The position numbers were made by a program, and so were the translations under genes. The notes below the pieces were generated by a model. The model saw only the letters and a program-made list of their open reading frames with translations. It had not been told where the DNA came from and ran no database searches. This document shows positions 1 to 64,000 of a stretch of 64,000 nt of DNA, piece after piece (within the stretch, counting starts at the first letter, position 1; each line of letters opens with the position of its first letter). This DNA comes from Flavisolibacter ginsengisoli DSM 18119. Lineage in GTDB: Bacteria; Bacteroidota; Bacteroidia; Chitinophagales; Chitinophagaceae. The stretch is from assembly GCF_900129295.1 (NCBI RefSeq), contig NZ_FQUU01000001.1, positions 372,001-436,000 of the forward strand. The letters are read 5' to 3'.

Positions 1-1244
1 CTTTCCCGTTTAATAGCAGAAGCCAGAAGATCCAGGCGCTTATCAACTCCCTTAAACCCGGCCACTTGTGCGCCCAGCAATTGGCCCGTGCCTGGAGCAA
101 AACAGAGTTGAATACTCATTTGCTTAGAACCAGGATAATAACCGGCATGTGAACCACTATGTGTGGTGGATACTAAATGATCTATTCCTGCAGCCTGCAG
201 GTGTTTGGATGCCATACCCGTGGTGCCTACCGTCATATCAAACACTTTCACAATAGCTGTATTGATGGAACCAGGATATTTTTGAACATTGCCCAGCACC
301 ATATTATTGGCACAAATGCGGCCTTGTTTGTTAGCAGGACCAGCGAGGTAAGTACTCATTGATCTGCCGGTTAGCGGGTTAGGAAATTCTATAGCATCCC
401 CCACTGCATAAATATCAGGGTCAGAGGTCTGCAAATATTCATTCACTTTAATACCTTTTGATGCTCCCAGTTCAAGCCCGGCTGCCTGGGCAAGCCTGGT
501 ATCGGGCCTCACACCGATAGATAAAATAACCACATCAGCATCAATGGGCTCTGCATCCTTCAACATTACCCGAACTCCATTCTTTAATTTATCAAACCCC
601 GTAACGGCTGAAGATAACCGGAGGTCCAGCCCTTTAGACCTGATATGTTGCTGCACAATGGCAGCCAATGGAAAGTCCAGCGGCGCCAACACCTGGTTGC
701 CCATTTCAATAATGGTTACTTTCATTCCCAGGTGGTGCAGGTTCTCTGCCATTTCCAATCCTATAAATCCACCTCCAATGATTACGGCATGCCCCAATCT
801 CCTGTTTTTGGCAAACTCCTTTATCCGGTCCATATCGGGTACAGATCGTAAAGTGAAAATACCATCCAGGTCTATCCCGGGAAGTGGTGGCCGGATAGGT
901 TCAGCGCCGGGTGACAATACAAGCTTGTCATAGCTTTCAGTATAAGTTTCGCCCGTTTTAAGGTCAGTGACAGTAATTAATTTCTGAGCAGTATCTATAC
1001 TTTTCACCTCTGAATATATCCTGACCTCGATATTAAAACGCTTGTTAAAGCTGGCCACAGTTTGAACAAAAAGCAGGTCGCGGTCATTGATCACCTCACC
1101 AATGTAATAGGGCAATCCGCAATTGGCATAAGAAACATACCCGCCTTTTTCAAAGAGTATGATCTCTGCCTGCTCATCCATTCGTCTCAGCCTGGCTGCC
1201 GTACTGGCACCTCCGGCAACAGCTCCTATTATTAAGTATTTCAT
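1..1244 (-). CDS. CoA-disulfide reductase-like FAD/NAD(P)H oxidoreductase (3' end cut by window edge)
   Basis: About 414 codons are visible from ATG at 1244 to the left edge; the stop lies outside. The N-terminus carries a GAVAGG dinucleotide-binding loop (residues 7-12) followed by SYANCGLPYYIG, with the single redox cysteine at residue 42, as in CoA-disulfide reductases and NADH oxidases of the pyridine nucleotide-disulfide family. A second Rossmann motif (IIGGGFIGLEMAE) and the FAD motif YAVGDAIE are present. Known members reduce CoA disulfide, polysulfide or O2 through this cysteine. Some carry a C-terminal rhodanese domain; whether this one does cannot be seen. It is transcribed away from the OmpA-like gene, with a possible regulated promoter at 1265-1307. 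The family is clear, the exact substrate is not. Confidence 0.88.
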   Translation of the reverse strand, partial: MKYLIIGAVAGGASTAARLRRMDEQAEIILFEKGGYVSYANCGLPYYIGEVINDRDLLFVQTVASFNKRFNIEVRIYSEVKSIDTAQKLITVTDLKTGETYTESYDKLVLSPGAEPIRPPLPGIDLDGIFTLRSVPDMDRIKEFAKNRRLGHAVIIGGGFIGLEMAENLHHLGMKVTIIEMGNQVLAPLDFPLAAIVQQHIRSKGLDLRLSSAVTGFDKLKNGVRVMLKDAEPIDADVVILSIGVRPDTRLAQAAGLELGASKGIKVNEYLQTSDPDIYAVGDAIEFPNPLTGRSMSTYLAGPANKQGRICANNMVLGNVQKYPGSINTAIVKVFDMTVGTTGMASKHLQAAGIDHLVSTTHSGSHAGYYPGSKQMSIQLCFAPGTGQLLGAQVAGFKGVDKRLDLLASAIKRE

Positions 1245-1264
1245 GGCTCCAATTCTATTTCCTA

Positions 1265-1307
1265 CAAAGGTGAACCCTTTAAAATACCCCTTCCATGACT
1301 TAGGTCA
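1265..1307 (-). promoter_or_regulatory. Candidate Crp/Fnr-type operator and promoter of the CoADR-like gene
   Basis: The perfect dyad TGAC-TTAG-GTCA lies at 1296-1307. On the minus strand a CACCTTTG sequence (plus-strand 1265-1272) matches the Bacteroidota -7 box TAnnTTTG at all but the first position. If transcription starts 5 nt after that box (about 1260), the dyad is centred near -41.5, the usual class II activator position of Crp/Fnr-family proteins. The dyad is seen directly; the promoter and regulator are inference. Confidence 0.35.
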
Positions 1308-1655
1308 CATGCTAAAAAATCATATACCCTTACCTATATATTTTAATTCAACCTGCTTAACCGCATAAAGTAAACTGTGATTTCATAAAATCAGTAACTA
1401 TATGATGTATAAGTTTAGATAACTGTTTTATTTTAACCAATATCAATGAATTACAATAGTTATGCGTTGACTCATATCCACTCGTTTCTCCCATCCAGAT
1501 ACCATCTGAATGAATGAAATCCCTTCACAGGGAAAGAGAAATATATTCCAGGCAGGATTAAAAAACTTTCAGGCAATTGCAATTTTAAACTGACTTCTGT
1601 TTAACACCGCTCACTCTTCCTGTATAAGCTCTCTGAACAGCGGACAATAGAGCAG

Positions 1656-1741
1656 GATGTCCCGAAGATATCCCGAGGATATCCCGAGGATAAGCCGACG
1701 ATAAGCCGACTCTTATAAAGTCGGGATATCCTCGGGACATC
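1656..1741. repeat. 11-bp tandem repeats inside a 21-bp inverted repeat
   Basis: Arms at 1656-1676 and 1721-1741 are inverted repeats of 21 bp with one mismatch. Between 1660 and 1712 lie about five 11-bp units: the first three read TCCCGA(A/G)GATA, and the last two drift to AGCCGACGATA and similar. The right arm can pair with more than one unit, so slipped hairpins are possible. It is intergenic and not followed by a T-tract, so it is unlikely to be a simple terminator. Confidence 0.75.
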
Positions 1742-1954
1742 TTTGGCTTATGTATGTGATAATGGTAGGATATGGCGGCTCTCACAATTGTTCCGTAAAG
1801 TTTTCGAAAAGGTGGAGATAGCTGGAAATAAGTAGGGAGTTCGCCTACCTATTTTCATTTTATTAATTGAAGTATAATTTCATTTACATGCTATATAATG
1901 ATGATTATTAATTAAATGTTTAAGTAAAACTGTAAAGCATTACAAGTAGGGAGG

Positions 1955-1985
1955 TTTGAATAGTTAGAATCATTTATTATTTTAC
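1955..1985 (+). promoter_or_regulatory. Weak Bacteroidota-type promoter upstream of the OmpA/PD40 gene
   Basis: TTTG at 1955-1958 is followed after 19 nt by TATTTTAC (1978-1985), which matches TAnnTTTG at 6 of 8 positions. The spacing is typical, but the -7 match is poor. The gene starts at 2010. Confidence 0.3.
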
Positions 1986-2009
1986 GGTCGAACCGAAAAT
2001 CCAAACCCC

Positions 2010-3617
2010 ATGAAAAGGATCCTTTCCTTTTTTGCAATAACTGCCTGCATCCATACTATTTATGCCCAACCCTCAAATGATACCCTGGGGACACTGGTAG
2101 CGCAAAAGGAAAATATCATTACCTCCTCCACCGTCATTAAAATTGAGAACCTTGGATGGAAGATCAATTCTGAACTGGCTGAATTAAGGCCAACCATTTC
2201 AGCAGATGGTAATCTTTTATTTTTCATTTGCGAGAATCACCCCCTGAATACTAAGTTCAATTCTGTCCGTAATTCACAGGACATCTGGTATTCCGAAAGA
2301 GATAGTTTTGGCCGCTGGAGTGAGGCAAGACATATGGGATACCCATTAAATACTTACCATTATAATGCGGTTTACTGGGTTTCGCCTGATAATAACCGTA
2401 TTCTTATACGCAATGCTTTTATCAATGGAGATTATTATGGTAATGGTGTAAGTATGAGCCACCGGCAAGCAAATGGCAGGTGGAGCCCACCGGAGATGCT
2501 CAAGATCCGCAATTATGCAAAATACGACCGGGGAAGACAAAATGGTGCCACAATGGCACATGATGGACAGACCCTATTACTTTATATGACTGAGGAAAAA
2601 GGTGGCGTTAATAACGACCTGTATGTATGTTTTTTGTTGCCGGACGGAACGTGGTCAGAACCTAAAACACTGGGTAAAAAGATCAATCTCCCGGATTATG
2701 ATGAAATGACTCCCTACCTGGCCTCAGATGGTGCCACCTTATATTTTAGCAGCAACCGCCCAGGCGGACTTGGAGATAACGATATCTGGATGACAAAACG
2801 ATTGGATAAGACCTGGCAAAAATGGAGTGAACCGGTAAACCTGGGAGCTCCGATCAACACCCCTGAATGGGATGCATTCTTTACCCTTGATGCCGGTGGC
2901 GAATATGCCTATATGACCAGCAGTGACGGAGGCTATGGCGAAAGTGATATAGTGCGGGTAAAACTTCTTGAAAGAGAAAAGCCTGACCACGTGGTACTGG
3001 TTAGCGGAAACGTATACAATAAAAAGACATTGCAACCTCTTAGTGCTTCGCTTGTGTATGAAACACTCCCTGATGGAATCGTTGCGGGCAATGGCATGTC
3101 CAACCCGGGTGATGGAGCATTTAAAATGGTGTTGCCTTACGATAAGAATTACAGCATCAGGGCCACCGCTGATAAATTTTTCGCCATATCTGAGAACCTG
3201 AACCTTGACTCATTAGTAAAGGCGGGATATAAAGAAATTCATAAGGACCTGTACCTGGTACCTATAGAAATAGGCCAGGTGGTGAGATTAAACAATGTAT
3301 TCTTTGATTTTGACAAGTGGAACCTGAGGCCTGAATCATATGTAGAACTGGACAGGGTGGTAAAACTGCTGCAGGAGAATCCCGCAATTGAGATAGAAAT
3401 GAGTGCGCATACGGACAGCTATGGTTCGGATGACTATAATTTCAAGTTGAGCGATAACAGGGCAAGATCAGTAATGGAATACATACTTTCCAAAGGAATT
3501 GCCACCACGCGCATTACTTCAAAAGGATATGGAGAAACCAAACCAGTGGTTCCGAATGACACTGACGAAAACAGGCAGCTTAACCGCAGGGTAGAGTTTA
3601 AAATCCTTAAAAATTAA
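2010..3617 (+). CDS. OmpA-family envelope protein with PD40 beta-propeller repeats
   Basis: The 535-residue protein starts with a signal peptide (residues 1-19, ending IYAQ). It then carries several PD40/WD40-like strands of the type SSNRPGG..DNDIW (about 65-320), a carboxypeptidase-regulatory-like Ig fold (about 330-400) and a C-terminal OmpA peptidoglycan-binding domain (about 425-535) with FDFDKWNLRPES, HTDSYGSDDYN and NRRVEFK. This architecture is common in Bacteroidota, where such proteins link outer membrane and peptidoglycan, often beside T9SS or porin-like partners. No PorP/SprF-like partner lies next to it. It is monocistronic, with a terminator immediately downstream. Confidence 0.93.
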   Translation: MKRILSFFAITACIHTIYAQPSNDTLGTLVAQKENIITSSTVIKIENLGWKINSELAELRPTISADGNLLFFICENHPLNTKFNSVRNSQDIWYSERDSFGRWSEARHMGYPLNTYHYNAVYWVSPDNNRILIRNAFINGDYYGNGVSMSHRQANGRWSPPEMLKIRNYAKYDRGRQNGATMAHDGQTLLLYMTEEKGGVNNDLYVCFLLPDGTWSEPKTLGKKINLPDYDEMTPYLASDGATLYFSSNRPGGLGDNDIWMTKRLDKTWQKWSEPVNLGAPINTPEWDAFFTLDAGGEYAYMTSSDGGYGESDIVRVKLLEREKPDHVVLVSGNVYNKKTLQPLSASLVYETLPDGIVAGNGMSNPGDGAFKMVLPYDKNYSIRATADKFFAISENLNLDSLVKAGYKEIHKDLYLVPIEIGQVVRLNNVFFDFDKWNLRPESYVELDRVVKLLQENPAIEIEMSAHTDSYGSDDYNFKLSDNRARSVMEYILSKGIATTRITSKGYGETKPVVPNDTDENRQLNRRVEFKILKN

Positions 3618-3633
3618 TGTTCTTCACCTTTAC

Positions 3634-3667
3634 AAAAGACCCCTCAATTTGGAGTCTTTTAGTTTTA
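3634..3667 (+). terminator. Rho-independent terminator after the OmpA/PD40 gene
   Basis: The arms 3634-3643 and 3651-3660 (AAAAGACCCC / GGAGTCTTTT, one mismatch) enclose a 7-nt loop. The right arm ends in a T-run that continues AGTTTT. Confidence 0.8.
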
Positions 3668-3920
3668 CAATAAGGAAAACCACGACTATTCAAATGACTT
3701 ATGGGCACCTTTTAACATTTATTTGGCCGACATTGGGGCATTGTAACATATAAAAACATGACGGAACGATAGTAAAACTTACATTGCACGCTATTTGCAT
3801 AGTAGGTGAGTCCAGCCCCATTCAAAAACTCTCCAAAACTGGCCTTATTGCTGTTTAACAGGATTAACCCGTGGCAGCAGGCGTGAAAGACCTTTTTAAT
3901 CAATCTAAGCAAATTAAAAC
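3668..3920. other. Intergenic region before the receiver-like gene
   Basis: About 250 nt between the terminator and the start at 3921. TGACTTATGGGCA at 3696-3708 resembles half of the dyad at 1296-1307 but is not symmetric. No clear -7 box, RNA gene or reading frame was found. Confidence 0.4.
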
Positions 3921-4310
3921 ATGAAGCATAATAAACATATATTGATCATATCAGACCCTGGACTCAACAGTGTCTTATCTGGTTTCACAGCTATGCCTGG
4001 AAATATGCAGGCTTATTTTGCCAGTGATGAAGAAAGAGCAATTGAAATGGCGAACAACCAACATTTTGACCTGGCAGTTATTGATAACACCAATAATTAC
4101 ATTGATAATAAAAAGCTCTCTGTGGTCCTCCCTATATTATTACCGGATATTGAATTGGTAGCATATAAAGGAGAATCATTAACCGAGTTGAAAGAAGAAA
4201 TTCAGAAGGTATTTGATTTTCAAAAGTACCAACGCATCAAAAGAATGCTTGTTCTGGATTCATCAAGCAGGGAAGATATTAATAAGCTTCCCCCCTTTTC
4301 ATCCAACTAA
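3921..4310 (+). CDS. Small receiver-like (degenerate REC fold) protein
   Basis: The 129-residue cytosolic protein begins ILIISD, like the first strand of response-regulator receivers, and has FDLAVID with Asp55 where the phospho-acceptor normally sits. The usual acidic pair is reduced to one Asp (residue 12). The conserved Thr/Ser and Lys of strands 4 and 5 cannot be recognised, so ordinary phosphotransfer is doubtful. There is no output domain. It lies 31 nt upstream of the DsbA-like gene and is probably co-transcribed with it. The REC assignment rests on pattern and is tentative. Confidence 0.6.
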   Translation: MKHNKHILIISDPGLNSVLSGFTAMPGNMQAYFASDEERAIEMANNQHFDLAVIDNTNNYIDNKKLSVVLPILLPDIELVAYKGESLTELKEEIQKVFDFQKYQRIKRMLVLDSSSREDINKLPPFSSN

Positions 4311-4341
4311 TACTATAATATAAAAAACACTAAAGCATAAT

Positions 4342-4932
4342 ATGAAGTTTCAAAAAGAAGTAGTACCAGTTATACCATCCAAAGATATAGTTACAGGCAA
4401 TCCTTCGGCAGGCATACAGGTAGTAATGTTTGGAGATTATGAAAGCGATGCCTGTGCAAAAGCAAATGATGTGGTAGCTGAACTGCTTGAAGAATATGAT
4501 GGAAAGATCAATTTCGTTTTTCGTCACTTCCCATTGACCCGCCTTCACCAGAAAGCGCATAAGGCAGCCGAAGCCTCAATAGGTGCAGGACAGGAAGGAA
4601 AGTTTTGGGAAATGCATCAATACTTGTACGGACATCGTAAAAGCCTGGGTATGATCAGCCTGAAATCTTATGCCCGCGAAGTAGGTGTGACAGATAAAAA
4701 ATTCCTTGATCACCTGATGAACAGCTACTATGGTTGGTTTGTACAGGACGACCTGAAGGATGGGTTGAATCTTGGGGTAACTGATATACCGGCATTCTTT
4801 ATCAATGGCAAGCGCTTTGACAAAGAGCCATCCTTGAAGAATTTTAAGGCTTATATAAATGACCTCGCGAAAGAATTAGGCAGCAAAGCTGGTAAACCTA
4901 AAGAAAAGAAAAAAACCCTGGTAGCAGGATAA
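4342..4932 (+). CDS. Cytosolic DsbA-like thioredoxin-fold protein with an S-x-x-C site
   Basis: The 196-residue protein has a DsbA/thioredoxin_4 fold: GDYESDAC at 31-38, RHFPLTRLHQKAH, an alpha-helical insertion (WEMHQYLY) and the cis-proline loop DIPAFFING. The usual CPYC is replaced by Ser35-Asp-Ala-Cys38, and Cys38 is the only cysteine, so it cannot form the normal catalytic disulfide. No signal peptide is seen. Similar domains are found fused to NhaA-type Na+/H+ antiporters or alone in Bacteroidota. It may act as a single-Cys reductase, glutathione/bacillithiol-linked enzyme or chaperone; these are guesses. The C-terminus is Lys-rich. It follows the receiver-like gene in one probable operon. 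Confidence 0.8.
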   Translation: MKFQKEVVPVIPSKDIVTGNPSAGIQVVMFGDYESDACAKANDVVAELLEEYDGKINFVFRHFPLTRLHQKAHKAAEASIGAGQEGKFWEMHQYLYGHRKSLGMISLKSYAREVGVTDKKFLDHLMNSYYGWFVQDDLKDGLNLGVTDIPAFFINGKRFDKEPSLKNFKAYINDLAKELGSKAGKPKEKKKTLVAG

Positions 4933-4973
4933 GCTTTTTAATAAAGCCTTTTTATAATTTATAAAGAAACGAC

Positions 4974-5005
4974 GCCTTCCATTACATCAGTGGAAGGCTT
5001 TTTTT
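4974..5005 (+). terminator. Terminator after the DsbA-like gene
   Basis: The 8-bp stem GCCTTCCA (4974-4981) / TGGAAGGC (4991-4998) is followed by seven T. It overlaps the last codons of the convergent TMEM175-like gene. Confidence 0.85.
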
Positions 5006-5638
5006 ATGGCTATCTGTTTCCAAAGGCGTTTCCCCATCATTGTCATCAATAATTTCACCAGCCTTTTCAAACCGTGTATCGGGCCTGAACCAGATAATGG
5101 CAACTACTACATATAATCCAAACCCCACCAAAGGATGAATAAAACTCAGGCAGATCCCGGTAAGGTAAATCAACATAGATATCTTACCCTTTTTATCTGA
5201 ACCAAGTGATCTTGAAAACATGGAATTTTTACCGTGCAAAAGGGTTAAATTATGCGCCAGTATAGTATAGGAAATAGCCGCCATAAGCAGGATGATCCCA
5301 TATAGTATGACCGGCCAGGTACTGAAATGATTTTCTCCCATCCAGGCAGTGACAAAGGGTACTAATGAAAGCCAGAAAAGCAATAAAGAATTAGCCCATA
5401 GTACAGCACCATTGACATGCTGGGCAGCATGCATCATATGATGGTGGTTATTCCAGTAAATTCCAATATAAACGAAGCTTAGGACATAACTGATAAAAAC
5501 GGGTATCAATGGCTGCAATGACTGTATTGTATCAGCATGAGGCACTTTCATTTCCAATACCATGATAGTAATGATAATGGCTAATACCCCATCACTAAAA
5601 GCTTCCAGTCTTCCTTTTCTCATTGCAACCCTGGCCAT
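4982..5638 (-). CDS. TMEM175-family (DUF1211) potassium channel-like membrane protein
   Basis: The start is taken at ATG 5638 (218 residues, MARVAMRKG). A TTG four codons upstream is also open but less likely. The signature RLEAFSDGVLAIIITIMVLEMK is the FSDG motif of helix 1 in bacterial TMEM175 channels. About six hydrophobic helices follow, including a His-rich NNHHHMMHAA segment. Bacterial TMEM175 proteins are K+-selective leak-type channels; physiological roles are poorly known. The acidic C-terminal tail is cytosolic by prediction. The gene is convergent with the DsbA-like gene. Confidence 0.85.
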   Translation of the reverse strand: MARVAMRKGRLEAFSDGVLAIIITIMVLEMKVPHADTIQSLQPLIPVFISYVLSFVYIGIYWNNHHHMMHAAQHVNGAVLWANSLLLFWLSLVPFVTAWMGENHFSTWPVILYGIILLMAAISYTILAHNLTLLHGKNSMFSRSLGSDKKGKISMLIYLTGICLSFIHPLVGFGLYVVVAIIWFRPDTRFEKAGEIIDDNDGETPLETDSHKKSLPLM

Positions 5639-5669
5639 AGAATTTTGCAATTATATTTTATAGTTTGAG

Positions 5670-5696
5670 ACAACCGGTACTAAAAGTTCCGGTTGT
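5670..5696. other. Short inverted repeat in the TMEM175-like promoter region
   Basis: ACAACCGG (5670-5677) and CCGGTTGT (5689-5696) form an 8-bp inverted repeat with an 11-nt spacer, 32 nt upstream of the start at 5638. On the minus strand a TTG overlapping the first arm lies 15 nt before TATAATTG, a 7-of-8 match to the -7 box. It could be an operator or a terminator-like hairpin; no function is shown. Confidence 0.4.
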
Positions 5697-5783
5697 TTTC
5701 AAATACCCAGGTAATTTACAGAATTTATGTCTTCCTCTATTCTCCTCTGATTATATCAAAAGCTTCTATCCCCGGCGACAGTG

Positions 5784-5815
5784 TTGAATGTAACAACCAT
5801 TATTTACCATCTTTG
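5784..5815 (+). promoter_or_regulatory. Promoter of the HAD/NTF2/GNAT gene group
   Basis: TTG at 5784-5786 is followed after 21 nt by CATCTTTG (5808-5815), which matches TAnnTTTG except at the first base. It is 20 nt before the HAD start at 5836. Confidence 0.45.
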
Positions 5816-5835
5816 CGGTTAAAAGTGGAAAAAGC

Positions 5836-6504
5836 ATGAAAGTGAACGCAGCGATCTTTGACCTGGATGGTACCCTTATAGATAATAATTCTTACCACCT
5901 GCAATCATGGTTACAATACCTGAAGGACATGAACAGGCAGATGTCGGAAGAAGAATACAAGGCCAATGTGAACGGGCGCACCAATAAAGATGTCATTGAA
6001 TACATCTACCAGCGTAAGATGGATGATGAGGAAGCCATGAAATATGCACATGAAAAAGAAGCCATTTACAGGCAGCTTTATGCACCTTACATCAAGCCCG
6101 TAGCCGGGCTGCTGGAACTGCTGGAAAAGCTAAGATCATTATCTATACCTATGGCCATTGCTACTTCGGGTATCCAGGTAAATATTGATTTTTTATTCGA
6201 ACACATTCCGATACGCTCCTATTTTGACGTGATTGTAAATTCAGCCCATATTTCAAAGGGAAAGCCTGACCCCGAGATCTATATAAAAACGGCAGAACTG
6301 CTGAAGGTTTCTCCTGCCGAATGCCTGGTATTTGAAGACGCGGTAGTTGGCATCAATTCGGCAAAAGCCGCAGGTATGAAAGTGGTTGGTGTTCTTACCA
6401 CGCATAAGGCTGAAGAACTATCTGGTGCAGATATATTGATAAAAGATTTTTCAGAACTGGTTGCGGAAGAAAACAGCTTTGAACAGGTAACTTCCGGTTT
6501 GTAA
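5836..6504 (+). CDS. HAD-superfamily hydrolase, beta-phosphoglucomutase-like
   Basis: The 222-residue enzyme has all four HAD motifs: FDLDGTL (8-14; nucleophile Asp9 and acid Asp11), ATSG after the cap domain, the motif III lysine in KGKPDPEIY, and FEDAVVGINSAKAAGM. The alpha-helical cap and the motif IV pattern fit the beta-phosphoglucomutase/phosphatase subfamily, which acts on sugar phosphates. The substrate cannot be told. It heads a likely operon with the NTF2-like and GNAT genes, with gaps of 23 and 18 nt. Confidence 0.9.
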   Translation: MKVNAAIFDLDGTLIDNNSYHLQSWLQYLKDMNRQMSEEEYKANVNGRTNKDVIEYIYQRKMDDEEAMKYAHEKEAIYRQLYAPYIKPVAGLLELLEKLRSLSIPMAIATSGIQVNIDFLFEHIPIRSYFDVIVNSAHISKGKPDPEIYIKTAELLKVSPAECLVFEDAVVGINSAKAAGMKVVGVLTTHKAEELSGADILIKDFSELVAEENSFEQVTSGL

Positions 6505-6527
6505 AAATTTTATATCTTTTATAATTT

Positions 6528-6899
6528 ATGCAGGAATCAGAGATCATTTCCAGGGAAAAAGAATGGATGGATGCCTGGATAGCTAAAGATGTTTCAGTCT
6601 TCAGGGATATATTGTCTGATGATTTTTTGTTAAGCAGCGCCAGGGGAAACTTAATGGAAAAGACTGAATGGATCAACAATGCTTCCGGCCCTTTTACATG
6701 TAAATCTTTTATATGGAAGGAAATCAAAGTGCGGACATATGGAAATACTGCAGTAGTAAATGCTTTTGTGGAGCAGGTGGCCTCGGTGGGTGAAAAAGAC
6801 TGGAGTGGCTTCTTCATGCTCACAGATGTATGGGTGCAGCAAAATGGAAAGTGGCAGGTCGTTTCACGTCATGGTACAGGACCATTGGCAGATCAATAA
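6528..6899 (+). CDS. NTF2-like (SnoaL/DUF4440 type) protein
   Basis: The 123-residue protein has the pattern of the NTF2-like cone fold: an N-terminal helix with EWMDAWIAKD, then DDFLLSS, and strands ending in DVWVQQNGKWQVVSRH, typical of DUF4440/SnoaL_3 proteins. There is no signal peptide. Such proteins bind small ligands or have isomerase or hydrolase activity, and no specific function can be read. It follows the HAD gene by 23 nt. Confidence 0.8.
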   Translation: MQESEIISREKEWMDAWIAKDVSVFRDILSDDFLLSSARGNLMEKTEWINNASGPFTCKSFIWKEIKVRTYGNTAVVNAFVEQVASVGEKDWSGFFMLTDVWVQQNGKWQVVSRHGTGPLADQ

Positions 6900-6917
6900 A
6901 ATAATAGGATTAATTAC

Positions 6918-7469
6918 ATGAACTCATTTCAATTCTCCCCATTTCCGGTATTGGTTACTGAAAACCTGCTGTTAAGGCAGTTGGCCATAAGTGATGCACC
7001 AGACATATTAGAATTGCGAAGCAATGAACAGGTGAATAAGTATCTAAACCGTAATAAAGCATCATCATTAGAGGATGCACTAACATTTATTGCTCTTATT
7101 AATAAGAGCATAGCTAATAATGAATCGATCTACTGGGGGCTGCAACTTAAAGACGATCTACGCATAATTGGAACCATCTGTTTATGGAATCTTTCGCGGC
7201 AGGATAACAAGGGAGAATTAGGTTATGAGCTATTACCGGAGTACCAGGGAAGGGGGTTCATGCAGCAGGCCATATCGGAAATCATTGACTATGCATTCAA
7301 AATAATGGACATAAAAACCATTGAGGCCTGGACTGTTTCGCAAAACCTTGCTTCAATCAGGATCCTTGAAAAAAATGGTTTTGTAATAAATGAAGAAGCA
7401 TATGGCGTTATGACTGAAGAAGAAAGGAAAGCAGGTAATATTGTATATACATTGCAAGCAATAGACTGA
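6918..7469 (+). CDS. GNAT-family N-acetyltransferase, RimJ/RimL-like
   Basis: The 183-residue protein has the GNAT layout: LLLRQLAISDAPDILELR at the N-terminus, IIGTICLWNL, then the acetyl-CoA loop GYELLPEYQGRGFMQQAI (motif A, Q/RxxGxG/A), and SIRILEKNGF near the C-terminus. It resembles ribosomal-protein or small-molecule acetyltransferases. The target is unknown. It is the third gene of the group starting at 5836. Confidence 0.9.
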   Translation: MNSFQFSPFPVLVTENLLLRQLAISDAPDILELRSNEQVNKYLNRNKASSLEDALTFIALINKSIANNESIYWGLQLKDDLRIIGTICLWNLSRQDNKGELGYELLPEYQGRGFMQQAISEIIDYAFKIMDIKTIEAWTVSQNLASIRILEKNGFVINEEAYGVMTEEERKAGNIVYTLQAID

Positions 7470-7571
7470 GTTACATTCTTTGTTTAAAAATTTTAATTTA
7501 CATAAGACTTTGCTTGCTGATCCTTGCCTAATTTTATAAGGGGTATATTATTTGATGATCATAACAGCACC

Positions 7572-8471
7572 ATGGAATTTGTAGATTATTATAAGATACT
7601 TGGCCTGGATAAAAATGCCAGCACAGAGGATATTAAAAAAGCCTACCGTAAGCTGGCAAGGAAACACCACCCTGACCTCAACCCTAATGATAAAGAAGCC
7701 CATAAAAAGTTTCAGCAGATCAATGAAGCCAATGAAGTGCTGAGTGATCCTGAAAAAAGAAAGAAATACGACCAGTATGGAAAGGACTGGCAACATGCTG
7801 AACAGTTTGAGCAAGCAAGACAACACCAACGTCAACAGCAGCAATATGCAGGGTCGGCAGGTCATGAATTTTCAGGTGATTTTGGAGACACGGATTTTTC
7901 TGATTTCTTTACATCCATGTTTGGTGGAGGCAGTCGATCACAAAGAAGTCAAAAAGGATTCAAGGGTCATGACTATGAAGCAGAACTGCATTTGAGCTTG
8001 AAAGAAGCTGCCACCACGCACCAGCAAACCCTTACTGTAAATGGTAAGAATATTCGTATCACCATTCATGCGGGAGTGGAGAATGACCAAAAGATCAAAC
8101 TCAAAGGTCATGGGGCCCCCGGTCATAATGGAGGACCTGCAGGTGACCTTTACATTACTTTTAAAATAAAAGAAGATACCAGGTTCAAAAGGCTGGGAAG
8201 TGATCTGTACACCACAGAGCATGTGGACCTGTATACAATGGTTCTGGGTGGGGAGGTAATGATAGACACACTGAATAGTAAGCTGAAACTAAAAGTGGCC
8301 CCCGGCACTCAAAATGGAACAAAGGTCAGGCTAAAAGACAAAGGTTTTCCGGTATACAGGCAGGAGGGACAACATGGTGATCTATATGTTACCTACGAGG
8401 TAAAACTCCCGACAGTGTTGTCTGAAAAAGAAAAAGAATTGTTTACCCAATTGTCAAAACTAAAATCATGA
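7572..8471 (+). CDS. cbpA: J-domain co-chaperone CbpA (curved DNA-binding protein type)
   Basis: The start is taken at ATG 7572 (299 residues, [11 protein letters not shown]), because the J domain conventionally begins there; an upstream TTG at 7524 is open but gives a non-family leader. The J domain (1-70) has the HPD motif in KHHPDLNP. A Gln/Gly/Phe-rich linker (about 75-135) follows, then two DnaJ C-terminal beta domains (about 140-299) without the zinc-finger cysteines of DnaJ, which defines the CbpA class. It stimulates DnaK and may bind DNA. It overlaps cbpM by 4 nt. Confidence 0.93.
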
Positions 8472-8773
8472 CCATGGCAAATGAAAACCTGATTCCAGCA
8501 CAAGAGTTTTGTATCCATCATAATATAGAGATATCTTTTATTGATTCCTTGCAGGAATATGGACTACTTCAGGTTCATACCATGGAAGGAGCAGGATATA
8601 TAGATGAAGAACAACTGGAAGAGCTTGAAAAAATGGTTCGTCTTCATTACGACCTGAATATAAATATGGAGGGTATTGATGCCATCAGGCATTTATTACA
8701 GCATATGCATTCCTTACAGCATGACCTGGTAGCATTGCGCAACAGGTTACGCTTATATGAAACAGGTGATTGA
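8468..8773 (+). CDS. cbpM: Chaperone modulator CbpM
   Basis: The 101-residue helical protein overlaps the cbpA stop (ATGA), so translation is probably coupled. The order [20 protein letters not shown]...[31 protein letters not shown] is typical of CbpM/YccV-like MerR-fold modulators, which bind the J domain of CbpA and block its interaction with DnaK. The location directly after cbpA supports this. A second ATG lies two codons downstream. Confidence 0.9.
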
Positions 8774-8793
8774 TTTTTTAGGATATTAGCTTC

Positions 8794-10020
8794 ATGATCT
8801 ATTACCGCATTGTATTTTTCTTCTTTTTGCTTTGTCATATCTCCGCAAAAGGCCAGGCTAAAAACGATCCCTGGCTAAAGGAAATACTGGAAAAAAAAGG
8901 CTCTCCCCTACTGCAACATGTGCTGTCAAACCCAGACAGCTTTCAATACCAGGTGATCTATACAAGAATAAACAGGGATAAACATAACAAACCTCATTTC
9001 AGGAATTACTATGTAAACGTTGACCGCAACCGGTATTTTAATCCTGCTTCTACAGTGAAACTTCCCACAGCATTAGCGGCCCTGGAAAAGATCAATAAAC
9101 TTAGGAAACAAGGAATTGATAAAAATACCACGATGCTCACAGATAGTTCTTATGAGGGTGAAACCAGTATAGCCACGGACACTTCATCAGCCAATGGCCT
9201 GCCATCTGTGGCACAGTATATAAAAAAAATATTCCTGGTTAGTGACAATGATGCCTATAACAGGCTCTACGAATTTGTAGGACAGGAACAATTAAATAGA
9301 ACTTTGCAAAAGAAAGGTTATAAAGATGTTCGCATTACCAGGAGGTTTGTTCCTATGAATGAAGAAGAGAACAGGCACACCAATGCCATAAGATTTATGA
9401 AGGAAGGAAATATCATTTATGAACAACCCGCTGCTTATAGCCAATACCATTTTGACTTTTCAAAGAAAATAAATATTGGCAAAGGCCATTACAACTGGAA
9501 GGACAGTCTTATCCAGGAACCAATGGACTTTACCACGCACAACAACCTTCCCCTGGAAGACCTGCAACAGATGCTGCGATCTGTCATGTTTCCGCAATCC
9601 TTGCCCCGAAAGAAAAGGTTCAACCTGGGGCAGGAAGACCTGGCTTTCCTGTATCAGTATATGTCCGCTTACCCTTCAGAAAGTCATTTTCCAACTTATG
9701 ACACCACTGAATATTTTGACAGTTATACAAAGTTTTTCTATAAAGCAGGAAGACAAAAACCACCTCCCTACATACACATTTATAATAAACCAGGTTGGTC
9801 CTATGGATTCTTAACGGATGCAGCCTATGTAACCGATTCCAGGAATGGTATTGAATTCATGTTGTCTGCCGTAATATATGTAAATAGGGATGGAATACTG
9901 AACGATGATAAATATGAGTATACGGAAGTGGGTTATCCTTTCTTTAAAGACCTATATGAAGTAATCTACAATATGGAAAAGGAAAGAAAAAGAAAATACG
10001 TTCCCACCTTTTCACATTAA
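8794..10020 (+). CDS. Secreted serine hydrolase, class A beta-lactamase-like fold
   Basis: The 408-residue protein has a signal peptide (1-21, ending SAKGQA). The motif ASTVK supplies the S-x-x-K nucleophile pair, VSDNDAYNRL gives the SDN motif, and YNKPGW may stand for the K-[TS]-G element, though the hydroxyl residue is missing. This is the pattern of 'serine hydrolase' proteins related to class A beta-lactamases and D,D-peptidases. The altered third motif makes true beta-lactamase activity uncertain. It lies 20 nt after cbpM and may be co-transcribed. Confidence 0.8.
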   Translation: MIYYRIVFFFFLLCHISAKGQAKNDPWLKEILEKKGSPLLQHVLSNPDSFQYQVIYTRINRDKHNKPHFRNYYVNVDRNRYFNPASTVKLPTALAALEKINKLRKQGIDKNTTMLTDSSYEGETSIATDTSSANGLPSVAQYIKKIFLVSDNDAYNRLYEFVGQEQLNRTLQKKGYKDVRITRRFVPMNEEENRHTNAIRFMKEGNIIYEQPAAYSQYHFDFSKKINIGKGHYNWKDSLIQEPMDFTTHNNLPLEDLQQMLRSVMFPQSLPRKKRFNLGQEDLAFLYQYMSAYPSESHFPTYDTTEYFDSYTKFFYKAGRQKPPPYIHIYNKPGWSYGFLTDAAYVTDSRNGIEFMLSAVIYVNRDGILNDDKYEYTEVGYPFFKDLYEVIYNMEKERKRKYVPTFSH

Positions 10021-10136
10021 AGCCATGACTTTAAACCTTTGATGAACCTGGTTCTCATGAGCTGAAAATTGTTTTCATTTCCGGCCTCATCTATTAATAT
10101 ACATTTCATGAAGTGTACCTTTCCAAAAAAATAATT

Positions 10137-11126
10137 ATGCGAATAAAACCATTGGGTAACCAGGGATTAAAAGCATCTGAACTTGGATTGGGCTGCATGG
10201 GCATGAGTGATTTTTATGGAAGCAGGAATGATGAAGAATCTACCAGGGTAATTCAGCATGCCTACGATTTAGGTATAAATTTCTTTGACACAGCAGATAT
10301 GTATGGTCCTTATACCAACGAGATACTGGTGGGCAAGGCAATAAAACCCTTTAGAAAGGATTGCACGCTGGCTACAAAATTTGGCATTGTAAGAGATCCT
10401 AACGATCCTTCACGCCGGGGCATAAATGGAAAGCCGGAATATGTACGTAGTTCCTGCGAGAACAGCCTCAAAAGACTGGATGTAGAAGTAATTGACCTGT
10501 ATTACCTGCACAGGAAAGATCCTGACACACCTATAGAAGAAACTGTTGGAGCGATGTCTGAACTGGTGAAGGAAGGAAAGGTGCGAGGTATTGGATTAAG
10601 CGAAGTAAATGCTGACACTTTACGGAAGGCACATACAGTGCATCCCATCACAGCGTTACAATCCGAATATTCCTTATGGACCAGGGAGCCCGAGGATGGC
10701 ATACTAGATACCTGTAGAGAATTGGGAATAGCATTTGTTGCCTATAGCCCGCTTGGCAGAGGTTTTTTAACAGGCCAGATCAAAAAATTTGAAGATTTTG
10801 AACCAGGAGATTACAGGCGTTTTTCTCCCCGATTCCAGGGAGAAAACTTTGACAAGAACCTACAATTGGTACAAAAGATGGAAGCAATGGCCAGAATGAA
10901 AGGATGCACGGTATCTCAATTGGCATTAGCCTGGGTGCTTTCGCAGGGTGACCAAATATTTCCTATACCAGGGACGAAGCGTATTAAATACCTGCAGGAA
11001 AATGTGCGGGCCCTCGATGTATCCCTAAGCCCTGAAGAATTAAAAGATATAGATGCTATAGCGCCTAAAGGAGTGGCAGCTGGTTCAAGATATCCTGAAT
11101 CTGCAATGACATCAGTAGGGCGTTAA
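10137..11126 (+). CDS. Aldo/keto reductase
   Basis: The ATG at 10137 gives 329 residues beginning [11 protein letters not shown]; the upstream GTG at 10113 is less likely. The (beta/alpha)8 NADPH-dependent reductase carries the catalytic tetrad in [10 protein letters not shown] (Asp, Tyr), ATKFG (Lys) and YYLHR (His), and a C-terminal IPIPGTKR-type coenzyme segment ([13 protein letters not shown]). It is closest in pattern to the AKR13/YakC-type group acting on aldehydes and ketones. The substrate is unknown. Confidence 0.92.
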
Positions 11127-11257
11127 AACACATGATTATACCCGGATATTAGTGCTTTTACTTAGAATATTTACTATTAGAAGCAAATTTGGATCATAAA
11201 TATGCGCTGGCATTTACCAATTCTTTAAAGCTAGGTTAGTTTTATAAAAACCGTTCC

Positions 11258-11761
11258 ATGAAAACACTAAGCTTAATTTCTTTCTCCCTTGTAATGGGAT
11301 GCCTGCTACTATCCTGTAGTAAAAACGAAAAAGCAGTTCCTATTAAGTTGCTGCTTACAGATAACCCTGCGGCTTACGACTTAGTCAACATTCATATACA
11401 GGGAATAAAAGTAAAAATGAATACTGAAGAAGATAACTGGATCAGCGTGCAAGCCAAAGATACCACTGTCAACCTGCTTGATCTGCAGAATGGAGTAACA
11501 ACAGTTATTGCGCAGGACAATGTACCTGCAGGAGTATTAAAAGAAGTAAGGTTTATTTTGGGTTCGGACAATTATGTAGTTGTTGATGGCATCCGCCATG
11601 ATCTTCAAACACCAAGTGCTGAAGATTCAGGATTAAAGATCAAAATAGACAAAGAACTGGGAGAAACCCTAAATACATTTGTGCTTGATTTTGATGCTGC
11701 CTTGTCAATCAAAGAGCAAAATGGAGCCTATAAATTAATGCCCGTGATCAAGTTGAAATAA
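11258..11761 (+). CDS. DUF4382 lipoprotein
   Basis: The 167-residue protein has a lipoprotein signal (LLLSC, Cys20) and then a DUF4382 domain: LLTDNPAAYDLVNIHIQGIKV, the W-x-S pattern, VNLLDLQNG, and FVLDFDAALSI near the end. Such proteins are common surface or periplasmic lipoproteins in Bacteroidota with a transthyretin-like beta fold and unknown role. It is followed by a strong terminator and is probably monocistronic. Confidence 0.88.
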   Translation: MKTLSLISFSLVMGCLLLSCSKNEKAVPIKLLLTDNPAAYDLVNIHIQGIKVKMNTEEDNWISVQAKDTTVNLLDLQNGVTTVIAQDNVPAGVLKEVRFILGSDNYVVVDGIRHDLQTPSAEDSGLKIKIDKELGETLNTFVLDFDAALSIKEQNGAYKLMPVIKLK

Positions 11762-11782
11762 GTTGCATTGCAAATAAATAGA

Positions 11783-11806
11783 AACCCGCCAATTGGCGGG
11801 TTTTCT
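11783..11806 (+). terminator. Terminator after the DUF4382 gene
   Basis: The 8-bp stem AACCCGCC (11783-11790) / GGCGGGTT (11795-11802) has an AATT loop and is followed by a T-rich tract. Confidence 0.9.
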
Positions 11807-11955
11807 TTTTAGGATATGCCTGTCCTTTAGTTTTTTCCAAAGCTGGAATGCTACAAGCATGAGGTTAATATTAGGAAGGTTTAATATTTTTTATAAACCC
11901 CTCAATTGTACGTAACTTTTAAAGGTTAATAATTATATCACCTTAAACCTTAACC

Positions 11956-12162
11956 ATGCCTATTGTAAAAGTTATCGAAGTAATTGCCTCCTCTGAGACA
12001 AGCTTCGACGATGCTATCAAAAATTGTTTGGAAGAAGTATCCAAAACAGTTCACAATATCGACTCTATTTATGTAAAGGATTTCAAAGTCCATGTAAAAG
12101 ATGGAAAACTTGCATCTTATGGTGTTATATGCAAAGTATCATTCCGTGTAGATAAAAGTTGA
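11956..12162 (+). CDS. Dodecin
   Basis: The 68-residue protein matches dodecins in length and pattern: VKVIEVIASSETSFDDAI, KTVHNIDSIYVKDF, and a C-terminal strand ending KVSFRVDK. Dodecins form hollow dodecamers that store or buffer flavins or CoA. Bacterial flavin-binding members use a Trp at the ligand site; here Ile-Tyr occupies roughly that place, so the ligand is uncertain. The next gene starts 38 nt downstream. Confidence 0.88.
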   Translation: MPIVKVIEVIASSETSFDDAIKNCLEEVSKTVHNIDSIYVKDFKVHVKDGKLASYGVICKVSFRVDKS

Positions 12163-12200
12163 TTGTAACCAGTATTCTTTTTTTATTAATTACATACATT

Positions 12201-12746
12201 ATGCTAGAAAATCTAATCAATCTTGTACGCGAGCAATCAGGAAACGTTCTTCAAAATAATCCTGCAATACCGGCTGACAAGAGCCAGGAAGCAGCACAAA
12301 CGGCAGGGAATTCTATATTAGCTACTTTACAGGGAGCACTTTCAGGGGGGCAACTAAATGAAGTACTTGGCTTTTTCAAAGGAGGAGGTTCTTCCGCACC
12401 CGGGCTGGTACAACAAGCCACTGGAAATTATGCACAGGACCTTCAAAATAAATTAGGCCTTGATCCTACCCAGGCTCAATCGGTTGCAGAACAAGTGGTG
12501 CCGGGCACAATGAATCAACTTGCATCTAAAGCAGCCGATCCTGCTGATAACAGTTTTGATTTACAAAGCATATTTAATCAACTGAGTGGTGGAAAAACGG
12601 GCGGTATAGACATCAAGAGTATGCTGAACCGGTTCGGAGGTGGAAAACTGGATAAAGATGGTGATGGCGATGTAGATCTCCAGGACCTTAAGTCCATGTT
12701 TTCTGGCGGTGGGGTAATGGATACCGTGAAAGGATTATTTAAATGA
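12201..12746 (+). CDS. Putative DUF937-like protein with a C-terminal EF-hand loop
   Basis: The ATG at 12201 gives 181 residues beginning MLENLINLV; a TTG at 12159 overlapping the dodecin stop is open but unlikely. The first 120 residues are helical and Ala/Gln/Gly-rich, resembling DUF937/YidB-type proteins. Near the C-terminus DKDGDGDVDLQDL is a canonical EF-hand/dockerin-type calcium loop, followed by a Gly-rich end. No signal peptide is seen. The function is unknown. It is probably co-transcribed with dodecin and ends at a good terminator. Confidence 0.75.
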   Translation: MLENLINLVREQSGNVLQNNPAIPADKSQEAAQTAGNSILATLQGALSGGQLNEVLGFFKGGGSSAPGLVQQATGNYAQDLQNKLGLDPTQAQSVAEQVVPGTMNQLASKAADPADNSFDLQSIFNQLSGGKTGGIDIKSMLNRFGGGKLDKDGDGDVDLQDLKSMFSGGGVMDTVKGLFK

Positions 12747-12766
12747 ACGTGAAATATCAAAGTAAG

Positions 12767-12790
12767 ACCAGCCATTAGGCTGGTTTTTTA
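12767..12790 (+). terminator. Terminator after the EF-hand gene
   Basis: ACCAGCC (12767-12773) / GGCTGGT (12778-12784) has an ATTA loop and is followed by a T-run. Confidence 0.88.
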
Positions 12791-12916
12791 ATTTAAACTA
12801 AGTAGTATTCCGTAAAGGTCAAAAAAAAGAGCTTGTTATAGTTGGCCTTATTTGCAAATACAAATGATTGTATTATCTTGATTATCCATTCATCCTAATA
12901 AAAACAATTTGATCTC

Positions 12917-13045
12917 ATGAAAACCCAACTAAAGAGGCTAAGCAGCCTGCCATCTGCTTCCATTTTACGAACATTTTTCATCTCTTTACTATTCCTTTCC
13001 TTTGTTCTGTTAACACTATACATTTTGATCAATAGTCCTGCATAA
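12917..13045 (+). CDS. Small single-pass membrane protein (42 aa)
   Basis: The ATG-initiated frame of 42 residues sits between two terminators. It has a basic N-terminus (MKTQLKRL) and one hydrophobic helix (about residues 19-38), and ends YILINSPA. A second protein at 28824-28967 has the same plan (MKQSWKRL ... YVLVNSLA), which makes both more credible as real genes. The function is unknown. The upstream promoter match is weak (TTTG at 12851, then ATCTTG). Confidence 0.62.
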   Translation: MKTQLKRLSSLPSASILRTFFISLLFLSFVLLTLYILINSPA

Positions 13046-13046
13046 C

Positions 13047-13077
13047 AAGAGGGCTATTTATAAAACAGCCCTCTTTA
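13047..13077 (+). terminator. Terminator after the small membrane protein
   Basis: The 9-bp stem AAGAGGGCT (13047-13055) / AGCCCTCTT (13067-13075) has an 11-nt loop. It starts two bases after the small gene's stop codon, which supports that gene being expressed. Confidence 0.8.
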
Positions 13078-13105
13078 TTCTGTCGATTCTTTAAGTAATA
13101 TTATC

Positions 13106-15856
13106 CTACATTGGTCTTGCTATTGGTTTACCCTGTGGAGTAAGATAATGTACGGTACCAATGTTTAATTCATGAATGCCTTTTTCGATTTTGGCCTTAT
13201 CTCCCACAATCACCCACACAAGGTTATTTGGTTTTACCACTTTCCCTGCCGCTTTTTGAACCTGGTCTAATGTCATTTGTTGTAATAAAGCCGGATAGGT
13301 TTTGAGATATTCTGATCCTCTACCATAATTGATTGCTTCTTTGAGCGAAGACATTACAGACCAGTTTGTTTCCCAGATACCAGGAAGTTGCATAACGGTA
13401 TTCACCTTAACTTTTGAGAACTCCTCTGCTGTAGCAGGTTTAGAGGCAATATAATCAGACAATTCCTTTTGCAGTTCTATAATGGATTCCTTAGTCTTAT
13501 CTGTTTGAACCGGTGCATATACTGCAAAGAAACCTGGCCCTTTAGCATCCACATTTACAGAACCGGAACCATAAGACCAATGTTTGTCTTCCCTGAGGTT
13601 CATATTTACCCGCGAGGTGAATTCACCGCCCAATATCCTGTTCATCATTATTATGGCCTCATGATCCTTATCACTTCCGGTAGTGCTGATCTCTGCGGCC
13701 AGTATAATTGATTGCTGTGCTTCGGGCTTGTCCATGATATAAACGACAGGCTTTTCAGCTATAGCAACATCTTTGATATTTTTTTGAGGTACAATTGAAG
13801 TTTTCCAGGACCCCAATTTAGCTTCCAGTTTATTCTTCAAATCATTTTCTTTAATATCCCCTACCACCACAAGTGTAGCATTATTAGGCGCATACCAGGA
13901 TTTGTGAAAAGCAAGAAGATCGTTCCTGGTCATTTTAGACACCGAAGCTTCTGTACCTGAACCTGTGAAAGGATTACTGTAAGCATGGTCCTTTCCGTAT
14001 AATAATTCAGGCAAAACACGCAAACCCATGGCAAATGGCTGCGCTTCTTCCTGTTTAATATTTAAAATTTGTTCCTTTTGCACCCGCTCAAAATCCTTTT
14101 GCGGGAAGGATGGATGCATCAAAATATCAGCATATAAATTCAATGAATTATCAAAGTTTGTCTTCAGGGCTGAAAGATCCAGGTAAGAATTATCAAGATT
14201 TGAGTAGCTGTATATGGATGCTCCCATGTCATCTGACTGGTCACTGATCTGGAGGGAAGTTCGTGTTGCCGTTCCTTCTTTCATCATTTTACCAACCATG
14301 GAGGCAAGACCTGCAAGGTCCTTTTGATCTGCAGCATAACCCGCATTTACCATTAGTGACATATTAACAACAGGTACTGAATTCCGTTCTACCAGGTACA
14401 CATTCAGTCCATTACTCAATTTGAATTGTTTTGTTTCAGGAAACTGCACCACAACTTCTTTCCCAAGTGCGGGTTGTTCATTCCTATTCAATGAACTAGC
14501 AGTATTTTTAAATTCACCAAATGGTAAAATCTGCAATACATAATCACCATCCGAAATCCAGTCAGCCGCTTGTTTTTTTATATCGGCCGCAGTGGCTTCC
14601 TTCATCCATTTTAAAACCTGTTTGTAATGATCTGCACTACCAGAAAAAGTTTCATTCTGTGCCAGTACATCTGACTTCCCTCCAAAACCCCCTATACGTT
14701 CAAGCCCTTTAACAAAATTGGCAAACTGGCGTGTTTTTGCGCGTTCGAGTTCAGCCGGAGTAACACCATTTTGCAATACTTTGTGCAATTCCTCATCAAT
14801 AATATTTTCTACGCGGGATAGTTCAATGCCAGGCTTTGCATCAGCCACAATAAACAATTGACCCCCTATTTCTCTTTGAGCCGTATAGGCATACACATTA
14901 CTGGTAAGTTGGTCATCATAGACCAGGCGCTTATATAACCTTGAGGTTTTTCCATCTGCCAGTATACTTCTTAATAATTCCAGGTACGTACCTTCTTTTG
15001 TACCGTAGCCTGGAATATTCCATGTTTTTTGAAGCCTGGCCTGGGGCACCCTGTCCTGTGCTACCTGGTAATGCCGACCGGTCATTTTGGTGACCCATGC
15101 GGTATGCTTTGCAATGGGAGGACTGGCTGGTATATCTCCAAAATAATGTTTTACTTTTTCAACAACCTCATTGGTGTTCACATCACCAGCAATGACAACG
15201 ATAGCGTTATTTGGTCCATAGTATTTTTTAAACCATTCTTTTACATCCTCAAGTGAAGCAGCATTCAGATCTTCCATTGATCCTATCACAGTCCATGAAT
15301 AGGGATGACCAGTGGGATAAGTACTTTTCACTGTTAATTCATCAGCTATTGCATACGGCTGGTTCTCCCCTTGCCTTTTTTCATTCTGCACTACTCCCCG
15401 CTGCTCATTCAAGCGTGCTGAATCAATTACACCTAATAAATAACCCATGCGGTCGCTTTCTGCCCATAGTACTTTATCCAAAGCACTTACAGGGAACGTT
15501 TCGAAATAATTGGTTCTGTCCTCATTGGTAGTTCCATTTAGATCTGTAGCACCAATTGATTCCATCAACTGGAAATAATCCTTATTATAATGTTCACTGC
15601 CATTAAACATCAAATGTTCAAATAAATGAGCAAAGCCCGTTTTCCCGGGCTTTTCATTTTTGGAGCCTACATGGTACCAAATATTAAAAGCAGCAACCGG
15701 TGCTTTATGGTCTTCATGAACGATCAAAGTAAGACCATTGTCAAGAACGAACTTTTTATAGGGAATATCTATATCCGGATATTTATTTTTATTGGGTTGG
15801 GCTATTGAAAAAAAACAAGAAAGCAGTAATACTGTCACCAGGAAGAATGATCTCAT
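13106..15856 (-). CDS. Secreted M16-family zinc metalloprotease (two-domain, pitrilysin-like)
   Basis: The 916-residue protein has a signal peptide (1-19, ending SIAQ) and two M16 halves. The N-terminal half carries the inverted zinc motif HLFEH (His77, Glu80, His81), with the third ligand expected in the ERGVVQNEKRQ helix. The C-terminal half (from about 470: NGLNVYLVERNSVPVV) lacks HxxEH and is the usual inactive partner. Such proteases clear peptides in the periplasm. It is monocistronic. Confidence 0.94.
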   Translation of the reverse strand: MRSFFLVTVLLLSCFFSIAQPNKNKYPDIDIPYKKFVLDNGLTLIVHEDHKAPVAAFNIWYHVGSKNEKPGKTGFAHLFEHLMFNGSEHYNKDYFQLMESIGATDLNGTTNEDRTNYFETFPVSALDKVLWAESDRMGYLLGVIDSARLNEQRGVVQNEKRQGENQPYAIADELTVKSTYPTGHPYSWTVIGSMEDLNAASLEDVKEWFKKYYGPNNAIVVIAGDVNTNEVVEKVKHYFGDIPASPPIAKHTAWVTKMTGRHYQVAQDRVPQARLQKTWNIPGYGTKEGTYLELLRSILADGKTSRLYKRLVYDDQLTSNVYAYTAQREIGGQLFIVADAKPGIELSRVENIIDEELHKVLQNGVTPAELERAKTRQFANFVKGLERIGGFGGKSDVLAQNETFSGSADHYKQVLKWMKEATAADIKKQAADWISDGDYVLQILPFGEFKNTASSLNRNEQPALGKEVVVQFPETKQFKLSNGLNVYLVERNSVPVVNMSLMVNAGYAADQKDLAGLASMVGKMMKEGTATRTSLQISDQSDDMGASIYSYSNLDNSYLDLSALKTNFDNSLNLYADILMHPSFPQKDFERVQKEQILNIKQEEAQPFAMGLRVLPELLYGKDHAYSNPFTGSGTEASVSKMTRNDLLAFHKSWYAPNNATLVVVGDIKENDLKNKLEAKLGSWKTSIVPQKNIKDVAIAEKPVVYIMDKPEAQQSIILAAEISTTGSDKDHEAIIMMNRILGGEFTSRVNMNLREDKHWSYGSGSVNVDAKGPGFFAVYAPVQTDKTKESIIELQKELSDYIASKPATAEEFSKVKVNTVMQLPGIWETNWSVMSSLKEAINYGRGSEYLKTYPALLQQMTLDQVQKAAGKVVKPNNLVWVIVGDKAKIEKGIHELNIGTVHYLTPQGKPIARPM

Positions 15857-16009
15857 AACGTGTAGTTTTATGGTTAAATGTTCTATTACTAAATTTAATT
15901 AATTATGCGGCTTTTCAATCCGAATTATTAAGTCCTGGCATAAAGGATATGATTTATGCATGCTTTTTGCTTCCTGATAGTTATTATTATTTTCTCATTT
16001 TAAAACATT

Positions 16010-16228
16010 ATGATCATGGAAGACAAGAACATCAGAAGGGAAAACCAGCCAGGACAGCAACAAACGGATTTGGAAGGTCGTGATCAAGAATCGCGTCAAC
16101 AGGAGCATTCAGGTGAAGATGTAAATGTATCTAACCCTCAACAGGGTACAGAGTGGAGCAACTACAGAACACGTGAGCTAAGTTCCAATGAGAACAACAG
16201 TTCGTCAGAAACATTGAATGATGAATAA
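16010..16228 (+). CDS. Small hydrophilic, probably disordered protein
   Basis: These 72 residues (or 70 from the second ATG at 16016) are rich in Gln, Glu, Asn and Ser, with no hydrophobic core, TM segment or recognised motif. Proteins of this kind are often stress-induced in Bacteroidota, but nothing specific can be read here. A strong terminator 5 nt after the stop supports a real short transcript. Confidence 0.6.
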   Translation: MIMEDKNIRRENQPGQQQTDLEGRDQESRQQEHSGEDVNVSNPQQGTEWSNYRTRELSSNENNSSSETLNDE

Positions 16229-16233
16229 TAAAG

Positions 16234-16259
16234 AAAACCCGGTGAAAACCGGGTTTTTT
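16234..16259 (+). terminator. Terminator after the small hydrophilic protein
   Basis: A perfect 10-bp stem AAAACCCGGT / ACCGGGTTTT (16234-16243, 16248-16257) has a GAAA tetraloop and T-tail. Confidence 0.93.
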
Positions 16260-16310
16260 CTTCCCCAATTAACGCATGAGCTTTATCAGCTCTTGTTTTT
16301 TGAAATAGTT

Positions 16311-16352
16311 TATATTTGACTGCAACGATTGCTGCTATTTTTTAAATAGCAG
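16311..16352 (+). promoter_or_regulatory. Promoter -7 box and leader hairpin of the KAS III gene
   Basis: TATATTTG (16311-16318) matches TAnnTTTG exactly, with a TTG 15 nt upstream (somewhat close). Between this box and the ATG at 16365 lies a perfect 9-bp hairpin, CTGCTATTT (16332-16340) / AAATAGCAG (16344-16352), with a TTT loop. It would form in the leader RNA 12 nt before the start codon. Confidence 0.5.
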
Positions 16353-16364
16353 ACCAATACATCT

Positions 16365-17435
16365 ATGCAGAAAAAAACTATTATTACAGGCACAGGTAGT
16401 TATATTCCTTCCGAGATCGTTAGCAACAGGGACTTTACTGTGCACAACTTCTACGCTGAGGATCACAAAAGAATTGAAACGGCTCCCCAGGAAGTAGTGG
16501 ATAAATTTCAACAGATAACCGGGATCGCTGAAAGGCGATATGCCCCTTCCCACCTGAATTCCTCTGATATTGCCACCATAGCTGCCCAGGCAGCAATCGA
16601 GGATAGTGGAATAGATCCTGAGACCCTTGACCAGATCATTGTAGCACATAATTTCGGGAATGTTATCAAGCATACTATCCAAACTGATGCTGTACCTTCT
16701 CTTGCCAGCAGGGTAAAACACAATCTGAAGATTCGCAACCCTTATTGCGTAGGTTATGATGTTTTATTTGGGTGCCCGGGTTGGGTACAGGGTATGATAC
16801 AAGCTGACGCCTTCTTTAAAGCGGGAGTGGCCAAAAAGGCTTTAGTAATAGGAACTGAAACCCTATCGAGGGTCATTGATAAATATGACAGGGACAGTAT
16901 GATCTTTAGTGATGGTGCAGGCGCTACTGTAATAGAATATAAAGAAAGTGATGGTAGCGGTATATTGTCATCTTCCGCAGTCAGCCATTGTACAGATGAA
17001 GCCTATTATATTCAATTAGGGCAATCGAACTTTCCTGGCAGCGATCCGCGCATACGCTACATAAAAATGAAGGGTCGCAAGGTATATGAATATGCTATTA
17101 AACATGTAGCTGAAGCTATGAAGGAATGCATGGACAAAGCGGGCATTGATATTCATGATCTAAAAAAAGTATTTATTCACCAGGCCAATGAAAAAATGGA
17201 TGAGGGCATCATTAAGGTGCTTTATAAACTGTATAATATCACTACTGTACCAAAAGACATTATGCCAATGAGCATACAATGGCTTGGCAATAGTTCTGTT
17301 GCTACTGTACCCACGCTATATGACCTTACTTTAAAAGGAAAGGTAAATGGACATCGATTGGAAAAGGGTGATATCATTCTTTTTGCTTCTGTAGGTGCAG
17401 GAATGAATATCAACGCAATTTGCTACAGGATGTAA
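16365..17435 (+). CDS. 3-oxoacyl-ACP synthase III (FabH-like ketosynthase)
   Basis: The 356-residue thiolase-fold enzyme has the KAS III triad: Cys137 in LFGCPGW, His272 in FIHQAN and Asn309 in WLGNSSVAT. FSDGAGATVIE and the C-terminal GAGMNINAICYRM fit the family. KAS III enzymes start fatty acid synthesis by condensing acyl-CoA with malonyl-ACP. The CPGW environment and longer length differ from housekeeping FabH (about 320-335 aa), so a specialised lipid role is possible. It stands alone, with a terminator downstream. Confidence 0.9.
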   Translation: MQKKTIITGTGSYIPSEIVSNRDFTVHNFYAEDHKRIETAPQEVVDKFQQITGIAERRYAPSHLNSSDIATIAAQAAIEDSGIDPETLDQIIVAHNFGNVIKHTIQTDAVPSLASRVKHNLKIRNPYCVGYDVLFGCPGWVQGMIQADAFFKAGVAKKALVIGTETLSRVIDKYDRDSMIFSDGAGATVIEYKESDGSGILSSSAVSHCTDEAYYIQLGQSNFPGSDPRIRYIKMKGRKVYEYAIKHVAEAMKECMDKAGIDIHDLKKVFIHQANEKMDEGIIKVLYKLYNITTVPKDIMPMSIQWLGNSSVATVPTLYDLTLKGKVNGHRLEKGDIILFASVGAGMNINAICYRM

Positions 17436-17459
17436 GTTTTTTTATTAATGTAAAGTTAT

Positions 17460-17490
17460 AAGGGTGAAGTTATATTCACCCTTTCTTTTT
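17460..17490 (+). terminator. Terminator after the KAS III gene
   Basis: The 9-bp stem AAGGGTGAA (17460-17468) / TTCACCCTT (17475-17483) is followed by TCTTTTT. Confidence 0.88.
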
Positions 17491-17564
17491 GGCACATATT
17501 TTTTATTCATTCCCCGGTTTGATATGGGATATAAAGTTGAAATAGTATTAAGCCAAAAAGAATT

Positions 17565-18308
17565 ATGATAGTTACAGAAGAGCAAAGAAAAGAAGCACAT
17601 GCCTTTTACAAACAGGCATTGGACATATTAAATGAAAGCGGTGTCCCGTTTATGTTAGGTGGCGCGTTTGCAATGTTTCATTATACCGGTATTTACAGGG
17701 ATACAAAAGATCTGGATATATTTTGCAAACCAAGTGATTACCCGCGCATTCTGAAATATTTTGCGGATAAAGGTTACCGGACTGAACTATACGATGTCCG
17801 ATGGCTAGCTAAAGTGCACCATGGTGAATATTTCATTGACATTATATTCGACACAGTTAATAATATCTGTCGTGTTGATGATTCTTGGTTACAGCATGCT
17901 CCTAAGGCAAGATTTGTTGGAGTAGATGTATCCCTTTTAGCCCCTGAAGAACTTGTCTTTTGTAAACTATATGTTCTTAACAGGGAGCGGTATGACGGTG
18001 CAGATGTCAACCATGTTTTATTAAAAACCGGGAGAAACTTTGACTGGAAACGATTGTTGTTTCATATGGATCCCCATTGGCATATTCTATTGGCCCAGTT
18101 ACTTCAATTCCAGTTTGTATACCCCTCAGAATATCATGAGATCATTCCTAAATGGCTTTTTGATGAATTAATGCGCAGGGCACATGAGCAATATGACCTG
18201 CCCCCAGCGTTTGAAAAAGTTTGCAGGGGCCCTATGATTGACCAAACACAATATGAGGTAGATATCAAGGAATGGGATTATAAAACCTATACGATAAAAA
18301 CTGTTTAG
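17565..18308 (+). CDS. Nucleotidyltransferase-fold protein (AbiEii/DUF6036-like)
   Basis: The 247-residue cytosolic protein has a nucleotidyltransferase core: FMLGGAFAMFHYTGI (the GG-x-A-x-x-x-H pattern), then RDTKDLDIF, whose D-x-D would bind metal, and HGEYFIDIIFD with a third acidic strand. This resembles AbiEii-type toxins, DUF6036 and related minimal nucleotidyltransferases. No antitoxin-like gene is adjacent. Instead a metallophosphoesterase begins 1 nt after the stop, so the two are surely translated from one mRNA and probably work on the same nucleotide or nucleic-acid product. Confidence 0.78.
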   Translation: MIVTEEQRKEAHAFYKQALDILNESGVPFMLGGAFAMFHYTGIYRDTKDLDIFCKPSDYPRILKYFADKGYRTELYDVRWLAKVHHGEYFIDIIFDTVNNICRVDDSWLQHAPKARFVGVDVSLLAPEELVFCKLYVLNRERYDGADVNHVLLKTGRNFDWKRLLFHMDPHWHILLAQLLQFQFVYPSEYHEIIPKWLFDELMRRAHEQYDLPPAFEKVCRGPMIDQTQYEVDIKEWDYKTYTIKTV

Positions 18309-18309
18309 G

Positions 18310-19047
18310 ATGGAGGAAATAAAAAAAACGAAGATAGCAGCAGTTGCAGACATACATGTGAAAGAAGGTGATAAAGGAAAATGGTTAGAATATTTCAAGG
18401 AAATATCTTCTCAGGCATCAATCCTGGTAATAGCAGGTGACCTTACTGATACAGGTGATGAAATGGAAGCCCAAGTCCTGGCAGATGAATTAAAGGCTTG
18501 TACAATACCTGTCGTAGCTGTTTTGGGTAACCATGATTTTGAAAAAGGGAGGCATAAACTTATACGGCAAATACTTTCAAAAACAGGTGTTCATATATTG
18601 GATGGCGAGGCAATCATTATTGATGATGTAGGGTTTGCAGGCGTTAAGGGATTTGGTGGGGGCTTCGATAAACATATGCTTTCCTTTTTTGGCGAAGGAG
18701 CCATGAAGGCTTTTGTTCAGGAAGCCGTTGATGAAGCACTGCATCTTGATAGGGCCTTATCGCGCCTGGATGCTGAAAAAAGAGATATCAAGAAAATAGC
18801 AGTTTTACATTATTCTCCCATAAAAGATACTGTAATAGGGGAACCTGAACCGATATACCCCTTCCTGGGTTGCTCACGGTTAGCTGAACCATTGAACAGG
18901 CACAAGGTTTTAGCTGCCTTTCATGGCCATGCACATATTGGCTCGCTAGAGGGAAAGACCAGTGATGGGATAGCAGTGTATAATGTTGCCATTCCAATTT
19001 TACAAAAAGCAGGTTTAACCGTTCCATTTTACATTTTTGAAGCATAA
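18310..19047 (+). CDS. Calcineurin-like metallophosphoesterase
   Basis: The 245-residue protein has the full metal-binding set: ADIHV (D-x-H), VIAGDLTDTGDE (GD), VLGNHDF (GNHD), a His in VLHYSP and the C-terminal FHGHAH (GHxH). It is a two-metal phosphoesterase of the YkuE/Icc-like group; the substrate is unknown. Its ATG follows the nucleotidyltransferase stop by 1 nt, giving a coupled two-gene unit whose activities (transfer and hydrolysis of nucleotidyl or phosphate groups) are opposite in principle. Confidence 0.88.
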   Translation: MEEIKKTKIAAVADIHVKEGDKGKWLEYFKEISSQASILVIAGDLTDTGDEMEAQVLADELKACTIPVVAVLGNHDFEKGRHKLIRQILSKTGVHILDGEAIIIDDVGFAGVKGFGGGFDKHMLSFFGEGAMKAFVQEAVDEALHLDRALSRLDAEKRDIKKIAVLHYSPIKDTVIGEPEPIYPFLGCSRLAEPLNRHKVLAAFHGHAHIGSLEGKTSDGIAVYNVAIPILQKAGLTVPFYIFEA

Positions 19048-19142
19048 AATAATCAGCTAGATTATATGGTGTAGCAACAACGCATATAAATTTTAGATAC
19101 CTTCCCAATGGAACTTCAACGTAAAGTTGTGGTATTTTTTGT

Positions 19143-19646
19143 ATGGAATTCAAACTCAGGCCATGGAACATTGAAGACCGGTATAGCCTTGTCGAGTATG
19201 CGAATAACTATAATATAGCGAGGTTTATGACCGATAAGTTTCCATACCCCTATACACTGGAAGATGCTCTTAATTTTATTGAAATGGCATTTATGGGTGA
19301 ACCACCAAATATTCTTGCTATTGAAGTAGACGGTAAAGCAGTGGGTGGCATTGGCCTTCATATTCAGCCAGATATTTATCGAAAGAATGCAGAAATGGGG
19401 TATTGGCTGGGAGAACCTTATTGGGGAAAAGGTATTATTTCAAGTGTCATTCCCCAAATGGTGGATTATGGATTTAAACATTGGTCTATCAACAGAATTT
19501 TTGCCCGGCCTTTTGGGATCAATAAGGCATCTCAAAAGGTCCTGGAAAAAGCAGGTTTCCTATTGGAAGGGAAATTCGAGAACACCCTTTATAAAAATGG
19601 AGAATACCAGGATGAACTTATATATGCTATACGTCTGAAAAAGTAA
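19143..19646 (+). CDS. GNAT-family N-acetyltransferase, RimJ/RimL-like
   Basis: These 167 residues show FKLRPWNIEDRYSLVEYAN, AVGGIGLHIQPD, the acetyl-CoA loop GYWLGEPYWGKGIISSVIPQMVDYGF and SQKVLEKAGFLLEGKF, the standard order in RimJ-like acetyltransferases. The substrate is unknown. It is followed after 18 nt by a second, unrelated GNAT gene at 19665. Confidence 0.92.
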   Translation: MEFKLRPWNIEDRYSLVEYANNYNIARFMTDKFPYPYTLEDALNFIEMAFMGEPPNILAIEVDGKAVGGIGLHIQPDIYRKNAEMGYWLGEPYWGKGIISSVIPQMVDYGFKHWSINRIFARPFGINKASQKVLEKAGFLLEGKFENTLYKNGEYQDELIYAIRLKK

Positions 19647-19664
19647 TTGCAAATAAAATACAAG

Positions 19665-20105
19665 ATGATAATAACCAGAAAAGCAACTTCAGAAGACCTT
19701 GAAAGTCTAAGTATCTTATTTAACGCTTACAGGGTATTTTACAATCAAGCTGATGACCTAAAGGGCGCTTTTGAATTTTTAAAAGAAAGGCTCCTACAGC
19801 AGGAATCCGTGATTTTTGTTGCAGTCAATAATAATAAGATAATTGGTTTTACACAACTCTACCCTATTTTCAGCTCTGTTAGTTTGAAGAAAGCCTGGCT
19901 ATTGAATGACCTGTTCATAGATCCATCAGCAAGACGGTTGGGGGCTGCAGAATTGCTCTTGAATGCTGCAAGGAAGCATGGTATAGATACAGGATCCAAG
20001 TGGCTATTATTGGAAACTGCTTTGGACAATATTCCTGCACAGAATTTATATGTAAAAAATGGATGGGTGAGAACTGAGGACATCTTTTATACATTGGCTC
20101 TTTAG
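19665..20105 (+). CDS. GNAT-family N-acetyltransferase
   Basis: The ATG at 19665 gives 146 residues beginning MIITRKATSEDLESL; a TTG at 19647 is open but less likely. FIAVNNNKIIGFTQLYP-type strands (here IFVAVNNNKIIGFTQ), LNDLFIDPSARRLGAAELLL (the motif A loop R-R-L-G-A) and NLYVKNGW mark an ordinary GNAT. It probably shares a transcript with the preceding acetyltransferase but is only distantly similar to it. Confidence 0.9.
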   Translation: MIITRKATSEDLESLSILFNAYRVFYNQADDLKGAFEFLKERLLQQESVIFVAVNNNKIIGFTQLYPIFSSVSLKKAWLLNDLFIDPSARRLGAAELLLNAARKHGIDTGSKWLLLETALDNIPAQNLYVKNGWVRTEDIFYTLAL

Positions 20106-20169
20106 GGTTTCCGAATTACGTTAGACAACATTAGCATTCTATTTGTTACTTACGATTAAATCATAGTAT

Positions 20170-21129
20170 ATGGATGTACAGGATTGCATCATTATTGGGG
20201 GCGGACCGGCAGGATTAAATGCAGCCGTGGTTCTGGGACGTTGCCGAAGGAAGGTATTAGTATTTGATGTAGGTGAATATCGAAATAAAGCATCTCATGG
20301 TATGCATAATTACCTGACAAGGGATGATATTGTGCCTAAAGAATTTATCAAGATATGTCACCAGGAACTGGAAAAATACAGCGTGCAATTACTAAGAAAG
20401 AAAATTGTTAAGGCTGAAAAAGATGGTGATGGGATGTTTATTGCAAAGGATGAAGAAGGCAGAACCTATTCGTCAAGGAAATTATTAGTGGCCACAGGAC
20501 TTACAGATAATATTCCTGATATACCAGGATTTAAAGAGTTTTACGGGAAATCGGTATTTCATTGCCCCTATTGTGATGGATGGGAAATACGCGATAAAAA
20601 GATAGGAGTATATGCCCGAAACAAAAACGGATCTGAACTGGCGTTATCCTTAAAAGGGTGGAGTGATTCTGTAGTTTTGTTTACTGATGGCAAAAACAAA
20701 ATAAAACCTGCGGAAAAGGAACAACTTGATGCATTAGGTATTCCTGTTATTCAACATCAGATTAATCGGCTGGAAGGAAAAGACGGGCAAATACAAAAGG
20801 TAATTTTCAGCAATGGAGAACAAATAGATTGTGATGCCTTGTTTTTTGTTAATGGGTATAAACAGCAATGTGACCTTGCGGAAACCTTTGGGTGTGAGAT
20901 CAGTAAAAAAGGGGTGGTAATTACCAACCGTTTTCAACAAACCAATATAGAAGGACTATATGTAGCTGGAGATGCTGCTAAAGACATGCATTTTGTGGTG
21001 GTAGCTGCTGCTGAAGGTGCAAAAGCAGGTGTTATTATCAATAAAGAATTGCAAAAAGAAATAGTACAGAAACTTATTAAAAAGCCTCAGCAACCCCAGG
21101 TTTCATTGAAGCATATCCCTGCAAAATAA
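20170..21129 (+). CDS. Thioredoxin-reductase-like FAD disulfide oxidoreductase with an altered NAD(P)H site
   Basis: These 319 residues have the FAD loop GGGPAGLNAA (10-19), the redox centre CPYCDG (Cys132, Cys135) and the C-terminal FAD motif YVAGDAA. The second dinucleotide fold, where thioredoxin reductases show GxGxxA/G, reads IGVYARNKNGSE (145-156). The glycines needed to hold the pyrophosphate are mostly lost. This layout (CPYC plus a weak NADPH domain) resembles dithiol oxidases of the GliT/HlmI group more than TrxB, so oxygen or another flavoprotein may be the partner. No thioredoxin gene is adjacent. Confidence 0.85.
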   Translation: MDVQDCIIIGGGPAGLNAAVVLGRCRRKVLVFDVGEYRNKASHGMHNYLTRDDIVPKEFIKICHQELEKYSVQLLRKKIVKAEKDGDGMFIAKDEEGRTYSSRKLLVATGLTDNIPDIPGFKEFYGKSVFHCPYCDGWEIRDKKIGVYARNKNGSELALSLKGWSDSVVLFTDGKNKIKPAEKEQLDALGIPVIQHQINRLEGKDGQIQKVIFSNGEQIDCDALFFVNGYKQQCDLAETFGCEISKKGVVITNRFQQTNIEGLYVAGDAAKDMHFVVVAAAEGAKAGVIINKELQKEIVQKLIKKPQQPQVSLKHIPAK

Positions 21130-21218
21130 AAGTATAGCTAAGTGTTTATTTAACTTTCAGGAAAGTAAAAATTTGGATGGCTCAAGGCACTTGGTATACC
21201 TTTTGGGATTTTTACAAT

Positions 21219-21722
21219 ATGAAAATATCCTTTGTTACAACCAAAAGACTGGCTATACCAATTTGTATGATTTTAAGCTCCTTATTTATACAAAGTTCTT
21301 CTTTTGCCCAGGACTCTAAAAAAACAAGCTTAGAACAAGCCATTCAATCTAAACAATTTATTTTTAAGGCTCAAACCGCATTTCCTATGCGCGGAGGTAT
21401 GAGGCAATTAACATCTGAATATGATCTGAAAGTTAAGGGCGATACTATAATAGCCTATCTACCTTATTTTGGACGGGCTTATGTAGCTCCTATTGATCCC
21501 ACCAAGGGTGGAATTCAATTTACTTCTACACAAAACAATTATACCTTGAAGGCCAAAAAGAAGAACTCAGAAATAACAATTGTCCCTAAAAATATACAGG
21601 AAGTTCACCAACTTCATCTTAACATTTCCCCTAATGGGAATGCCAGTTTACAAGTGATCAGTAATAACAGGGATCCGATCACTTTTAATGGATACGTTGA
21701 GGCTCTAAAGGAAATAAACTAA
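21219..21722 (+). CDS. DUF4251 secreted protein
   Basis: The start is taken at ATG 21219 (167 residues) because it leaves a proper signal peptide (MKISFVTTKRLA ... SSSFAQ); the ATG at 21177 would put 14 odd residues before it. The body shows the DUF4251 pattern: an N-terminal FIFKAQTAFPMRGG segment, DTIIAYLPYFGRAYVAP, GGIQFTST and SLQVISNNRDPITFNGYV. DUF4251 proteins are secreted or periplasmic Bacteroidota proteins of unknown role with a lipocalin-like barrel. Confidence 0.9.
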   Translation: MKISFVTTKRLAIPICMILSSLFIQSSSFAQDSKKTSLEQAIQSKQFIFKAQTAFPMRGGMRQLTSEYDLKVKGDTIIAYLPYFGRAYVAPIDPTKGGIQFTSTQNNYTLKAKKKNSEITIVPKNIQEVHQLHLNISPNGNASLQVISNNRDPITFNGYVEALKEIN

Positions 21723-21850
21723 TATTTTTAGAATCCCATGCATCTGAGGCATCAAACTATCGGTAATTGAGTTTTTATTTAGTCTTTTGTCCTGAAAATT
21801 CTTATTATGGCACAGCTTTTTTACTATGTAGATAACAATAAATCTTTGTT

Positions 21851-22153
21851 ATGTCACAAGATCATTTGAATGCACAACCCGGCGATGATAATAATAACAG
21901 GTTAAGGGATGAACCTTTTGAAAGCGATACCCAGAAGATCGTTAAACGTCACCTTGAAAATAAGGATGATGTGATCACTGAAGAAGATATAAGGAATGTC
22001 AGGGTTGGAATGACTCCCCCTCTTGATGATGCTACTGAAGAAGCCCTTGAGGAAAGGGAGGAAAAAATTGCAGATCGTAAAACTATCGATGAAGATGTGA
22101 CTCCAGGTGGGCAAAAAGTAACTCCATGGGATATTGTGGAACCTGAAGAGTAA
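21851..22153 (+). CDS. Acidic hydrophilic small protein of unknown function
   Basis: The 100-residue protein is rich in Asp and Glu, with no TM segment or known motif. Short recognisable pieces are ITEEDIRNVRVG and DEDVTPGGQKVTPWDIV, so it is not purely low-complexity and may be conserved. It stands alone. No function is proposed. Confidence 0.65.
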   Translation: MSQDHLNAQPGDDNNNRLRDEPFESDTQKIVKRHLENKDDVITEEDIRNVRVGMTPPLDDATEEALEEREEKIADRKTIDEDVTPGGQKVTPWDIVEPEE

Positions 22154-22225
22154 TTAAGAATTGTTGGTCGAAAGGTACATTGACAGTTGCCAGGAAACTC
22201 AAAAATGGAGCGCCCTATGTATATT

Positions 22226-22729
22226 TTATTGTTGGATCAGAACCTTTGCTTCTTTTACCAGGCACCCTAACTTTTCCTGGAGCTGTTGTTTTTCATCATC
22301 TTTTAAGTTGATATCAATTTTCTTTTTATTATTATCGGTCAAAACAATTGAAGTCAACTTCTGCTGTGTCATTTTTTGCAAAACAGAGGGAGTTGTTGTT
22401 GAGTTTCTGAAAACTATAGTGAAAATGCCATCACAATTCATAGTGGTAGCATTCCTTTGCGTGCTTTTAGTACGAGTGCCGTCAAAAGTAAGTGCCGCTG
22501 AAGATTCATCATCAAAACAATTTCCTTCCCCCATCGAAAACAACAATTTCACTTCCTTAGCATCAGCCACCATATTAAGAGAAAACTTTCCTCCCCAGGA
22601 AGAAAAACGCATAAACCCGGTAGAGAGCTGGGGTTGTTGTGTAAACGGGTCTTTCTCCTTTTTTAACTCACAATTCTGAGCTGATACAAATAGTGGTACT
22701 ACAAAAATCAAGAGTAATAACGACTTCAT
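22226..22729 (-). CDS. Secreted protein of unknown function
   Basis: The 167-residue protein has a clear signal peptide (MKSLLLLIFVVPLFVSAQ). The mature part has four Cys, alternating beta-strand-like patterns and a Lys/Gln-rich C-terminal helix. I do not recognise the family. It is flanked by convergent and divergent genes and so is probably monocistronic. Confidence 0.75.
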   Translation of the reverse strand: MKSLLLLIFVVPLFVSAQNCELKKEKDPFTQQPQLSTGFMRFSSWGGKFSLNMVADAKEVKLLFSMGEGNCFDDESSAALTFDGTRTKSTQRNATTMNCDGIFTIVFRNSTTTPSVLQKMTQQKLTSIVLTDNNKKKIDINLKDDEKQQLQEKLGCLVKEAKVLIQQ

Positions 22730-22941
22730 AAGTTATAATGAATAATAAAAATAGAAGCTATTGTTCACTAATAGAATTGTTTTAATGTTAAAATAGGGCT
22801 AACAAGCACAATGGATATTCTTTGTTTGAGCTGGTTTAGTATTTTACCAATTGATTTCTGATGTTAAAGGCATTTGGAAATTATTACTATACATTTAAGG
22901 CAAAATCCTATTATCGAATTTTGATTGGCAAGCATCCATAC

Positions 22942-25410
22942 ATGTACAAAAATCTATACCTCTCTATATTTTTACTTTTAATTACTTCCACCCTTTTTAG
23001 TCAAACCACTTTCCGTATCAGTGGAAAAGTTACTAATAACAAATTGGAGCCCCTGGCTTTTGTAAGTATCCAGTTAAAGCAATCGCAGGCAGGAACAATC
23101 ACTAAAGAAGACGGGACATACAGTTTGACTGTTGATGAAGGCACATATGACCTTATGGTTAGCATGGTTGGCTACAAACAACAAAATTTAAAACTGACAC
23201 TGAACAAAGATTATGTTCAAAATATAATCATGGAGGAAGATGACACCAAAAACATGGAAGATATTGTCATCAAGGTGAAGATCAGGGACCGGTCAGAAGA
23301 AATTGTAAAAAATACAATTAGACAAAAAGATCAGATAGAAGCTGCCGCAGGGCCGTATTCGGTCCGGATGTACATCAAGGCTATTCAACAGGATTCATCC
23401 CTAGGAAAGAAAGAAAGAGCCAAAATTGATAGTTCTCTTTTCCATAGTTCCAATGCTGACCTGAATGGCATGGCAATGACAGAAGTTTTGTTACAATTAG
23501 ATCATGAATCTGACCAGCACATTAAGGAAGAACGATTGGGGGTGAAAAGTTCAGGAGAAGCTGCCGACAACCTTTTTTATCTTTCCGCCACAGCCGGAGA
23601 TTTCAACTTTTACAACAACCTGGTAAAAGTTCCAACCATATCGGAAACTCCTTTTTTATCCCCTATCAGCTATAGCGGTTTGTTGGCCTATAAATTCAAA
23701 ATGCTGAAGATCGAAAAGAGAGATGGGAAAAGAATTTATACCATATCAGTAAAACCCCGGCAGATCAGTAACGCAACTGTTGAAGGTGAAATGACCATCC
23801 AGGATAGTACCTGGGCATTGTTACATACCCGTTTTGTTTTTCCATCCTATCATCTTCCAGAGTATGATTTCTTTGAAGTAGAGCAAAACTATGACTTTGT
23901 TCATGATACTGCCTGGATGCTGAAAGATCAACGCTTCAGCTATTATACGAAATCAAAAAAGACCCGTCTATCAGGACAAACACTGGTTACCTACAGTGAT
24001 TATGAATTAAATAAGAAATTTGATAGGAAGCATTTCGGTGTGGAAGTGAGCGCCACAGCCCAGGAAGCCTATGAAAAGGATAGCTCTTTCTGGGAAACTG
24101 TCCGAACTGTTCCACTTAGTGAAAAAGAGATACGTTTTATACGTTACAGGGACAGTATATTCAGGGTAACTCATACAGAGGCTTACCTTGACTCCATAGA
24201 AAAAGCCAACAACAAGATAACCTGGAAAAAAATAGGTCTTTTTGGACAAACATTGATCGACAGGAAAAAAGAAAGGACATGGATGATACCTCCCATAATC
24301 TCTCTTTATGAACCCTTCCAGTTTGGGGGTGCTCGTGCCCACCTGGGATTTTATTATTTTAAAAGGTATACTTCCAGGAAAGACCTGACCCTTTATTCTG
24401 ACTTAAGTTATGGTTTCCGCAATAAGGACATAAATGGCAGTATTAAACTTACCCGCATGTACAATCCCTTTAACCGGGGGTATTACATGTTCGAGGTAAA
24501 CCGGAATTTCGACCGTATTTTCCAGGGAGATGCCTGGATCAACCAGATCAAAAGAAGCAGTTATTTTCTGAATAACTATTTTGCTGTTGGGCATGGATTA
24601 GAAATTGCAAATGGCCTGTTCCTATATACCGAAGGTGATATAGCGCTGAGAAGATCTGTAAGGGGATACAGGACAAATGATAGGTTAGATAGCCTTTTAA
24701 AAGGAATACTTGATAATAACCAACCGGTTTATTTTGACCCTTATAATGCTGTGTACGGGCTCGTAACACTTAAGTATACCCCAAAACAGCGTTATGTAAG
24801 GGAACCCCGGGAGAAGATTATCCTGGGGTCGAAATGGCCAACCTTATTTGTGACTTTCAGGCGGGCATTTCCCGGTCCTTTTAACAGTATAGCTGATTTT
24901 GATTATTTAGAATTTGGCCTGGAACAAAAGATCAGTCTTGGCCTTTTAGGAACCACCAGGTATACTACCCGAACGGCCACCTATCTTAACCAAAAGAACC
25001 TTCGTTTATTAGACTATTCTTATCAACGACAGGGAGACCCTTTCCTATTCATGAATCCTGACGAAGCTTTCCAGGCCCTTGACTCAACTTTTCCCTTATT
25101 CAAAAGGTTTTATAATGGGCATTTGGTTCATGAATTCAATGGTGCCCTGATCAATAAGATCCCATTATTAAAAAAGTTGCAATTACGGGAGATAGTTGGT
25201 GGAGGGTTTCTTATTGCACCGGAAAGAGATCTTCGCTACGGTGAATTATTTGCCGGAATAGAAAGAGTTTTCAAATGGCCATTTAACCCTCTTACAAAAT
25301 TCAAATTGGGAGTATATGTGGTAACCTCTGCAGCAAACCAGTTTAAAAATCCTGTGCAGTTTAAGGTAGGTTTTACAACCTGGGATAAAAGAAGAAATAA
25401 ATGGAATTAA
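22942..25410 (+). CDS. DUF5686 outer-membrane protein with carboxypeptidase-like plug domain
   Basis: The start is taken at ATG 22942 (822 residues), which begins a signal peptide MYKNLYLSIFLLLI...LFSQ; the ATG at 22861 adds 27 unlikely residues. A CarboxypepD_reg-like domain (about 25-110: ISGKVTNNKLEPLAFVSI ... GYKQ) is followed by the DUF5686 region with many aromatic beta-strands to the C-terminus (RKDLTLYSDLSYGF, GFTTWDKRRNKWN), which suggests a beta-barrel. Such proteins are common in Bacteroidota outer membranes, with no defined substrate. Confidence 0.9.
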   Translation: MYKNLYLSIFLLLITSTLFSQTTFRISGKVTNNKLEPLAFVSIQLKQSQAGTITKEDGTYSLTVDEGTYDLMVSMVGYKQQNLKLTLNKDYVQNIIMEEDDTKNMEDIVIKVKIRDRSEEIVKNTIRQKDQIEAAAGPYSVRMYIKAIQQDSSLGKKERAKIDSSLFHSSNADLNGMAMTEVLLQLDHESDQHIKEERLGVKSSGEAADNLFYLSATAGDFNFYNNLVKVPTISETPFLSPISYSGLLAYKFKMLKIEKRDGKRIYTISVKPRQISNATVEGEMTIQDSTWALLHTRFVFPSYHLPEYDFFEVEQNYDFVHDTAWMLKDQRFSYYTKSKKTRLSGQTLVTYSDYELNKKFDRKHFGVEVSATAQEAYEKDSSFWETVRTVPLSEKEIRFIRYRDSIFRVTHTEAYLDSIEKANNKITWKKIGLFGQTLIDRKKERTWMIPPIISLYEPFQFGGARAHLGFYYFKRYTSRKDLTLYSDLSYGFRNKDINGSIKLTRMYNPFNRGYYMFEVNRNFDRIFQGDAWINQIKRSSYFLNNYFAVGHGLEIANGLFLYTEGDIALRRSVRGYRTNDRLDSLLKGILDNNQPVYFDPYNAVYGLVTLKYTPKQRYVREPREKIILGSKWPTLFVTFRRAFPGPFNSIADFDYLEFGLEQKISLGLLGTTRYTTRTATYLNQKNLRLLDYSYQRQGDPFLFMNPDEAFQALDSTFPLFKRFYNGHLVHEFNGALINKIPLLKKLQLREIVGGGFLIAPERDLRYGELFAGIERVFKWPFNPLTKFKLGVYVVTSAANQFKNPVQFKVGFTTWDKRRNKWN

Positions 25411-25466
25411 CCATCCAGCTCTAATTACCAATAATTATTTATCGGACTGTATTTATTGAAATTCAG

Positions 25467-25928
25467 TTATTTCAATGAATCAAAGCTATATTTAACCATA
25501 TTCCAGAATTCATCCAGGGCTATTATCCTGGGCTTGAAAAAAGATATCAGCTTTGGCCAGTCTTGTTTATTAAAAATACTTACTCCTTCAATCTCATCAT
25601 ATACAATACTTACTGGTTGCCCGTTTTCATCTTCTGAATTCAATAACCATTGCCAGGAACCGGGTAATGTTTTATCCATAACATTTTTCAATTCAAATAA
25701 TTGCTCAAAATATAATTCCCTGATACCAGCATCTTTATGATTTAATACTATTGCCGTATATGCAGCTTTATTATCAGCGTGCATTTTAAAGCGTATATTC
25801 TTTTCGCCTGTTTTATAATTTACCCAATTGATCTTTTCTCCTTCCGAAGACAATAATGGATTCATATACAGGCCGAAACTTGTCCAGAATTGGTGTTTTA
25901 AAATTGAAGCTTCCTGCTTTGAATACAT
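25467..25928 (-). CDS. DUF4268 domain-containing protein
   Basis: The ATG at 25928 gives 153 residues; a TTG seven codons upstream is less likely. SILKHQFWTSFGLYM, KINWVNYKTGEKNIRFKM and FEQLFELKNVMD are typical of DUF4268, a domain found alone or at the C-terminus of restriction-related endonuclease-fold proteins. Here it is alone, without nuclease motifs or a defence neighbourhood. The function is unknown. It is convergent with the DUF5686 gene. Confidence 0.82.
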   Translation of the reverse strand: MYSKQEASILKHQFWTSFGLYMNPLLSSEGEKINWVNYKTGEKNIRFKMHADNKAAYTAIVLNHKDAGIRELYFEQLFELKNVMDKTLPGSWQWLLNSEDENGQPVSIVYDEIEGVSIFNKQDWPKLISFFKPRIIALDEFWNMVKYSFDSLK

Positions 25929-26093
25929 ATAAACAAAATTAGCAGGCAATAATTTTATTATTTGGAAATACTATTGAAAAAAACAAGCATCACAATGGTA
26001 ATGAATGGACAACCTTTTGCAAAAAATAACGTATATTCATAAGACACCTTTCCTTCTTAAAATGCAATAACCTGGATAAGCCTTTATCATTTT

Positions 26094-28700
26094 ATGAAAA
26101 GGTTTATTGTTTTTCTTCTTGCTTTTTTCATTGCGCTTTCTTTCAAGGCCAGGGCTGATCATATAACCGGCGGTGAGATGTTTTATTCTTTTGCAGGTAA
26201 AAGTGGAACTGATAATAAATACAATGTGACTCTTAAGCTTTACATGCTTTGTAATAGCGGAAGACGATTCAATGACCCCACAACAATTGCCATCTTTGAC
26301 AAAAGCACATATCAAAAGATCCAGGAAATCCCTGTTCCTTTGGCGGAACAATCAACCATTAGTTTAAATAATCAAAACCCTTGTATCACCAACCCGCCAA
26401 CAGTTTGTTATGTTATAGGATTTTATCAATTTTCCATCGTATTACCTCCGAATACCGATGGCTATTTAATTGTGGGGCAGGTTAACTTCCGTATTGCAGA
26501 CATCAATAATTTCATATTGGGCTATAGCCAGGTTGGTGCTACTTATACTTCAGAGATCCCTGGGAATGCCATTTTATCTAATGCACCAGAAAATAATAGT
26601 GCCCATTTTACAGGTAATGACCTGGTAGTAATTTGTGCAAATAACCCCTTTTCATACAGCTTTGCTGCTGCAGATGCAGATGGAGATGAACTACGTTATT
26701 CCTTTTGTGATGCATATCAAAGTGGAACAAGCGGCCCTAACGCTGTTCCACCACCTCCGCCCTATGATCCTGTGCCATATGGACAAGGTTTTACAGGTAC
26801 ATCACCGTTAGGAAATAATATAACATTAAATACACAAACTGGGTTGATCACAGGTATTGCTCCGTCAGCCGGGATATACGTAGTTACAGTTTGTGTACAG
26901 GAGATCAGACATGGAAATGTAATAGCAACACAAAGGAAGGACCTGCAAATAAATATTGCAGAATGTACAATTGCCTCTGCTAGCCTCTTGCCTGAATACT
27001 TATTGTGCAGAAACTCTAATTCTCTAACAATTTCAAACTTATCCAACAGCCCATTGATCAATTCTTATAACTGGCAGTTTTCAAATAGCTCCGGTAATAT
27101 AATTTTCAGTTCATCCAATGCATCACCAACAGTCAACTTTACTGATACAGGTATTTATAAGGTTACGCTATCTATCAACTCAGGGCAATCATGCACGGGT
27201 ACCGCAAGTTCCCTTATAAAGGTGTACCCCGGCCAAACTACGGACTTTTCAATTGAAGGGATATGTGTGGATAAGCCAACTTCATTTATTGATAATTCAA
27301 AAACAGTGTATGGTGTTTTACAATCCTGGCTTTGGGATTTTGGCGATCCTAATACTACACTTGATACTTCTAATAAACAAAACCCTTCTTACACACACAG
27401 TGAAACTGGTCCAAAGCTTATTCAATTGATCGTTACAACCAGCACTGGTTGCAAAGATTCTGTAAAAAAGGTTGTAAATATTGTTGACAAGCCTCCTATT
27501 ACATTTAACTTCAGGGATACATTGATCTGCAATGGTGACAGCGTACAATTAAAAGCTATAGGGTCAGGCATATTTACATGGTCTACTTCAACAGGAATCA
27601 TCAATAGTAATTCACCCACGTTGCTGGTTCATCCTGAAAAAACTACCAATTACATTGTCAGCCTTAATGATAATGGTTGTATCAATAACGATTCGCTTAA
27701 AGTAAACGTGGTAAATTTTGTAACATTAAAACCTAGTAATGATACTATTATTTGTGCTAATGATCCAGCATCCCTGACATGTATAACAAATGGACTTTCA
27801 ATAAGCTGGTCACCTGTCACAGGTATTGAAGATCCTTTCTCGTTAAATACTCTTGCCAGGCCAGATACAACCACAACCTACAATATACTTTCTACAATAG
27901 GCCATTGCTCGGCTACAGCCAAGGTTAATATCAAGGTAGTGCCATTACCCACGGTTAATGCAGGAGTTGATACCACCATTTGTTTTCAATCTGTAGCGCG
28001 GCTACGTGGCGCTACTAATGGAAACAAATTTAATTGGTCGCCTGGTTCTCTGGTTAGTGATTCAAATAGCCTGGAACTTGCAGTGCATCCGCCAGGGAGT
28101 ATGTATTTTGTATTATCTGCAACCGATAATAAAGGCTGCCCTAAAACAGCAAGAGATAGTGTATTTATAAGGATGCTACCCGAGGTAAAGGCTTTTGCAG
28201 GAAATGATACTTCAATAATTTTAGGACAACCATTACAATTAAATGCTTCAGGTGGTGTACGGTACCAATGGTCACCTGCATTGAATCTTTCTTCCACTTC
28301 AACTAATAATCCTATAGCTACATTTTACGAACCAGTTGATAGGGTTATCTACAAAGTCCAGGTATACGATGAGGCCGGATGTAACGACTCCTCATTTATT
28401 GCTATCAGTGTATTTCAATCAGAACCGATAATTTTTGTCCCAAATGCCTTTACTCCTGGAAATGATGGCAAGAATGATATTTTGAGACCTATTGCTGCTG
28501 GCATGGCCAAAATTGAATACTTCCGCATATATAATCGTTGGGGCCGTTTAATATTTGAAACCACCCAAAATGGAAGAGGCTGGGATGGAAGTATTAATGG
28601 CTCTCTGCAAGGAACACAATCCTATGTTTGGGAAGTAAAAGCCACAGATTATAAAGGCCAATCTTATTTTCAAAAAGGTATTGTAACTCTTATAAGATGA
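26094..28700 (+). CDS. Large secreted protein with PKD domain and T9SS type B sorting domain
   Basis: The 868-residue protein has a signal peptide (1-21, ending ARA). It starts with an HITGGEMFYSFAG segment common to Bacteroidota surface proteins, contains Ig/PKD-like repeats (one with WLWDFGDPNT near residue 410) and ends in the gliding-motility-associated C-terminal domain: FVPNAFTPGNDGKND, FRIYNRWGRLIFE, GWDGSING and YVWEVKATDYKG. This type B signal directs export by the type IX secretion system and attachment to, or release from, the cell surface. A role in adhesion or gliding is inferred. Confidence 0.94.
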   Translation: MKRFIVFLLAFFIALSFKARADHITGGEMFYSFAGKSGTDNKYNVTLKLYMLCNSGRRFNDPTTIAIFDKSTYQKIQEIPVPLAEQSTISLNNQNPCITNPPTVCYVIGFYQFSIVLPPNTDGYLIVGQVNFRIADINNFILGYSQVGATYTSEIPGNAILSNAPENNSAHFTGNDLVVICANNPFSYSFAAADADGDELRYSFCDAYQSGTSGPNAVPPPPPYDPVPYGQGFTGTSPLGNNITLNTQTGLITGIAPSAGIYVVTVCVQEIRHGNVIATQRKDLQINIAECTIASASLLPEYLLCRNSNSLTISNLSNSPLINSYNWQFSNSSGNIIFSSSNASPTVNFTDTGIYKVTLSINSGQSCTGTASSLIKVYPGQTTDFSIEGICVDKPTSFIDNSKTVYGVLQSWLWDFGDPNTTLDTSNKQNPSYTHSETGPKLIQLIVTTSTGCKDSVKKVVNIVDKPPITFNFRDTLICNGDSVQLKAIGSGIFTWSTSTGIINSNSPTLLVHPEKTTNYIVSLNDNGCINNDSLKVNVVNFVTLKPSNDTIICANDPASLTCITNGLSISWSPVTGIEDPFSLNTLARPDTTTTYNILSTIGHCSATAKVNIKVVPLPTVNAGVDTTICFQSVARLRGATNGNKFNWSPGSLVSDSNSLELAVHPPGSMYFVLSATDNKGCPKTARDSVFIRMLPEVKAFAGNDTSIILGQPLQLNASGGVRYQWSPALNLSSTSTNNPIATFYEPVDRVIYKVQVYDEAGCNDSSFIAISVFQSEPIIFVPNAFTPGNDGKNDILRPIAAGMAKIEYFRIYNRWGRLIFETTQNGRGWDGSINGSLQGTQSYVWEVKATDYKGQSYFQKGIVTLIR

Positions 28701-28823
28701 TAACCTTTTATTTTGAGGTTTCCCTTCCACATGCTGGAGATATTTTTGTGGCAATACTAAATTTCTTTTTGTATTCAGGTAAATGGCACATTGTTCGAAC
28801 TATTGTTACAAAATTGAAATATT

Positions 28824-28967
28824 ATGAAACAGTCGTGGAAAAGATTAGTTGAGCAAACTGAAGTGAAGGCAGGCAAATTAAGATTTAATACTGCCCTGTT
28901 TATGATATTTATGTTCCTTGCATTTTGGGGCATTAGTTTTTATGTGCTTGTCAATAGCCTTGCATAA
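28824..28967 (+). CDS. Small single-pass membrane protein (47 aa)
   Basis: The ATG-initiated frame encodes 47 residues: a charged N-terminal half (MKQSWKRLVEQTEVKAGK), one hydrophobic helix (about 24-44) and the end YVLVNSLA. It shares the N-terminal MK-x3-KRL pattern and the C-terminal Y-x-L-x-N-S-x-A pattern with the 42-residue protein at 12917-13045. It lies alone after the T9SS protein. The function is unknown. Confidence 0.6.
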   Translation: MKQSWKRLVEQTEVKAGKLRFNTALFMIFMFLAFWGISFYVLVNSLA

Positions 28968-29283
28968 ATGATCAATATTATTAAACACCACCAGGTGCTA
29001 ATTCTTAATTATATTAATTCAAATAATGCCTGTACTAAAATTCTTTTTTGGAAATAAAGTGCAGGCTATTTAATTCATTGTATAGATTTTCAAGAAATCT
29101 GAATCGACTTTTAATAGATCTATTTTCATCTCAATTCAGCAGCTTTATGCAGATGAATACATTAGAAGACATTATATCGCCCAATAAACTCCAGCAATTA
29201 GAACCAGGTTTACTAAAAGTTATTTTATGATTTACATTCCTGAAGTTTGAAAAGAAGCACTGTTGCATTCTTATTTTTGTGGT
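28968..29283. other. Intergenic region without a recognised gene
   Basis: These 316 nt are AT-rich. They contain an imperfect inverted repeat GCCTGTAC / GTGCAGGC (about 29028 and 29060; one G-U pair) and a small AGATTT...AAATCT hairpin near 29085. A 60-codon TTG-start frame is not convincing. No promoter for the following GNAT gene is obvious. Confidence 0.4.
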
Positions 29284-29805
29284 ATGCCTGGAAACTTACA
29301 TTTTTCAAATTCTTCTGACTCTGATATTCCTGAACTGGTCAAACTGGTCAATAGTGCATACAGGGGTGAAACTTCAAAGAAGGGATGGACAACAGAAGCT
29401 GACCTGTTGGATGGAATAAGAACAGATGAAGATGGCATCTATAAAATGCTTCATCAACCTGGTTCTGTTATCTTAAAATGTATGGTTGGCAATAAGCTTG
29501 CTGGTTGCGTGTATCTTCAAAAACAAGCAGATTTTCTTTATCTCGGCATGCTAACAGTTTCACCGGAACTCCAGGCTTCGGGTATTGGAAAAGAATTATT
29601 AAAAGTCTCGGAAGAATATGCCCGCAAGGAAGGTTGTCATTCCATCAAAATGACGGTAATAACTGTTCGAAGCGAGCTAATACGATGGTATGAACGAAGG
29701 GGTTATTTTCAAACTGAAGAACGCCAACCCTTTCCTAATGATTCAAGGTTTGGGATCCCAAGGCAACCCCTTGAATTTCTGGTAATGGAAAAGAAACTAA
29801 GATGA
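29284..29805 (+). CDS. GNAT-family N-acetyltransferase
   Basis: The ATG at 29284 gives 173 residues (a TTG at 29263 is also open). LHFSNSSDSDIPELVKLVNSAYRG, LYLGMLTVSPELQASGIGKELL (acetyl-CoA loop Q-x-S-G-I-G) and WYERRGY show a standard GNAT, of the type that acetylates small molecules. The substrate is unknown. It precedes pdxJ but is separated from it by 149 nt and a promoter box. Confidence 0.9.
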   Translation: MPGNLHFSNSSDSDIPELVKLVNSAYRGETSKKGWTTEADLLDGIRTDEDGIYKMLHQPGSVILKCMVGNKLAGCVYLQKQADFLYLGMLTVSPELQASGIGKELLKVSEEYARKEGCHSIKMTVITVRSELIRWYERRGYFQTEERQPFPNDSRFGIPRQPLEFLVMEKKLR

Positions 29806-29942
29806 GATTTATAAAACAATCCATGCCGTTCAAAAATTTTGTTGCCAGTGTTCAACTGCTTGCTGACAACATATGATAGAATTACAAACCGGATCAACAG
29901 TTCCTTAGGCTTTTCATATTTATATTGAACAAAGCTTCTCCT

Positions 29943-29950
29943 TAAATTTG
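29943..29950 (+). promoter_or_regulatory. -7 box of pdxJ (probably leaderless transcript)
   Basis: TAAATTTG matches TAnnTTTG exactly and ends 4 nt before the pdxJ ATG (29955). A TTG lies 15 nt upstream. If the start point follows the usual spacing, transcription begins at or within a base or two of the start codon. Confidence 0.5.
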
Positions 29951-29954
29951 CTTC

Positions 29955-30680
29955 ATGTCAACTAAGCTCTCGGTAAACATTAATAAAATTGCCACACTTC
30001 GTAATAGCCGGGGAGGTAATAATCCTGATGTTGTGAAAGTTGCTATAGATGCGCAACGCTTTGGTGCGGATGGCATCACTGTGCACCCCAGGCCTGATGA
30101 ACGACATATACGTTACCAGGATGTAAGAGATATAAAAAAGGTAATCAATACAGAGTTCAATATTGAGGGCAATTGCAGGGAACAAAAGTTTGTAGACCTT
30201 GTTTTGGAAAACATGCCTGACCAAGTAACCCTTGTGCCAGATGAACTTGGTCAGATAACTTCAGATCATGGTTGGGACACCTTAAAGAATAAGGAATATT
30301 TAAAGGAAATGATTGCTGTATTCAAATCTGCAGGCATAAGGGTCTCCATCTTTGTTGACCCTGTTATTGAAATGGTGGAAGGCGCCGCCAGAACAGGAAC
30401 AGACCGAATAGAACTATACACTGAAGGATATGCCAGGCAATATGCATCCGGAAACCGAAATTCAGCAATAACACCTTATGTGGCTGCAGCAAAAAAAGCC
30501 AAAGAGTTGGGTCTTGGTTTAAATGCAGGACATGACCTTGACCTTAATAACCTGAAATTCTTCAAACAAAATATTCCATGGCTGGATGAAGTAAGCATTG
30601 GACATGCACTCATCAGCGACGCTATTTACCTGGGTTTAGAAAATACCATACAGATCTATAAACGTCAACTTGCTGAATAA
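29955..30680 (+). CDS. pdxJ: Pyridoxine 5'-phosphate synthase PdxJ
   Basis: The 241-residue TIM-barrel enzyme condenses 1-deoxyxylulose 5-phosphate with 3-amino-2-oxopropyl phosphate to pyridoxine 5'-phosphate, the last ring-forming step of the DXP-dependent vitamin B6 pathway. Catalytic residues known from E. coli PdxJ are in place: His44 in TVHPRPDERH, Glu71 in NIEGN and His193 in NAGHDLD. Length matches the family. No other pdx gene is in the window. A -7 box ends 4 nt before the ATG. Confidence 0.97.
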   Translation: MSTKLSVNINKIATLRNSRGGNNPDVVKVAIDAQRFGADGITVHPRPDERHIRYQDVRDIKKVINTEFNIEGNCREQKFVDLVLENMPDQVTLVPDELGQITSDHGWDTLKNKEYLKEMIAVFKSAGIRVSIFVDPVIEMVEGAARTGTDRIELYTEGYARQYASGNRNSAITPYVAAAKKAKELGLGLNAGHDLDLNNLKFFKQNIPWLDEVSIGHALISDAIYLGLENTIQIYKRQLAE

Positions 30681-30705
30681 TTAAATGCTAATAAGTTATT
30701 TGATA

Positions 30706-30751
30706 AACAATTCAATGATTAAGCCCTCATGATCTTAATCATTGAATTGTT
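30706..30751. terminator. Bidirectional terminator-like 18-bp inverted repeat
   Basis: AACAATTCAATGATTAAG (30706-30723) and its exact complement (30734-30751) enclose a 10-nt loop, between the convergent pdxJ and metallo-beta-lactamase genes. The stem is unusually AT-rich and lacks a clear T-tract, so termination is likely but not certain. Confidence 0.6.
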
Positions 30752-30760
30752 ACTATTCAT

Positions 30761-31867
30761 CTAAATAGCAGGAATTAACGGAATACTTGGAAGAGCTGGC
30801 GATGCCGCAGCTGTAGCTCCAAGTGCCACCAGTGCAGAAGATTTAAGGGCTGAGCCAAGCTGGCCTGTTGCAAGCTTACTGATTCCCTTTGTGTTTTTCC
30901 TTTGCCTGGATATTAAATAACCCAATGCAAACAAAGCCGCAGCTATAGCAATCTTCTTGATTAAAACGCCTTTAGCAGAAGGAATATGTACAGGCTTCCC
31001 GTTTTCATCAAAAGCTGCTGCTTCTTTCACATAGCGCCCGGTTGCAGGCATACCTCTCTTCCAAAATTCCCGTGATAATTTATGTAGTTCTTTCCTGGCT
31101 AAATCTCCATACATGGCGTGACCATGACCAGTAGCCATGATATTAGGTTCCAACGCAGCCAATTCTTTTACAGAACGCGCAGCTGCACCCCAATCAGGCG
31201 TAAAATATTTGGGAGGTCCACAGACGAATTCCTTCTGCGTAGCTACTGCCAAAACCGACTCCTGCATAGTGGTAACAAAGGCATCACCTGCAATCAATAA
31301 ACCATCTTTTTCCCTAAACAGGCTTATGTGTCCGGGAGTGTGTCCTGGTGTATGAATCCATTTCCAGTCTTCTAATTCCGGAACAGTTCCATCATTAGGC
31401 AATTCTTTTAAATAATCACTTGCATTGATTGGACCTTTTGGATATGTAAAAGAAAGTAAAGACATCATACCTCCACCCACCGATGGGTCGGCTGGCGGGT
31501 AAGATGACTGACCAGTTAAGTAAGGCCTTTCCATATGGTGGCAATATACAGGGGTCCCCCACTCTTCTGCTAATTCAAGCAATGATCCTCTATGGTCAAA
31601 ATGGGCGTGAGTCATAATAATAGCCTTAGGCCGGCTGCCACTACCACCAAATAAGCTGGAAGCCAGGCTCCTGATTTTAGAAGCCGTAGATTTCAATCCT
31701 GTATCTACAAGTACCCAGTCTGTTCTTTCCCTGTTCTGAATTATATACACATTCACAAAGATGTCTTTCAATCTCCATACGCCTGGAGCTACTATCCAAC
31801 TATTATTACCAACAGATCTTTCCTCTGTGGCTGACTTCTCCCGTCTTTGTACTAATGTTTGATTCAT
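30761..31867 (-). CDS. Metallo-beta-lactamase-fold hydrolase with C-terminal membrane segment
   Basis: The 368-residue protein has the MBL zinc motif THAHFDH, a following TPGHTPGH (third His), IAGDAF (bridging Asp) and GHGHAM. The core is of the glyoxalase II/quinolinase-like group. After about residue 300 it adds a hydrophobic stretch (IAIAAALFALGYLI), a basic turn and a second Ala/Leu-rich segment, so the enzyme is probably membrane-anchored with the hydrolase in the cytosol. The substrate is unknown. Confidence 0.88.
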   Translation of the reverse strand: MNQTLVQRREKSATEERSVGNNSWIVAPGVWRLKDIFVNVYIIQNRERTDWVLVDTGLKSTASKIRSLASSLFGGSGSRPKAIIMTHAHFDHRGSLLELAEEWGTPVYCHHMERPYLTGQSSYPPADPSVGGGMMSLLSFTYPKGPINASDYLKELPNDGTVPELEDWKWIHTPGHTPGHISLFREKDGLLIAGDAFVTTMQESVLAVATQKEFVCGPPKYFTPDWGAAARSVKELAALEPNIMATGHGHAMYGDLARKELHKLSREFWKRGMPATGRYVKEAAAFDENGKPVHIPSAKGVLIKKIAIAAALFALGYLISRQRKNTKGISKLATGQLGSALKSSALVALGATAAASPALPSIPLIPAI

Positions 31868-31983
31868 AGTAATCTTTTAAGGATGAACAAATAGCGGGGC
31901 AAATAATATACCATGGCATATTACGTATACCAGGTAGTTATCTCATCATCAATAATGGATAAATCGGGGCAACCATTAGATTT

Positions 31984-32580
31984 CTAATGATGAACTCTCT
32001 TTTCTTTCAGCATGTGCTTAAACCTGCTAAAGGTTTCCGGCTGAATGTTGAGATAGGATGCAAGGAATTTTTGAGGCACCCTTTGAATCAGTTCCGGATT
32101 CTTATGAATGAAGTCAAGGAAGCGTTCCCTGGGAGTAAGACGAATCATATTGGTCCACCACTTATCCTTAACAACCATGGAAAATGTTACTACCAATCTT
32201 CCCAGCCTTTCCATTTTTGCACTTTTTGAATATATCCTCTCCAGGTTCTCATAGTTGATTGATACAACAGTAGTAGGCTCAATGGGTTCTACACAATATT
32301 CTGATGGAGTCCGGCTATGAAAGGATTCCTGTGAATGAATTATGTGGCCTTCAGTAGAGATCTGTGTTACCATATCTCCATCACCTTTCTTATAATACTT
32401 CAATACCAACCCTTTAAGAATAAAATTCAGGTACTCTTCTACTTCTCCTATTTTACACAATGGTTGCTTTTTCCTGAAATGGCGTATCTGGAGGTAGGGC
32501 CTGATATCATCATTAAATTCTTGTTCCTTAAGATCTATAAACTTGTGTAGAAACAGGAAAAATGGCCGTACATTTTCCAT
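31984..32580 (-). CDS. Crp/Fnr-family transcriptional regulator
   Basis: The 198-residue protein has a cyclic-nucleotide-binding-like beta-roll at the N-terminus (FRKKQPLCKIGEVEEYLNFILKGLV) and a short C-terminal helix-turn-helix (FLASYLNIQPETFSRFKHML). No [4Fe-4S] cysteine cluster is seen, so it is of the effector-binding rather than Fnr type. Such small Crp proteins are numerous in Bacteroidota. The divergent icd gene or distant genes could be targets; no matching operator was identified nearby. Confidence 0.9.
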   Translation of the reverse strand: MENVRPFFLFLHKFIDLKEQEFNDDIRPYLQIRHFRKKQPLCKIGEVEEYLNFILKGLVLKYYKKGDGDMVTQISTEGHIIHSQESFHSRTPSEYCVEPIEPTTVVSINYENLERIYSKSAKMERLGRLVVTFSMVVKDKWWTNMIRLTPRERFLDFIHKNPELIQRVPQKFLASYLNIQPETFSRFKHMLKEKRVHH

Positions 32581-32798
32581 GCTGGCATCTTGTGAAGGTT
32601 ATAATGAAGTTTGCCACCATAAGTTACTACAATTATTGCATTTCATAGTGGATCACCACGTAATAAAGTTTTTCTTTATTGGCTCTTTATTAATTGCCCT
32701 GAGGATATCTCTAAAAACTGCCTACATCTGGAAAAAGATTCCTGTAGATGCCAGGTCCCCTCCTTATATTACTCATAGCTGTAACTTAAAATAAACCT

Positions 32799-32806
32799 TA
32801 GTTTTG
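32799..32806 (+). promoter_or_regulatory. -7 box of icd
   Basis: TAGTTTTG matches TAnnTTTG exactly, 27 nt before the icd ATG. The -33 region has only CTG at 17 nt spacing. Confidence 0.5.
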
Positions 32807-32833
32807 CCGATTATTTAAACAAACCACGCATAA

Positions 32834-34072
32834 ATGACACAGAAGATTAAAGTTGCCAACCCGGTTGTAGAACTGGATGGTGATGAAATGACCCGTATAA
32901 TCTGGAAATTTATTAAGGACAAATTGATCCTTCCCTACCTGGAACTTGATATTAAATACTTTGACCTTGGCATTGAATACCGTGACCAGACCAATGACAG
33001 GGTAACTATTGATGCTGCTAATGCCATAAAACAATATGGTGTGGGTATCAAGTGTGCTACCATCACTCCTGACGAAGACAGGGTAAAAGAGTTTAGCCTG
33101 AAGCAAATGTGGAAAAGCCCTAACGGTACTATCAGAAATATACTGGACGGAACAGTATTCCGTGAACCCATCGTTATCAAAAATGTTCCGCGCCTTGTCA
33201 CAACCTGGGATCGTCCTATTGTTGTTGGCCGTCATGCTTTTGGCGACCAGTACCGGGCCACAGACTTTGTTGTTAAAGGAAAAGGCAAGTTGACAATTAC
33301 ATTTGAGGGTGATAATGGAGAAAAGCAGGAATACGAAGTTTACAACTATACCGGAGAGGGAGGTGTAGCCCTCGCTATGTATAATACCGATGAAAGTATC
33401 CGTGGCTTTGCACGCAGCTGTATGAATATGGCATTGCAAAAAGCATGGCCTTTATACCTGAGTACAAAAAATACTATCCTGAAAAAATATGATGGACGCT
33501 TCCGGGACATCTTCGCCGAAATATTTGATGCAGAGTTCAAACAAAAATTTGCAGAGGCAGGCATTACCTATGAGCACCGCCTTATCGATGATATGGTGGC
33601 ATCTGCTATGAAATGGAATGGCGGCTTTGTATGGGCCTGTAAAAATTATGATGGAGACGTGCAGAGTGATTCTGTTGCACAGGGCTTTGGTTCACTGGGA
33701 TTAATGACTTCCGTACTTGTAACGCCTGATGGACAAACAATGGAAGCCGAAGCAGCACATGGAACAGTAACCCGCCATTACCGTGAGCACCAGAAAGGTA
33801 ACCCAACTTCTACTAACCCTATTGCTTCCATCTTTGCATGGACAAGAGGTCTCGCCTTCCGTGGTAAGCTGGATAATAACCAGGAACTAATCAACTTCAG
33901 CAATGCACTGGAAGAAGTCTGTATTGAAACAGTAGAAAGTGGTAAAATGACCAAGGATCTCGCCTTAACTATCAACCCTGGAAAAGTAGAACATGGCAAG
34001 GATTATTTATATACTGAAGAATTCCTTGATGCCATTGACCAGAACCTTAAAAAGAAAATGGGTATTTCCTGA
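32834..34072 (+). CDS. icd: NADP-dependent isocitrate dehydrogenase, homodimeric eukaryote-like type
   Basis: The 412-residue enzyme oxidises isocitrate to 2-oxoglutarate and CO2 while producing NADPH. It belongs to the subfamily that also contains animal IDH1 and IDH2, not the E. coli Icd type: start [17 protein letters not shown], substrate residues Ser95, Asn97 and Arg101 in KSPNGTIRN, Arg110 and Arg133 (equivalent to human IDH1 Arg132) in [11 protein letters not shown], metal Asp in RLIDDMVA, and [11 protein letters not shown] for NADP. Single gene with its own terminator. Confidence 0.97.
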
Positions 34073-34090
34073 TAATATCTCATCATTTAT

Positions 34091-34126
34091 AATAAAAGGT
34101 GCTTTCATCTGAAAGCACCTTTTATT
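34091..34126 (+). terminator. Terminator after icd
   Basis: A perfect 16-bp stem (34091-34106 / 34111-34126) with an ATCT loop; the inner 10 bp are AGGTGCTTTC and its complement. Confidence 0.92.
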
Positions 34127-34221
34127 ATTCCTACACTGACCAATATCACAATTTTTCTATACAGCCATCATCTCCTCCCTGTCCATTTAATTGTTCATTT
34201 ACAATATCAAAATGAGAGGTC

Positions 34222-35331
34222 ATGAAAACAATGCTTATCATCCTCGTATTTATACATGGATTATTGCATTTGTTAGGGTTTACAATTGCTTTTAACATTA
34301 CAAAGCTTTCGGAAGTTGCCATATCTGTTTCCAGATTCAGTGGCATTCTATGGCTTGTTGCGGGCTTGCTTTTAATCAACTCCGTGCTATTCTATATTAA
34401 CGATAAGGATTGGTGGTGGATAATTGCAGGTGTAGCCTTATTGCTTTCTCAATACCTGATCATACTTAACTGGAAAGAAGCAAAATATGGCACTTTGATT
34501 AATGTCATTATCCTGGCTATCATACTCGTTTCTGTTGCAACGGCACAATTTAAAGACCAGTACCATAAAGATGTACAAGAGCAATTGGATAAGAATGCTA
34601 ACCATAATTCCAATATTTTGACTGAACAGGATTTTGAATTATTGCCCAATGCTATTAAAAAATATTTAAAGTATTGCGGAGTAATAGGTAAGCCAAAAGT
34701 TAATCACTTTAAGGTCCGGTTTTCAGGTCAGCTAAGAAAAGATACAAGTGCAGCCTGGATGCCTGTTACAAGTTCGCAGTATAATTTTGTTGATAGTACC
34801 AGCCGCTTCTTTTTTATGAATGCAATGATGAAAGGTATGCCTGTGGCTGGATATCATCGCTTCAGTAATGGCAAAGCCGTAATGGATATAAGGCTGTTAT
34901 CATTATTTAAAGTACAATACAAGGCAGGTAAAGAAATGGATGAAGCTGAAACCGTAACCTTCTTCAATGATATGTGCTGTTTGGCTCCAGCTACACTGTT
35001 AGACAAAAGAATAAAATGGCTGGACAGTGACAGCCATAAAGTGAAAGCAAGTTTCACCAGCAATGGTATAACAATCACAGCAACCCTCTATTTCTCAGAT
35101 GATGGTAAGATGACCAATTTTGAATCTAACGACAGGTTTGCCATAGCTGCAGATAATAGTTTTAAAAAGGCTCAATGGTCAACTCCGATCAGGGGATATA
35201 AAATTATCAATGGAATTAATCTCCCTGCCATTGCCGAAACCATATGGCATTTCCCTAAAGAAGACCTTTGCTATGGGTCTTTTACCATTACCAATGTGGA
35301 ATACAATCCCACATACTTAGACACCAAATAG
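34222..35331 (+). CDS. Membrane protein with soluble C-terminal domain (DUF6544/DUF6920-like)
   Basis: The 369-residue protein has four hydrophobic helices in the first 110 residues (MKTMLIILVFIHGLLHLLGF, then three more) and then a soluble domain of about 250 residues with FFMNAMMKGMPVAGYHRF, WYFPKEDLCYGSF-like ending (here WHFPKEDLCYGSF) and VEYNPTY. I associate this pattern with DUF6544/DUF6920 proteins, but only tentatively. The soluble part may bind a hydrophobic ligand. No operon partner is evident. Confidence 0.75.
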   Translation: MKTMLIILVFIHGLLHLLGFTIAFNITKLSEVAISVSRFSGILWLVAGLLLINSVLFYINDKDWWWIIAGVALLLSQYLIILNWKEAKYGTLINVIILAIILVSVATAQFKDQYHKDVQEQLDKNANHNSNILTEQDFELLPNAIKKYLKYCGVIGKPKVNHFKVRFSGQLRKDTSAAWMPVTSSQYNFVDSTSRFFFMNAMMKGMPVAGYHRFSNGKAVMDIRLLSLFKVQYKAGKEMDEAETVTFFNDMCCLAPATLLDKRIKWLDSDSHKVKASFTSNGITITATLYFSDDGKMTNFESNDRFAIAADNSFKKAQWSTPIRGYKIINGINLPAIAETIWHFPKEDLCYGSFTITNVEYNPTYLDTK

Positions 35332-35487
35332 CATCTGCATGACCTTAGTAATACAATACCTGTTTATTCTTTGATCCCAACATTGATTATCCCGGTAGGT
35401 ACAACAGAAATTTATACCTTTCATTACATTAGTATGCTGATTACAATTTGTGTCTGAAATCTGAAATTTTCAGCCTAAATAAATAAA

Positions 35488-35973
35488 ATGAAACCACTTC
35501 AAATAGCTGCTTATTGCACAATATCACTATCCATTATTTTATCAGCTTGTTCTGCTTCCAGGAATGTAAAGACCAATTCATATATTCCCGATTCGCAGTC
35601 CTTGTATGATACAATAGTAAAATGGGATAATATTTATTTTACCGCCTACAATACTTGTGACCTTGAGAAGCAACGATCTATTTTCTCAGACAGCCTGGAA
35701 TTTTACCATGACAAAGGAGGTCTTTCCACTTCCAAAAATGATATCATGCAAGCGCTTGAAAAAAACATTTGCGGAAAAGTGACAAGGGAATTAGTAGCAG
35801 GTAGTATAGAAGTATATCCTATAAAAGACTTTGGTGCAGTAGAAATGGGAATTCACCGATTCCATAACAACCAGGAACCTCCCGGAACGCCATCACATGC
35901 GGGAAAATTTGTCATTATCTGGCAGCACACCAACAATACCTGGAAAATCACCAGAGTAATTAGCCTGCACTAA
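35488..35973 (+). CDS. NTF2-like (DUF4440) lipoprotein
   Basis: The 161-residue protein has a lipoprotein signal ending ILSAC (Cys21). The mature domain is NTF2-like: DTIVKWDNIYFTAYNTCDLEKQ, SDSLEFYHDKGG and WQHTNNTWKITRVISLH, as in DUF4440 proteins. It is probably anchored in the outer or inner membrane, facing the periplasm. It ends 21 nt before the convergent propeller gene. Confidence 0.85.
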   Translation: MKPLQIAAYCTISLSIILSACSASRNVKTNSYIPDSQSLYDTIVKWDNIYFTAYNTCDLEKQRSIFSDSLEFYHDKGGLSTSKNDIMQALEKNICGKVTRELVAGSIEVYPIKDFGAVEMGIHRFHNNQEPPGTPSHAGKFVIIWQHTNNTWKITRVISLH

Positions 35974-35994
35974 GCTTATATAATTGCCTGGCCA

Positions 35995-37293
35995 TTAATA
36001 GCCTGGTGAAACAAGCATTGACATAACCTTACCAACGGCTACATATTGATAACCTGACCATGCTACGCTTCTAATAGTATATAAATGATCATCGGGATAC
36101 GCTTGTGTCCAGTTTACACCATCACTGGAAGTGTATATGCCATTACCAGCGCCCACAAAAGTTTTCCCTGAATAACAAACACCTAATAATCCTATAGCCG
36201 GATTGGCAACATAGCTCCAGTTAATGCCATCATTGGAAAATCCGGATACACCGCTTCCCACGGTAACAAATTTAGATCTGGTCCATATAACATCATTTAA
36301 GGAATATCCCCCTGTGGCAGAGCTGGATCTGTTGGTCCAATCAATACCATTTGGTGAAGTTAATAATAGAGGCTTCCGGGTACCCTCTACAAAGTAACTA
36401 CCCACAGCCACAAATAGGTTTCCTGACCAGGCAATGGAGGTAAGTTCACCACTATGAACCGTAAATGGAGATGCAGTCCATACAATACCATCTGTAGATT
36501 CTTGTATCTCTGTTTGGTTATTGGCCATATTAGCCCCGACAGCAATAAATTTTGAACCTGACCAAACAATGCCATAAAGCCGGAAATCGCTTACGTCACC
36601 TATAGATCTAATGGTCCAGTTTATTCCATCCGGTGAGGTTAATATGGTTTTATTTTCGCCAACAGCCACATACTGTGTTCCAGACCAGGTGATTCCCCAT
36701 AACATATTATTAGTTCCTGTATGTTGCAATGTCCAACCCGAAACACTGTTAGAAGTGATAACTATTCCCGCATGTCCGACAGCCATAAATTGAGAATTGG
36801 CCCATATGATCTTATTTGGCTGGTAAGTACTTGAAATAGTAGTTTCCTGCCAGGACTTACCGCTATCATCAATCACAACCTGCACGGTCCCTGATAATTT
36901 ATTGGAAATATTTCCTTTACCATCAATTATCCATATATCGAAAGTATAAGTAGCAGGAGTCGCTGACAATCCTACTTGAAATACACCGGTTAAAATGCCA
37001 CTAACTTCACTATTAGCTGGTATATCCTGTGTAAGATCTGCCCCGGCAGATGTAGTGAGCCTCAACTGGTGCACACCCCCTTTGGCATTGGCAAAATTGA
37101 TTTTTCCATAAAATGTAAAAGAAGTAAGATCAGGTCTTAATGTAACTATGTGTGGGTCGTATTCCAAACCTGAAATGCTGAAAGTTGTCGGGTTGGGGGG
37201 AGGGTTTCCACCTGATGTTCCCCCATTTTTTGAACATTGGACCATAAGGCCGCAGCAACAAAGTATTATGAATAGGCGTATAGAGGTAATCAT
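35995..37293 (-). CDS. Lipoprotein with a seven-repeat beta-propeller
   Basis: The 432-residue protein has a lipoprotein signal (GLMVQC, Cys20), a Gly/Pro linker, an Ig-like domain (about 40-145) and then seven repeats of W-[SAT]-x-x-x-[FY]-[VIM]-x-V-G ... [TS]-S-x-[DN]-G-[IV]-x-W (about 160-432). The last repeat stops at VSPGY without its final W strand, while a matching SWQETT strand precedes the first repeat, so a closed seven-bladed ring with a shared blade is likely. It resembles BNR/photosystem-assembly-like repeat proteins. It is probably a surface binding protein; the ligand is unknown. Confidence 0.85.
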   Translation of the reverse strand: MITSIRLFIILCCCGLMVQCSKNGGTSGGNPPPNPTTFSISGLEYDPHIVTLRPDLTSFTFYGKINFANAKGGVHQLRLTTSAGADLTQDIPANSEVSGILTGVFQVGLSATPATYTFDIWIIDGKGNISNKLSGTVQVVIDDSGKSWQETTISSTYQPNKIIWANSQFMAVGHAGIVITSNSVSGWTLQHTGTNNMLWGITWSGTQYVAVGENKTILTSPDGINWTIRSIGDVSDFRLYGIVWSGSKFIAVGANMANNQTEIQESTDGIVWTASPFTVHSGELTSIAWSGNLFVAVGSYFVEGTRKPLLLTSPNGIDWTNRSSSATGGYSLNDVIWTRSKFVTVGSGVSGFSNDGINWSYVANPAIGLLGVCYSGKTFVGAGNGIYTSSDGVNWTQAYPDDHLYTIRSVAWSGYQYVAVGKVMSMLVSPGY

Positions 37294-37916
37294 ACCCTAA
37301 TCTAAAAGATCACCACTATTGAAACCAATGACAGGAAATTGAAAGATCACTGACAGGTATCAACCATTTCCATTTGATTTATTATACTGATTAATATGCT
37401 TAATAAATCGCATATCCTAAACTGGTAAAAGCATATTAAATAAGTATTGATTAAAATAAATCCCATTTAAATACATCCGGGTCTCATTAACCCTATTTAC
37501 CAGGGTTGTGAATGATAATTTGATCAACTCCAGGGTATTACACCATATAGGCCTGGGATTCCGTTGCCGGTCATTTATACTTTACTTCTGATTTCTTTAT
37601 TCCCTGGCTATACTTACTCCCTACCTCCGGTATAGCTACTGTATAGAAACGGTATGGATACTCCGTGCGGGCACGGAGTATCCATACCGTAGATAGGGAG
37701 TTCTTAGTGCTTTGGTATACTGGAAATAAGGAGAAGTACCGCAGCACTATAGAACAAGCATAATCGAATGCTATGGGCAGCAAAGAACAAATAATGCTAT
37801 GATCTGATAGGTTTATTGAGGTGATTGGGAGCTATTCCTGGCTGGAGTACTCTATAATATCAAGGAAATGAATGTATTATAATTACCTGGTTTTCAACAA
37901 GAAAACTTGTCAACCT
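37294..37916. other. Long intergenic region holding hairpin copy A
   Basis: These 623 nt lie between the propeller gene (reading away to the left) and the stop of yigZ. Besides the hairpin at 37616-37703 nothing was recognised. A 70-codon frame through the hairpin is an artefact of the inverted repeat. Confidence 0.6.
37616..37703. repeat. Intergenic hairpin repeat, copy A
   Basis: A perfect 20-bp inverted repeat (37649-37668 / 37671-37690) with a 2-nt centre is enclosed by an outer 8-bp helix (ACTCCCTA 37616-37623 / TAGGGAGT 37694-37701). The inner stem is homologous to the hairpin at 60910-60948: four differences in 18 aligned positions, each matched by the complementary change in the other arm. 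It has no T-tract and no near gene, so it is not a simple terminator. Confidence 0.85.
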
Positions 37917-38522
37917 TCATTTGCCCTGGAGTTTGCTGAATTCTAAACCATGCAGGTCATGTAGTTTATTGATAGTGCTTTCAAGGTTTTCCATTGGAAT
38001 ACCAAGTACCATGCGGCAAAATAATTGTGCTTCATTTTGAAGTATGACACAGCCAAAGCGTTTTACCACCATCATCACTTCATTCATTAGTGTATAATCA
38101 AAACTTAGCACATAAGTTTCCAATATAGGCTTCTGAATAATAGGTGTCAGTTGCAAAGCAAGGGAGGTGACCATCTTGTAGGCATTGATAAGACCGGGTA
38201 CCCCTAACAAGGTGCCACCAAAATAACGTACTACTATTACCGCTACGTTGGTGACACCTTTACTGTCTATTTGACCCAATATAGGCTTGCCTGCCGAACC
38301 AGAAGGCTCACCATCATCGCCTGCGCGAAAGTTATTTCCATCCGTGCCAATACGGTAAGCAAAGCAATGATGTGCTGCCTTGGGATGTTCTTCTTTTAGG
38401 GCTTTTAAATGCTTCTTAAAATCATCCGCAGTAGCAACAGGGTAAGCATAAGCAATGAAACGGCTACCCCTGTCCTTATATTCTGCAACAGAAGGCTTCT
38501 CAATAGTGTTATAATGGTTCAT
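37917..38522 (-). CDS. yigZ: YigZ/IMPACT-family protein
   Basis: The 201-residue protein has the UPF0029 N-terminal domain: SRFIAYAYPVATADDF, HHCFAYRIG, DDGEPSGSAGKPIL and VVRYFGGTLLG, the hallmark IMPACT sequence, followed by a ferredoxin-like C-terminal domain. Members are linked to translation control and ribosome contact, but the bacterial function is not established. It overlaps the ribD end by 14 nt, so the two are translationally linked. Confidence 0.95.
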   Translation of the reverse strand: MNHYNTIEKPSVAEYKDRGSRFIAYAYPVATADDFKKHLKALKEEHPKAAHHCFAYRIGTDGNNFRAGDDGEPSGSAGKPILGQIDSKGVTNVAVIVVRYFGGTLLGVPGLINAYKMVTSLALQLTPIIQKPILETYVLSFDYTLMNEVMMVVKRFGCVILQNEAQLFCRMVLGIPMENLESTINKLHDLHGLEFSKLQGK

Positions 38523-39621
38523 TCAATTTGATATGTTGATAAGTGCGGATAGTATCTGATGCAATACCCTCTGAAAATATGAGTGTCCCCTGTCTAAGTA
38601 CTGGTGCAGCTAAACCTTCTCCCAGGAACAAATTTTCATTGGTGATCACCCTTGCCTCATCCCACATATCTTCTTCAATAAAAGATTGCAATAATACGGA
38701 ACCGCCTTCAACCAGAAGGGATTGTATTTCCATATGGTATAAGGCATTCATTATTTGTTGCACCAGGCTATCAGAAGAAACTACCTGGTAATAATGTACG
38801 CCTGGCTGTTGGCGGACAACTTTCAAATTTTCAATGGTGTTTTTTCTTTCATTAAAAACTATGGTTGGAATAGATCCATCAAATAGCTTTAATCCGGATG
38901 GCAGTGTCAATTGTTTATCTATTACCATTCGCACCGGGTGATTTCCGGGCCATAGCCTTGTATTTAATGATGGGTCATCCTGAATGGCTGTATGGGTACC
39001 TATTAAAATAGCCATTTGTTCACTTCGCCATTTGTGTACCAGCCTGTTAGTAAATGCATTGGTAATAAAAAGCCGGGAAACAGGGAGCGGGCTATTTCCC
39101 AATGATGAAGAATACCCTAATTTACTATCTGCCGTTTGCGCCCATTTTAGCATAATATATGGCCGGTGGCATGTATGAAAAGTAAAGAACCGCTTATTCA
39201 ATTCCCTACATTCCTTTTCCAAAATCCCCGAAACAACCTCTACCCCTGCTGACAAAAGCTTTTCAATTCCTTTTCCATCCACCTGTGCAAAAGGATCGCG
39301 GCAACCAATAACCACCCTTGGTATATTCATATGTACAATCAAATCAGCACAGGGAGGCGTCTTCCCAAAATGAGCGCATGGTTCCAGGGAAACATATAAG
39401 GTGGATTGACTGATCAACTCCTGTTTATCCGGGCTAACTGAATTGATACAGTTGACTTCAGCATGAGGTTCACCATATTTCCGATGATAACCCTCACCTA
39501 TTATTTTGTCATCATGTACCAGCACGGCACCCACCATAGGATTGGGTGCTACATTGCCAACACCGAGTTGTGCCAGTTGAAGACAACGGTACATATATGT
39601 TTCGTGTGAAGTCGCGTTCAT
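38509..39621 (-). CDS. ribD: Bifunctional riboflavin biosynthesis deaminase/reductase RibD
   Basis: The start is at ATG 39621 (370 residues); a TTG 16 codons upstream lies in the prmC promoter and is rejected. The N-terminal deaminase has the zinc motif HAE (His53, Glu55) and PCAHFGKTPPC (Cys82, Cys91). The C-terminal reductase (about 170-370) includes RPYIMLKWAQTADSK and LLVEGGSVLLQSF. The enzyme converts the GTP-derived pyrimidine to 5-amino-6-ribitylamino-uracil phosphate. No other rib gene is adjacent and no FMN riboswitch is visible. It is divergent from prmC. Confidence 0.96.
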   Translation of the reverse strand: MNATSHETYMYRCLQLAQLGVGNVAPNPMVGAVLVHDDKIIGEGYHRKYGEPHAEVNCINSVSPDKQELISQSTLYVSLEPCAHFGKTPPCADLIVHMNIPRVVIGCRDPFAQVDGKGIEKLLSAGVEVVSGILEKECRELNKRFFTFHTCHRPYIMLKWAQTADSKLGYSSSLGNSPLPVSRLFITNAFTNRLVHKWRSEQMAILIGTHTAIQDDPSLNTRLWPGNHPVRMVIDKQLTLPSGLKLFDGSIPTIVFNERKNTIENLKVVRQQPGVHYYQVVSSDSLVQQIMNALYHMEIQSLLVEGGSVLLQSFIEEDMWDEARVITNENLFLGEGLAAPVLRQGTLIFSEGIASDTIRTYQHIKLNEPL

Positions 39622-39635
39622 TCTATTGCAATAGA

Positions 39636-39669
39636 CAAATTTAATCCAACATGTTTTAAGTTTGGCCAA
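39636..39669 (-). promoter_or_regulatory. Promoter of ribD
   Basis: On the minus strand TTG (plus-strand 39667-39669) is followed after 23 nt by TAAATTTG (plus-strand 39636-39643), an exact TAnnTTTG box, 14 nt before the ribD ATG. The -33 element overlaps the first base of the prmC start codon. Confidence 0.55.
39657..39664 (+). promoter_or_regulatory. -7 box of prmC (probably leaderless transcript)
   Basis: TAAGTTTG matches TAnnTTTG exactly and ends 4 nt before the prmC ATG (39669). No TTG lies at the usual -33 distance. It overlaps the ribD promoter on the other strand. Confidence 0.45.
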
Positions 39670-40565
39670 TGAAACTGGCAGCAGCAGAAAGGTATATCAG
39701 AAACAGCCTTGAGAGTATTTATCCTACTAACGAAGCAGTGATAATGGCAGATATGCTCCTGGAGCATTTCACATCCTTTTCAAAAGGTGACAGGTTGATG
39801 AATAAAGAAGCAGATTTAACCCAGCAACAAGAGGTAGCGATCCATAAAGGAGTTGAGCGTTTATTAAAGCATGAGCCCATACAGTACATAATGAATAAAT
39901 GTTGGTTTTATGGGATGGAGTTATTTGTTGATCCATCAGTATTGATACCAAGGCCTGAAACAGAAGAATTGGTAGCATGGATCATAAGTGATGTAAGGGC
40001 CTCCGGATACAAGGTATTTTCCCGTGTAACAGCTGATGCCGATGAAACGGACTTATTAAAGATTCTGGACGTAGGAACAGGAAGTGGTTGCATTGCCTTA
40101 GCCCTAAAAAAAGCAATGCCACAAGCAGAAGTATGGGGTTGTGATTTGAGTGAAGAAGCACTGAATGTAGCCCGAAGAAATGGCTCTGCACTTGATATCA
40201 GGGTAGATTTTCAAGGGCTGAACTTTTTAGATCAATTGCAGCAAAAACAACTTCCGACAGTAAATATCCTCGTAAGCAATCCACCCTATATACCCATCAG
40301 GGATAAAGATCTAATGAATAAAAATGTTGTAGAACACGAGCCGCATACAGCATTGTTTGTCCCAGATGAAGATCCATTGATATTTTATAGAGCACTGGCC
40401 AAATTTGCATCATCCCGATTGCATGAAAATGGCAGTATCTATATGGAGATACATGAAGATTTGGGTAATGATGTAGTCAGGCTATTCAGTGATGAAGGTT
40501 ATAATAAAATAGAATTAAGGAAGGACATGCAGCAAAAAAACAGGATGGTAAAGGTGAGTAAATAA
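39669..40565 (+). CDS. prmC: Release factor glutamine N5-methyltransferase PrmC
   Basis: The 298-residue SAM-dependent enzyme methylates the GGQ glutamine of release factors RF1 and RF2. It shows the helical N-terminal domain with ERLLKHEPIQYI, the IPRPETEELV segment (93-102), the SAM loop DVGTGSGCIALAL (134-146) and the catalytic NPPY (204-207). Length is slightly above the usual 280. It is divergent from ribD with only 47 nt between start codons. Confidence 0.96.
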   Translation: MKLAAAERYIRNSLESIYPTNEAVIMADMLLEHFTSFSKGDRLMNKEADLTQQQEVAIHKGVERLLKHEPIQYIMNKCWFYGMELFVDPSVLIPRPETEELVAWIISDVRASGYKVFSRVTADADETDLLKILDVGTGSGCIALALKKAMPQAEVWGCDLSEEALNVARRNGSALDIRVDFQGLNFLDQLQQKQLPTVNILVSNPPYIPIRDKDLMNKNVVEHEPHTALFVPDEDPLIFYRALAKFASSRLHENGSIYMEIHEDLGNDVVRLFSDEGYNKIELRKDMQQKNRMVKVSK

Positions 40566-40632
40566 TAGCTCTTTAAGAGTAATGAGGGCTTTCCCGGCAA
40601 GTAACCTTTAAAGGTAAAGGATCAATTACTTG

Positions 40633-41031
40633 TCACTTTACATGAACCCCCACTTTTGCATTATATTTCTTGGCAATGCTCATGATCTTAAATACTTCTC
40701 CCCAATAGGCAATAGTATCGGCATTAACGATTACTGAGGGGGTGTCTACAATCTTTCTTGCGTTTTCTATCTGGTATTTAAGCAGGCTGTCCATGTGCGC
40801 ATAATCAACCGGTGTCTGTCCCATAAAGTATTGGTGTTGATTATTCACAGAAACTATAATATTCTGTTTGGCTTTCATATCCTTTGAACCCTTTGGATTA
40901 TTCACCTTGACAAGGTTTGGATTGGCCAACGTGGAAGCGATCAAAAAGAAAAGCAGCAGGATGAACAGGATATCATTTAGCGCTCCTGTATGCACCTCTG
41001 TATGAGCTCTTAATTTTCTTCGGATATTCAT
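40633..41031 (-). CDS. exbD: ExbD/TolR-family biopolymer transport protein
   Basis: The 132-residue protein has a single TM helix near the N-terminus with the conserved proton-relay Asp20 (LNDILFILLLFFLIAST), then a periplasmic domain ending VNADTIAYWGEVFKIMSIAKKYNAKVGVHVK. With ExbB it forms the proton-driven motor that energises TonB or Tol-type systems. It lies 79 nt downstream of exbB on the same strand. Confidence 0.92.
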   Translation of the reverse strand: MNIRRKLRAHTEVHTGALNDILFILLLFFLIASTLANPNLVKVNNPKGSKDMKAKQNIIVSVNNQHQYFMGQTPVDYAHMDSLLKYQIENARKIVDTPSVIVNADTIAYWGEVFKIMSIAKKYNAKVGVHVK

Positions 41032-41110
41032 GTTACTGTATCTGGTATTTAATCAAGGTCATTTCTAACCTGGAGATTTACGTTTACACTTTTTTCTGCC
41101 CAGGTTGTGA

Positions 41111-41803
41111 TCACCTTGTTGGCTCCTGCAATACATCTATGAATTCTGAGCTGGACGCTTCCATTTTGTTGGCGGTCTTATCAACCTGTGTGCTTAAAAA
41201 GTTGTGAGCCACATAAGCCAGCAGACCAATGATCAAACCTGAAGCAGATGTGATCATCTTAGTATAGATACCATTGGCCATTGTTTGAATGGTGAAATCT
41301 CCTGTTGAAGCAAGGCGGTAAAACAATTCAAACATACCAACGATGGTACCCAGGAATCCTAACATAGGCGCTATACCTGCAATCAGGGATAAAATAGAAA
41401 GATTTCGCTCCATGTTATAAAGCTCAAGTTTTCCTACATTCTCCATGCTTTTTTCAATACTATCAATAGGCTTTCCAATACGCTGAATCCCTTTGTCTAT
41501 GATACGGGCTACCGGGTTATTGGTATTCTTGGCAAAGCTGCGGGCAGCACTTACATTTCCATTTACAATGTGATCGCGTATAATATTCATAAAATTGGAA
41601 TCAATACGCGAAGCTTTACGTATGGCAATAAAACGCTCAAAGAAAACAAATATGGTAACCAGGAATAAAGCCACCAGGGGAATCATTACCCAGCCTCCCA
41701 TGGTGAGCAATTCGCCTAAGCTAATGCTCCCGTCTTTATTCATATCAGCTTGTGAAGTAGCAGTCCGGCTTAAGGTATCTACAATTTGTAGCAGGTTTAT
41801 CAT
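41111..41803 (-). CDS. exbB: MotA/TolQ/ExbB proton-channel protein
   Basis: The 230-residue protein has three TM helices (about 30-55, 130-155, 175-200), the RNLSILSLIAGIAPMLGFLGTIVGM signature around the second, and the TMANGIYTKMITSASGLIIGLLAY region of the third. It is the channel partner of ExbD. Only one exbD and no tonB follow, unlike many Bacteroidota exbB-exbD-exbD-tonB clusters, so a TolQR-like or alternative TonB-linked role is possible. Confidence 0.92.
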   Translation of the reverse strand: MINLLQIVDTLSRTATSQADMNKDGSISLGELLTMGGWVMIPLVALFLVTIFVFFERFIAIRKASRIDSNFMNIIRDHIVNGNVSAARSFAKNTNNPVARIIDKGIQRIGKPIDSIEKSMENVGKLELYNMERNLSILSLIAGIAPMLGFLGTIVGMFELFYRLASTGDFTIQTMANGIYTKMITSASGLIIGLLAYVAHNFLSTQVDKTANKMEASSSEFIDVLQEPTR

Positions 41804-41890
41804 ACGAAATTTCGTCTTTTAGCGGTAAATGTAATATAACGTGATGAATAACGTTAGGCAACGCCTATTATTTTGTAATGCAAATAAGGG

Positions 41891-41920
41891 TTAAAAAATA
41901 GCCTGCTGTTTAAGCAGGCT
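41891..41920 (-). terminator. Terminator after the SPFH gene (minus strand)
   Basis: AGCCTGCT (41900-41907) / AGCAGGCT (41913-41920) with a GTTTA loop. On the minus strand the stem is followed by ATTTTTT. Confidence 0.85.
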
Positions 41921-41957
41921 TTAACTTTTTGAGAGATTTAACACAGGAAACCCCTAC

Positions 41958-42923
41958 TTATAACTGGGTTCCTGCGGGCTTTATCATTAATGCTTGTATT
42001 TGTTTCATGGTTTTCTCCATACCCTCCGAACTTCCATCCAGGAAGATCACATTACCCTTACCATATTCTGCAAAGTTCTTTATAGCTTCTGTCCACATAC
42101 TGAACAAGATCACATTGGTATCCAGGTTGGCCTGCTTCATCTGCTCTGCAGCCTCCGTCATACCCCTGGCCACTTCCTGGCGGAAAAGCGCTACACCCTG
42201 GCCACGCAAACGGGCGGCTTCTCTTTCTGCCTCCGCTGCAATTTTAATGGCATTACCTTCAGCTTCTGCGCCTTTTGTTTTAGTAATAAGCAGCGCCTGG
42301 CCTTCGTTTTCTGCTGCTGCCTTAAGATTATTAGAAGCAACCACTTTACTCATGGAATCCATAATGGCTTTATCAAATGTGATGTCATTGATCTGCAGAT
42401 CCTGCAGATGATAACCCCATTGCTCCAATGTATGATCTATCTGGTCCTTTACATAATCAACGATCTCTTTTCGCTGTCCAAGTATTTCTGACTGACGCTT
42501 GGTAGCAACAAAGGCACGAATGGAGCCTTCTATGGTACGTGTAAGTGCCTGCATCAGGTCCCTGTCGCTGATAAACACAAATGCCACTCTTTTAATGGTT
42601 TCTTCATCCGTGTTCTGCACAGAGTATAGTAGCATGCTCTTAAAATAAACATTGGCCTGGTCTATAGTTACTGCCTGGAACTCCATTTCCACAGAACGGT
42701 TCTGAACCGATATCTTTTTCATTACCTGTTCGAAGAATGGTATCTTGAAGTTTAATCCAGGGCGTGCTGCACGACGGTATTTGCCAAACATCGTGATTAC
42801 ACCTACATACCCCTGGTTTACTGTGAATAGTCCACTAAACACAATAAGAAGAAGTAAAATTAACCACCAGTAGTTCAATAAAAAGTTGAGGAGAGAATTG
42901 GAATCGGATTGCAAAAGATACAT
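41958..42923 (-). CDS. SPFH/band-7 family membrane protein (stomatin-like)
   Basis: The 321-residue protein has one N-terminal TM helix (about 18-35), the SPFH domain (VNQGYVGVITMFGKYRRAARPGLNFKI; VTIDQANVYFKSMLLYSV) and an Ala/Glu-rich coiled coil (about 200-265, AEGNAIKIAAEAEREAARLRG). SPFH proteins assemble ring-like membrane scaffolds that organise microdomains or protect proteases. No NfeD or FtsH neighbour is present. It is followed by a terminator on its own strand. Confidence 0.93.
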   Translation of the reverse strand: MYLLQSDSNSLLNFLLNYWWLILLLLIVFSGLFTVNQGYVGVITMFGKYRRAARPGLNFKIPFFEQVMKKISVQNRSVEMEFQAVTIDQANVYFKSMLLYSVQNTDEETIKRVAFVFISDRDLMQALTRTIEGSIRAFVATKRQSEILGQRKEIVDYVKDQIDHTLEQWGYHLQDLQINDITFDKAIMDSMSKVVASNNLKAAAENEGQALLITKTKGAEAEGNAIKIAAEAEREAARLRGQGVALFRQEVARGMTEAAEQMKQANLDTNVILFSMWTEAIKNFAEYGKGNVIFLDGSSEGMEKTMKQIQALMIKPAGTQL

Positions 42924-42985
42924 GTTATGTTTTTTTGGTTGCTTGTTTGATCGACTAAGATACCATATCTGGATAAAATGAATTG

Positions 42986-44086
42986 TTATTCCCGGACGTA
43001 TAAATAAATTTCAACTCTCCTGTTCCTTTGCCTTCCGGCAGGTGTATTATTATCTGCCACAGGTTTGGAACTTCCCCAGCCATTAGCCTGGATATTCCTA
43101 TTGAAATGCGGTTGAAGGTAATCAAGGACAGATAATGCCCGCTTTTGAGAAAGAATTTCATTGGCGATGTAACTACCCCGGTTGTCTGTATGGCCATGAA
43201 CCTGTATGGAATCAACGAAGAACTTCTTTGTTGAAATAATCAGGCTATCAAGAATCTTATTGGCTGCAGGGGTCAGTCCAAAACTATTGGTAGCAAATAA
43301 TACATCGGGTAAAACCAGGGTATCTATTTTTTGGATTTGAGTAACGGAAGGACGGACGGTTTGAAGTGGTTTGTTTTTAGCTTCCTTTATTTCCCTTCCA
43401 AGGTATTCATGACGTTCATCCTGGGCGTAGATCGCTTCCATTGTATTTTTCCAATCAGGACATAATTGTTCTCTTACATCTGTAGGGCGAAGTGAAATAT
43501 CATCAAGTAAAACAAAATAATTGTTTTCCCGGTTCAAACCTGTAGGACCAGTGATGTCTCCTTTTGAAAAATTGCCAATAGAAATAAAAGACTCCGAACC
43601 TGTTGCCTTATAGTGAAATACTATTTGTTGCCATGATGATGATTTAGAAGGCCTTTGAACAGCATCTTCAAGATATAGTGTAGGTGTAATTTTCTTGTAT
43701 GGCTCTTTCTCAAATAAGAAATCGTAGGAAGTAAAATATACGCCTATACTGTCCAGAATGGGATGAAGAGATTTGATAAAAAAGCGCAGCTCATAGGTGT
43801 GGCCTTTCCGCAGTCCGCAGAGCAACCTACTCCGGATGAATGTTCTATAATAAGGTTTTTTCGCATGACCAGCTATTATGGATACAAAATGCTCTCCTCC
43901 ATGGGCCAATCCCCTGTCTTTATAGTAATAAAAATAAGATGGCACTGTATATATCCATGCTTCGGGTGCGCAGTTCACTTTATATTCAGAACAAATATTC
44001 TCTTCTTCAAACCCTCCATTTAAAAGCAGTTCCTGTGCTATCAGCTGCAGTGGGAAGAGCATGATATATAAGAAAAATAGCTTCAC
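42986..44086 (-). CDS. OmpA-family protein with carbohydrate-binding-like N-terminal domain
   Basis: The most likely start is GTG at 44086 (366 residues), because it leaves a full signal peptide (KLFFLYIMLFPLQLIAQE); an ATG lies at codon 9. The mature N-terminal half shows a jelly-roll pattern (LLLNGGFEEENICSEY, HGGEHFVSIIAGHAKKPY, VLLDDISLRP) seen in carbohydrate-binding modules. The C-terminal OmpA domain (about 255-366) has VLFATNSFGLTPAANKILD, HGHTDNRGS and RQRNRRVEIYL. It may tether the surface to peptidoglycan. Confidence 0.9.
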   Translation of the reverse strand: MKLFFLYIMLFPLQLIAQELLLNGGFEEENICSEYKVNCAPEAWIYTVPSYFYYYKDRGLAHGGEHFVSIIAGHAKKPYYRTFIRSRLLCGLRKGHTYELRFFIKSLHPILDSIGVYFTSYDFLFEKEPYKKITPTLYLEDAVQRPSKSSSWQQIVFHYKATGSESFISIGNFSKGDITGPTGLNRENNYFVLLDDISLRPTDVREQLCPDWKNTMEAIYAQDERHEYLGREIKEAKNKPLQTVRPSVTQIQKIDTLVLPDVLFATNSFGLTPAANKILDSLIISTKKFFVDSIQVHGHTDNRGSYIANEILSQKRALSVLDYLQPHFNRNIQANGWGSSKPVADNNTPAGRQRNRRVEIYLYVRE

Positions 44087-44147
44087 AGAGTTTTGTTGTT
44101 ATTCAGGAATGCATTCACCTATAATACATATCGGGGAAGAGCATTAC

Positions 44148-45395
44148 CTAACTTTTCTCCTCCCAAATTTCTGCAATATGAATGATGGTTTCCACAGCCT
44201 TATTCATATCCTGAACACTGATAAATTCAAGCTTTGAATGGATAGCCTGCTCGCCTGCAAAAAGATTGGGGCAGGGTAAGCCCATGAATGACAACCTGCT
44301 GCCATCAGTGCCTCCGCGAATGCTTTCCATCTTTAAGTAAAGTCCGACTTTTGCAATAGCCTCCTTAGCATATTCAACAACTTGTGGATGCTGATCTAAG
44401 ACTTCTTTCATATTGCGGTATTGTTCCGTCACCTTGAATTCAAAACTTGCTTTTGGGTAATTATCCATTACCATCTCCACCACACTTAACAGAAAGTCTT
44501 CCTTTTTTTTCAATCCATCAGTAACGAAATCTCGTATGATAAAATCAATTGTTGCTTTTTCTGCTATACCGTCTACACGGATGGGATGAATGAAACCTTG
44601 TTTTTCATCTGTTGTTTCGGGGGACAATTCAGCACGTGGAAGAGACGCCAGAACATCTCCCGCAATTTTTAAAGCGTTCACCATTTTATCCTTGGCATAA
44701 CCCGGGTGAGTAATAACCCCATGGATGATCAACTGCACGGAATCAGCACTAAAGGTTTCATCTTCAAGGGACCCTGCCTCACCCCCATCCAGTGTATATC
44801 CGTAATCAGCTCCTAATTTTTTAAGATCAACTTTTACTGTTCCTTTCCCTACTTCTTCATCTGGTGTAAATAACAAGCGAATGGTGCCGTGTTTTACCTC
44901 TGGATGGGTCATCCAAAAATTGGCTGCATCCATGATTTCAGCAACGCCTGCCTTATCATCAGAACCCAATAATGTGGTACCACTGGCAGTAATGATATCA
45001 TGCCTAATTAACCGGTCTAAATAAGGAAAGTCGGCCTTTTTCAGAACCTGGGCAGCATCGTCAGGCAACACAATATCTTCTCCATGGTAATTCTTATGCA
45101 GTATGGGTTTTACTCCTGTACCACTGGCATCGGGAGCGGTGTCAACATGGGCGCAAAAACATATTACTGGAACTTTCTTATTTGTATTAGCAGGGATAGT
45201 AGCATATACATACCCGTGTTCATCCATGTGTGCATCTGTAATTCCAATAGCCTGAAGTTCTTTCACCAGAAGCTTTGAAAGGTCTTTCTGCTTTTCAGTG
45301 GTTGGTTGCGATTGTGAAAGTGGATCACTTTGAGTATCTATCTGAACATATCTCATGAATCGCTCAGATGCTGTAAAGGAATAGTTGTGAAACAT
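44148..45395 (-). CDS. pepT: Peptidase T (tripeptide aminopeptidase)
   Basis: The 415-residue M20B enzyme removes the N-terminal residue of tripeptides. The two-zinc site is visible: FCAHVDTAPD (His, then catalytic Asp), GSDDKAGVAE (bridging Asp), TPDEEVGKG (general base Glu and ligand), TLDGGE and the C-terminal AIHSKLEFIS (His). RYVQIDTQSDPLSQSQPTTEKQ at the N-terminus is typical of PepT. It has a textbook promoter, with the -7 box 4 nt before the ATG. Confidence 0.97.
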   Translation of the reverse strand: MFHNYSFTASERFMRYVQIDTQSDPLSQSQPTTEKQKDLSKLLVKELQAIGITDAHMDEHGYVYATIPANTNKKVPVICFCAHVDTAPDASGTGVKPILHKNYHGEDIVLPDDAAQVLKKADFPYLDRLIRHDIITASGTTLLGSDDKAGVAEIMDAANFWMTHPEVKHGTIRLLFTPDEEVGKGTVKVDLKKLGADYGYTLDGGEAGSLEDETFSADSVQLIIHGVITHPGYAKDKMVNALKIAGDVLASLPRAELSPETTDEKQGFIHPIRVDGIAEKATIDFIIRDFVTDGLKKKEDFLLSVVEMVMDNYPKASFEFKVTEQYRNMKEVLDQHPQVVEYAKEAIAKVGLYLKMESIRGGTDGSRLSFMGLPCPNLFAGEQAIHSKLEFISVQDMNKAVETIIHIAEIWEEKS

Positions 45396-45399
45396 GCTT

Positions 45400-45430
45400 C
45401 AAATGTACGGCAAGGTAAATGCTAATCAAA
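45400..45430 (-). promoter_or_regulatory. Canonical Bacteroidota promoter of pepT
   Basis: On the minus strand TTTG (plus-strand 45427-45430), a 19-nt spacer and TACATTTG (plus-strand 45400-45407) match the TTTG / TAnnTTTG consensus exactly. Only 4 nt separate the box from the ATG at 45395, so the mRNA should begin at or next to the start codon. Confidence 0.7.
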
Positions 45431-45530
45431 TGATACATAGTGGAATTGTACCATATTCAATACATGTATGCTCCCAAATAAACTATTTCTGTAGTTTTTC
45501 TTAACTTAACAAGAACCAAAACATTATGCA

Positions 45531-46133
45531 ATGAAAAAAACCATTGTAGCTGCCCTTGTTGGTGGCATCATTATTTTCATTTGGCAATTCTTATCTTTTG
45601 CTTTGATTAACTTTCACAAGCCTGCACAAAACTACACTGATAAGCAGGATGCTATCATGACCTTTCTCAATTCACAACAATTGCCTGAAGGCGGATATAT
45701 CCTGCCTAATATTCCTGACAATACCACTGCAGCTCAAAGAGAGCAAGCTATGAAAGAGGCTGAAGGAAAACCATGGGCTATTGTCCAATATCATCATTCC
45801 CTAAAGAACAATATGGCAATGAATATGGTGAGGGGTTTAATAGTGAATATTATCATAGTCTTCCTGTTTTGTTGGCTTCTTGGAAGAATGGCTAATCCAG
45901 GATTTACTACCATAGTATTAAGTGCACTGGCAATAGGCATGATCGTGTTTTTGAATGCACCTTATACCGGAGCTATATGGTATGAAAGTTTTGATACCTG
46001 GGCACACCTTGCAGATGCTATTGTCAGTTGGGGATTGGCAGGGTTATGGGTAGCCTGGTGGCTTGGCAGGGGAACCAGGTCAGCTGAATATAAAAAACCT
46101 GTGGAGCAATCATTTGAAATGGCAGCCGAATAA
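45531..46133 (+). CDS. Four-helix membrane protein of unknown function
   Basis: The 200-residue protein has TM helices at about 5-27, 103-125, 130-150 and 155-180, with a roughly 75-residue extracytoplasmic segment after the first. PYTGAIWYESFDTWAHLADAIVSWG resembles Bacteroidota proteins annotated only as hypothetical; I do not recognise a characterised family. It is monocistronic with a perfect terminator. Confidence 0.8.
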   Translation: MKKTIVAALVGGIIIFIWQFLSFALINFHKPAQNYTDKQDAIMTFLNSQQLPEGGYILPNIPDNTTAAQREQAMKEAEGKPWAIVQYHHSLKNNMAMNMVRGLIVNIIIVFLFCWLLGRMANPGFTTIVLSALAIGMIVFLNAPYTGAIWYESFDTWAHLADAIVSWGLAGLWVAWWLGRGTRSAEYKKPVEQSFEMAAE

Positions 46134-46140
46134 TTGTATA

Positions 46141-46176
46141 AATAAGAATCGCCCTTAAAAAAGGGCGATTCTTATT
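46141..46176. terminator. Bidirectional terminator between convergent genes
   Basis: A perfect 16-bp inverted repeat (46141-46156 / 46161-46176, core ATCGCCCTT) with an AAAA/TTTT loop serves the membrane-protein gene (+) and the FKBP gene (-). Confidence 0.92.
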
Positions 46177-46192
46177 ATTTATGGGATAATTT

Positions 46193-46645
46193 TTATGGCA
46201 TTATGATCCTTGATGTAGGCTCAATGGAAACTAATTCCAGGTCAAAGACCAGGTCCTGGCCAGCCAGGGGATGATTAGCATCCAACACCACACTCTCCTC
46301 TTTTACTTCTGCTACGGTTACTGGAAATTGTTGTCCGGAACCATTGCTCATCATTAACTGCATACCTACTTCAGGATTCATATCTGCAGGAAACTGATCT
46401 TTTGGAAATTCAATCATCATTTCCTGCTGCTTTTCACCATATGCATCTGTTACTTGTATCTCAACTGTTTTCTTATCACCTACTTTCATTCCCTTCACAC
46501 CTTCATCAAATCCCTTGATTACTTGACCACTTCCTACTGTAAATTCCAAAGGTTCTCTTCCGTCTGAACTATCAAAAGTTTCACCGCTACGTAATTTTCC
46601 ATGATAATGAACCTTTATCTTATCACCGTTTTGCACTTGTTGCAT
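46193..46645 (-). CDS. FKBP-type peptidyl-prolyl isomerase, SlyD-like
   Basis: The 150-residue protein has the FKBP half-domains (KVHYHGKLRSGETFDSSDGREP at the N-terminus; FTVGSGQVIKGFDEGVKGMKVGD) interrupted by an insert-in-flap domain (DAYGEKQQEMMIEFPKDQFPAD ... VVLDANHPLAGQDLVFDLELV), the SlyD layout. The metal-binding His/Cys tail of E. coli SlyD is missing. It acts as a cytosolic folding chaperone and prolyl isomerase. It is convergent with the gene to its left. Confidence 0.94.
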   Translation of the reverse strand: MQQVQNGDKIKVHYHGKLRSGETFDSSDGREPLEFTVGSGQVIKGFDEGVKGMKVGDKKTVEIQVTDAYGEKQQEMMIEFPKDQFPADMNPEVGMQLMMSNGSGQQFPVTVAEVKEESVVLDANHPLAGQDLVFDLELVSIEPTSRIIMP

Positions 46646-46827
46646 GATTTCGTTTTTTGAGTCAATAAATTATTTATGATACTGTTTCCAAATGGCTGTT
46701 CTTCACCAGGTATTTTTAAATTAAATGATAAACCTGCAACCAAACATATTATCTGCAACAACCAGGTGGGGCAAAAGCAGGAAGATGTTTTGTTATTGAA
46801 GGCTGGCAAGGTACTAATCTTTCACGT

Positions 46828-46855
46828 TTTGCTTGCCAATTTTTCCTGAAATTTG
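46828..46855 (+). promoter_or_regulatory. Promoter of the NamZ-like gene
   Basis: TTTG (46828-46831), a 16-nt spacer and GAAATTTG (46848-46855; 7 of 8 match to TAnnTTTG). The box ends 4 nt before the ATG at 46860. Confidence 0.42.
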
Positions 46856-46859
46856 AACG

Positions 46860-48140
46860 ATGAAGATTGTTTTAGCTTTTCTTATTTCTATACTTAGTAT
46901 ATCCTGCACCGCACAAAAAACGCCTTTAAAAACCACCTCTGCAACGACCAGTCCCATAGTTCCAGGAGCTGAACGATTGTCTGTATACCTTCCCTTGCTG
47001 AAGGGAAAAACAGTCGGCATTTTCGCTAACCAAACCTCCATGGTAGGAAATACCCATTTAGTAGATACCCTTAAAAAACTGGGCGTTTCTATAAAAGTGA
47101 TATTTGGTCCTGAACATGGTTTTAGAGGAACAGCAGATGCCGGAGAAAAAGTATCAAATTATATTGACAAAGAAACAGGCATACCTGTTGTTTCACTGTA
47201 CGGAAGCAAAAGAAGGCCTTCTATTGAAGATGTAAAGGATGTAGACATTTTACTATTTGATATACAGGATGTTGGTGTGCGTTTTTACACATTTATTTCC
47301 TCCCTCGAAGAGTTCATGAATGCGGCTTTTGAATATGGGAAACCTTTAATGATCCTCGACAGGCCAAATCCGAATGGATTTTATGTAGATGGACCCGTAC
47401 TGGAACCTAATTACAAATCATTCGTAGGAATGCAGCCTGTGCCAGTGGTATATGGTATGACCATTGGGGAATACGCTATGATGCTAAGTGGTGAAAAATG
47501 GTTGAGTGAGAAGGCAAATCAACGCAGTGAATATTATAAGGTAGCTAAAAACTCTCCACCTGATACTTTATTTCATTTCATGGTAATTAAATGTGGCAAT
47601 TATACACATAACAGTAAATACCAGCTCCCTGTAAAACCATCACCAAACCTTCCGGAGATTCAATCTATTTACTGGTATCCTTCTACCTGCTATTTTGAAG
47701 GAACTGTCTTAAGTGAAGGCCGTGGCACCGATAAACCTTTCGAAATATTTGGACATCCTTCCTTACCTAAGGATCTTTATAAATTCACCCCTGTTTCAAC
47801 AGAGGGAGCAAAAGACCCTAAACTTAAAGACCAGGTTTGTTATGGTTGGAATATAAGTGGTACACAAGATCAGGTTTTGAAAAAGGTAAACAATAAAATA
47901 CAATTAAAATACCTCCTCGATGCTTACCGTTTATTCCCGGATAAAGAATCATTCTTTATTAAAACAAAATCGGGAGACATGGACCAGTCATTTTTTAATA
48001 AACTGGCTGGTAACGCCACCTTAATGCAACAGGTAAAAGCGGGGGCTAGTGAAACAGAAATTCGCAAAAGCTGGGAACCCAAACTAAGCCAATTCAAGAG
48101 TATTCGTAGAAAATATCTTCTATATCCTGATTTTGAATAA
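46860..48140 (+). CDS. DUF1343 / NamZ-like exo-beta-N-acetylmuramidase
   Basis: The 426-residue protein is secreted, possibly a lipoprotein (SISC at 16-19). The DUF1343 core has GKTVGIFANQTSMV, IFGPEHGFRGTADAGEKV, DILLFDIQDVGVRFYTFISS and DRPNPNG, with SEGRGTDKPFE later. The characterised member of this family (NamZ) releases terminal MurNAc from peptidoglycan fragments, so a cell-wall recycling role is likely. No mur/amg recycling genes are adjacent. Confidence 0.93.
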   Translation: MKIVLAFLISILSISCTAQKTPLKTTSATTSPIVPGAERLSVYLPLLKGKTVGIFANQTSMVGNTHLVDTLKKLGVSIKVIFGPEHGFRGTADAGEKVSNYIDKETGIPVVSLYGSKRRPSIEDVKDVDILLFDIQDVGVRFYTFISSLEEFMNAAFEYGKPLMILDRPNPNGFYVDGPVLEPNYKSFVGMQPVPVVYGMTIGEYAMMLSGEKWLSEKANQRSEYYKVAKNSPPDTLFHFMVIKCGNYTHNSKYQLPVKPSPNLPEIQSIYWYPSTCYFEGTVLSEGRGTDKPFEIFGHPSLPKDLYKFTPVSTEGAKDPKLKDQVCYGWNISGTQDQVLKKVNNKIQLKYLLDAYRLFPDKESFFIKTKSGDMDQSFFNKLAGNATLMQQVKAGASETEIRKSWEPKLSQFKSIRRKYLLYPDFE

Positions 48141-48220
48141 CAGGTAATAAGAGGTAAAAGAAAAATTATCAAATAGGATTTTATAAACCAGAATATTATT
48201 ACGATTCCTGAAATATTACA

Positions 48221-49189
48221 ATGAATTATAAAGATCTGCGCATTGTTTTTATGGGTACACCAGAATTTGCAGTTGCCTCGTTGAATGCGCTGGTACAGGC
48301 AGGATGCAATATTGTTGGTGTGATCACTGCTCCTGACAAACCAGCTGGAAGGGGTATGAAACTTCAGGAAAGCCCCGTGAAACAATATGCAATAGCTAAA
48401 GGGCTTAGAGTATTGCAACCTGAGAAATTAAAGAATGCACAATTCCTACAGGAATTAAAAGATTTAAATCCAGACTTGCAGGTTGTTGTAGCCTTTAGAA
48501 TGTTACCAGAAGTGGTCTGGAATATGCCAAAAAGAGGTACCATCAATGTACACGGCTCACTACTGCCCCAATACCGGGGCGCAGCCCCAATCAACTGGGC
48601 CATTATCAATGGAGAAAAACAAACCGGGGTGACCACATTTAAATTGCAGCATGAAATAGATACCGGGGATATATTACTGCAACAAACCATTCCTATAGGA
48701 GAAAATGAAACTGCAGGTGAAATTCATGACCGTATGAAGGAAGTTGGTGCAGCATTATTGGTAAAAACCATTGAAGAACTGGCTGATGGGCGACTAAAAG
48801 AAAAGCCACAGGTCAAAACCGAAGACCAAAGAATACAAGATACCCCGGCATTGAAGCATGCTCCTAAAATTTTTACAGAAACCTGCCGCATAGACTGGAA
48901 CCAACCATTGGAAGCAGTCAATAATTTAATAAGGGGCCTTTCTCCCTTCCCTGGTGCCTTTACATTCCTTGATCAAAAAATGCTAAAAATTTACAGGGGA
49001 GAAAAACTTAGCAATTCTACAAATGTCCAACCGGGAAAATATCAAACTGATGGTAAAACATATTTAAGATTTGCCTGTGCAGATGGCTTTTTCAATATTA
49101 AAGAACTGCAATTGGAAGGCAAAAAGAGAATGAATGTTGAAGATTTTTTAAGAGGATACAAATTTGCGGAAACGCAAAGTGACAATTAA
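48221..49189 (+). CDS. fmt: Methionyl-tRNA formyltransferase
   Basis: The 322-residue enzyme formylates initiator Met-tRNA using 10-formyl-THF. The N-terminal formyltransferase domain has FMGTPEFAVASLNAL, the catalytic NVHGSLLPQYRGAAPINWAI (Asn, His) and EIDTGDIL (Asp). The C-terminal OB-like domain starts near residue 205 (ALKHAPKIFTETCRIDW; GLSPFPGAF). The peptide deformylase gene often found beside fmt is absent. It ends at a strong bidirectional terminator. Confidence 0.97.
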   Translation: MNYKDLRIVFMGTPEFAVASLNALVQAGCNIVGVITAPDKPAGRGMKLQESPVKQYAIAKGLRVLQPEKLKNAQFLQELKDLNPDLQVVVAFRMLPEVVWNMPKRGTINVHGSLLPQYRGAAPINWAIINGEKQTGVTTFKLQHEIDTGDILLQQTIPIGENETAGEIHDRMKEVGAALLVKTIEELADGRLKEKPQVKTEDQRIQDTPALKHAPKIFTETCRIDWNQPLEAVNNLIRGLSPFPGAFTFLDQKMLKIYRGEKLSNSTNVQPGKYQTDGKTYLRFACADGFFNIKELQLEGKKRMNVEDFLRGYKFAETQSDN

Positions 49190-49209
49190 AAATATTTACA
49201 AGCATGTAA

Positions 49210-49240
49210 AATAAAAGACCTCTAATTGAGGTCTTTTATT
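49210..49240. terminator. Bidirectional terminator between fmt and the LysM gene
   Basis: A perfect 13-bp stem (AATAAAAGACCTC 49210-49222 / 49228-49240) with a TAATT loop; A and T runs flank both ends. Confidence 0.92.
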
Positions 49241-49262
49241 TTATAATAATTAAACTGCTTTT

Positions 49263-50222
49263 TTAATAATTCACTCTTACAATAAATTTCTCAGTTTCAT
49301 TGATATCGAGTGCCGAAGCAGCAGCATTACTAAGACGTAAATTATAACCCTGGTTCTGACGTATACCACTCATTTCTCCCAACACCTTAGCATATACAAC
49401 CTTATTATTTGAAGGGTTCACTATACGTACTATAGTTCCAGGCTCAACTCTATCCATCAAAGCATAATACTTTGCATCTTGCCATCCACTTGCTGTTTTA
49501 AATATTCCTGCAGTTGCAGTTTCGTCTGCTGAAAGTGGCTGAACCTTTACCTGCTTTTCAAATGAAGATTTAAAATAGCCACCATTTCCATCATTTACTG
49601 CCATGGAAACAGGCTGAGACTTAGCTATCGTTTCAGCCTTCTTTTCGGGCTCTTTTGTCTTTACTTCTTCTGTAGTTTTTTTGTCATCTAAAGGCTCGTG
49701 CACGGCGATATCCTTTTTAGTAGGCTCAGCTGCTTTTTTCACCGGCTCTGCTTGGATATTATTGTTTTGAACTATACTATTAGCCTCAGGAGATATAAGA
49801 TAGCCCACTATCAATTTCTGGCCAGGGGTGATTTTATCTGTTGACAGATGGTTCCATTTACGCAAATTGGCCATCAATACTTTATTGTTTTTCAAACTTA
49901 CCCTATATAGTCCCTCTTTATCTCCAACAACATAATAAAGACTACGACCTTTTTCCGAAGCCTGGGTAAAGTTGGTGGAAGTTAATGGGATCTTTATACT
50001 TTGGCCAATATTCAAACCCTTATTCATGTCAAGGGAATTAATTGCTTCAATTTCTTTTGGAGAAACATTATATAAACGGCCTATAGAATAGTAGTTTTCT
50101 TTTGGAGCAACCGTATGCACCAGGTAAGGTCCTTTATCTGAACTGTGTACAACCAATTCATTCTGTGCAAAAACAAATAAAGAGCAAAACAAAATGGTGG
50201 CAAGCAAAAATGACTTTTTCAT
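49263..50222 (-). CDS. Secreted LysM protein with RlpA-like C-terminal domain
   Basis: The 319-residue protein has a signal peptide (1-19, SLFVFAQ), a first LysM (about 33-80: YLVHTVAPKENYYSIGRLYNVSPKEI), a weaker second LysM-like region (about 93-148), a Lys/Glu/Thr-rich linker, and a C-terminal domain (about 220-319) with ASGWQDAKYYALMDRVEPGT and GYNLRLSNAAASALDI, resembling double-psi beta-barrel (RlpA-like) folds. It likely binds peptidoglycan in the periplasm. It is monocistronic. Confidence 0.88.
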   Translation of the reverse strand: MKKSFLLATILFCSLFVFAQNELVVHSSDKGPYLVHTVAPKENYYSIGRLYNVSPKEIEAINSLDMNKGLNIGQSIKIPLTSTNFTQASEKGRSLYYVVGDKEGLYRVSLKNNKVLMANLRKWNHLSTDKITPGQKLIVGYLISPEANSIVQNNNIQAEPVKKAAEPTKKDIAVHEPLDDKKTTEEVKTKEPEKKAETIAKSQPVSMAVNDGNGGYFKSSFEKQVKVQPLSADETATAGIFKTASGWQDAKYYALMDRVEPGTIVRIVNPSNNKVVYAKVLGEMSGIRQNQGYNLRLSNAAASALDINETEKFIVRVNY

Positions 50223-50297
50223 GTGGATATAATTAGTTTTTCAATTGCCAGGCATGGTTCATTGCATGACATCAGATTAGCCTTACAAATATGCTCA

Positions 50298-51719
50298 TTA
50301 TTTTTCAAAAGCTGAATCGTTAGACTGCTTTAAAATACGCATTTCTTTAGGATAATAGTTGTTGATCCTGTTGGCAAGTGCATTAATCCATCCCAAAGGA
50401 TGATTTTTATAGCTAACCGTTTGCCATCCCTTCGTTTGGGGAATTGTTGCCAGGTCTTTCCTTTGAAGATATTTAATGGCCTCTGCATAATCAAGGTTAG
50501 TTGAGGCTACATTTGGTGATAAAAGAGAACTTAAAGCCAATGCATGATCAGGAACAAGCCTTCCCTTCATGATTTGACCCAGCTCTGTTCCTGTATATTG
50601 AATATTCAAATTGCCGCGCAGTCGTATAAAATCATTGATGAATATGGCAGGCAATGCCCTGAAAGTATCATGATCCTTAAGAATTTCTAATGAATCTGAT
50701 TTTAACCAGTCCTTAAGAATTAATTTTTCTTTACTACTGGCTGTATCTATGCGGGGAAGTTTACCTCCCACCTCTTTTTCTTCATTCACTTTTCTAAAAC
50801 AGGAAATAAAAAACCCCTCTCCTTTTACCTTATTTGGATAAAAACGATATCCGAACGCACCATGACCAGGCGAAACTGATTCCACAATACCCCATTCATC
50901 ATTCAAGGAAATCCGTTCATTCTTCATTTCAAACTCATTCACCAGCCAATCAGCTATCGATTCATCTTCAGCTTCTGAGTAAGAACAGGTAGAGTAGATC
51001 AACAAACCATTTTCTTTCAAGGCAGGAAGAATATCAGCCAGGATCCTTTGTTGTCTTTGGCTGCATAGTGCTACATTATTTAAACTCCATTCTGTAATAG
51101 CATCCGGGTCTTTCCTGAATAATCCGCTACCGCTACAGGGTGCATCAACAACAATAACATCAAAATACCCGGGAAGCTTTTTAAAGGCCGCAGGATCATT
51201 ATTAGTTACCAGGGCATTAGACTTGCCCCATTTGATAATATTATCTATCAAGGTATTGCAGCGCGGTCTTATTACTTCGTTGCTTACTAGGAGACTTTCT
51301 TCTGATAGTATTGAAAGCAAATGGGTTGACTTACCCCCGGGTGCTGCACTTAGGTCCAATACTTTTAAAGGTTGTGACAAATCTGCAAGTTGGCTCATTG
51401 CCTGCTCCAGGAACATACTGGAAGCATCCTGCACATAATAACAACCAGCATGAAATAAAGGATCGAAAGTGAAAGATGGTCGTTCGGGTAAATAATAACC
51501 ATAGTTTGTCCAGGGTATACTTGTGGGCACTGATGCCTGGTCTACACCAGCCAGTTTTATTTCCTTATCACTATCCCATAAAGAGTGGGCATCAGTCTTT
51601 ATCGGGTTGATACGGATAGAAGTTACCTGGTTACCCTCATCATGCACTTTGATAAATGATTCCCTGTCGAAACCCTTAACACCTTCAATTGATTGTAAAA
51701 ACGCCTCTGGTAACTTCAT
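50298..51719 (-). CDS. rRNA cytosine-C5 methyltransferase, RsmF-like
   Basis: The 473-residue protein has an N-terminal NSUN/RsmB-type RNA-binding region, the SAM-binding loop LDLSAAPGGKSTHLLS, the two catalytic cysteines in DAPCSGSGLFRKD and STCSYSEAED, and a C-terminal PUA-like part (about 380-470, ending HPLGWINALANRINNYYPKEMRIL), as in RsmF/YebU. It methylates a cytosine of 16S rRNA by homology. Its ATG directly follows the terminator T-run of the upstream peptidase gene. Confidence 0.93.
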   Translation of the reverse strand: MKLPEAFLQSIEGVKGFDRESFIKVHDEGNQVTSIRINPIKTDAHSLWDSDKEIKLAGVDQASVPTSIPWTNYGYYLPERPSFTFDPLFHAGCYYVQDASSMFLEQAMSQLADLSQPLKVLDLSAAPGGKSTHLLSILSEESLLVSNEVIRPRCNTLIDNIIKWGKSNALVTNNDPAAFKKLPGYFDVIVVDAPCSGSGLFRKDPDAITEWSLNNVALCSQRQQRILADILPALKENGLLIYSTCSYSEAEDESIADWLVNEFEMKNERISLNDEWGIVESVSPGHGAFGYRFYPNKVKGEGFFISCFRKVNEEKEVGGKLPRIDTASSKEKLILKDWLKSDSLEILKDHDTFRALPAIFINDFIRLRGNLNIQYTGTELGQIMKGRLVPDHALALSSLLSPNVASTNLDYAEAIKYLQRKDLATIPQTKGWQTVSYKNHPLGWINALANRINNYYPKEMRILKQSNDSAFEK

Positions 51720-51720
51720 T

Positions 51721-51755
51721 ATAATAAAAAACCTTTGACCTGGTGGGTCAAAGGT
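51721..51755 (-). terminator. Terminator after the M28 gene, abutting the rsmF-like start
   Basis: ACCTTTGACC (51731-51740) / GGTCAAAGGT (51746-51755). On the minus strand the 10-bp stem is followed by TTTTTTATTAT. The T-run ends 2 nt before the rsmF-like ATG. Confidence 0.85.
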
Positions 51756-51779
51756 AATTGCAGATCCCTGATCTGTTTA

Positions 51780-54014
51780 TTAAAAAGTAGGTTTTGAAAA
51801 CACCTTGGCAGCCTGTTGCACCTGTGCATTATAGGCTTCAATTACTTTGGAAACAATACCGATGTTATCCTGGGCCTCTTTCCAGTTACGCTGTTCAATA
51901 GCTTCCCTTATGCCCGGCAAAGTTTTAACTCCATATCCTGTATAAAAACCGGGTGCATATACCTGGTGTTTATACCATGGCCTGCGTGGCAATCCATCTG
52001 TATCAATCAAACTTCTTTCTGCCTTATACAAAAGAAGGTTCAACTGGTTTAGTTTTTCTACAGGCAATGTTGTTGCATTGGCATACATTTTCTGAAACTC
52101 TTCTGCAGAAGTTTTCAATTGCGCAAGAGAATTATCCAGTTCACTGAAATTCAGAAAAGGCACCGCCTGTTTCACCTCGGGTGATGCATAGGTCTTTTTT
52201 GGATCCTTTCCTACTGCAAAAAGGTTTTCCTCTATCATTTTATTCTGGGTCTCAGTTTCCACTCTTTGATTATCCATCATGGCCTTTACTTCGGTAGCGT
52301 AATCATTCAATGTTTTATAAAAAGCATTGAAATCAAATGGAAGTGCATCTGCATTGGAAAGTCTCATAGTGATGCGGCCTGCAGTTTTTGCCAATGTAAC
52401 TCCATATTGGAATCCCGGGTCTTTAAAGCGGGTATAGAGGTCATAGGAATCAAAAATGGAATGGTATTCCCCTCCCGGATCTTCCCCACCATATCCAAGA
52501 TCCATAGATGCAATACCCATGTGTTGAATAAAGGGAGAGTAATCAGACCCTGCACCTAATGCGCCTAATTTCATATACTTATTGCCCAACAATTTTGCTC
52601 TTGAGGCTTTATCTGCATCCACCAATTGTTTGGCATAACGCCGCTCCTTAACCGAAACACCGGTCTGCGGATCTTTCACATCTTCAATTACCTGGTTAAA
52701 GAATGGCTCTAATGTATGTGAGCCACTGGCACCAATAAAACCACGGCCATTGCCATCAGAGTTAATATAGGCTACCACCTTTTCTTTTAATTCCTTCTCA
52801 TGATCTTCTGCCCATTCTGTTGATCCCAGCAATGCCGGCTCTTCACCATCCCAGGCACAATAAACCACCGTACGACGTGGTTTAGAACCATTCTTTGCGA
52901 GTTCGCCCAATGCACGTGCTTCTTCCAATTCCGCTACCATTCCACTTAAAGGATCAGCAGCTCCATTGACCCATGCATCATGGTGATTTCCCCTAATGAT
53001 CCATTGGTCAGGAAAATCGGTACCTACCATTTTAGCAATTACATCATGTACCGGTTTTTGATCCCAATTGAATGCCAGCTTCAGATGTACTTTATCTTTC
53101 CCTGGCCCTATATGATAAGTTATTGGTAAACCCCCTCTCCATGCTGCAGGAGCCACTGGCCCACCCAATGATTGTAGTAAAGGCAAGGCATCTTCATATG
53201 AAATAGGAAGCACAGGAATCTTCATGATGGTCTTCACGTCCTTTATATCCAGTCGCTTTGCATTTTTGGTTGCACCCACACCTGGTGTCAAAGGATCTCC
53301 CGGATATACAGGCATATCCATCACTGAACCCCGCTGAACAGCATCTGCCCGGCGAAATGGGCCAACAGGATAAGTATCTCCCTGCACATAGCCATCATCA
53401 GCAGGATCAGAATAAATAATACACCCTATAGCTCCATGCTCTGCTGCTACCTTTGGCTTTATCCCTCTCCAGGAACCTCCGTATTTAGCAATAACAATTT
53501 TGCCCTTAACATCTATTCCCATGCGTTCCAGTTCTTCATAATCTGCAGGAACGCCACGGTTCACAAATACAAGTTCAGATGTTACATCACCATCAGCTGA
53601 ATAGGCGTTATAGCTGGGTAGCTGCTCTGACTTCTGACCAGAGGTCTTATCTTCTGATAAAGAAGGCTCTTCCAGCTTTGCTTTATATGGCTTGGAACCT
53701 AATAATTCCAATAATCTTGTCTTAGGTGTAGGAAACAAAACATAATAGGTATTTATTTCGGTTTGATATCCCCACTGGCGAAAAAGATCCGCCATGTATT
53801 CAGCATTTGCCCTGCCTTTGGCAGAACCAACATGGTGTGGGTGGGACGAAAGGAATTTCATCCATGTATCAAGGTTGCCGGCATTCATCTGGGCATCAAA
53901 CTGCTTCTCCAGCCCTTTTTGTTTCTCTGAGCCGGCATCAGTAAAACCCAGAAGTTTTTGCTGAGCGTTTGAATGAATGCAAAGGAATAATAACAGGATA
54001 TAAATTATCCGCAT
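51780..54014 (-). CDS. Secreted M28 metallopeptidase, glutamate carboxypeptidase II-like
   Basis: The 744-residue protein has a signal peptide (1-18), a PA domain (about 135-285: KGKIVIAKYGGSWRGIKPKVAAEHGAIG), the M28 core (about 325-560) and a transferrin-receptor-like dimerisation domain (about 590-744). The zinc and catalytic residues are visible: His345/Asp346 region in GNHHDAW, Asp354, Glu391-Glu392 in WDGEEPALLG, Asp420 in NSDGN and His518 in GEYHSIFDSYD. It is an extracellular carboxypeptidase or dipeptidase. Confidence 0.95.
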   Translation of the reverse strand: MRIIYILLLFLCIHSNAQQKLLGFTDAGSEKQKGLEKQFDAQMNAGNLDTWMKFLSSHPHHVGSAKGRANAEYMADLFRQWGYQTEINTYYVLFPTPKTRLLELLGSKPYKAKLEEPSLSEDKTSGQKSEQLPSYNAYSADGDVTSELVFVNRGVPADYEELERMGIDVKGKIVIAKYGGSWRGIKPKVAAEHGAIGCIIYSDPADDGYVQGDTYPVGPFRRADAVQRGSVMDMPVYPGDPLTPGVGATKNAKRLDIKDVKTIMKIPVLPISYEDALPLLQSLGGPVAPAAWRGGLPITYHIGPGKDKVHLKLAFNWDQKPVHDVIAKMVGTDFPDQWIIRGNHHDAWVNGAADPLSGMVAELEEARALGELAKNGSKPRRTVVYCAWDGEEPALLGSTEWAEDHEKELKEKVVAYINSDGNGRGFIGASGSHTLEPFFNQVIEDVKDPQTGVSVKERRYAKQLVDADKASRAKLLGNKYMKLGALGAGSDYSPFIQHMGIASMDLGYGGEDPGGEYHSIFDSYDLYTRFKDPGFQYGVTLAKTAGRITMRLSNADALPFDFNAFYKTLNDYATEVKAMMDNQRVETETQNKMIEENLFAVGKDPKKTYASPEVKQAVPFLNFSELDNSLAQLKTSAEEFQKMYANATTLPVEKLNQLNLLLYKAERSLIDTDGLPRRPWYKHQVYAPGFYTGYGVKTLPGIREAIEQRNWKEAQDNIGIVSKVIEAYNAQVQQAAKVFSKPTF

Positions 54015-54117
54015 AACAGGAAGTATTTAAGTGTGTTTGCTAATGTACTACTAATGAGCATTGCAACAACACTTAATTGCACCTGGTTCTTATATGGAAT
54101 AAGAAAGTTATACCTGT

Positions 54118-55671
54118 CTACAAGTTCTTGATCTCCGCTATAAGGTCCTGTAAAACCTTTTTAGCATCACCAAAGAGCATAGAGGTTTTAGGACGGAAGA
54201 ACAGGTCATTCTCAATACCCGCATAACCGGGCTTCATGCTTCTTTTATTTACTATAACTGTTTTTGCCAGTTCAACATCGAGGATAGGCATTCCATAAAT
54301 AGGTGAGGCGGTATCTGTTTTCGCCGCAGGATTCACAACGTCATTGGCACCCAGGATGAGCACAACATCTGTACTGCTAAACTCCTCGTTGGCCATCTCC
54401 ATTTCTTCGAGTTTTTCATAACTCACATCCGCTTCTGCAAGCAATACGTTCATATGCCCCGGCATGCGGCCCGCTACCGGGTGGATAGCATACTTAACTT
54501 CAACTCCTTTATCTGTCAGCAATTTTTCAAGTTCATGACAGGCATGTTGCGCCTGAGCTACAGCCAATCCATAGCCCGGAACGATCATTACCTTATTGGC
54601 AAAGGTCATGACAACTGCCGCATCCGTCAGGCTGATCTCTTTATAATTACCTTGAGCCTTTACATCTCCGTTCTGGCTTGCTTTAGCACCACCAAAAGAG
54701 CCAATCAGCACATTGGCAAGAGATCGGTTCATTGCCTTACACATTAGTATGGTCAATAAGGTACCCGCAGCACCAACCAATATACCACCTGTAAGCATTA
54801 CTTTATTATCATACAGGAAGCCTCCGCATGCTGCAGCCACACCTGTAAATGAGTTTAACAATGAGATAACCACGGGCATGTCTGCGCCTCCAATTGGCTG
54901 AACAAACAACACCCCATAAACCAGTGATAAAAAGAATACCAGGTAGAACAATACAAACACGGATGTATTCATGTGAATGTTCAAACCCTGAATAGATATT
55001 CTTTTAGCGGTGTTTGTAAGCAATCCATTGTTTACTTCAAAAGAAGAAGAAATGGTAGCTAAAAGAAAGATCGTTATGCCAATGATAGCCGCAAGAACAC
55101 CAAGGTTTACAATATGCTGGCCTTTGAATGATTTGTCCTTGATTTTCCCATTCAGTTTGCCCCAGGCAATGATACTTCCGGCAAATGAAATAGAACCGAT
55201 GATCAATCCAAGAAAAATGGTGATCATGGTACTTGTTTGCAAAGGCAGCTCGAAGGCACCTACATCAACTGTGGATTCGCCAGGGAAAGATTGGATAATG
55301 TGATAGGCGAAATTGGAAGAAGCAAAATGGTTAAACTCTGAAATTGATATCAGTGCCGCACAGGCACCCCCCATTCCATTGAACAAGCTTACCATTTCAG
55401 GCATGGCGGTCATCTTAACTTTCTTTGCCACAGCAGTGCCAATAACACCACCTATGATCAACCCACTGAATATCCAGATATAATTGTGCAGTCGTTCGCC
55501 GGAGTCAAGGTCTTCGTATAAAAAGATAGTACCAAAGATGGCCAGGAACATTCCACCAGCCGCCACCAGGTTTCCTTTGCGGGCGGTTTCGGGATGAGAC
55601 AACATTTTCAATCCTAGTATAAAAGTAACCGAGGAGATAATGTAAATAATGGTGAGTATACTGAAGTTCAT
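54118..55671 (-). CDS. pntB: NAD(P) transhydrogenase subunit beta PntB
   Basis: The 517-residue membrane protein has about nine TM helices and the NADP(H)-binding domain III at the C-terminus (VMIVPGYGLAVAQAQHAC, HPVAGRMPGHMNVLLAEA, VLILGANDVVNPAAK, KRSMKPGYAGIENDLF). With the alpha subunits it uses the proton gradient to reduce NADP+ with NADH. It is longer than the usual 460-480 residues, with an extra segment near residue 205. It overlaps pntA2 by 4 nt (ATGA). Confidence 0.97.
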   Translation of the reverse strand: MNFSILTIIYIISSVTFILGLKMLSHPETARKGNLVAAGGMFLAIFGTIFLYEDLDSGERLHNYIWIFSGLIIGGVIGTAVAKKVKMTAMPEMVSLFNGMGGACAALISISEFNHFASSNFAYHIIQSFPGESTVDVGAFELPLQTSTMITIFLGLIIGSISFAGSIIAWGKLNGKIKDKSFKGQHIVNLGVLAAIIGITIFLLATISSSFEVNNGLLTNTAKRISIQGLNIHMNTSVFVLFYLVFFLSLVYGVLFVQPIGGADMPVVISLLNSFTGVAAACGGFLYDNKVMLTGGILVGAAGTLLTILMCKAMNRSLANVLIGSFGGAKASQNGDVKAQGNYKEISLTDAAVVMTFANKVMIVPGYGLAVAQAQHACHELEKLLTDKGVEVKYAIHPVAGRMPGHMNVLLAEADVSYEKLEEMEMANEEFSSTDVVLILGANDVVNPAAKTDTASPIYGMPILDVELAKTVIVNKRSMKPGYAGIENDLFFRPKTSMLFGDAKKVLQDLIAEIKNL

Positions 55672-55988
55672 TTAGATCCTTTCTTTTTAGATTTAAACAT
55701 TTCTAACATCCTGTCAGTAACAACAAAGCCACCAACCACGTTCAGGGTACCAAGTATCACAGCAAGGAAGCCAAGGATGAGGGCAAAATAATTATCGGCT
55801 TCCGCACGGCCCATAACAATGATGGCGCCTATGATCACCACCCCATGAATGGCATTGGCGCCGCTCATCAGGGGAGTATGTAATACACTCGGCACTCTAC
55901 CTATAACCTCAATCCCTACGAATATCATCAGGATCACTATGTAAATGATCTGCTGGTTGCCTGCTATCCATGTCAAAGCATTCTCCAT
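55668..55988 (-). CDS. pntA2: NAD(P) transhydrogenase alpha subunit, membrane part (PntA2)
   Basis: The 106-residue protein with three TM helices corresponds to the C-terminal membrane domain of E. coli PntA: IGRVPSVLHTPLMSGANAIHGVVIIGA is the diagnostic helix. As in many bacteria, alpha is split into a soluble and a membrane gene. It is 15 nt after pntA1 and overlaps pntB. Confidence 0.95.
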   Translation of the reverse strand: MENALTWIAGNQQIIYIVILMIFVGIEVIGRVPSVLHTPLMSGANAIHGVVIIGAIIVMGRAEADNYFALILGFLAVILGTLNVVGGFVVTDRMLEMFKSKKKGSK

Positions 55989-56003
55989 TTGTAAAAATTA
56001 TAT

Positions 56004-57116
56004 TTAACTGATTAATTGTTTTACCCGGTCATGTACCACTTCACCGCCATGAGTTATACAACTGCCTTTCACCAGGTCATCTTCCCAATTCAATTGAAGT
56101 GCACCTTCCTTTGTTGTAAGCAGTTGCAAAAAATTAAGAATGTTCTTTCCATACAGTTTGCTGGCATCAGAAGACATAGTAGACGGTAGATTACCACTGC
56201 CAATGATCTGGACACCATTGTGAATGACAATCTCTCCATCCCGCGTAAATGGCGTATTACCGCCTGTAGCTGCGGCAATGTCTACGATCACCGAACCGTT
56301 GCGCATATTATTGATCATTGCTTCGGTAATCAGTACAGGCGCCTTTTTACCTGGTATCTGGGCTGTGGTGATGACAATATCAGCCTTAGCTATGCTTTCA
56401 GATATCCTTTGTTGCTGCTTTTGCTTATACTCTTCTGTTTGTTCCACCGCGTATCCTCCTGCTTTCGAGGCATCTGCTGCACCTTCCACTTCCACAAACT
56501 TGGCACCCAGGCTCATTACTTCCTCTTTCACAGCAGGCCTTGTATCAAATACTTCTACTACTGCACCCAGTCTTTTAGCCGTTGCAATAGCCTGTAACCC
56601 TGCCACACCTGCTCCAAGTATCAAAACTTTAGCCGGCGTGATACTACCCGCCGCTGTCATGAACATGGGAAAATACCTTGGGTAGTTATTGGCAGCCACC
56701 AGCACAGCCTTATAGCCAGCTATATTGGCTTGCGAACTCAATACATCCATTGATTGCGCCCTGGTTGTTCTCGGCAACATGTCAAGGCTGAATACTGTTA
56801 ACCCTTCCCCAGCCCATTTACTCATTTGTTCCTGGTGAAACAATGGTTGGTACATTCCTATCAATACTTTGCTGGATGGAATAGGTATAGATGGTTGATG
56901 TATACACAGTATCACTTCTGATGCAGCTACTACTGATTCTGCAGAACTAATAGTAGCTCCTGCTTTTTCATAATCACTATCAGAAGCCGAAGCCTTTGCC
57001 CCTGCACCTGATTCAACAACGATTGTATGCCCTTTTTTGATTAGTTGGCTTACACCCTCGGGCAGTAACGAAACCCGTGATTCCTGTTGTGGCTCTTTCA
57101 ATATACCTGCAATCAT
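56004..57116 (-). CDS. pntA1: NAD(P) transhydrogenase alpha subunit, NAD-binding part (PntA1)
   Basis: The 370-residue protein has the alanine dehydrogenase/PNT N-terminal domain (MIAGILKEPQQESRVSLLPEGV) and the NAD-binding domain with LGAGVAGLQAIATAKRLGA, DTRPAVKEEVMSLGAKFVEV and IVDIAAATGGNT. It is the NAD(H) subunit of the proton-translocating transhydrogenase and the first gene of the pntA1-pntA2-pntB operon. Confidence 0.96.
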   Translation of the reverse strand: MIAGILKEPQQESRVSLLPEGVSQLIKKGHTIVVESGAGAKASASDSDYEKAGATISSAESVVAASEVILCIHQPSIPIPSSKVLIGMYQPLFHQEQMSKWAGEGLTVFSLDMLPRTTRAQSMDVLSSQANIAGYKAVLVAANNYPRYFPMFMTAAGSITPAKVLILGAGVAGLQAIATAKRLGAVVEVFDTRPAVKEEVMSLGAKFVEVEGAADASKAGGYAVEQTEEYKQKQQQRISESIAKADIVITTAQIPGKKAPVLITEAMINNMRNGSVIVDIAAATGGNTPFTRDGEIVIHNGVQIIGSGNLPSTMSSDASKLYGKNILNFLQLLTTKEGALQLNWEDDLVKGSCITHGGEVVHDRVKQLIS

Positions 57117-57245
57117 GCGTTCAATTTATATCAAAAAATATTGTTCGTCCTATTAATGCCTTTCTTTTTTGTGTTTTGTTCTATGCTGTCTTCAAACCCT
57201 GTCGCCATTCCTATATTATTTAGATAAAGACCCATATCCATGTCA

Positions 57246-58043
57246 TTAAAACCTTATTTTAAAATGCTGCTTTACTTTAAATTCTTTCCGGAAAAACACA
57301 AATCCAAGGAAGAATACATCGATCGTATATTGAACCGCTGGATGCTCTTTTATTTCACTCCACGCCCTTTCCATCTCTTTGCTCCAGTGGATATCATCAA
57401 AAACAAGAATGGATGCATCACTTGATTTATTCAGAAATTGGTTAAAGTAACGCATTGTAGGTTCATACCTGTGATTACCATCGATATATGCCAGGTCAAT
57501 TATATTTTCATTTTTCAAAATGCCGGGTAATACTTTGTCAAAATCTCCCTGCAATGACTGGATATTATGTATTCCTAATTTTTTAAAGTTAGCCCTTGCT
57601 TTGGTTGTAATAGCCGTGCTGCCTTCTATTGTAATAATTTGCGCCGCCGGGCAGGCATAAGATAAATAAGCCGTGGTGAGCCCCAGGCATGTTCCCAGTT
57701 CTACTATCGTTTGCGGCTGGTAATGTTTGGCCACGCGGTACAAAAGCCTTGCATATTTCTTAGGCTTAAGAGCAGTGTACGCAAGTTGGGTAACAGTCTT
57801 TGTTTTTGCAGCACTCATTCTCGAACCCGCACCCAGGTCCTCAACTTCCAATAGCTCATGGTCTTTTTGCAATTCATTACGCAGGTCTTCTATAGCACCC
57901 GGCGGGTTATAATTTTTACCATTATTCAATACATTTAAAATGAAGTCAAAAACAAAAGGAGAATGCATACCATGCCCTTTACTATTGGATGCAGTCAGGT
58001 AATAATGCAGGTACTTTTTGGCTAATTCAAATGATGAATACAA
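57246..58043 (-). CDS. Class I SAM-dependent O-methyltransferase-like protein
   Basis: The 265-residue protein has VELGTCLGLTTAYLSYACP (the SAM motif I) and IDLAYIDGNHRYEPTMRYF and ILVFDDIHWSKEMERAW (metal-binding acidic motifs of catechol-type O-methyltransferases). The only in-frame start before the conserved N-terminus is TTG at 58043; the first ATG (codon 26) would remove the ELAKKYLHYYLTASNSKGHG segment, so TTG initiation is likely. It lies 55 nt downstream of folA. The substrate is unknown. Confidence 0.87.
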   Translation of the reverse strand: MYSSFELAKKYLHYYLTASNSKGHGMHSPFVFDFILNVLNNGKNYNPPGAIEDLRNELQKDHELLEVEDLGAGSRMSAAKTKTVTQLAYTALKPKKYARLLYRVAKHYQPQTIVELGTCLGLTTAYLSYACPAAQIITIEGSTAITTKARANFKKLGIHNIQSLQGDFDKVLPGILKNENIIDLAYIDGNHRYEPTMRYFNQFLNKSSDASILVFDDIHWSKEMERAWSEIKEHPAVQYTIDVFFLGFVFFRKEFKVKQHFKIRF

Positions 58044-58098
58044 CGGTTGATTTATATAGTTTACAATAGCGTTCTTTAAAATACTTCGCTAGCTTTTC

Positions 58099-58635
58099 TT
58101 AGCTATGCTTCCTTTCCCAAACCTGGAAGGTATGAGACCATGCATTTTTTTCATCCGCATGGCAGAAACGATTATGGGTCAATACCCAATCATTTGCATC
58201 TAGCGCCGGGAAATAAACATCACCTTCAAACTGGTGATGCACTCTTGTCAGGTATATCCTTTGTGCTTTATCAAAAGATGAATTAAAGATCTCAGCACCA
58301 CCTATTACAAATATTTCCTTTGCTCCATATTCTTTTGCCTTTGCTATGGCTTCTTTGGTAGAATGTACCATGTCCACATCCGGATGCTTCCATTCCTTAT
58401 TCCTGGTTATGACAATACTTTTCCTTCCTTGTAATGGCTTTCCTATAGAATCAAAGGTTTTCCTTCCCATCAGGATGGGCATTCCCCAGGTTTGATTCTT
58501 AAAATATTTCAGATCATTAGGCAAATGCCATGGCAATTTGTTGTCCTTGCCTATCACATTGTTTTCATCAGCAGCCACTAACAGGCTTACAACAATATGG
58601 TCAATTCCAGCATCTGGTCCATTCTCTCTTTCCAT
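58099..58635 (-). CDS. folA: Dihydrofolate reductase
   Basis: The 178-residue enzyme reduces dihydrofolate with NADPH. SLLVAADENNVIGKDNKLPWHLPNDLKYFK is the family signature, with the substrate acid Asp41, followed by ILMGRKTFDSIGKPLQGRKSIVITRN and EIFVIGGAEIF. The first 13 residues are longer than usual; an internal GTG start before VSLLVAAD is possible. It follows thyA by 80 nt, the usual pairing, since ThyA makes the dihydrofolate that FolA recycles. Confidence 0.96.
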   Translation of the reverse strand: MERENGPDAGIDHIVVSLLVAADENNVIGKDNKLPWHLPNDLKYFKNQTWGMPILMGRKTFDSIGKPLQGRKSIVITRNKEWKHPDVDMVHSTKEAIAKAKEYGAKEIFVIGGAEIFNSSFDKAQRIYLTRVHHQFEGDVYFPALDANDWVLTHNRFCHADEKNAWSHTFQVWERKHS

Positions 58636-58649
58636 TGGGTAAAGTTGGG

Positions 58650-58657
58650 CAAATTTA
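58650..58657 (-). promoter_or_regulatory. Possible internal -7 box before folA
   Basis: On the minus strand TAAATTTG (plus-strand 58650-58657) matches TAnnTTTG exactly and ends 14 nt before the folA ATG, the same distance as in ribD. No TTG lies at the -33 distance, so the promoter is uncertain. Confidence 0.35.
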
Positions 58658-58715
58658 AAAAAGCAGCTACAGGAGTTTTATGATTAAAGTCCTAATCCAA
58701 TTCAGGGAAATTATA

Positions 58716-59510
58716 TTATACAGCTACCGGAGCTTTGATGGCAGGATGATATTGATAATTTTCCAGGGTAAAATCTTCATACCTGAAACTGAAAATATCT
58801 TTAACAGCCGGGTTAATTTTTAATACAGGTAAAGGATATGGCTTGCGGCTTAATTGCAGGTGCACCTGTTCCAGGTGGTTATTATAAATATGAACGTCAC
58901 CAAAAGTATGAATGAAATCTCCTGGTTGCAGATCACAAGCCTGCGCCATCATCATGGTGAGAAGTGCATAAGAGGCAATATTAAACGGAACACCCAGGAA
59001 AACGTCTGCACTGCGCTGGTAAAGCTGGCAACTTAATTTACCCTCAGCCACATAAAATTGAAACAAAGCATGGCAGGGCATCAGGGCCATATCAGGAAGA
59101 TCTGCCACATTCCAGGCACTGATGATCATTCTGCGGCTGTCTGGATTGGTTTTTATTTGCTTTATCACATCAGCCACCTGGTCTATCACCTGGCCGTGTG
59201 CACCCTCCCAACTTCTCCATTGTTTACCATAAACCGGACCCAAATCACCATGTTCATCAGCCCATTCATTCCAAATACTTACTCCATTTTCCTTTAGGTA
59301 AGCAATATTCGTTTCTCCCTTTAAAAACCACAATAGTTCATGTATTATGCTCTTAACGTGGAGTTTTTTGGTAGTAACAAGCGGAAAACCTTCCTGGAGA
59401 TTAAAACGCATCTGGTAACCGAATGTGCTAATGGTACCCGTACCCGTACGGTCGTTTTTAGAAACTCCTTTATCTAGAATATGTTGAAGAAGGTCGAGAT
59501 ATTGCTGCAT
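58716..59510 (-). CDS. thyA: Thymidylate synthase
   Basis: The 264-residue enzyme converts dUMP to dTMP with methylene-THF. Length equals E. coli ThyA. The catalytic Cys146 is in [43 protein letters not shown], the [10 protein letters not shown] phosphate-binding arginines and [20 protein letters not shown] are all present. It heads the thyA-folA(-methyltransferase) group and has a good promoter. Confidence 0.98.
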
Positions 59511-59541
59511 AAAACACCTTGAAAAATATGATTGATTGGGT

Positions 59542-59573
59542 GAAAATTAGCCATAGATAACATTAGCGCCAAA
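59542..59573 (-). promoter_or_regulatory. Promoter of thyA
   Basis: On the minus strand TTTG (plus-strand 59570-59573), a 20-nt spacer and TAATTTTC (plus-strand 59542-59549; 7 of 8 match). The box is 31 nt before the ATG. Confidence 0.5.
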
Positions 59574-59682
59574 TTCGTTTTAAACCTGGTTCCTGCAATG
59601 AGGAAAATATGTTAGAAACCATACGTAAATTGCCATTTCTGCACCCTTTATTTAAATTTCTTAATAGACTTATTATTTACCT

Positions 59683-60777
59683 ATGTTGATCCTGGCCGTT
59701 TTTCTCCTGTTGTTATTTGTACTTATTTTCTTTTTCATGCAACAGCCAAAGTTTGGAAAGGCAGCTACAGGCAAAAGAAGGGAAAGAATGAATAATTCAC
59801 CCAATTTCAAAAATGGCCAGTTTCAAAATCTTAACCCGACGCCTGCCTTAACAGAAGGAGCCAGTTATACTTCTGTTATGAAAGAATTCTTTTTTGATAA
59901 GAAAGAACAAAGAAAACCAGCCGGAATTCTTCCTTCCCGGAAAGAAGATATTTTCAAACTTGAAAAGGATTCAGATGTGATCATTTGGTTCGGACATTCC
60001 TCCTACTTCCTGCAGGTGGATGGCAGGAAATTCCTTGTTGACCCGGTGCTCAGTGGAAGTGCCTCTCCCATAGCATTTACCACCAGGTCTTTCCCTGGCA
60101 GCGATGTATATACCGTAGAAGACTTTCCGGCAATCGACTATTTGATCATCACCCATGATCATTGGGATCACCTGGACTATGATACTGTGGTCAAATTAAA
60201 GCCTAAAGTGAATAAAGTAATTACGGGCCTTGGCGTGGGTGCACACCTGGAGCATTGGGGTTATGATCCATCAAAGATCGTTGAGCTGGATTGGAATGAA
60301 GAAGATGTCCTTGAGCCTGGATTTTACATTAATAGTGCCCCCTCCCGGCATTTCTCAGGGCGCACTTTTAAAAGAAACACCACTCTTTGGAGCAGCTATA
60401 TTTTAACCACCCCAAACAACAGAATTTATATCGGAGGCGATTCTGGCTACGATGACCATTTTAAAGACATTGGCCAGAAGTTCGGTCCCTTTGACCTGGT
60501 AATTTTAGAAAATGGTCAATATGATAAAAACTGGAAATATATCCATATGCTTCCTGAGGAAGTAGTAAAAGCCGCAGAAGATCTAAAAGCCAAACGATTA
60601 TTACCTGTACACTGGTCCAAATTTGCCCTGGGCAATCATGCCTGGAATGAACCCATTACAAGGGTAACCCGGGAAGCCACTGCAAGGAACATGGAGCTGC
60701 TGCATCCCTTTATAGGCGAACCTATTTACTTTAAACAGCCTTTTAAGGGCCAAAGGTGGTGGGAATCAATTGCTTAA
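59683..60777 (+). CDS. Membrane-anchored MBL-fold hydrolase, NAPE-PLD-like
   Basis: The 364-residue protein has an N-terminal anchor helix (residues 1-19), then a metallo-beta-lactamase fold of the NAPE-PLD/UlaG type: IIWFGHSSYFLQVDGRKFLVDPV, ITHDHWDHLDYDT (zinc motif HxHxDH), APSRHFSGR, IYIGGDSGYDDHF and RLLPVHWSKF. Bacterial relatives hydrolyse phosphodiesters or lactones; the mammalian member cleaves N-acyl phosphatidylethanolamine. The substrate here is unknown but could be a lipid. Confidence 0.9.
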   Translation: MLILAVFLLLLFVLIFFFMQQPKFGKAATGKRRERMNNSPNFKNGQFQNLNPTPALTEGASYTSVMKEFFFDKKEQRKPAGILPSRKEDIFKLEKDSDVIIWFGHSSYFLQVDGRKFLVDPVLSGSASPIAFTTRSFPGSDVYTVEDFPAIDYLIITHDHWDHLDYDTVVKLKPKVNKVITGLGVGAHLEHWGYDPSKIVELDWNEEDVLEPGFYINSAPSRHFSGRTFKRNTTLWSSYILTTPNNRIYIGGDSGYDDHFKDIGQKFGPFDLVILENGQYDKNWKYIHMLPEEVVKAAEDLKAKRLLPVHWSKFALGNHAWNEPITRVTREATARNMELLHPFIGEPIYFKQPFKGQRWWESIA

Positions 60778-61164
60778 TAATGGCAATACTGCATTCTAAG
60801 ACAACTTAAAAATTGTTTTAAAGGGGTTTCCAAAACATCTAATAATATACGCAGGCCCATTCTTCTCCCTATCTACTATATACTAACCCCCTATCTCCTG
60901 TATAGGAACAGTATAGATACTGCGTGATGATCACGCAGTATCTATACTTCAGATAGCTAGTTGATAGGGCGAAGCTATACAGTTGCCACGGCACAGGTAC
61001 ATCCCAAATGAAGTATTGACAGGCTATAGAAAGCTGAATAACCTGGTAATGCCAAGATGGCTTTCACCAATTGAACTATACATAAATGAAATTGTGAGGT
61101 TTGTGCAGGGGAATATTGTGGAAATAGAGGTGCCCCCTCGAGGAGGGCGATACCTCTTATTAGA
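60778..61164. other. Intergenic region holding hairpin copy B
   Basis: These 387 nt contain the hairpin repeat at 60889-60969 and, just beyond the catalase stop, an imperfect hairpin (61126-61157, AGAGGT...ACCTCT around CCCTC/GAGGG) that may end catalase transcription, though it lacks a T-run. A 109-codon frame (60983-61312) enters katE antisense and is rejected. Confidence 0.55.
60889..60969. repeat. Intergenic hairpin repeat, copy B
   Basis: A perfect 19-bp inverted repeat (60910-60928 / 60930-60948) around a single G, enclosed by CCCTATC (60889-60895) / GATAGGG (60963-60969). It is homologous to copy A at 37616-37703, with compensatory changes at all four differing stem positions. Confidence 0.85.
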
Positions 61165-63327
61165 TCAGGCTGGTACTTTAGACATCATTTCTCTTTCCCA
61201 GAAACGGTGTTGTGCCACGGCAGCTATAAAGTTTTTAATATTTCCATTGTTGATAACACCACTTGCCGATAGATCTTTACTCATATCACTTCCCAGCTTT
61301 CGGGGGATATAGGTATCCTCTAAAAAGGGCATGGCCTCCTTATCAGCGCCTATAGCCTTGCAATGGCGAAAAGCTTCATTAACAAAATGGACCGCATCTG
61401 GTTCCTCTCTTAATGCAGCTACGCTTTGAGCACCTCCTGGAATATAGACAGCATCAAACAAAACTGAAGCTGCGTTGAAAAATGTTCTATCAGGACTGAA
61501 TGCTCCTCCTTTTGAACCCTTGACAGGAGAAAGCTTAGGGGCTACCAATTTCACCATGGCACCCTCAGCCGATAATTTATTTATAAGGTTTTTTAAAGAA
61601 GCTTCGTCTACCCCATCAGCTATCAGAACTGCAATTTGCCTGGAAGCAATGGTATTCTTTACAGTTTTGGCCATACTTAGGGCCTCCGACTTTTCTATTG
61701 ACGATTTGCCTTTAATTGGTTGATATGCTTTAGGATTACCATCTGCAGGTATAGCTCCATTTTGAACAGGCATGGGCTTTTTGGGTGCCACTGCACCTAT
61801 TTTGCCAGCTATATATTGAGCTAATCCCAGGTCAACATTTGAAAAATGATCTACAACCCTTTGCCTTATTTCCGGAATGTTTACCAACGATAATTCAAAA
61901 CTAAAAGCGTCCTTAATATGCTGCTTTTCAACTTCTGACTGGCTATTATAAAAAAGAGTAGCCTGGCTGAAATGGTCTAAAAAGCTTTTGCTTCTACCTC
62001 TTATTTTGGAAGAATCAATTCTTTCCTGGAAGCTGGTAAATCCTCCTTCTGATGCCTTGGCTAAAAATGGACATCCGCCACCAACAGTATTTGGTGAATA
62101 GGCCGCCTTTCCTTTGTCTATTTGCTGGCGCATATGTCCTTCGCGCTGGTTATTAAATATGGTATTGACAGACCTGTTAATAGGTATCTCGTGAAAATTG
62201 GGACTGCCAAGCCTGGATAATTGGGTATCTGTATAGGAAAATAACCTTCCCTGCAATAAAGGATCATTTGTGAAGTCAATACCAGGCACAATATGGCCAG
62301 GATGGAAAGCAACTTGTTCTGTTTCAGCAAAGAAATTATCCGGGTTGCGATTCAATGTCATCCTGCCTACAATTTGCACAGGCACCAGCTCTTCAGGGAT
62401 GATCTTGGTGGGATCTAACAAATCAAATTCAAATTTATGTTCATCTTTCTCCGGAACTATCTGAACGCCCAGGTCCCATTGAGGGAAAGCGCCATTTTCA
62501 ATACTGTCCCAGAGGTCACGCCTATGGAAATCGGGATCCTTACCCGATATTTTTTGAGCTTCATCCCATGCCACTGAATGCACACCTAACAAAGGCTTCC
62601 AATGGAACTTTACAAAATGACTTTCCCCTTTTTCATTGATAAACCGGAAAGTATGGATTCCAAATCCTTCCATCATTCGCAAGCTCCTGGGAATAGCACG
62701 GTCGCTCATTGCCCACATGATCATATGCGAGCTTTCAGGCATTAATGAAACAAAATCCCAAAATGTATCATGCGCGGAAGCAGCCTGAGGTATCTCGTTA
62801 TCCTGTTCCGGCTTTACAGAATGAATCAGGTCAGGAAACTTCATTGCATCCTGTATAAAGAAGATAGGAATGTTGTTACCTACCAGGTCATAATTGCCTT
62901 CAGTAGTATAAAACTTTACTGCAAAACCTCTCACATCACGAGCGAGATCTGTAGATCCCCGGGAACCAGCCACTGTAGAGAAACGGACAAAAACGGGGGT
63001 TTCACGGGCCGTGTCATTCAGGAATGCTGCCTTTGTGTATTTAGACAGGGATTTATTTAATTTAAACACCCCATGGGCAGCAGACCCCCTGGCGTGAACA
63101 ATCCTTTCAGGAATACGTTCATGATCGAAATGGGTAATTTTTTCACGTAAAATAAAGTCTTCCAATAACGTTGGTCCGCGATCACCTGCCTTTAGTGAAT
63201 TGTGATCATCATTGATCTTTAGTCCCTGGTCGGTAGTCATGAATTGATCGGTTCCGTCAGCCATGTTCCTGGAAAGGTCTTCAATCTTATTATTGACACT
63301 GCTTTTCTTACTGGTAGCTTTGGCCAT
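61165..63327 (-). CDS. katE: Large-subunit (clade 2) monofunctional catalase, HPII-type
   Basis: The start is at ATG 63327 (720 residues, MAKATSKKS); an upstream in-frame start at 63408 adds an unlikely hydrophobic leader. The haem domain has the distal His78 in VHARGSAAHGVF, the Asn in LVGNNIPIFFIQD and the proximal Tyr in RLFSYTDTQLSRLG. The C-terminal 150 residues form a DJ-1/PfpI-like flavodoxin fold (AVLIADGVDEASLKNL, VYIPGGAQSV) characteristic of HPII-type catalases. It converts H2O2 to water and O2. It is monocistronic. Confidence 0.96.
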   Translation of the reverse strand: MAKATSKKSSVNNKIEDLSRNMADGTDQFMTTDQGLKINDDHNSLKAGDRGPTLLEDFILREKITHFDHERIPERIVHARGSAAHGVFKLNKSLSKYTKAAFLNDTARETPVFVRFSTVAGSRGSTDLARDVRGFAVKFYTTEGNYDLVGNNIPIFFIQDAMKFPDLIHSVKPEQDNEIPQAASAHDTFWDFVSLMPESSHMIMWAMSDRAIPRSLRMMEGFGIHTFRFINEKGESHFVKFHWKPLLGVHSVAWDEAQKISGKDPDFHRRDLWDSIENGAFPQWDLGVQIVPEKDEHKFEFDLLDPTKIIPEELVPVQIVGRMTLNRNPDNFFAETEQVAFHPGHIVPGIDFTNDPLLQGRLFSYTDTQLSRLGSPNFHEIPINRSVNTIFNNQREGHMRQQIDKGKAAYSPNTVGGGCPFLAKASEGGFTSFQERIDSSKIRGRSKSFLDHFSQATLFYNSQSEVEKQHIKDAFSFELSLVNIPEIRQRVVDHFSNVDLGLAQYIAGKIGAVAPKKPMPVQNGAIPADGNPKAYQPIKGKSSIEKSEALSMAKTVKNTIASRQIAVLIADGVDEASLKNLINKLSAEGAMVKLVAPKLSPVKGSKGGAFSPDRTFFNAASVLFDAVYIPGGAQSVAALREEPDAVHFVNEAFRHCKAIGADKEAMPFLEDTYIPRKLGSDMSKDLSASGVINNGNIKNFIAAVAQHRFWEREMMSKVPA

Positions 63328-63654
63328 AAGTATAATTTTAGTTGCGTTAAAAAATGTGTAGTGATCAGGAGTAAGGAAAAATAGAGGTAGGGAAGTATAA
63401 GAAAACATGCAATAATCAAACCACGAGGTTATACAAAATGAGACAGGTCAGCTGCTATAAAGAAGACTTATAAAGCGGAAGGTGTAAACCTGTTTTACTA
63501 ATAATTATTTATGAGGAGCCGGTTGAAATTAAGCAGGAAGCAACGCTTGCAGAACAATTCAAATGAAGAACTTTGAAAGTGGTTTAGTGAAAAAAGATAT
63601 AAACCTCTTACATCAATTGTCGAAAATCTTACCTGCTAACAATAGTATAATTTG
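63328..63654. other. Intergenic region between tRNA-Val and katE
   Basis: These 327 nt hold nothing that I can name: no open frame with coding character, no strong hairpin. The katE promoter must lie here, but no exact TAnnTTTG box was found on the minus strand near 63340-63400. Confidence 0.4.
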
Positions 63655-63729
63655 TGGACTGTACTGGATTCGAACCAGTGACCCCTACTCTGTCAAAGTA
63701 ATGCTCTAAACCAACTGAGCTAACAGTCC
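63655..63729 (-). tRNA. tRNA-Val (anticodon GAC)
   Basis: The 75-nt cloverleaf on the minus strand has a 7-bp acceptor stem (GGACTGT/ACAGTCC) with discriminator A, a D arm GCTC...GAGC, an anticodon arm TTACT-TTGACAG-AGTAG with anticodon GAC, a variable loop GGGTC and a T arm ACTGG-TTCGAAT-CCAGT. The 3' CCA is not encoded, as is usual in Bacteroidota. GAC reads GUC and GUU by wobble. Confidence 0.96.
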
Positions 63730-63807
63730 ATAAGGGGCGGCAAAATACGAAATCTATAATTATGGTTGTAAGAATTGAAGAAGCGGCTTCATTCAATTTC
63801 TTTGTAA

Positions 63808-64000
63808 TTACAAGCCTCTTCTTTTCAATTCCTTTTCTATCAGTCCAAGTTCCCTGCTTGTTTGACCACCAACAGAAGTATTTTCTTCTGCACGGCGCAT
63901 CAGGTAAGGTACAACGTCTTTAATGGGCCCAAAAGGCAGGTATTTACTTACACTGAAGCCTGCTGCTGCCAGGTTATAGGTGATGTTGTCGCTCATACCA
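63808..64000 (-). CDS. Proline dehydrogenase, C-terminal part (cut by window edge)
   Basis: Only the last 63 codons are visible; the frame stays open to the edge. GMSDNITYNLAAAGFSVSKYLPFGP, VVPYLMRRAEENTSVGGQTSRELGLI and a Lys/Arg-rich end match the C-terminus of Bacteroidota proline dehydrogenases (PRODH), the flavoenzymes that oxidise proline to pyrroline-5-carboxylate. The RRAEENTS motif binds substrate in this family. It ends 79 nt before the tRNA gene. Confidence 0.9.
   Translation of the reverse strand, partial: GMSDNITYNLAAAGFSVSKYLPFGPIKDVVPYLMRRAEENTSVGGQTSRELGLIEKELKRRGL

Follow-up and report, generated by a model that had tools for sequence, protein, structure and literature searches.

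In the REP families treated in PMC6006769, each tnpAREP is paired with a REP family of its own. The parC site of plasmid R1, as presented in PMC4949242, consists of two sets of five repeats that are bound by ParR, and the 22-bp probe described in the parC work contains two 11-bp repeats. Here, we analysed a 64-kb stretch of the genome of Flavisolibacter ginsengisoli DSM 18119 (the window), which carries two similar hairpins, named copies A and B. The nearest known biology is that of REP elements with their RAYT proteins (PMC6006769, PMC3733652), and the nearest known layout is that of parC of plasmid R1. Our analysis points, with moderate probability, to a phased DNA-binding array that belongs to a mobile gene cassette and also occurs in solo copies, a function that we infer from sequence comparison.

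The original prediction described a hairpin with four compensated substitutions between the two copies, together with an outer helix in copy A. Both stems are borne out, with 20 of 20 matching arm positions in copy A and 19 of 19 in copy B, and copy A folded as RNA reaches z = -5.83 compared to 200 shuffles. The four differences between A and B indeed involve changes in both arms. However, the inner C-G/G-C difference is fixed between two subfamilies whose loops are also of unequal length, and it is therefore inherited rather than an independent compensation within a family. The outer helix (37616-37623 with 37694-37701) is complementary in copy A, but over 26 aligned copies its columns pair no better than shuffled ones (59.3% vs 59.3%). 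These columns are in fact 11-bp iterons in inverted orientation, and the hairpin is the central part of a larger DNA element (Table 1). The earlier observation is thus confirmed and its interpretation partly supported; the iteron arms and the partner gene family described below had been missed.

Table 1. Palindromes and iteron arms of copies A and B (positions in the window).
Feature	Positions	Strand	Description
Copy A central palindrome	37649..37690	.	Type C core GATACTCCGTG-CGGG-CACGGAGTATC at 37657-37682, plus flanking stem
Copy A left arm	37607..37650	-	Four outward 11-bp iterons GTTTCTATACA GTAGCTATACC GGAGGTAGGGA GTAAGTATAGC; chain score 34.3
Copy A right arm	37689..37732	+	Outward 11-bp iterons GTAGATAGGGA GTTCTTAGTGC TTTGGTATACT GGAAATAAGGA (last one weak); chain score 25.0
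Copy B central palindrome	60910..60948	.	Type G core GATACTGCGTG-ATGAT-CACGCAGTATC at 60916-60942
Copy B left arm	60855..60909	-	Four to five outward iterons GTTCCTATACA GGAGATAGGGG GTTAGTATATA GTAGATAGGGA GAAGAATGGGC; chain score 35.2
Copy B right arm	60949..60992	+	Outward 11-bp iterons TCAGATAGCTA GTTGATAGGGC GAAGCTATACA GTTGCCACGGC; chain score 31.7

In each copy of the element, the palindrome is flanked on either side by an arm of about 4-5 degenerate 11-bp iterons. The two arms are inverted relative to each other, and their units read outward in strict register with a consensus near GTAG[A/C/G]TA[G/T][G/A]G[A/C]. The first iteron unit, GTATCTATACC, is located inside the stem. Over 94 arms, the information per 11-bp unit declines outward from 10.4 to 9.6, 7.6, 5.1, and 2.2 bits and then to 0.8-0.95 bits, against a random baseline of 0.27. 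Using a unit model trained with copies A and B left out, exactly four iteron arms are detected in the 64-kb window, all of them at the two hairpins, compared to a mean of 0-0.25 arms, depending on the threshold, in 20 shuffled windows. In copies A and B, the units are too degenerate to pass the cut-off of the lag-11 periodicity scan introduced below; these copies were recognised through the unit model. The only region of the window flagged by the lag-11 scan is an array of 11-bp units of another sequence at 1644-1742 (GATATCCCGAG, GATAAGCCGAC), which is accompanied by an inverted copy and lies ~265 bp upstream of the open reading frame at 2010-3617. This array suggests a second iteron type in the same genome.

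A covariance model built on 26 copies, of the kind the original prediction had called for, retrieves 47 clear members in the genome, after which the scores drop from 43 to 26.6 bits. With 47 copies and such a clean gap, the hairpin is beyond chance. BLAST with copy A gives 49 matches and misses copy B, which is recovered by the covariance model. The 47 members fall into two subfamilies: 23 of type C, with a 4-base loop, including copy A, and 24 of type G, with a 5-base loop, including copy B. The loop sequences ATGAT and ATCAT, compared for spacer flipping relative to the gene, are one base apart. According to a crude ORF caller, 40 of the 47 copies lie outside any frame of at least 70 aa and six lie inside frames of 70-84 aa, while the copy at L084 overlaps a 398-aa frame.

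Among the 26 of 47 copies that were aligned, the central 18 pairs covary, with 16 both-sides changes compared to 5.8 +/- 1.9 in shuffled alignments (0 of 500 shuffles as high); no covariation of the outer arms was found against shuffles of the same copies. Independent mutation of the arms, which had been named as evidence against the original prediction, is seen in some copies, and further copies nonetheless exist. CACTAAG is present in one arm, uncompensated, in four of the 47 copies, and L030, L032, and L035 carry a different block in one arm only. At L087, a whole block is changed in both arms, so the earlier caution that gene conversion could keep the arms identical was well placed. Homogenisation of inverted-repeat arms through template switching between them is described in yeast in PMC8604942. 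Arm exchange or template switching, combined with inheritance, fits the observed arm changes at least as well as pair-by-pair compensation.

Many type G copies adjoin an open frame of 200 aa. By tblastn, a gene of this partner family is found at 22 of the 47 copies, 149-402 bp away and always downstream of the element and pointing away from it. All 16 linked type G copies are associated with the 200-aa branch of the family and all six linked type C copies with a divergent branch; the gene is broken or a fragment in three of the 22 cases (two of 16 type G, one of 6 type C). For the remaining 25 elements, tblastn (E 1e-3) detects no family gene in the surrounding ~2 kb, or less at contig ends. 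Copies A and B belong to these solo elements. Protein searches of the same genome returned no further members of the 200-aa or the divergent branch, and the contigs of three weaker relatives (C53, C34, and C32) carry no element. A number of partner-gene units are found less than about 1 kb from a contig end (C8, C9, C20, C29, and C35), as if they broke the assembly, so that the true copy number may be higher. A second, GGAATATCGAACAGATGAACAAGGAATATCGAATGATG-like repeat is seen between palindrome and gene at L028, L076, L077, L085, and L090. Many type G units also contain tandem CGGNCAAA-like repeats in the interval from the iterons to the gene, and such repeats occur beside solo iteron arrays in another genome, G295 (L100, L103, L104, and L233). 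Runs such as TTTGTAGTTTGTAG or TTTCTGGTTTTTGG are present directly 3' of the stop codon of the partner gene (e.g. L038, L089, and L090).

The proteins of the family share an N-terminal region of ~100 residues (MAKQ.G..K.TGTI..I.FYK..DGYL.R). The members scanned match no Pfam (12 members), NCBIfam (three 200-aa members), PHROG (two members), PADLOC, or PDB sequence family above chance, and neither a catalytic motif nor a known domain was found in them. Matches to SduA (E 0.015) and to PDB 9r2r (E 0.04) are sub-threshold and were taken as chance. Of 11 small-branch proteins, nine have a pI of 8.9-10.4 and two have values of 5.6 and 6.8, and the pI of five 251-aa relatives ranges from 6.0 to 8.7.

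Comparison of 14 type G loci shows that the shared sequence begins in the gene-distal iteron arm and, in 13 of them, runs past the stop codon of the gene; it is interrupted in five of the 14. The one sharply bounded case is the recent pair L032/L035, with 95.6% identity over 941 bp and unrelated flanks. Here, the similarity sets in immediately beyond the distal iterons, about 60 bp ahead of the core, and breaks off shortly past the stop codon; no target-site duplication is visible by eye at these ends. Gene and element thus recur together, have been duplicated together, and are matched in subtype, although this matching could simply reflect the joint duplication. We consider it very likely that the element belongs to the gene-family system, and probable that the cassette is mobile.

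The element itself has a narrow distribution. At E 0.001, the element model hits three of 294 genomes of the window's bacterial family, and at the very loose E 10 it hits eight of 18 genomes of the genus, the own genome being included in both counts. One of the genus-mates, G306, has four element relatives with the same ACTCCGT/ACGGAGT core in the E 10 search. The exact core pattern has no match in the named genome collection, from which the own genome may be left out. The partner family is present in 106 of the 294 genomes and in 51 of 101 genera. In plasmid records, one relative was found on a 25-kb plasmid of Marivirga (NZ_CP129969.1:19142-19885), with 47.6% identity to the 251-aa branch and no annotated feature underneath. 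No relative was found in phage records, and protein alignments against named genomes and viral contigs confirmed none.

G306 has 28 matches to the partner family, and the 20 genes examined there can be grouped by sequence into three protein subfamilies. Each subfamily is preceded by an element of its own kind, and this holds for all 20 genes. These elements are TTACTCCGTAT repeats at 22-bp spacing (6/6), a CCGTA palindrome at -251 (3/3), and 11-bp GAGGTACAG iterons (11/11); since these motifs had been derived from five of the 20 regions themselves, the count is descriptive rather than an independent test. A palindrome is thus present in only one of the three subfamilies, and it is imperfect and was missed by a first hairpin scan of the 20 upstream regions, which found no such element. 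The same kinds of element recur without a gene, as solo palindromes and, in two of three hits from a scan of random stretches, as solo arrays. Between genomes, the unit changes in sequence. In G295 it reads AGGTATACTTT, which is seen by eye both ahead of a family gene (L163) and within solo arrays. A recurring frame or sequence like KTTYRQNAFNALNGVNG...KPTP adjoins iteron arrays at five G295 loci (L100, L102, L105, L234, and L237). At L073 and L074 (genus g24), a different palindrome core (GTCCATG/GTCCACG) occurs with apparent 11-bp units, and both genomes have family genes.

In autocorrelation analysis, the regions preceding family genes show maxima at lags 11 and 22 both in G306 (20 genes) and in other genus-mates (16 genes), and at lags 11, 22, and 33 for 19 usable genes from seven other genera (20 were fetched, one of them without upstream sequence). 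In this last set, the lag-11 excess of 0.213 is the highest of 28 lags. The lag-11 signal is absent downstream of the genes, within coding sequence (G306 and other genera), and further upstream (genus). A fixed cut-off of 0.64, which was set during the random-stretch scan after the G306 data had been seen, is passed by 25 of 56 family upstream regions (11 of 20 in G306, 5 of 16 in genus-mates, and 9 of 20 in other genera, counting the empty one). Among 183 intergenic regions drawn at random from four genomes, only 7 pass it (Fisher p 1.3e-12, relatedness ignored); this comparison covers at most 16 further genomes per set, with family genes taken from the top of the hit lists rather than at random and related genes treated as independent in the p-values. 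For seven of the 16 genes from genus-mates, the lag-11 score reaches only 0.39-0.57, and a 7-bp periodicity is also seen upstream in G306 (excess 0.162). The 19 upstream regions from other genera yielded no palindrome comparable to those of copies A and B, which indicates that the array, and not the palindrome, is the general feature.

Outside the window's bacterial family, the lag-11 excess is weak, at 0.032 for 10 loci of one family and 0.053 for five loci of others (of 30 loci returned, 27 were taken, eight were dropped because they had no recognised start, 19 were scored, and 17 averaged). The sole clear case there is L195 (genome G325, another bacterial family), where an array of 11-bp units precedes the gene for a 251-aa relative by about 690 bp. 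The single-copy relatives of G004, G070, and G087 are without arrays. Given this weak signal and the array-less relatives, the coupling of array and gene looks like a feature of the multicopy branches rather than of every relative.

These observations suggest a model in which copies A and B are solo copies of a dispersed element, with a near-perfect palindrome centring two inverted iteron arrays, that serves as the upstream companion of a multicopy family of genes for small proteins with a common N-terminal region. With iterons following each other at intervals of one helical turn on either side of the palindrome, the repeats have the layout of a cooperative binding site on double-stranded DNA. 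The phased array may thus bind a protein, most likely the one encoded next to it; whether it is the family protein itself that binds the iterons is, in our judgement, an even call. The resulting nucleoprotein complex would control the adjacent gene and mark or drive duplication of the cassette, and the solo elements may be copies mobilised in trans or left behind.

Two readings contained in the original prediction place the palindrome in other classes. If it were a structured small RNA or a UTR element, with the stem under RNA selection, the strong predicted fold and the central-stem covariation would be readily accommodated, but the copies match no Rfam family (in the window, cmscan at gathering thresholds reports one tRNA only) and the outer arms do not covary. 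G-T mismatches are not favoured over A-C mismatches in either orientation (13 to 9 in gene orientation over 22 copies, 21 to 24 over all 47), hence there is no sign of selection on one RNA strand. The both-arm block change at L087 and the fixed C-G/G-C subfamily difference point instead to arm homogenisation and inheritance. We therefore regard the RNA reading as highly improbable and action of the element as DNA as likely. A REP-like or MITE-like repeat mobilised in trans was the closest of the earlier options, since the copies are dispersed, largely genome-specific, and both solo and gene-linked; the RAYT partner it would call for is, however, unsupported. In its REP/REPIN form, in which a RAYT (Y1 tyrosine transposase), possibly of an atypical Bacteroidetes subclass, would move the element, this option can draw on the dispersed extragenic palindromes and on five Y1_Tnp matches, four of them over the cut-off. 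Against it, the 4-7 kb examined around the five Y1 matches (at L042 the upstream side ends at the contig end) contain no core and no iteron chain, and no similar hairpin lies within 1.2 kb of the Y1 loci. The polarity of the foot motif is also reversed, as none of the 94 strand-copies has GTRG (GT[AG]G) within 8 nt of its 5' foot and 43 of 94 have it at the 3' foot, and the recurrent neighbour belongs to another protein family. Movement by a RAYT thus appears quite improbable.

Alternatively, the element could be an ordinary operator or another part of the promoter region, to which an unrelated host regulator or a nucleoid protein binds. It would then have been copied only through duplication of the genes, with solo elements as remnants of lost genes. 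The location of 22 copies ahead of a gene, at a distance of 149-402 bp, would suit such a role, as would the one-turn phasing, which is compatible with cooperative binding by any protein, and the existence of some broken gene copies. This explanation accounts less well for the 25 solo elements without any gene trace (tblastn E 1e-3, about 2 kb), for the element type that tracks the protein subfamily in two genomes, and for a unit sequence that varies between genomes, which would not be favoured under a conserved host regulator. An ordinary operator is therefore rather unlikely, and we retain the phased array of a mobile cassette as the preferred reading.

If this reading is right, a widespread protein family gains a DNA partner, often recognisable by 11-bp-spaced repeats a few hundred bases upstream, and the function of the family becomes directly testable. 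The system would join RAYT/REP as a second case in which dispersed repeats are coupled to a partner protein. It would also illustrate that apparent covariation between two copies of a palindrome can stem from subfamily inheritance and arm exchange rather than from RNA. More speculatively, and in our judgement less likely than not, these loci represent a new self-spreading class of protein-repeat systems in Bacteroidota, whose members would each recognise the 11-bp array of their own subfamily, with or without a palindrome. Gene cassettes and solo arrays of this class would spread without a known transposase fold, and array and protein would diversify together between genomes.

Compared to known systems, the element resembles MITEs in its short, dispersed, lineage-specific, and non-coding copies, but no transposase with matching ends was found in a search that covered Y1 only, the L032/L035 pair lacks a target-site duplication recognisable by eye, and about half of the copies are part of a longer unit with a recurrent partner gene. 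With parC/ParR it shares arrays of about five 11-bp repeats adjoining the gene for a small protein, gene-linked here in 22 of 47 copies, ParR binding being known for R1. Unlike in R1 parC, the two sets flank a palindrome in opposite orientations and are found at 47 places in the chromosome, and the family profile has no convincing sequence match among solved structures. The likeness to REP/REPIN-RAYT systems (REPtrons) lies in dispersed extragenic palindromes that are both solo and gene-linked, with repeat subfamilies matched to the partner gene. In contrast to REPtrons, the partner here is not of the Y1/HUH type and is itself multicopy, the GTRG polarity is reversed, and an 18-20 bp stem is flanked by 11-bp iteron arms on both sides. 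Since membership among REP elements fails on the partner gene and on the foot polarity, we propose instead a partnership between a protein and its iterons, in which the cassette would be mobile and the solo elements derived from it.
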